Shown: piece after piece, positions 1-20,564 of the stretch | How positions within the stretch are numbered: position 1 is the stretch's first letter | Layout: each line of letters begins with the position of its first letter | Virus record (IMG/VR): IMGVR_UViG_3300034375_007960 | Coordinates: 1 to 20,564 of that record | Origin: a virus | Length of the DNA stretch: 20,564 nt | Reading direction: 5' to 3' (one strand) | Made by a program: the position numbers and the translations under genes | The notes under the pieces: model-generated | What the model saw: only the letters and a program-made list of their open reading frames with translations | What the model was told of the DNA's origin: nothing | Database searches by the model: none

Positions 1-1
1 G

Positions 2-367
2 AACTTCAGCTGCAAGCGCAACCTGGACCAGTACCAGGCCCGGGACCTGTGCGATATCCAGATCCCCGGGCACGCGATTGAGTGCAAGGCCTACAAGGAC
101 GGGTTCTGGTTCCGCGCCGACTGGTGGGAGCAGGTGGTGCGCGCGAGCGACGGCCGGATCCCGGTCCTGGTCTGGAAGTTCAACAACAAGCCGATCCGCG
201 TCACGCTCCCGCTCTACGCCATCGCCCGGGACCTCCCCGAGGATCCGGACAGGACCTGTGTGGTTTTGCTGGAGGAATGGTTTAATATCCTCCTGGAGAA
301 CTGGACAACCTACGGGCCTGATGATGGCGAAGAGTCCCCGGAGAGCCGCAACCCAGACAGCCCTTGA
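2..367 (+). CDS. PD-(D/E)XK-type nuclease, 5'-truncated
   Basis: Reading frame open from the window edge to TGA at 365-367; the start codon lies outside, so only the last 121 residues are seen. The translation has an Asp (residue 18 of the fragment) followed nine residues later by Glu-Cys-Lys (27-29), the D...ExK pattern of PD-(D/E)XK nucleases. A Trp-rich helix (FRADWWEQV) and a strand (RIPVLVWKFNN) follow, as in phage Holliday-junction-resolvase-like or recombination endonucleases. It would cut DNA, probably in replication, recombination or packaging. Its 3' end overlaps the next gene by about 44 bases in another frame, suggesting translational coupling. The nuclease fold is inferred from motif spacing; substrate is unknown. 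Confidence 0.72.
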   Translation, partial: NFSCKRNLDQYQARDLCDIQIPGHAIECKAYKDGFWFRADWWEQVVRASDGRIPVLVWKFNNKPIRVTLPLYAIARDLPEDPDRTCVVLLEEWFNILLENWTTYGPDDGEESPESRNPDSP

Positions 368-1856
368 GACCGCCGAGCGCCTGCTGCGCTCCCTGCGCGG
401 TGCCGACGAGGACATCGCCGCCGAGGCCGCGCGCTTGGCTGAGCTTTCACGGATGCGTCGCATGCGTGAACCCGAGGGCACCGCGCCTTACGAGCTCGCC
501 CTAGGCGCCCAGCGCCTTCCCGGGGCCCCCAGGCCGCCGGATATCCCCGGGGTGGGGATTGTCTCCCTGGGGCCTAATCCTGAGGTGCTGGCCGCCGCCC
601 GGGCCTACTCGGAGCGCTCTGGTATTCCCCTGCGAAAGGTTTTGCGTTTCCCGGCGTTCAACCCCGAGCGTGCCGCGCGCATTGCCCGGGAATATGACGT
701 CATGGCCCACACCCCGACCGATCCCGATACGGCGCGCTCCTATCGGGCCCTGATTGACGAGACCACAGGCCAGTACGAGAGCCTGCTCTCCGCCGGGTTC
801 AAGCCCTACTTCATCGGCCCCCAGGACCCCTATGCGAAGAGCCCCTACCTGGCCCTGGCCGACATGGCGGTGAACAAGCGCCTGGGGGTGTTCCCCACGC
901 GCTCGGGCTACGGGTCGAACGAGGACTTCGATGTCGCCCTGAACCCGATGCTGGAGCAGACCCCGTTTACCCTCGACGGCGAGCCTATGCTGGCCAACGA
1001 CCTGTTCCGGGCCGTGCATGACGTGTTCGGCCATGGCCCCTCGGGGGCGGGCTTCCGCGGCTCCGGGGAGGAGATGGCCTTCCAGACCCATGCCGGGATG
1101 TACTCCCCGGTGGCGCGCCGGGCTGCGGCCTCTGAGCTCCGGGGCCAGAACAGCTGGCTCAACTATGGCCCCTATGGGGAGCGCAACCGCACCGCCAGCA
1201 TCGAGGATACGATCTTCGCCGACCAGAAGACCGGGCTCATGCCCCGCTGGGCGAGCGAGGAGGGGCTGGAGATCAACCAGGACCGAGTGAAGCGCTTCAT
1301 GGACGAGGTCAGGCGCGGCGATACGCCTGTGCAAGGCGCGGTGGATCCCGAGACGGGGGTGGTGACCCTGGTGCATTACGCGCCCCGGGAGCTCTCGCGC
1401 ATCGACCCGGAGATGTTCGGCACCGGGCTGTCGAAGCGCACCACGAGGGAGTTTAACCGCCTCTCCAGCGCCGACGCGCCGAAGCGGTCCTACTACGGGA
1501 TCGAGAGCCTGAATAACCCCTACCAGCGCGAGCCTGGCCTCGGGCCCATCAAGCACGAGGTCCAGATCCAGGGCGAGCTCTTGTACCCCATGGGCAAGGA
1601 CCCGGACGGGCTGCGGAAGCTCATGACCGGCATGTCCAAGGAAGAGCGCATGACCAGCCTTGAGCGCCTTATCGCCGACAAGGGCTATTCGGGTTATATT
1701 GCCGACGACCCGGTCCTCGGCGCGGTGGCGGCGATCTTCGATCCGCTGGATGTGCGCCGGGTGATCCAAGGGAAGGCCGAAGGCGGCGAGGTCACGAGCG
1801 AGATCCGGAAGATCCTCGTGCCCCTGGTCGTCGCGAACCTGGAGACCGCTGCCTGA
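324..1856 (+). CDS. Polyvalent phage protein with HDVFGH metal-site-like domain and C-terminal ADP-ribosyltransferase-like region
   Basis: About 510 aa. The frame stays open upstream to 78, but that part is low-complexity shadow of the nuclease gene, so I start at ATG 324 (ATG 321 is equally possible). An Arg/Ala-rich helical N-terminus (to about residue 60) is followed by a conserved domain with HDVFGH (232-237), a Gly/Ser loop, Glu-Glu at 249-250 and RGQNSWLNYGPYGE. The His-x4-His plus acidic residues suggest a metal site. From about residue 353 (VTLVHYAPRELSRIDP, then a GTG) to the end, the pattern resembles ART-like modules of phage polyvalent proteins, ending in a typical GYSGYI...FDP segment. 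The stop overlaps the next ATG (TGATG), so the two polyvalent proteins are co-translated. Role inferred: a virion-carried effector or DNA-ejection protein. No signal peptide is seen. Confidence 0.68.
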   Translation: MAKSPRRAATQTALETAERLLRSLRGADEDIAAEAARLAELSRMRRMREPEGTAPYELALGAQRLPGAPRPPDIPGVGIVSLGPNPEVLAAARAYSERSGIPLRKVLRFPAFNPERAARIAREYDVMAHTPTDPDTARSYRALIDETTGQYESLLSAGFKPYFIGPQDPYAKSPYLALADMAVNKRLGVFPTRSGYGSNEDFDVALNPMLEQTPFTLDGEPMLANDLFRAVHDVFGHGPSGAGFRGSGEEMAFQTHAGMYSPVARRAAASELRGQNSWLNYGPYGERNRTASIEDTIFADQKTGLMPRWASEEGLEINQDRVKRFMDEVRRGDTPVQGAVDPETGVVTLVHYAPRELSRIDPEMFGTGLSKRTTREFNRLSSADAPKRSYYGIESLNNPYQREPGLGPIKHEVQIQGELLYPMGKDPDGLRKLMTGMSKEERMTSLERLIADKGYSGYIADDPVLGAVAAIFDPLDVRRVIQGKAEGGEVTSEIRKILVPLVVANLETAA

Positions 1857-4800
1857 TGGCTGGAATCGGAACCTTGATCAAAGGCGCGGCGAAGCAGATT
1901 CGCCGCATCGGCGACGAGTTCGACCCGCGCTTCGACCCGCGCAAGAAGGAGCAGGAGCGCCTCCAGAACCTTGAGGTTGCCGTGGAGCCGCGCCCCCTTG
2001 ATCGTCCCCAGGTCAGTATCGCGGACTTTGAGGGCCACCCGTTCGTCACCTCCATGTCTGACCGCACCGCTGCCGGCGGGCTGCTCACGGACATCCGCGG
2101 GCTCCCGCTCAGCGAGCCCGTGAACCTGCGCGGCGGCCAGGACTTCATGTTCGATTACAACCCCGGGCAGGTCTGGGCCTCGGGCAAGGCGCAGGCCTCG
2201 GATATCTTCTCGGCTGCCCAAATGGCCAAGGCAAATACCGGCCGGGATCCGATCTTCCTGCCCTGGCGCATGGCGCCCACGGGCGGGGACTTCGCGACCA
2301 TGACCGGCGAGACTATGCTGTCCTTTGCCCGGGACAGCATGAACAAGAAAACCAAGCGCAGCCTGGACTCTAAGCTCAAGAGGATCATCCCCGACTGGCC
2401 TGGCATCGACAGCCCTGACGCGATTGACGTTTTCCGGGGGGCCCCTGACAAAGCTCGCAAGGCGGCGAAAAACGTCATGGACGTGGAGTTCCGAGACCGC
2501 GGCGGCCTGTCCATTGGCGAGGCGCGCCTTGCGGTGGCCGATCCTGCTCAGCTTGATGCTCAGCAAGGCGGCGTGCAGAACGTGGGGCGCATCCTTACCG
2601 ATTTGGAGATGGATTTCTCGACCCACCCGAGCTACCCCTACGCGGTGCCCGGGGAGGGCGTCGGCGTGCTCAAGGAGGACATCAACGTCTTTGAGCTCCT
2701 GCCGGATATCGTCGAGGCCCGGAGCATCCCGGATCCTCTGAGCCCGCGAGACACGGACCTGCGCTCCATGCAGATGGGCGCGAAGGCTGGCCGTATCACC
2801 CCGGAGCTCCTCCGCAAGATCCTCGGCGGTGGCGCGGGCGCTGCCGTCGGTATCGAGGCCCTGCTCCAGGAAGAGGCCCAGGCGGCTCCGCTCATGGCGC
2901 CCGGCATGGCTCTCGGCGGCGCGGTGTCTAGGGCGATCGCCCGCTTGATGGAGGCAGGCATGTCGCGGGAAGCTGCCGAGCGGGTCGTGCGCGGCGAGAT
3001 GCCGCCGGCGCTCCCGGATCGCGCGCCTCCGCGCCTGACCTTCTCCGCGGACAACCCCAAGGCAATCGGGGCGATTCCGAACATCCTCAACTTCGTCGAC
3101 CAACCCTTCTACCAGATCCTGGAAAAGGACCTCATCCCCGAGCTGGTGATGATGTCCCCCGACGAGTACATCACCGAGGCGTCGAGGATCCTGTCCCGCC
3201 AGTCCCCCGGAGAGGCCGACTTCGATAACGTCGTCCGAAGCCGCACCCAGGACATGGAGTACCTCCAGGGGATCCAGGACCTGCTTGATCAGGGCGCAGA
3301 CTTCCAGGTCCCGTTCCTGGACTACAAGCGCGGCGGCCAGGAAGGACTTCACCGCACGATCGCTGCCCGGAACCTCGGGGAGGAGCAGATCCCCGTGATG
3401 GTTATGCGCTCCGTCAAGGGCGATAACTACATCCCCCTGACCCAGGCCGAGCAGGACGCCATAAACGCGGCCAGGCTTGAGGACCTGCGGGCGAAGGGCT
3501 ACCCGGAGTCGACGGTCCAGAAGATCATGGGCGACGAGCTCTCCATGAACCCCGATATTCGCCGTGAACGGGCCTATCGCCAAGGCAAGCGGCAGCGCCT
3601 TTTTCACGCCGGCAGCCCCGAGCTCGCGACGGCCACGCAGCTCGACCCTGACGCCGGACGGTTTGGACGCTCCGGGAGCGGGGTTTGGATGACCCCGGAG
3701 CCGGTGCTCGCGAACACCTACGTTCCACCGGGGGTCGAGAACGCGGGCACGATGTACGAGTTCCTGGTGGATGACTCCAAGTTCCCGACATTTATCGGGA
3801 GCGGGAACTGGGACGAGGCCGTCGGGGACCTTTACAGCCCTGATTACGACAGGATCCTTGAAGACGTCTCCGGGACCACCAACGAGATCGCGCGCCAGGT
3901 GCGCGAGATGGGCTACCCGGGGATGAAGTTCACCGGGATCAGCGACGTGGGCCCGAATTACCAGGCAGCGAAGCGCTCGGCCGAGATGATCGCCCCCCAG
4001 TACGGGATGGAGCCTAAGGAGCTCCTGGACTCCACGATCGGCGACCGCGCCGTTGACGACTACGAGGTCTATACGATCTTCGACCCCAGCGTCGCCCGCT
4101 CGCCGACCGCCGCCTTTGACCCTGATCAGGTCGATTCCCCGAATCTCATGGCGGGCCTAGGCCCCGCAGCTATCGGCGCTGGTCTTCTGGGCGCCGCCAT
4201 GGCCCCCGAGGAGGCCGAAGCCGCCGGCTTTGGCACCCTGGCTCGGGCTATTGGCCGCCCGACCCAGCGCCTGTTCCAGGGCTCGTCGGCGAAGTTCGCG
4301 CGCCCGAGCATGCAGAGCGTGGGCACGGGCACCGGTAACCAGGCCTTTGGCTATGGCCTGTACTTCACCGAGGCCCCGGATATCGCCGGCACTTATAAGC
4401 GTGGCCTGGCGAACAAGAAAATGATCCAGGGCATAGAGGACCAGGGCCTGGTACCCGGGGTAAGCGCGAGCGAGCTCGATGACATGATCGACGAGGGCGT
4501 TTTCGGCGAGGCCGAGACCCGCTTCCTGAGCGCGCTCCGGGATGCCGACTACCTGGGCTTTGATAACGTCCACAACGCGGCCATGGTTGCCTTGAAGCGC
4601 GGGGATCTGGCTAAGCGCTACGATGCCGCGAATGACCCGGCGGTGGCCGAGCTCGACAAGATCGCCAACGAGCTCGGGTTTCTCTACGAGGTCGAGGTGC
4701 CCGAGGGCAGCTTCATCGAGTGGGACCTGCCCCTCGACCAGCAGCCCGAGGTCGTGCAGCAGGTGGTGAAGCAGAATGCACCACCCGAGCTCCAGAAGCG

Positions 4801-5806
4801 CATCGAGAGCGGGCAGCTGAAGGGCCTGGAGGCCTACTACCTGTTCGGGAAGGACCCCGAGGTCAACAGCATGATGTGGGGCCAGTACGGTGTGCCCGGG
4901 ATCCGCTACAGCTCTGTGCGCACGAAGGAGGGCAAGACGAGCCCGGACGCGCCGCGCAACTACGTCATCTTCGACGAGAACCTGATCAACATCGTCCGCC
5001 GGAACGACGAGGCCCTGGAGAACAACTTCGACGAGCTCGCTGCCCGCATGTCGGCGACCGACGTGCGCAAGCCCCTTGCGGCGGTCCTCGGCGCAGGCGC
5101 GGCGGGCGCTACCCAGGCTGGGCAGGAAGACGTCCCGGACTACATGCGCCGCCTCGATGGCTCGATCAAGTCTGAGCGCGGCTTCTTGGGTCCGATCCGG
5201 AATAACGTCTCCGGCCGCACCATGACCGAGGTCTCGGTGGGCCAGCCGGGCTCGGAGGAGGGCTTCTACCCGCTTCTGGTTCCGACCTTGACCCGGGATG
5301 AGATCGAAACAATCGCGAACATGGATCTTGGGCGCGAGCGTCCGCCCCAGGCGATCATCGAGAAGGCCCGGGCCCACGCCATGGATCGCATCGATCGCGG
5401 CCTGAGCCCGTTCTACCAGGATGGGGAAGAGACCGCCGGGGCTATGTTCGGCGAGTATGATGCCCGCGCGTCCGAGCGCCTCAGCCAGGAGCTCGCGCGG
5501 CTCATGCAGCTGGCCGATATTGCCCGCCAGCCGAAGATTGAGCCCCTTCAGGATCTCTATGGTCTTGCGACGGCGGGCGATTACTTCCTGGAGGACCGCC
5601 CAAGCGAGATGGACGCCCTCCAGCGCGCCCTGCAGCGCCTGGACATGGCCCAGGGCGTTGGCGAGTGGCTCCAGACCACTGGCCAGGGCGACCCGACGAC
5701 GGTCATGCAGGATCTCATGGCCGGGCTGGACATCTTCGACGTGGCGAGCCTCCTCCCCGGGGCGGGCGCCGCAGCAGCCAAGGCCGTGCGCCGAGCGGGC
5801 CAGTAA
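1856..5806 (+). CDS. Large polyvalent protein with ParB-like and ADP-ribosyltransferase domains
   Basis: 1316 aa, the largest gene here. Domains in order: a conserved N-terminal region (about 55-340, with SMSDRTAAGG and GGQDFMFDYNPGQVWAS); a hydrophobic Ala/Gly segment (about 328-365); a ParB/Srx-like domain (about 410-530) with QEGLHRTIAARNLGEEQIPV, His499-Arg500 central; a first ART-like module (about 582-757) opening with LFHAGSP and closing with FDP; a hydrophobic Gly/Ala segment near 766-790; a second ART module (about 805-1010) with GTGTGNQAFGYGLYFTE and a closing RNYVIFDENLINIV; a conserved DGSIKSERGFLGP...YPLLVPTL...GLSPFY module (about 1100-1190); and a helical tail. Such domain strings are known as polyvalent proteins of phages and conjugative elements, thought to enter the host with the DNA and modify host targets. 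NAD-dependent transfer and virion location are inferred. It is followed by a promoter at 5816-5844. Confidence 0.75.
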   Translation: MAGIGTLIKGAAKQIRRIGDEFDPRFDPRKKEQERLQNLEVAVEPRPLDRPQVSIADFEGHPFVTSMSDRTAAGGLLTDIRGLPLSEPVNLRGGQDFMFDYNPGQVWASGKAQASDIFSAAQMAKANTGRDPIFLPWRMAPTGGDFATMTGETMLSFARDSMNKKTKRSLDSKLKRIIPDWPGIDSPDAIDVFRGAPDKARKAAKNVMDVEFRDRGGLSIGEARLAVADPAQLDAQQGGVQNVGRILTDLEMDFSTHPSYPYAVPGEGVGVLKEDINVFELLPDIVEARSIPDPLSPRDTDLRSMQMGAKAGRITPELLRKILGGGAGAAVGIEALLQEEAQAAPLMAPGMALGGAVSRAIARLMEAGMSREAAERVVRGEMPPALPDRAPPRLTFSADNPKAIGAIPNILNFVDQPFYQILEKDLIPELVMMSPDEYITEASRILSRQSPGEADFDNVVRSRTQDMEYLQGIQDLLDQGADFQVPFLDYKRGGQEGLHRTIAARNLGEEQIPVMVMRSVKGDNYIPLTQAEQDAINAARLEDLRAKGYPESTVQKIMGDELSMNPDIRRERAYRQGKRQRLFHAGSPELATATQLDPDAGRFGRSGSGVWMTPEPVLANTYVPPGVENAGTMYEFLVDDSKFPTFIGSGNWDEAVGDLYSPDYDRILEDVSGTTNEIARQVREMGYPGMKFTGISDVGPNYQAAKRSAEMIAPQYGMEPKELLDSTIGDRAVDDYEVYTIFDPSVARSPTAAFDPDQVDSPNLMAGLGPAAIGAGLLGAAMAPEEAEAAGFGTLARAIGRPTQRLFQGSSAKFARPSMQSVGTGTGNQAFGYGLYFTEAPDIAGTYKRGLANKKMIQGIEDQGLVPGVSASELDDMIDEGVFGEAETRFLSALRDADYLGFDNVHNAAMVALKRGDLAKRYDAANDPAVAELDKIANELGFLYEVEVPEGSFIEWDLPLDQQPEVVQQVVKQNAPPELQKRIESGQLKGLEAYYLFGKDPEVNSMMWGQYGVPGIRYSSVRTKEGKTSPDAPRNYVIFDENLINIVRRNDEALENNFDELAARMSATDVRKPLAAVLGAGAAGATQAGQEDVPDYMRRLDGSIKSERGFLGPIRNNVSGRTMTEVSVGQPGSEEGFYPLLVPTLTRDEIETIANMDLGRERPPQAIIEKARAHAMDRIDRGLSPFYQDGEETAGAMFGEYDARASERLSQELARLMQLADIARQPKIEPLQDLYGLATAGDYFLEDRPSEMDALQRALQRLDMAQGVGEWLQTTGQGDPTTVMQDLMAGLDIFDVASLLPGAGAAAAKAVRRAGQ

Positions 5807-5815
5807 CACACACAC

Positions 5816-5844
5816 TTGCACATCGACACGGAGCCCTCTATACT
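5816..5844 (+). promoter_or_regulatory. Sigma70-like promoter
   Basis: A TTGCAC -35 box (5816-5821) and a TATACT -10 box (5839-5844) are separated by exactly 17 bases, in the only 65-base gap after the polyvalent gene. The -10 box differs from consensus at one base. Transcription would begin near 5850, about 20 bases before the start codon of the small gene at 5872. The next 3 kb have no equally good promoter, so this may drive the small gene and the recombinase, and perhaps the tail genes. Confidence 0.6.
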
Positions 5845-5855
5845 GCGCTTGCGCA
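5844..5855. repeat. Inverted repeat at the transcription start, possible operator
   Basis: TGCGC-TT-GCGCA is a perfect inverted repeat spanning the expected +1 of the promoter just upstream. Its right half belongs to a second copy of CTTGC(A/G)CAT(C/T)G: the copies start at 5815 and 5848, 33 bases apart (about three helical turns), and match at 9 of 11 positions. A repressor binding here would block initiation. Binding is inferred; no regulator gene is recognised nearby. Confidence 0.35.
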
Positions 5856-5871
5856 TTGAGAGGAGGTCCCT

Positions 5872-6105
5872 ATGAGCGCTGCAAGGAAGAAGCAATTTTA
5901 CAACCGGGTGCGCCGCACCTGCCGGCTCCACGACCTGGAGATCGTCTTCGACGGCGCGCCCAAGAACTACCGCGCCGTCGAGATCAAGAAGAACGGCATG
6001 ACCCTCTTCGCCGACCGTGGCGATGGCTTCAAGCCCCTCGATATTAACTGGGAGCGCCTCCACGGCGAGCTCGCGGACTATGGATTCCGCGGGGGTGTGA
6101 AATGA
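5872..6105 (+). CDS. Small basic protein of unknown function
   Basis: 77 aa, starting at ATG 5872 behind a strong ribosome binding site (AGGAGGT, 5861-5867). The N-terminus is rich in Lys and Arg (MSAARKKQFYNRVRRTCR), then alternating strand-like segments (LEIVFDG, YRAVEIKKNGMTLFAD) and a helix at the end. No family is recognised. Its own promoter and the ATGA overlap with the recombinase gene suggest a partner or regulator of that gene, such as a DNA-binding accessory protein, but no helix-turn-helix is evident. The strong start signals make it a real gene; the function is open. Confidence 0.72.
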   Translation: MSAARKKQFYNRVRRTCRLHDLEIVFDGAPKNYRAVEIKKNGMTLFADRGDGFKPLDINWERLHGELADYGFRGGVK

Positions 6106-6876
6106 TCGAGCCCGGGAAGCGCATCAACAAGATCTACGGCTACTGCCGGGTCTCGACCGTCGAGCAGGCGCGCCACGGGGTGAGCATCGAGCTCCAGAAG
6201 CGCCACATCGAGGAGTTCGTGCGGGAGAAGTACAACCGCGAGGTCGATGGCTTCTTCATCGACGAGGGCGTCTCGGGCAAGGTCGGCATCTCCGAGCGCC
6301 CGGGTTCCCATGCCCTGACCATGGCCCTGGAGGAGTGGGACATCGTCATCTCGACGCGCCTCGACCGGCTCTCGCGCTCCACCCATGACCTGCTGCAGAT
6401 CATCCCCCAGCTCCAGGAGAGCAACGTGACCCTGTTCTTCTGCGAGCAGTTCGGGGACGTGCCCATCGTCTACCCGCGTGCGGGCGAAGTTCGACATGAA
6501 CCAGATGACCAACCAGATCATGCTCATGGTGCTCTCGGCCGTGGCCGAGCTGGAGCACGGCCTGATCAAGGACCGCTTCGCCGACGGCAAGGTCGACTGG
6601 GCCACCCGGGGCTACAGCATCGGCGGAAGCGTGCCCTACGGCTACCGGAAGGTGCGCGAGCGCCACGGGAACAACGGCCGCGTGCGCCTGGAGCCGGTGC
6701 CCGACGAGCAGCGCGTGATCCGCACGATCCAGCGCCTGTCCGACCGCGGCCTGGGGCACCAGAAGATCGCGACCCAGGTGCGCTCGCTCCACGCCAACGC
6801 CCGGGACATGAACCGCCACAAGGTGCGCCGGATCCTTGAGCGCAAGGAGCAGGGCTTGCATTACGAGCACGTTTGA
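6102..6876 (+). pseudogene. Serine recombinase (resolvase/invertase family), frameshifted
   Basis: The first frame (from ATG 6102) gives a complete resolvase N-domain: YGYCRVST with catalytic Ser18, FIDEGVSG, and the active-site helix STRLDRLSRS, up to DVPIVYP near 6476. The family pattern then resumes in the +1 frame (AKFDMNQMTNQIMLMVLSAVAELE, the E-helix region), followed by a Recombinase-type DNA-binding domain (GYSIGGSVPYGYRKV ... HKVRRILERK) ending at TGA 6874-6876. The original protein would be about 257 aa. The shift lies in a GC palindrome at 6473-6484; compared with the expected YPRAKF there are four extra bases. It could be a real mutation, a sequencing error or, least likely, programmed frameshifting. 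If functional, it would integrate, resolve or invert DNA. Its start overlaps the stop of the previous gene (ATGA). Confidence 0.8.
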
Positions 6877-6890
6877 TATGGGCTATACTC

Positions 6891-6910
6891 CCGGGGGTTG
6901 ACGCCCCCGG
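6891..6910 (+). promoter_or_regulatory. GC hairpin overlapping a ribosome binding site
   Basis: A perfect 7-bp stem (CCGGGGG at 6891-6897 with CCCCCGG at 6904-6910) closes a 6-base loop. The last two stem bases are the first two of the GGAGG ribosome binding site (6909-6913) of the gene at 6920. A TATACT hexamer lies just upstream (6884-6889), but its best-spaced -35 is poor (TTACGA, 6861-6866). No T-run follows, so it is not a standard terminator. It may limit translation of the next gene. Confidence 0.4.
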
Positions 6911-6919
6911 AGGCCCGCC

Positions 6920-7063
6920 ATGAGCGCCTTGGAAGAGATTCAGTTCTGCATCAAGAAGGTCGAGGGCATGCTCGCCCAGGACTACATGACGACCCCTGTG
7001 CGTCAGATCCTGACCGAGATCCTGGCCAGCCTTACCTCCGCCGCCGCGGACCTAAGCGAGTAA
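6920..7063 (+). CDS. Small acidic helical protein of unknown function
   Basis: 47 aa (MSALEEIQFCIKKVEGML...), ATG 6920 to TAA 7061-7063, with GGAGG at 6909-6913, six bases before the start. The sequence is mostly helix-forming, with no membrane segment and one Cys. The next gene starts with GTG two bases after this stop, so the two are likely translated together. No family is recognised. Good spacing of the ribosome binding site and a neat junction with the next gene support it as real. It could be a small fibre-assembly or regulatory protein, but nothing in the sequence decides that. Confidence 0.6.
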   Translation: MSALEEIQFCIKKVEGMLAQDYMTTPVRQILTEILASLTSAAADLSE

Positions 7064-7064
7064 C

Positions 7065-7784
7065 GTGGCGATCCAGGAGGGCTGGGGCAGGGGTACCTGG
7101 GGCCTAGGCGCCTGGGGCACGCCCCTGTACATCGATGTCCCCGTCACCGGGGTCCAGACCACCTCCGCCCTAGGCACGCCCCTGGTCGACGCCGAGGCGA
7201 ACGTCCCGGTCACCGGCCTGGGGATTACCAGCGGCCTGGGCACCGTATCGGTGGTCGCCAAGGCAAACGTGAGCCCCGACTCCCAGGCCATCACCTCGGC
7301 CCTAGGCACCCCTGCGGTTACAGCCATCGGGAACGTCTTCCCCGCCGGCCAGGCCGCCACGGCGGGCCTGGGCACCCCGGAGGTCGACGCCGGGGCCGTG
7401 GTCGAGCTCACGGGCTTCCAGGTTAACAGCGCCCTGGGGACGGTGGATATCGTCGCCAAGGCCAATGTGGTGCCCACGGGGCAGGCGACGACGAGCGCCC
7501 TGGGCACGGTCTTCATCTCGTTCGGGATTACCCTGACCCTAGACGGTCAAGGCATGACCAGCGCCCTGGGCACGCCCATCGTGGACGCCGCGGCGATCGT
7601 GGAGCTCACGGGCCTGGGTATCACGAGCACCTTGGGCAAAGTTCTGGTCTATGGTGAAATTGACACCGACCAGACGCCGAACTATGCGACGATTAGCACG
7701 ACCCAGTCTCCGGGCTATACTCCCGTGGACACGAGCCAGTCACCAAATTACGAGGACATCCCGGCGGCGCGAGACGCTGCCTGA
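7065..7784 (+). CDS. 22-residue-repeat protein, probable tail-fibre or virion surface component
   Basis: 239 aa from GTG 7065, the only start in frame after the TAA codon at 7053. The N-terminus is Trp/Gly-rich (GWGRGTWGLGAWG), common in marine phage virion proteins. Residues 25 to about 200 form eight tandem 22-residue units of pattern V.xTG...TSALGT..V.A.A with no insertions, predicted beta-rich. The tail holds three 11-residue units (pattern I.T.QSPxY..), exactly half the main period, before IPAARDAA. Such regular repeats suggest an elongated beta-solenoid or fibre shaft. It sits directly upstream of the S74 tail fibre, so a role in the same appendage is likely. No clear ribosome binding site precedes the GTG, so translation probably depends on the gene upstream. 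Function is inferred from repeats and context. Confidence 0.7.
   Translation: MAIQEGWGRGTWGLGAWGTPLYIDVPVTGVQTTSALGTPLVDAEANVPVTGLGITSGLGTVSVVAKANVSPDSQAITSALGTPAVTAIGNVFPAGQAATAGLGTPEVDAGAVVELTGFQVNSALGTVDIVAKANVVPTGQATTSALGTVFISFGITLTLDGQGMTSALGTPIVDAAAIVELTGLGITSTLGKVLVYGEIDTDQTPNYATISTTQSPGYTPVDTSQSPNYEDIPAARDAA
7137..7664 (+). repeat. Eight diverged 66-bp coding repeats
   Basis: Eight consecutive 66-base units encode 22-residue repeats aligned on the TSALGT core (SALGT, SGLGT, AGLGT or STLGK in different copies). The length is conserved while the bases have diverged, so selection acts on protein periodicity rather than on recent DNA duplication. Confidence 0.8.
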
Positions 7785-7800
7785 TCAGTGAGGGAATAGC

Positions 7801-10122
7801 ATGGCCACTTACGTCAACGACTTGCGCCTGACCGAGCTCGCCACCGGCGAGGGCTCCGGGACCTGGGGTACGACGACGAACACGAACCTGGAGCTCATCG
7901 GCGAGGCCCTGGGCTACGGCACGCAGGATGGCTTTCCGACCGACGCCGATGCCACTACCACGGTCGCTGACGGCGCCTCGGATCCGGCTCGCGCCATGTA
8001 CTTCAAGGTGACCTCCTCGGCCACCCTGACCGCGACCCGCACCCTGACCATTGCCCCGAACACGGTCAGCCGGGTGATGCTCATCGAGAACGCCACCACC
8101 GGCTCCCAGTCCATCGCCATCTCCCAGGGCAGCGGCGGCAACGTCACCATCGCCAGCGGCCAGACTAAGATGGTCTACCTCGACGGGGCGGGTTCTGGCG
8201 CGGCTGTGGTTGATGCCCTGGCGGATCTTGAGCTGGGCACCATCACCGTCGCCGACCTCACCGCCACCACTGCGGACATCAACGGCGGCACCATCGACGG
8301 CGTGACCATTGGCGGGTCGAGTGCTGGGGCGGGTACGTTTAGTGGGCTGACGGTTGAAAACACTGACGCAACTATTACGCTTTCTGGTACTCGTGGAACT
8401 GGAGACACGCACACAATCGCTACGGCAGGTGCAAATAGTCAAAACTTAAACATTAGTGCTGACGATTCTATATTTCTTAGAACATCTGACACAGTTCAGC
8501 GCATAGGTATTTTCTCAGGCGGCGACATCTCCTTCTACGAGGACACCGGCACCACGCCTAAGTTCTTCTGGGATGCGAGTGCGGAGTCGTTGGGGATTGG
8601 GACGAGTTCGCCATCAACTTTCTTAGATATTGATGCATCCCAGTCAGTTTCTTATGGGGCCACCTCTAACAACGATGTTTATTTTGAGATAGCCAACAGA
8701 ACAGAGGCTAATGGTCAATTTAGCGGTATGCGTTTCTTAACAGAAAACGCAAGTGGCGTTGCGTCTTGGTGGAACGTAGGTGCTATATCCACAGCCAGTA
8801 ATTACGATACTGATCTGGTTTTTCAGCAACGCACAGGCGCTGCAACCTATTCGGAAGCCATGCGCATCGACTCCAGCGGCAACCTCGGCTTGGGCGTGGT
8901 GCCGAGTGCTTGGGGCGCAAGCTACAAAGCATTGCAGTTTGCTTCTGGTGCTATTGCTGGCTTTAGCACTACCGCGCTTGACCTTTACGGGAACGCCTAT
9001 GACAGCGGCACGGGCGCTTGGAAATATTTGAACTCGTCTCAAGGGGCAACCCGATACGCTGCTTTCGATGGGCAACACCAATGGTTCAACGCCCCCTCCG
9101 GCACCGCAGGCAACGCGATTTCGTTCACGCAGGCGATGACGCTGGATGCGAGTGGGAATCTCGGGATTGGGACGAGTTTGCCTACGGCTAAGCTGCATAT
9201 CTTGGCTGACACCCCTGTACTAATGAATAATGCTGCTGGTACTTCAGAAGGCAAATTTGATTATGTGGATTCCGGCGCAACGCTGCGGATGCACAACTTT
9301 TTTGGAACGGGGTCAAACATTACGTTCTTGACTAACCCCAATAGCGGCGCAGTCACAGAACGCATGCGCATCGACTCCAGCGGGAACGTCGGCTTGGGGT
9401 TAGTGCCAAATACTTGGAGCGTAGGCAAGGCGCTTGAACTTGGGTTTGAAGGCAATGCTCTTTGGGGTAACGCTGCCGACGAAGTAATTGTTGTTCAAAA
9501 CGCTTACTACAACTCAGGTTGGAAATACGCTACAACACGGCCTGCTACACATTACTCCCAGTACAACGGCGGTCATCGTTGGTTTACGGCTGCATCTGGC
9601 ACCGCTGATGCCGCCTTGTCGTGGACGCAGGCGATGACGCTCGACTCCAGCGGTAACCTGCTGGTGGGGACGACGAGTAGCACGGTTGCAAACCCCGGAG
9701 TGGTCCTCTACCCCTCTGGGCAGCAAGCAATCGGACACGCAAACGGAACCGTTAGCGGTACGGCATTTTCGTCATTTCTCTATAACAACGGCGTTATCGG
9801 TTCAATCAGCCAAAATGGCACCACTGCCGTTCTTTACAACACCTCCTCCGACGCTCGCCTAAAGGAAAACATCGCGGACGCAGAGGACGCCGGGGCCAAG
9901 GTAGACGCTATTCAGGTTCGCCAGTTCGACTGGAAAGCTGACGGCTCGCATCAAGACTACGGCATGATCGCCCAAGAGCTGATGACCGTTGCGCCTGAAG
10001 CCGTAAGCGGCGACCCCGAGTCTGACGACATGATGGGCGTGGACTACAGCAAGCTAGTGCCCATGCTCGTTAAAGAAATCCAATCCCTACGCGCCCGTGT
10101 CCATGCGCTTGAAGGTAAGTGA
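7801..10122 (+). CDS. Tail fibre with C-terminal Peptidase_S74 intramolecular chaperone
   Basis: 773 aa, ATG 7801 behind TGAGGGA (7788-7794). The N-terminus (MATYVNDLRLTELATGEGSGTWGT) and following beta-rich region suit attachment to the tail. The middle has repeated 'MRIDSSGN.GLG..P' and 'TLDASGNLGIGT' fibre motifs. The last 90 residues are a Peptidase_S74 chaperone: SSDARLKENI with the Ser683-Asp684 cleavage site, FDWKADGSHQDYGMIAQEL, and a closing coiled coil (SLRARVHALEGK). In this family the chaperone trimerises the fibre and then cuts itself off, leaving the mature receptor-binding trimer. Parts of the middle are clearly richer in A and T than neighbouring genes, a sign of module exchange. 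Its end overlaps the next gene. Confidence 0.9.
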   Translation: MATYVNDLRLTELATGEGSGTWGTTTNTNLELIGEALGYGTQDGFPTDADATTTVADGASDPARAMYFKVTSSATLTATRTLTIAPNTVSRVMLIENATTGSQSIAISQGSGGNVTIASGQTKMVYLDGAGSGAAVVDALADLELGTITVADLTATTADINGGTIDGVTIGGSSAGAGTFSGLTVENTDATITLSGTRGTGDTHTIATAGANSQNLNISADDSIFLRTSDTVQRIGIFSGGDISFYEDTGTTPKFFWDASAESLGIGTSSPSTFLDIDASQSVSYGATSNNDVYFEIANRTEANGQFSGMRFLTENASGVASWWNVGAISTASNYDTDLVFQQRTGAATYSEAMRIDSSGNLGLGVVPSAWGASYKALQFASGAIAGFSTTALDLYGNAYDSGTGAWKYLNSSQGATRYAAFDGQHQWFNAPSGTAGNAISFTQAMTLDASGNLGIGTSLPTAKLHILADTPVLMNNAAGTSEGKFDYVDSGATLRMHNFFGTGSNITFLTNPNSGAVTERMRIDSSGNVGLGLVPNTWSVGKALELGFEGNALWGNAADEVIVVQNAYYNSGWKYATTRPATHYSQYNGGHRWFTAASGTADAALSWTQAMTLDSSGNLLVGTTSSTVANPGVVLYPSGQQAIGHANGTVSGTAFSSFLYNNGVIGSISQNGTTAVLYNTSSDARLKENIADAEDAGAKVDAIQVRQFDWKADGSHQDYGMIAQELMTVAPEAVSGDPESDDMMGVDYSKLVPMLVKEIQSLRARVHALEGK
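8860..9681 (+). repeat. Tandem duplicated module of about 105 residues in the tail fibre
   Basis: Two related modules start with the identical 20-mer ATGCGCATCGACTCCAGCGG at 8860 and 9364. Both continue GLG.VP..W, then WKY, then a Gln/Gly-His-x-Trp-Phe motif and SGTA, and end QAMTLD.SGNL. The shared ACGCAGGCGATGACGCT lies at 9127 and 9625, an offset of about 500 bases. The spacer between them differs. Confidence 0.75.
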
Positions 10123-10411
10123 GGTAAAGACGGCTACCGACCCCGCCCAGTGGGCGGTATTTCGCAGGCAGGAGCTGATACACGAACACCTTGACCAGCA
10201 CGGGATGAAGAACCCCATCGTGGTCAACAGCAAGAACGAGCTTCAGTTTGGCGGGTGTCGGTTGCAGTACGCGGTGCTAAGGGGTCTGGAGGAGATTGAG
10301 GTTATAGTCACCGACGACATGGACGAGGTTCGGAGACTGCAAGACGAACAGTCACTTTTTGAGTACACGTTCCTGCCGGAACAGTACATTGAGCGAAAAC
10401 AAGGAGCATAA
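10103..10411 (+). CDS. ParB-like nuclease-fold protein
   Basis: About 102 aa. I prefer ATG 10103 over GTG 10097; both overlap the 3' end of the tail-fibre gene in another frame, and neither has a clear ribosome binding site. The sequence follows the ParB/Srx fold: a helix (WAVFRRQELIHEHLDQHG), a strand (NPIVVNSKNELQFGG), then GCRLQYAVLRGLEEIEVIVTDD, matching the family's 'GG.R..A....G...I.V'. The C-terminal DNA-binding domains of full ParB are missing. In phages such short proteins are known near lysis or tail genes, with proposed roles from nuclease to transcription factor. It stops three bases before the next ATG. Confidence 0.7.
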   Translation: MRLKVSEVKTATDPAQWAVFRRQELIHEHLDQHGMKNPIVVNSKNELQFGGCRLQYAVLRGLEEIEVIVTDDMDEVRRLQDEQSLFEYTFLPEQYIERKQGA

Positions 10412-10413
10412 CC

Positions 10414-10731
10414 ATGGCAGCAACTATGAACTGGCAGATCAGCACGTTAGAGCGTGAACTCGCAGACGGGGGAGTTATCGTGGCGCACTGGAGAATTTCC
10501 GCCTCTGAGACCGTTGGCGAAGATACCTTCTCCGCTTCCAGCTACGGCACCTGTGGCTTTACCCCTGATGCCTCTGCGCCTGACTTCGTGGCCTATGACA
10601 GCCTTACGGAAGCGACCGTGCTGGGCTGGCTGTGGGCTGACGGCGTGGACAAGGACGCAACCGAGGCGGCGCTACAAGCCAATATCGACGCGCAGAAGAA
10701 CCCCACGACCGCTGATGGAGTGCCGTGGTAA
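10414..10731 (+). CDS. Conserved small phage protein (DUF7936-like), unknown function
   Basis: 105 aa, ATG 10414 with AAGGAG at 10401-10406. The sequence ([23 protein letters not shown], then [22 protein letters not shown], and a C-terminal [17 protein letters not shown]) matches from memory a small family common next to tail-fibre genes in marine phages. It looks like a beta sandwich followed by a helix, without membrane or signal segments. Its place between fibre and lysis genes suggests a virion accessory or fibre-assembly protein. The family name is from memory. Its TAA overlaps the following ATG. Confidence 0.78.
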
Positions 10732-10928
10732 TGGATACTTTCTTCGCACTGTTCGACGCTCTCCCTGCTTGGATCAACGCCATCACGGCATTGGTCACGG
10801 CAGCTACGGCTATCACCGCTCTCACTCCGAGCAAGACCGACGACAAGTACGTCAGCATCGCCCTGCGCGTGTTAAATACGATTGCCGGGAATGTGGGCAA
10901 GAATAAGAACGCCGATGATGTAGAATAG
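10731..10928 (+). CDS. Small protein with a hydrophobic N-terminus, unknown function
   Basis: 65 aa. ATG 10731 overlaps the previous stop (TAATG); a GTG at 10725 is in frame but less likely. Residues 4-32 ([19 protein letters not shown] then Ala/Thr-rich) form a hydrophobic stretch long enough for one membrane helix. A conserved-looking polar tail follows ([30 protein letters not shown]). I recall similar short proteins in phage lysis regions. It could be an accessory holin or antiholin, but that rests on position and hydrophobicity alone. Confidence 0.65.
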
Positions 10929-10956
10929 CCAGGGGGCGGGGTGATGGAGCGCAGCA

Positions 10957-11436
10957 ATGATCGACCCGATCACGGCCATCACCGCCGCCACCACGGCGTA
11001 CAAGACGGTCCAAAAGTTAGTCGCGGCTGGCCGCGATATTGAAGACACCATGGGCCAGCTGGCCCAGTGGTACGGCGCGGTTTCTGATTTAAACGAAGCA
11101 GAGCGCCAGGCCAAGAACCCTCCCCTGTTCCGGAAACTGATCGCCTCCAAGAGCGTTGAGCAGGAGGCGATGGAGCTTTTCGCCCACAAGAAGAAGATCC
11201 AGGCCCAGGAGCGCGACCTGCGCGAGATGCTGCTCTACAGCTATGGGAAAGAGGGCTATAGCGAGATGATGGCCATGCGGAAGCAGATCCGCGCCGACCG
11301 CGAGAAGGCGGTCTACGCCCAGGCCAGGAAGCGCAAGGAGCTCTTCTGGAACACGGTCACGTTTGTGGTTATCCTTGCACTGGTCGCCGGTTTCGGTGGC
11401 TTACTTTATTTGGCGCTGGGAGCGATAAAACAATGA
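10957..11436 (+). CDS. C-terminally membrane-anchored protein of the lysis region
   Basis: 159 aa, ATG 10957 with GGAG at 10946-10949. The N-terminal half is helical (ITAATTAYKTVQKLVAAGRDIEDTMG). A conserved stretch follows (SKSVEQEAMELFAHKKKIQA, then QERDLREMLLYSYG), a strongly basic segment (IRADREKAVYAQARKRKE), and one membrane helix (about 131-154). Positive charge before the helix favours the bulk of the protein staying in the cytoplasm. I recall it as a conserved hypothetical in marine phages. The place in the lysis cassette suggests a role at the inner membrane, but it lacks the outer-membrane partner expected of a spanin pair. ATGA overlap with the next gene. Confidence 0.72.
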   Translation: MIDPITAITAATTAYKTVQKLVAAGRDIEDTMGQLAQWYGAVSDLNEAERQAKNPPLFRKLIASKSVEQEAMELFAHKKKIQAQERDLREMLLYSYGKEGYSEMMAMRKQIRADREKAVYAQARKRKELFWNTVTFVVILALVAGFGGLLYLALGAIKQ

Positions 11437-11660
11437 TCACGATCGACGGTAAAGAGTACGACCCCGAGACCTTTGAAGGCGAGGCCAAGATCCACTTTGA
11501 ACAGGTGGCGGCCATCCGCGAGCAGCTGGGTCAGATCAGCAACCAAATCGGGCAGCTGCAGCAAGCTGGCCTGAACCTCCAGGTCGCCCTGGGCTGGCGT
11601 GAGCAATCGCTCATCTCGGCCGTGACGGCCTCGGAGGATGATGACGAAGAGGCCGCATAA
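11433..11660 (+). CDS. Small acidic protein, DUF6447-like
   Basis: 75 aa; ATG 11433 overlaps the previous TGA (ATGA). The start (MITIDGKEYDPETFEGEAKIH) followed by a helical region (FEQVAAIREQLGQISNQIGQ, then LQQAGLNLQVAL) and an acidic end fits a small family (DUF6447, named from memory) whose members begin with ITIDGxEYD and end in a coiled helix. There is no membrane segment. Function is unknown; its position inside the lysis cassette is the only clue. Confidence 0.68.
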   Translation: MITIDGKEYDPETFEGEAKIHFEQVAAIREQLGQISNQIGQLQQAGLNLQVALGWREQSLISAVTASEDDDEEAA

Positions 11661-11673
11661 GGACGTGATCGAC

Positions 11674-11985
11674 ATGGCTACCAATGACGTGCTGAACGAG
11701 CGATTGAACGCTCTCCACGGGGATCTTTCCGAGGTCAAGTCAGCCCTGGCTCAGCTATCGGAGGCTATAACTAAGCTGGCCCTCGTTGAGGAGCGTCAAT
11801 CACAGACGGCATCGGCATTGGAACGAGCATTCAAGACCATCGACAAGATTGAGCAGCGCGTCAGCGCGATCGAGAAGGCTAACGTCAAGCACAGCACGAC
11901 CAGCATCTGGGTCGACCGCGGAATCTCCGCAGCTTTTGCGATCGCGGCGATGATTATTCTCCGCAGCATGGGGATCACCTGGTGA
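11674..11985 (+). CDS. Coiled-coil protein with C-terminal membrane helix
   Basis: 103 aa from ATG 11674, chosen because AAGGA at 11659-11663 is ten bases upstream; the upstream in-frame GTG at 11665 sits too close to that site and ATG 11638 would overlap the previous gene. A long heptad-like helix fills residues 7-70 (LNERLNALHGDLSEVKSALA onward). One membrane helix follows at about 83-101 (GISAAFAIAAMIILRSMGI), then the C-terminus. Coiled coil plus terminal membrane helix resembles small phage lysis accessory proteins, but no family is certain. It lies directly before the holin, sharing a GTGA junction with it. Confidence 0.7.
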   Translation: MATNDVLNERLNALHGDLSEVKSALAQLSEAITKLALVEERQSQTASALERAFKTIDKIEQRVSAIEKANVKHSTTSIWVDRGISAAFAIAAMIILRSMGITW

Positions 11986-12377
11986 TCGAGGCCCTGATCG
12001 GCCCGGTCACCGGGCTGCTCGACAAGTTCGTCGAAGACAAAGACCAGAAGGCCCGGTTGGCGCATGAAATTGCGACGATGGCGGAAAAACATGCGCAGGA
12101 AAGTGCGCTAGCGCAGATCGAGGTCAACAAGGCCGAGGCCGCGAGCCGGAATGTTTTTGTGGCGGGCTGGAGGCCCTTTATCGGATGGACCTGCGGGGTG
12201 GCCCTGGCATGGCATTTTGTACTCGCGCCCTTCGTACTCTTCGCGGCTGGTTGGGCCGGGGTCGAGCTGCCGAAGCTGCCGGCCTTCGATATGGACAACC
12301 TGATGACGGTTCTGCTGGGGATGCTGGGCCTGGGCGGGCTCAGGACCTGGGAGAAGACCAAGGGGATCGCCCGATGA
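11982..12377 (+). CDS. Holin, GTA_holin_3TM-like family
   Basis: 131 aa from GTG 11982, overlapping the previous TGA. A charged helical N-terminus (LLDKFVEDKDQKARLAHEIA) leads to the family's core: GWRPFIGWTCGVALAWHFVL (62-81) running into a long hydrophobic region to about 93, then a second one (MTVLLGMLGLGGLRTWEK, 108-125). That core is typical of the 3TM holins named after gene transfer agents. Holins form holes in the inner membrane at a set time and let the lysozyme reach the cell wall. The lysozyme gene follows with a four-base overlap. Confidence 0.88.
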   Translation: MIEALIGPVTGLLDKFVEDKDQKARLAHEIATMAEKHAQESALAQIEVNKAEAASRNVFVAGWRPFIGWTCGVALAWHFVLAPFVLFAAGWAGVELPKLPAFDMDNLMTVLLGMLGLGGLRTWEKTKGIAR

Positions 12378-12823
12378 AGACCGGGCCCGATGGCCTGGAG
12401 CTCATCAAGCACTTTGAGGGCTGCGAGCTCAAGGCCTACTGGTGCCCGGCTGGCGTCCTGACCATCGGCTACGGCCACACCGCCGACGTCGACGAGGGCG
12501 ATGAGATTGAGCAGGAGGACGCCGACCGGCTCCTGGAGGCGGACCTGGAGGAGTTTGAGCACTATGTGCTCCAGTTTGTCGAGCCTGAGCTCACGCAGCA
12601 CCAGTTCGACGCCATCGTGGCGTGGACCTTCAACCTGGGGCCGGGGAACCTCAAGGAAAGCACGCTCCTGAAGCGCCTGAACGAGGGGGACTTCGATGAC
12701 GTGCCGGCCCAGATCCTCCGGTGGACCAAGGCCGGCGGCAAGGAGCTCCCTGGTCTTGTCCGCAGGCGCGAAGCTGAGGCTTTGCTGTTCCTGGGAGAGG
12801 ACTGGCGGAAATGTCTAGCCTAG
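12374..12823 (+). CDS. Endolysin, GH24 lysozyme (muramidase)
   Basis: 149 aa from ATG 12374 (ATGA junction with the holin gene); the frame is also open upstream to 12185, but that is shadow of the holin gene. The GH24 catalytic pattern Glu-x8-Cys-x5-Thr is complete: Glu15, Cys24, Thr30 in HFEGCELKAYWCPAGVLTIG. FDAIVAWTFNLGPGNLKEST and GLVRRREAEALLFL, also family hallmarks, follow. The enzyme cuts the beta-1,4 bond between MurNAc and GlcNAc in peptidoglycan. There is no signal peptide or SAR helix, so it should stay in the cytoplasm until the holin opens the membrane. Its end overlaps the terminase gene by 13 bases. Confidence 0.93.
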   Translation: MKTGPDGLELIKHFEGCELKAYWCPAGVLTIGYGHTADVDEGDEIEQEDADRLLEADLEEFEHYVLQFVEPELTQHQFDAIVAWTFNLGPGNLKESTLLKRLNEGDFDDVPAQILRWTKAGGKELPGLVRRREAEALLFLGEDWRKCLA

Positions 12824-15309
12824 CGATCAAGGATTTCGACCTACTCTCCGACAGTGAAAAGGCGGAGGCCATGGCCCTGCTCAAGCGCTACGACGCGCTT
12901 GAGAAGCAGGAGAGCGCGCAGAAGAATTTCCTGTCCTTCGTGAAGACCCAGTGGCCTGACTTCATCGAGGGCCGCCACCACCGGATCATCGCCGAGAAGT
13001 TCGACCGCATCGCCGCCGGCAAGCTGAAGCGCCTGATTGTCTGTTTGCCACCGAGGCATTGCCTTGAGACTGATACCCCGGTGCTGACCACCGATGGCTG
13101 GAAGACCATGGCCGAGGTCGAAACCGGGGACTATGTCTTTGGACCAGACGGCCAGCCCACTCGCGTCACGGGCAAATCTCCGGTCTACGAAGACGTTGAG
13201 CTCTACCGCGTGACGACCAACGACGGCGCCTCGGTCATCACTGACGCAAAGCATCGCTGGTGGGTGCGCCTGGACCGCAAGCACAAGAAGTTCAAGGAGT
13301 ACACGACAGAAGAGCTCTGGCAGCGCGATCAGGGGTCCTTCTTGCGCCGCCACAGCAGCGGCACGCTGGAGATCCGCCCTGGAGCAGTGGCGAACCCTAG
13401 GGCCGCCATGATTCCCGACACAGAGGCCGTGGAGCTCCCTGAGCGTGATCTCCTGGTGGATCCTTATGTGCTCGGGCTTTGGCTGGGCGACGGTTCAAAG
13501 CATCAAGCCATTATCACCGCGCATGATGACGACGCAGGCTTCTATCGAGCAGAGTTTGCTCGCCGCGGCTACGAGACCACCGACCAGTCTACGCGCTTCT
13601 CTTTTGGCATCCTGAACTTGAAAGTGAAGCTGCGGGATATTGGCGTGCTTGGGAACAAGCACGTCCCGGCAGATTACATGGTCGCCAGCATTGAGCAGCG
13701 AAAGGATCTTGTGCGCGGCCTGATGGACTCTGACGGGAATGTGTCGAAGGCCGGGCAGTGCTTCTTTGCCCAGAAGGACCGGGCGCTGATCGACCAGTTC
13801 AGGGAGCTCCTCTGGTCCCTGGGCGTCAGAAATACGGTGCAAATTTCTGAGGCCAAGATTGGCGATCGATCCTATGGGCCGACCTACAAGGTGTCTTTCT
13901 ACGCTCCGGATCTTTGCCTGTTACCCCGCAAGCGCGAGCGCGCTAAGGCGACTGTTTATGGGCGGTTTATCCGCATCGAAAAGCTAGAACGCCGCGGCAA
14001 CGTGCAATGCGTACAGGTTGAGCGCGAGGATGATCTATTCCTCGCCGGCAAGGGTCTGGTCTGCACTATGAACAGCAAGTCCGAATTTGCCTCGACCTTC
14101 TTCCCGGCGTGGATGATGGGGCGCCGCCCGAACCTGAAGATCATCCAGGCGACGCACACCGCAGAGCTCGCGGTGCGGTTCGGCCGCCGGGTGCGGAACA
14201 TCATCGACAGCGATGAGTTCCAGGAGGTCTTCCCGAGCCTGCAGCTTGAGGGCGACAACAAGAGCGCCGGCCGCTGGACCACCAACGGCGGTGGCGAGGC
14301 CTTCTACTCGGGCGTGGGCGGTGCGATCACCGGCCGCGGTGCTGACCTGCTGGTGATTGACGACCCCGTATCGGAGCAGGACGCGCTCTCGGCGACGGCC
14401 CTGGACAGCATCTACGAGTGGTACACCTCCGGCCCCCGGCAGCGTCTCCAGCCCGGCGGGATCATCGTGATCGTCATGACCCGGTGGTCGACCAAGGATC
14501 TCGTGGGGCGCGTGCTGAAGAAGCAGGGCGACGACTACGCGGACCAGTGGGAGGTGGTCGAGTTCCCGGCGATCATGCCCGAGAGCGAGGAGCCGCTTTG
14601 GCCTGAATACTGGAAGAAGGAAGAACTCCTCTCGGTCAAGGCCTCGCTGCCCATCGCGAAGTGGAACGCGCAGTGGATGCAGAACCCGACCGCCGAGGAG
14701 GGCTCGATCGTCAAGCGCGAGTGGTGGCGGCGCTGGGAGCCGGACCACGTCCCGGCCTACAGCTACGTCATTCAATCCTACGATACGGCCTACAGCAAGA
14801 AGGAGACCGCCGACTACTCGGCGATCACCACCTGGGCGATCTTCCAGCCCGAAAATGACGGGCCCGAGCAGATCATCCTCCTCGACGCCAAGCGCCTGCG
14901 GGTAGACTTTCCGGAGCTCAAGCGTGCGGCCATGGAGGAGTACCGATACTGGGAGCCGGACTGCGTGCTCATCGAGGCCAAGGCCTCGGGCACGCCCCTG
15001 ACCCACGAGCTCCGGCGCATGGGTATCCCGGTGACCGCGTATACGCCGAGCCGGGGGCAGGATAAGATCGCCAGGATGAACAGCGTTGCCCCGATCTTTG
15101 AGTCGGGTATGGTGTGGGCACCGGAGCAGACCTTCGCCGAGGAGGTCATCGAGGAGATGGCCTCGTTCCCCTACGGGGACCACGATGACTTCTGCGACTC
15201 GGCGACCATGGCCTTGATGAGGTTTCGCCAGGGCGGATTTGTTACCCTTGACGAAGACTATCAAGAAGAGATGCGGCCGCTACGGCGAGACAGGGTGGTT
15301 TATTACTGA
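12811..15309 (+). CDS. terL: Large terminase subunit (TerL) containing an intein
   Basis: 832 aa as translated; 494 aa after removal of the intein (84-421). The two exteins join to give LPPRH-SKSEFAS, a Walker A-type ATP-binding loop. Then follow a Walker B motif (LLVIDDP, Asp517/Asp518) and the coupling motif MTRW. The C-terminal RNase H-like nuclease has Asp658 (SYDTAYS), Glu722 (VLIEAKASG) and Asp793/Asp796 (HDDFCDS). The enzyme pumps DNA into the procapsid and cuts the concatemer. Without splicing the ATP site would be split by 338 residues, so splicing is required. ATG 12811 follows GGAGAGG (12794-12800). The portal gene overlaps the stop (TGATG). No small terminase gene was recognised nearby. 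Confidence 0.94.
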   Translation: MSSLAIKDFDLLSDSEKAEAMALLKRYDALEKQESAQKNFLSFVKTQWPDFIEGRHHRIIAEKFDRIAAGKLKRLIVCLPPRHCLETDTPVLTTDGWKTMAEVETGDYVFGPDGQPTRVTGKSPVYEDVELYRVTTNDGASVITDAKHRWWVRLDRKHKKFKEYTTEELWQRDQGSFLRRHSSGTLEIRPGAVANPRAAMIPDTEAVELPERDLLVDPYVLGLWLGDGSKHQAIITAHDDDAGFYRAEFARRGYETTDQSTRFSFGILNLKVKLRDIGVLGNKHVPADYMVASIEQRKDLVRGLMDSDGNVSKAGQCFFAQKDRALIDQFRELLWSLGVRNTVQISEAKIGDRSYGPTYKVSFYAPDLCLLPRKRERAKATVYGRFIRIEKLERRGNVQCVQVEREDDLFLAGKGLVCTMNSKSEFASTFFPAWMMGRRPNLKIIQATHTAELAVRFGRRVRNIIDSDEFQEVFPSLQLEGDNKSAGRWTTNGGGEAFYSGVGGAITGRGADLLVIDDPVSEQDALSATALDSIYEWYTSGPRQRLQPGGIIVIVMTRWSTKDLVGRVLKKQGDDYADQWEVVEFPAIMPESEEPLWPEYWKKEELLSVKASLPIAKWNAQWMQNPTAEEGSIVKREWWRRWEPDHVPAYSYVIQSYDTAYSKKETADYSAITTWAIFQPENDGPEQIILLDAKRLRVDFPELKRAAMEEYRYWEPDCVLIEAKASGTPLTHELRRMGIPVTAYTPSRGQDKIARMNSVAPIFESGMVWAPEQTFAEEVIEEMASFPYGDHDDFCDSATMALMRFRQGGFVTLDEDYQEEMRPLRRDRVVYY
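13060..14073 (+). mobile_element. LAGLIDADG intein in the terminase Walker A motif
   Basis: 338 residues, beginning with Cys84 (CLETDTPVLTTDGWKTMAEV, a classic intein N-terminal block) and ending with Asn421 before Ser422. Block B is a DAKH form (VITDAKHRWWV). Two LAGLIDADG-like helices contain the expected acidic residues: LGLWLGDGS (Asp227) and GLMDSDGN (Asp306, Asp308), so a homing endonuclease is probably intact. The C-terminal block reads LFLAGKGLVCTMN: the usual penultimate His is Met, known in some splicing inteins but unusual. The protein cuts itself out, joining the exteins; the endonuclease would spread the element into empty terminase genes. Confidence 0.92.
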
Positions 15310-17807
15310 TGGCTATCGAAAAGCGCGAGCTCGGCACCCAGGACGATCCGGACATCATGGTCACGGGCAATCAGGTGGAGGTCTTCCCTGAGCCGTCCCG
15401 GGAGGACCAGGTGCGCGACGCGGCCATGGTCCTGGTGGCGGAGGAAGGGATCCTCATCGACGACGAGATCGATGCGATGCCGGAGATGCCCCAGGCCGGC
15501 CACGACGAGAACCTGGTCGACTACATTGATGCAGGGGATCTCTCGACCCTGGCCGGGGACGTCCTGTCCTCGATCAAGGCCGACAAGGACTCCCGCTCGG
15601 ACTGGGAGAAGACCTACGTCGACGGCCTGAAGTACCTGGGCATGCGCTTCGACGACACCCGCTCCCAGCCCTTTGAGGGCGCCTCTGGGGTGATCCACCC
15701 GATCCTGGCCGAGGCCGTGACCCAGTTCCAGGCCCAGGCCTACAAGGAGCTCCTGCCGGCCAAGGGGCCGGTGAAGACCGAGATCGTCGGCATGCGCACG
15801 GTTGAGGTCGAGCAGCAGGCCGAGCGCGTCGGCAACTTCATGAACTTCTACATCATGAATGTGATGGAGGAGTTCGACCCCGAGCTCGACATGCTCTTGT
15901 TCTACCTGCCTCTGGCCGGGTCCGCCTTCAAGAAGGTGTATTACGACACGGTGCTCAATCGCGCGGTGAGCAAGTTCATCGCCCCCGAGGACCTGATCGT
16001 GCCCTACGAGGCCCCGGACATGTTCTCGGCCGAGCGCGTGACCCACGTCCTCAGCATGAGCAAGAACGAGATTCGGAAGCTGCAGCTGAACGGGTTCTAT
16101 GCCGACATCGAGCTCAAGGGCGGCAGCGGCCACTACTCCCGGGACGAGATCGAGGAGCAGATCGACGAGATCGAGGGCCAGTCCCCGTCCTACCAGGAGA
16201 TGCGCGACCGCACGGTCTACGAGGTCCACACGATCCTAGACCTGCCTGGCTTTGAAGACGTCGGCGAGGATGGCGAGCCTACGGGGCTGAAGCTGCCCTA
16301 TATCGTCACCATCGACGAGGACTCGCAGCAGGTCCTTGCCATCCGCCGCAACTGGCGCGAGCAGGACCCGGCGAAGCGCAAGATCAATTACTTCGTGCAG
16401 TTCAAGTTCCTCCCCGGCCTGGGCTTCTACGGCCTGGGCCTGAGCCACATGATCGGGGGCCTGTCGAAGGCCGCGACCTCGATCCTGCGCCAGCTGATCG
16501 ACGCCGGCACCCTGGCCAACCTGCCCGCCGGCTTCAAGGCTCGTGGGATGCGGATCCGGGACGAGGACAACCCGCTTCAGCCTGGTGAGTTCCGGGACAT
16601 CGACACCACCGGCGGCAGCCTCCGGGAGAACCTGATCCCGCTCCCGATCAAGGAGCCGTCGAACGTCCTCATGCAGCTGCTCGGGCTGCTCGTGGAGAGC
16701 GGCAAGCGTTTTGCCTCGATCGCCGACATGAACGTCGGGGACATGAACCAGCAGATGCCCGTGGGCACGACCGTGGCGCTCCTGGAGCGCGGCACGAAGG
16801 TCATGAGCGCGATCCACAAGCGCCTGCACTACAGCCAGAAGATCGAGTTCCAGCTGATGGCCAGGGTGTTCAACGAATACCTGCCGCCGGAGTACCCGTA
16901 CCAAACGGGCTCCGGCCAGCAGGTGATCTTGAACCAGGACTTCGATGGCCGGGTCGATGTGATCCCCGTCTCGGACCCGAACATCTTCTCCCAGAGCCAG
17001 CGCATCACCATGGCCCAGGAGCTCATGACCCTGGTCCAGTCTAATCCTGAGATCCATGGCCCTCGCGGGATCTATGAGGCCTACCGGCGCATGTACGCGG
17101 CCCTGGGGGTCGATGACATCGACACCCTCCTGCAGCCGCCTCAGGAGCCTCAGCCGCCCATGCCGGTGGATGCGGGCCTGGAGAACTCCGGGCTGCTCCT
17201 CGGTCAGCCTGCGCAGGCCTTTGAGCCCCAGAACCACCTTGCCCACGTCGACGCCCACCGGCAGCTGTTCCTGACCCAGGTTGTCAAGGAAAACCCGCAG
17301 CTGCAGGCGATGATCATCAGCCACATGCTCCAGCACCTGCAGTTCCAGGCGGCCCAGATGGCCCAGCAGCAGCTTCCGCCTGAGGTGATGCAGCAGATCC
17401 AGCAGCAGCCCATGCTCGCGCAGCAGCTGCCGCCGGAGCAGGTTCAGATGTTCCAGCAGCAGGTGCAGATGCTGATCGACCAGCTGGCTTCGCCGATCCT
17501 GGCCCAGCTGACGGCGGAGCTCATGGAATCGATTGGCCAGGGCAGCGCCGATGATCCCCTGGTGCAGATCCGCCAGCAGGAGCTCGCGCTGCGCGCGGCA
17601 GAGCTCCAGCAGGATCAAAGCGAGTTCCAGGCCGAGGAGCAGCGCCGGGTCCAGGAGAAGCTCCTGGAGGCCGAGATCCAGCGCCAGCGCATGGATCTCC
17701 AGAAGCAGATGGCCGACGATAAGATTCGCATGGCCGAGGACCGGCTCCAGCAGAACACCGAGCTGAAGCTGATGGAATTGGCCCAGAGGTTCGGGAGACA
17801 GCAATGA
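15309..17807 (+). CDS. Portal protein
   Basis: 832 aa, ATG 15309 overlapping the terminase stop. Family signatures known from podovirus-type portals of marine phages: GASGVIHPILAEAVTQFQAQ, AYKELLPAKGPVKTEIVG, FYLPLAGSAFKKVYYD, and VGTTVALLERGTKVMSAIHK. About 640 residues of portal core are followed by a Gln-rich helical tail (about 640-830, with repeated LPPE and QQQ) that probably forms the crown or barrel inside the capsid. Twelve copies form the ring at one vertex through which the terminase threads DNA and to which the tail attaches. The order terminase, portal, scaffold, capsid is standard. High confidence from the family motifs and neighbours. Confidence 0.93.
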   Translation: MAIEKRELGTQDDPDIMVTGNQVEVFPEPSREDQVRDAAMVLVAEEGILIDDEIDAMPEMPQAGHDENLVDYIDAGDLSTLAGDVLSSIKADKDSRSDWEKTYVDGLKYLGMRFDDTRSQPFEGASGVIHPILAEAVTQFQAQAYKELLPAKGPVKTEIVGMRTVEVEQQAERVGNFMNFYIMNVMEEFDPELDMLLFYLPLAGSAFKKVYYDTVLNRAVSKFIAPEDLIVPYEAPDMFSAERVTHVLSMSKNEIRKLQLNGFYADIELKGGSGHYSRDEIEEQIDEIEGQSPSYQEMRDRTVYEVHTILDLPGFEDVGEDGEPTGLKLPYIVTIDEDSQQVLAIRRNWREQDPAKRKINYFVQFKFLPGLGFYGLGLSHMIGGLSKAATSILRQLIDAGTLANLPAGFKARGMRIRDEDNPLQPGEFRDIDTTGGSLRENLIPLPIKEPSNVLMQLLGLLVESGKRFASIADMNVGDMNQQMPVGTTVALLERGTKVMSAIHKRLHYSQKIEFQLMARVFNEYLPPEYPYQTGSGQQVILNQDFDGRVDVIPVSDPNIFSQSQRITMAQELMTLVQSNPEIHGPRGIYEAYRRMYAALGVDDIDTLLQPPQEPQPPMPVDAGLENSGLLLGQPAQAFEPQNHLAHVDAHRQLFLTQVVKENPQLQAMIISHMLQHLQFQAAQMAQQQLPPEVMQQIQQQPMLAQQLPPEQVQMFQQQVQMLIDQLASPILAQLTAELMESIGQGSADDPLVQIRQQELALRAAELQQDQSEFQAEEQRRVQEKLLEAEIQRQRMDLQKQMADDKIRMAEDRLQQNTELKLMELAQRFGRQQ

Positions 17808-18148
17808 CCACCAGCTACCGCCTAGAGGCGATCGCAGAGCTCCGCAAGCGCAAGAAGGTCATGCGCGAGCTGGAGGCCCTGGAGTTCGCCGCCGAAGAGA
17901 AACGCAAGGCCGATCGCGACGCCGCGAATGAGGCCAGGATTGCGGCCAAGCTTGGCCGAGCCACCGGGGAGGAACCTGCGCCTCCCGCGGTGGTGCTTTC
18001 TGAGCCAGAACAAGAGGCCCTGGTCGAAGAGGCCAAGCCGAAACCCAAGCGCCGTCGGAAGGCGGCACCCAAGAAGGAGGCTGAAAATGCCGATGAAGAA
18101 GGGACGCAGCCAGGAGACGATCTCGGAGAACATCCGGATGCTTCGTAA
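17804..18148 (+). CDS. Small charged protein of the head region, unknown function
   Basis: 114 aa; ATG 17804 overlaps the portal stop (ATGA) and has GGGAG at 17793-17797. The N-terminal half is a charged helix (IAELRKRKKVMRELEALEFA and on), the C-terminal half is Lys/Pro/Glu-rich (KPKPKRRRKAAPKKE) and looks disordered. No family is recognised. Its last 62 bases also encode the start of the next gene in another frame. It could be a DNA-binding or assembly helper in the head module. Confidence 0.68.
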   Translation: MTTSYRLEAIAELRKRKKVMRELEALEFAAEEKRKADRDAANEARIAAKLGRATGEEPAPPAVVLSEPEQEALVEEAKPKPKRRRKAAPKKEAENADEEGTQPGDDLGEHPDAS

Positions 18149-18314
18149 AGAGGGTCGTCCGCAAAAGCAAGCCGTGGCCATCGCGATGGACAAGGCCAAG
18201 GAAATGAAGGCCGGTGGCGCTGTGATGGGCGCCGCTAAGGTCAAACCGAAAAGAATGAAGACCCGTGGCACCGGCGCCGCCACGAAGGGTCTTTATTTCT
18301 ACGAACGGGATTGA
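18087..18314 (+). CDS. Small basic conserved phage protein, DUF6496-like
   Basis: 75 aa from ATG 18087, behind the very strong site AAGAAGGAGG (18071-18080). The frame is open further upstream to 17928, but only this start has a ribosome binding site. MPMKKGRSQETISENIRMLR then KEGRPQKQAVAIAMDKA is a sequence type seen repeatedly in phage head regions (the DUF6496 label is from memory). The rest is Lys/Gly-rich with a terminal YFYERD. It overlaps the previous gene by 62 bases in a different frame and the next by TGATG. Function unknown; a DNA-binding head component is possible. Confidence 0.75.
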   Translation: MPMKKGRSQETISENIRMLRKEGRPQKQAVAIAMDKAKEMKAGGAVMGAAKVKPKRMKTRGTGAATKGLYFYERD

Positions 18315-18502
18315 TGGACGACCTCGACCTTCAATCTCGGATCGATCGAACCATTCGTGAGCGTCGGGCGCTGATCCAGGAGACGCTCATGAACGGTTTG
18401 CTAAAAGATATGGAACAGTACAAATATTTGCAGGGCGAGCTGCGTGCGTTAGACTTCATTGAGGAGACCATTCGGGACTACCTCAAGAAGGAGGCGCGGT
18501 GA
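18314..18502 (+). CDS. Small helical protein of unknown function
   Basis: 62 aa; ATG 18314 overlaps the previous stop (TGATG); an in-frame TTG at 18311 is less likely. The whole protein looks helical and amphipathic (LDLQSRIDRTIRERRALIQE ... LRALDFIEETIRDYLKKEA). It resembles small proteins found between portal and scaffold genes in other podovirus-type phages, but I cannot name a family. No membrane segment. Its last codons carry the ribosome binding site of the co-chaperonin gene. Confidence 0.7.
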   Translation: MDDLDLQSRIDRTIRERRALIQETLMNGLLKDMEQYKYLQGELRALDFIEETIRDYLKKEAR

Positions 18503-18918
18503 GTAAACCAAGTGTAGAGGGTGCTTATGTAAGCACCGAGGAGCGCGTGCTCGATCCAACCCTGTTGGAGAAGAGCGCGCTTGAACGCATGCCCAGCCCG
18601 TCCGGGTGGCGCATGCTGGTTCTTCCTTATGCGGGGAAGGGCACAACCAAGGGTGGGATCCACCTGACCCAGGAGACTCTCGACCGGGAAGGGCTCGCTA
18701 CCGTGGTGGCGTATGTGGTGAAGATGGGGCCGCTCTGCTATGCGGAGACCTCCAAGTTCGGCCACAAGCCGTGGTGCAAGGAGCGCGACTGGGTTCTGAT
18801 CGGCCGTTACTCGGGTGCCCGCTTCAAGCTTGAAGACGGCGCCGAGGTCCGCATCATCAATGACGACGAGGTCATTGGCACGATCCTCAACCCAGACGAC
18901 ATAGTGAGCTTCCGATGA
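18499..18918 (+). CDS. GroES-like co-chaperonin (Cpn10)
   Basis: 139 aa, GTG 18499 with AAGGAGG at 18488-18494. An N-terminal extension of about 30 residues precedes a Cpn10 fold: PSPSGWRMLVLPY, a mobile-loop-like segment GTTKGGIHLTQETLDREG (Gly52-Gly53-Ile54 matches the GroEL-binding GGI), ATVVAYVVKMG, and RFKLEDGAEVRIINDDEVIGTI. GroES caps GroEL and controls folding of substrates inside it. Phage versions, such as T4 gp31, let host GroEL fold the large capsid protein. Location just before scaffold and capsid genes supports that. It has an insertion (YAETSKFGHKPWCKERDWV) absent from host GroES. There is no GroEL gene in the window. Confidence 0.88.
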   Translation: MSKPSVEGAYVSTEERVLDPTLLEKSALERMPSPSGWRMLVLPYAGKGTTKGGIHLTQETLDREGLATVVAYVVKMGPLCYAETSKFGHKPWCKERDWVLIGRYSGARFKLEDGAEVRIINDDEVIGTILNPDDIVSFR

Positions 18919-19886
18919 TTGAGAACGCAGCGAAACAAGCCGAAGAAGATCGGGTCGACATCGAGATCACCGAAGACCTGCCCGAGGGTGAGGCCCAGCC
19001 GCAAGCCCAAGCGTCCAACGAGGACGAGCTTGAGCGCTACACGAAGCAGGTCTCTCGCCGGATCAACAAGCTGAACGCAAAACAGCGTGAAGCCGAGGAG
19101 CGCGCTGCCAACCTGGAGCGTCTGGCGATGCAGAAGGAGCAGGAGCTCCAGCAGTACCGCCAGCAGACGGTCCACTACCAGCAGAGCATGCTCCAGAAGG
19201 AAGAGGAGTCGCTGAAGGCCAAGTCGGACCAGGTCGATGAGATCTACCGCAAGGCGGTCTCCAGTGGCGATGCCGAGCTCATGTCCAAGGCGGACACGCT
19301 GAAGACCGAGCTCGCGATCCAGAAGGAGAAGCTGAACGCGGCCAAGGCCCGCTATGCCGGTGCTCAGCAGGCGCAGGCTCAGCAGGTTCCTCAGGAGCAA
19401 TACCAGCAGTACCGCCAGCCTGAGCCGCAGCGGCAGGCCCAGCAGGAGGTCAAGCCGACCGACCAGGCCCTGTCCTGGCACCAGCAGAACCCCTGGTACG
19501 GGAACCAAGAGGACCCCGAGCATTCGGCGGCTACGCAGCTTGCGTACTTCACCCACTTCAACCTTCTGAACGAAGGCTACGAGGCCGACTCCGAGGATTA
19601 TTATGCGGAGTTGAACAATCGTGTTTATCGGGCGTATCCTTCGCTCAAGGCTGCCGGCGACGGCGGCCAAGCTGCCGGGAAACAGGAAAGTCGGCCCTCT
19701 GTGCAAAGAGTCGCTTCCGCCTCAGTAGGAGGTCGGCAAAAATCACAGACCAAGCGTGGTGTGACGTTTACGAAGTCTGAGATCGAACGTCTCCGCGGTC
19801 TGAAGCCGCACAACATGAGCGAGGAGCAATGGCTCCAGCGAGTGGCTAAGGAAAAGCAGAAGATCGCACAACGAGAGGTACGCTGA
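18915..19886 (+). CDS. Capsid scaffolding protein
   Basis: 323 aa, ATG 18915 overlapping the previous TGA. An acidic N-terminus (IEITEDLPEGE) leads into a long coiled coil (about 38-150), a Gln-rich linker (AQQAQAQQVPQEQYQQYRQ), a conserved NPWYG motif with a helical domain (QLAYFTHFNLLNEGYEADSE), and a basic C-terminal helix (EEQWLQRVAKEKQKIAQREV). That layout, and the position just before the capsid genes, is typical of scaffolds that direct shell assembly and leave before DNA enters. A basic C-terminal helix is often the capsid-binding part. Assigned from layout and position, not from a distinctive motif. Confidence 0.8.
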   Translation: MIENAAKQAEEDRVDIEITEDLPEGEAQPQAQASNEDELERYTKQVSRRINKLNAKQREAEERAANLERLAMQKEQELQQYRQQTVHYQQSMLQKEEESLKAKSDQVDEIYRKAVSSGDAELMSKADTLKTELAIQKEKLNAAKARYAGAQQAQAQQVPQEQYQQYRQPEPQRQAQQEVKPTDQALSWHQQNPWYGNQEDPEHSAATQLAYFTHFNLLNEGYEADSEDYYAELNNRVYRAYPSLKAAGDGGQAAGKQESRPSVQRVASASVGGRQKSQTKRGVTFTKSEIERLRGLKPHNMSEEQWLQRVAKEKQKIAQREVR

Positions 19887-19887
19887 G

Positions 19888-20361
19888 ATGAGTAACACGA
19901 CCACGAACCGCGCAAGCCGTGAATCCGAGACTCACGCTAAACAAGCTCGCAGACAACCTTGGCGCCCAGTGCGTAAGCTGGAAACTCCTCCCGCCCCTCC
20001 GGGGTACGAATACCGTTGGATTCGGGAGAGCATGCTGGGGCAGGAAGACAGGGCCAATGTGTCCCGTCGGGTGCGCGAGGGCTGGGAACTGGTGCGTGGC
20101 ACCGACCTCCCGCCCGAGTGGCGCGATTCCTTCCCCACCATGGACAGCGGCCGCCATGAGGGCGTAGTAAGTACGGAGGGTCTGCTGCTGGCCAAGTTAC
20201 CGATCGAAACGGTTGAGGAGCGTCGCGCCTACTACCAGGGCAAGACGCGCCAAGCCCGGGAGGCGTTGGACAACAACATGTTCAGCGAGCTCCGGGGAGA
20301 CAGCCGTTATGTGAAGTACGACCCCCAGCGCGATACCCAAGTTACCTTTGGACGACGCTGA
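19888..20361 (+). CDS. Conserved head-region protein, unknown function
   Basis: 157 aa, ATG 19888 with GAGAGG at 19873-19878. A basic N-terminus (NRASRESETHAKQARRQPWR) is followed by APPGYEYRWIRESMLGQEDR and NVSRRVREGWELVR, a pattern I recall in proteins found just upstream of marine phage capsid genes. The centre (LLLAKLPIETVEERRAYYQG) and C-terminus are helical with a short terminal strand. It has no membrane or signal segments. Possible roles are a minor capsid or decoration protein, or an assembly factor; nothing in the sequence decides. Confidence 0.78.
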   Translation: MSNTTTNRASRESETHAKQARRQPWRPVRKLETPPAPPGYEYRWIRESMLGQEDRANVSRRVREGWELVRGTDLPPEWRDSFPTMDSGRHEGVVSTEGLLLAKLPIETVEERRAYYQGKTRQAREALDNNMFSELRGDSRYVKYDPQRDTQVTFGRR

Positions 20362-20365
20362 TATT

Positions 20366-20371
20366 AGGAGG
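20366..20371 (+). promoter_or_regulatory. Strong ribosome binding site of the capsid gene
   Basis: AGGAGG eight bases before the ATG at 20380 is a perfect match to the 16S rRNA tail. The capsid gene is also one of the few here not overlapping its predecessor, fitting independent, high-level translation of the most abundant virion protein. Confidence 0.8.
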
Positions 20372-20379
20372 CCATTCAA

Positions 20380-20564
20380 ATGGCAAATAAAGACGCTGCT
20401 TTTGGTTTGCGTCCCAGCCGGATGATGGGTGGTGCCCCTTATTCTGGGGGTCAATCCCGTTACCGCATCGCAAGCAGCCTCGCTGGTGCTATCTTCCAGG
20501 GCGACCTGGTCAAGCAAGTTACCGGCGGTGGCATTGAGCGTGCTGCTGCATCCAGCACGGTTCC
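20380..20564 (+). CDS. Major capsid protein, N-terminal part (truncated by the window)
   Basis: The first 61 codons are present and the gene runs off the end. It opens MANKDAAFGLRPSRMMGG then APYSGGQSRYRIASSLAGA and IFQGDLVKQVTGGG, the typical N-terminus of a capsid family in marine podovirus-type phages. It forms the icosahedral shell, probably with an HK97-type fold (inferred). The position after the scaffold gene and the strong ribosome binding site support the call. Most of the protein lies outside. Confidence 0.88.
   Translation, partial: MANKDAAFGLRPSRMMGGAPYSGGQSRYRIASSLAGAIFQGDLVKQVTGGGIERAAASSTV

Follow-up and report, generated by a model that had tools for sequence, protein, structure and literature searches.

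A family of 22-residue repeat proteins encoded beside the S74 tail fibre of marine phages: a candidate beta-solenoid rod at the fibre base

The window, that is the whole stretch of DNA analysed here, is an IMG/VR virus record of 20,564 bases (IMGVR_UViG_3300034375_007960). It carries a gene for a repeat protein directly upstream of a tail fibre gene (Table 1). The open reading frame begins at position 7065 with the Trp motif GWGRGTWGLGAW, in which G6, W7, G8, W12 and W17 are invariant across a 46-row alignment. Eight consecutive 22-residue units, with no insertion or deletion, and three 11-residue units come next, as the initial annotation had described from the letters alone. It had placed the array correctly apart from its start, set at 7137 and thus off by 9 nt relative to the phase used here, and it had omitted the Trp motif.

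Table 1. Features of the window and of related loci (L numbers; positions refer to the named locus)
Feature	Position	Strand	Basis or remark
Serine recombinase (resolvase/invertase type)	6102..6876		Split over two frames
Repeat protein CDS, GTG start, 239 aa	7065..7784	+	ORF reading; dN/dS
N-terminal Trp motif GWGRGTWGLGAWGTPL	7065..7127	+	Invariant residues in 46-row alignment
Eight 22-residue units	7128..7655	+	Self-identity analysis; family profile
Three 11-residue units, Q-[TS]-P-x-Y (EIDTDQTPNYA, TISTTQSPGYT, PVDTSQSPNYE)	7656..7754	+	Unit counts in relatives
C-terminal DIPAARDAA	7755..7781	+	Stop codon follows; ORF end 7784
Neighbouring tail fibre, 773 aa	7801..10122	+	PHROG tail fibre matches; Pfam Peptidase_S74
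Fibre N-terminal domain, phrog_31104	7801..8250	+	Adjoins the array gene in relatives
S74 intramolecular chaperone domain, fibre residues 683-735	9847..10005	+	Pfam
Region of changed GC content	8100..12000		Fall begins inside the fibre gene
Large terminase	12811..15306		Inserted LAGLIDADG/Hint-like element
Serine recombinase in L003	4964..5809		One open frame
SU10-adaptor-like genes in L062	3280..3945; 4251..4898		Flank the phrog_28581 gene
Interrupted array in L145	1426..4023		Insert after the third detected unit
CsgF and CsgG genes in L042	10899..12189		Few kb downstream of array and fibre
CsgF and CsgG genes in L020	10805..12167		Few kb downstream of array and fibre

Self-identity of the array reached 0.44 at a lag of 22 residues and 0.42 at a lag of 44. 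Over all lags between 5 and 88, the values obtained in 2000 shuffles peaked at 0.24, so that none attained the periodicity of the real sequence. Pairs of repeat copies have 6–13 of 22 residues and 25–44 of 66 bases in common (mean 35.7), which is why the earlier statement that the DNA had diverged while the length was kept is correct. The dN/dS of the gene is 0.22 between the window and L004 and ranged from 0.11 to 0.44 over the seven pairs tried; the gene is under purifying selection.

Several other features of the window were recorded. The split serine recombinase upstream of the array is a single open frame in L003, and many of the closer relatives likewise have a recombinase upstream of their array. 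A search for invertase sites that could invert the fibre gene gave nine weak inverted-repeat pairs (14–24 nt, 71–94% complementary), none of them convincingly arranged by eye, and fibre inversion was set aside. Past the conserved N-terminal part of the fibre gene, GC content falls from about 0.65 to 0.50–0.55 and then stays near 0.55–0.60 to about position 12000, beyond the fibre gene; the drop within the gene could possibly mark a mosaic join. The element inserted in the large terminase is, judging from its Pfam matches, probably an intein with a homing endonuclease, LAGLIDADG_3 being its one part above the Pfam cut-off.

Relatives were collected in five scans of viral contigs, which kept 80 of 108, 80 of 346 and 80 of 278 matches, 45 matches (43 loci) and 68 matches (68 loci); the scans overlap, and one contig was often fetched repeatedly. 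One scan of bacterial and archaeal genomes added two loci. In all, 356 loci were read, six annotated phage stretches included. A profile trained on the first relatives detected the array in 355 of them, as expected for loci that had been fetched by similarity. The only miss (L086) is the stretch from Roseobacter phage CRP-902, whose gp53 is encoded on the minus strand and was therefore not read by the counting script; another profile finds this protein at E 2e-6. Judged by their last 200 residues, 243 proteins are distinct, 234 of them complete.

Among these 234 relatives, the step from one unit to the next is exactly 22 residues in 1793 of 1991 cases. The other commonest steps are 44 (56 cases), 24 (37), 23 (35) and 47 residues (26), a step of 44 meaning that one unit fell under the profile threshold, since degenerate units are not counted. 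The strict 22-residue spacing is thus a trait of the family, though not an absolute one. Comparison of repeat number between related phages, which the initial annotation had proposed, gave counts of 3 to 25 units per protein and showed that close relatives differ by whole units. For example, L045 and L053 are 66 residues apart (9 versus 12 units). In four pairs (L044/L045, L103/L102, L069/L066 and L007/L011) the difference is 22 residues and lies wholly inside the 11-residue tail. The Trp motif precedes the array in 144 of the 234 proteins, and 213 end in AA.

With its 22-residue units, its 11-residue aromatic tail and the fibre gene directly downstream, the window protein belongs to the same array family as those of HTVC023P and HTVC027P. 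This is a large, widespread and unnamed protein family of marine phages. No PHROGs or Pfam family matched the window repeat protein at E ≤ 1. Over 26 members, nothing credible was obtained: PHROGs matched a single member (E 0.05), Pfam gave three families, seen in 4, 2 and 1 members and reaching E 0.002 at best, and NCBIfam matched a single member (E 0.007). A PDB sequence search with the 26-row alignment returned ribosomal L3 rows alone (E 0.54–0.61), hence no credible match. Literature searches found no publication on this 22-residue repeat. Cyanophage relatives of the array, which we had assumed would exist, were not found by BLAST, whose low-complexity filter may hide such sequences. The two loci from the genome collection, the only matches of the one query used there, carry array and fibre genes on contigs binned with bacteria (L167 in a Rhodobacteraceae MAG, L168 in a Trichodesmium MAG); they are possibly hints to hosts, or else viral contigs that ended up in the bins.

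The initial annotation had put the repeat protein upstream of the S74 fibre, and the link between the two genes holds across the family. Of the 221 distinct complete loci that have at least 250 nt of downstream sequence, 220 carry a fibre-type N-terminal motif no more than 400 nt beyond the array gene, L087 being the sole exception; 217 of these motifs were recognised by pattern, and those of L236, L239 and L241 were read by eye. According to BLAST among the closer relatives, the N-terminus of the fibre is conserved while the remainder often is not, so that it is the distal part that varies. The pairing is not universal, because the array protein of MW202675 is not followed by a fibre of this N-terminal type, and in CRP-603 a protein that looks array-like by eye lies beside a fibre with a different N-terminus.

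In L060, L062 and L078 the array gene closes the tail module, ahead of the fibre. The gene order, read by eye, is adaptor-like, phrog_28581-like, adaptor-like, a small ORF, phrog_644-like, array and fibre. In L062, the one of the three submitted to profile search, the two adaptor-like genes each hit Pfam SU10_adaptor, and the assignments to phrog_28581 and phrog_644 were confirmed. The pair of adaptor-like genes flanking the phrog_28581 gene is reminiscent of the two adjacent tubeA genes of Sulfitobacter phage PhiGT1, as described in excerpts of PMC10386132. The window record itself does not include the adaptor genes. Separately, L042 and L020 carry the curli secretion genes CsgF and CsgG a few kb downstream of array and fibre; curli genes in HTVC023P-type phages are already reported in excerpts of PMC9599517.

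We then considered the fold of the array. Over 2225 units, positions 2, 4, 6, 9, 11, 15, 18, 20 and 22 are hydrophobic in 66–93% and charged in 0–5% of cases; charge is found mainly at positions 1, 3, 5, 10 and 21. With the first profile, position 16 is Gly in 97% of 514 units. An alternation of this kind is the mark of beta strands with one face turned inward and the other outward.

The initial annotation had suggested a regular beta-solenoid and structure prediction as a check. Monomer prediction gave a divided answer. AlphaFold2 returned an all-beta but poor model for the window protein (46-row alignment, mean pLDDT 49), which speaks neither for nor against the disordered chain that the initial annotation had named as a refutation. 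The relative L077, which is 38% identical to it and more regular, was modelled at a mean pLDDT of 71 (35 rows), with 79–93 over residues 31–190, 73–75 to residue 210, values in the sixties to residue 250 and 32–37 in the 11-residue tail. The confident stretch covers about two thirds of the array, and most units in this model form two strands of about 8 residues. In a second look with VIA-align at Foldseek's own list, the L077 model aligned to right-handed beta-helices at Z about 17, with an rmsd of about 3.5 over 242 residues, and to the tail proteins of P22, HK620, 9NA and phi29 at Z 15.3–16.9. Foldseek gave no match at E ≤ 0.001, in the PDB or among viral models (BFVD); its best row for the L077 model had E 0.0088 and TM 0.26. 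The poor window model returned a pectate lyase as best row (E 0.11, TM 0.44), which we did not retain as proof of a fold.

Excerpts of PMC11795689 report that AlphaFold2 gives confident but false beta-solenoids for perfect repeats, that four programs agree on natural families with diverged repeats, and that stacked internal charges are a warning of false solenoids. A bias of this kind would predict a better score for the more regular L077, and this counts for model error. On the other side, identity between the units has dropped to about half and the buried positions are nearly uncharged, which argues against such an error here. With the 2225-unit alternation, the L077 model and its beta-helix matches on one side and the poor window model on the other, a single-chain beta-solenoid is probably the fold of the 22-residue array, and it stays our best guess.

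Second comes a trimeric fibre shaft, a triple beta-spiral or interlocked chains, with the same place and role; it would be a longer shaft, lying proximal to the S74 fibre. Triple beta-spirals are known from the adenovirus fibre and reovirus sigma1. Strict repeats, Gly at two turns and alternating strands suit this arrangement as well, and a poor monomer model, as obtained for the window protein, is what an obligate trimer would give. It is set against the L077 monomer, which is modelled confidently over about two thirds of its array and aligns at Z about 17 with single-chain beta-helices, and we consider three chains unlikely. The two arrangements predict rods of different length.

The 11-residue units form an aromatic tail. 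Classed by tail length (L278 by eye), 230 of the 234 relatives have 1 (6 proteins), 2 (59), 3 (130), 4 (0) or 5 (35) such units; L083, L085, L087 and L236 were left unclassed. The aromatic ladder begins within the last 22-mer, where an aromatic residue stands at position 21 in 173 of 234 proteins compared to 6 of 1991 other units, and in the window the next aromatic residue comes 11 residues further. The earlier proposal of a changed pitch in this part found no support, given the pLDDT of 32–37 in the L077 tail and the lack of any likeness, by eye, to half a 22-mer, although the ladder does start 11 residues early, inside the last 22-mer.

Tail changes were counted on a quickly built tree of 177 fibre N-termini, a count that recombination of the fibre and short tips inflate. 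One of the most-parsimonious readings has 35 changes: three to five units 19 times, three to two 6 times, two to three 5 times, two to one 4 times and three to one once. Gains from three units are always of two units, and single steps occur elsewhere on the tree. A strict parity rule for the 11-residue units was accordingly dropped, as half of it holds and single-unit changes (three to two, two to three, two to one) do occur. Among the five-unit tails inspected, a set that omits three 57-residue tails of the 35, those of L011, L102 and L156 look like one duplication of a 66-nt pair, and those of L066, L062 and L178 like a single unit copied twice.

A speculative reading, to which we give little credence, is that the 11-residue units are half-coils continuing the rod. 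Two units would then make one coil, and since the C-terminus would have to leave on one face, growth from the three-unit state could proceed by whole coils only. Such a constraint would explain the passage from three to five units without any four-unit tail in the sample. The absence of four-unit tails could as well come from a mutational habit, from recombination of the fibre marker or from the sampling of lineages. If the half-coils were real, this would be a tail part whose length and rotational setting are counted in half-turns and tuned to the fibre base.

Taken together, we propose, with a probability of about one half, that the repeat protein is a tail structural protein of a group of marine podoviruses, a beta-solenoid rod that serves as spacer or anchor at the base of the fibre. 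Each 22-residue unit would form one coil of the stack; at the usual rise of a beta-helix, eight coils would measure about 4 nm. The N-terminal Trp motif may act as a short docking segment, and the C-terminal aromatic units with the conserved AA end as another docking segment or a tether. The rod would sit in the virion with the adaptor ring on one side and the N-terminal anchor domain of the S74 fibre on the other, and whole units gained or lost would set its length in the course of evolution. In Roseobacter phage CRP-902 a similar array and Trp motif are joined to a phrog_28581 domain beside the adaptor gene, and this fusion points to a place at the adaptor; there, gp51 and not the array gene precedes the fibre. 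Literature searches found no virion proteomics or mass spectrometry of HTVC023P structural proteins. The array, the family with its quantised lengths, the adjacency to the fibre, the tail module of relatives, the purifying selection and the in/out alternation are observed; the fold of the window protein, its presence in virions, its contact with fibre or adaptor, its docking segments and its spacer role are inferred.

In the initial annotation the repeat protein was itself a distinct host-recognition fibre. Its location in the tail module of relatives agrees with this, as does a 412-residue step present in three distinct arrays, such as a binding domain carried on a rod might cause. In L145 this step corresponds to an insert of about 390 residues within the array, which was read there and deduced from protein length in L149 and L163. 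PHROG and Pfam searches matched nothing in the L145 protein, nor did a PDB sequence search with its insert, and the window protein consists of the array and short ends only. At E ≤ 1, neither the S74 chaperone nor another fibre family domain was detected in it by PHROG and Pfam, the S74 domain lying in the neighbouring gene. No receptor-binding domain was found, and among the closer relatives the variability sits in the distal part of the neighbouring fibre. A recognition role for the repeat protein is therefore unsupported and appears doubtful.

We regard it as slightly more doubtful still that the protein serves the fibre as assembly factor or chaperone without being part of the virion, like tail fibre assembly proteins. 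The tight coupling to the fibre gene would fit, as such helpers often adjoin fibre genes. The fusion in CRP-902 of a similar array to a phrog_28581 protein beside an adaptor gene argues against it, and a repeat number of 3 to 25 would suit a spacer better than a catalytic helper. A secreted curli-like amyloid, suggested by the CsgG and CsgF genes of L042 and L020 and by the phage curli operons in excerpts of PMC9599517, is very improbable, as no hydrophobic signal segment is seen by eye at the N-terminus MAIQEGWGRGTWG, the 20.6 kb record, which may be a fragment, holds no CsgG, and the array gene of L042 and L020 adjoins the fibre gene, at a distance from those for curli.

If a rod at the fibre base is the right reading, the length quanta of the family (whole 22-residue units, and tails of 1, 2, 3 or 5 units) constitute a natural experiment on how such a rod is tuned. 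The analysis delimits a large unannotated family of probable tail proteins, which cultured pelagiphages carry and roseophages have in fused form, and ties it to the fibre presumed to set host range.

Several known proteins invite comparison. The predicted right-handed beta-helix of L077 resembles the tailspikes of P22, HK620 and 9NA, phi29 gp12 and polygalacturonases (VIA-align Z 13.8–17.2 against beta-helices, among the 50 matches listed). It differs from them by an identity of 7–16% and a Foldseek E that is not significant, and its nearly insertion-free coils would leave no loops to form a catalytic or receptor site. Adenovirus-type triple beta-spiral shafts share strict repeats, Gly turns and alternating strands with the array; the repeat length of the adenovirus shaft is 15. 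Curli CsgA is a two-sided beta-solenoid with repeats near 22 residues and appeared in Foldseek at E 4.6 for the L077 model, but the array protein differs in lacking a signal segment, in its motif and in its tail-module context. Two proteins of uncultured phages, A0A6J5P871 and A0A6J5QA73, rank among the best BFVD hits of the L077 model (identities of 29% and 46%, E 0.0014 and 0.0054); they are unnamed or called "Glycine-rich domain-containing" and, from their identity, probably belong to the array family.

CRP-902 gp53 has 22-residue-like repeats and the same Trp motif, its profile E-value of 2e-6 being obtained outside the training alignment. Unlike the window protein, it is fused behind the phrog_28581 domain, carries the Trp motif C-terminally and lies three genes upstream of the fibre. 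The closest known systems are the "hypothetical protein" homologues of DSL-LC04 (WJZ48131), HTVC027P (gp68) and HTVC023P (gp68), which were part of the profile's own alignment, so that their profile E-values are low by construction. In tblastn, the window protein matched them at E 4e-13, 2e-3 and 1e-2, respectively, and L058 as query matched DSL-LC04 at 4e-25 and HTVC023P at 1e-10. They are only 28–31% identical to the window protein, and in those of HTVC027P and DSL-LC04 the array is interspersed with Trp motifs. All three share with it the 22-residue units and a similar C-terminus, and all three lie upstream of a gene with the same fibre N-terminal motif.
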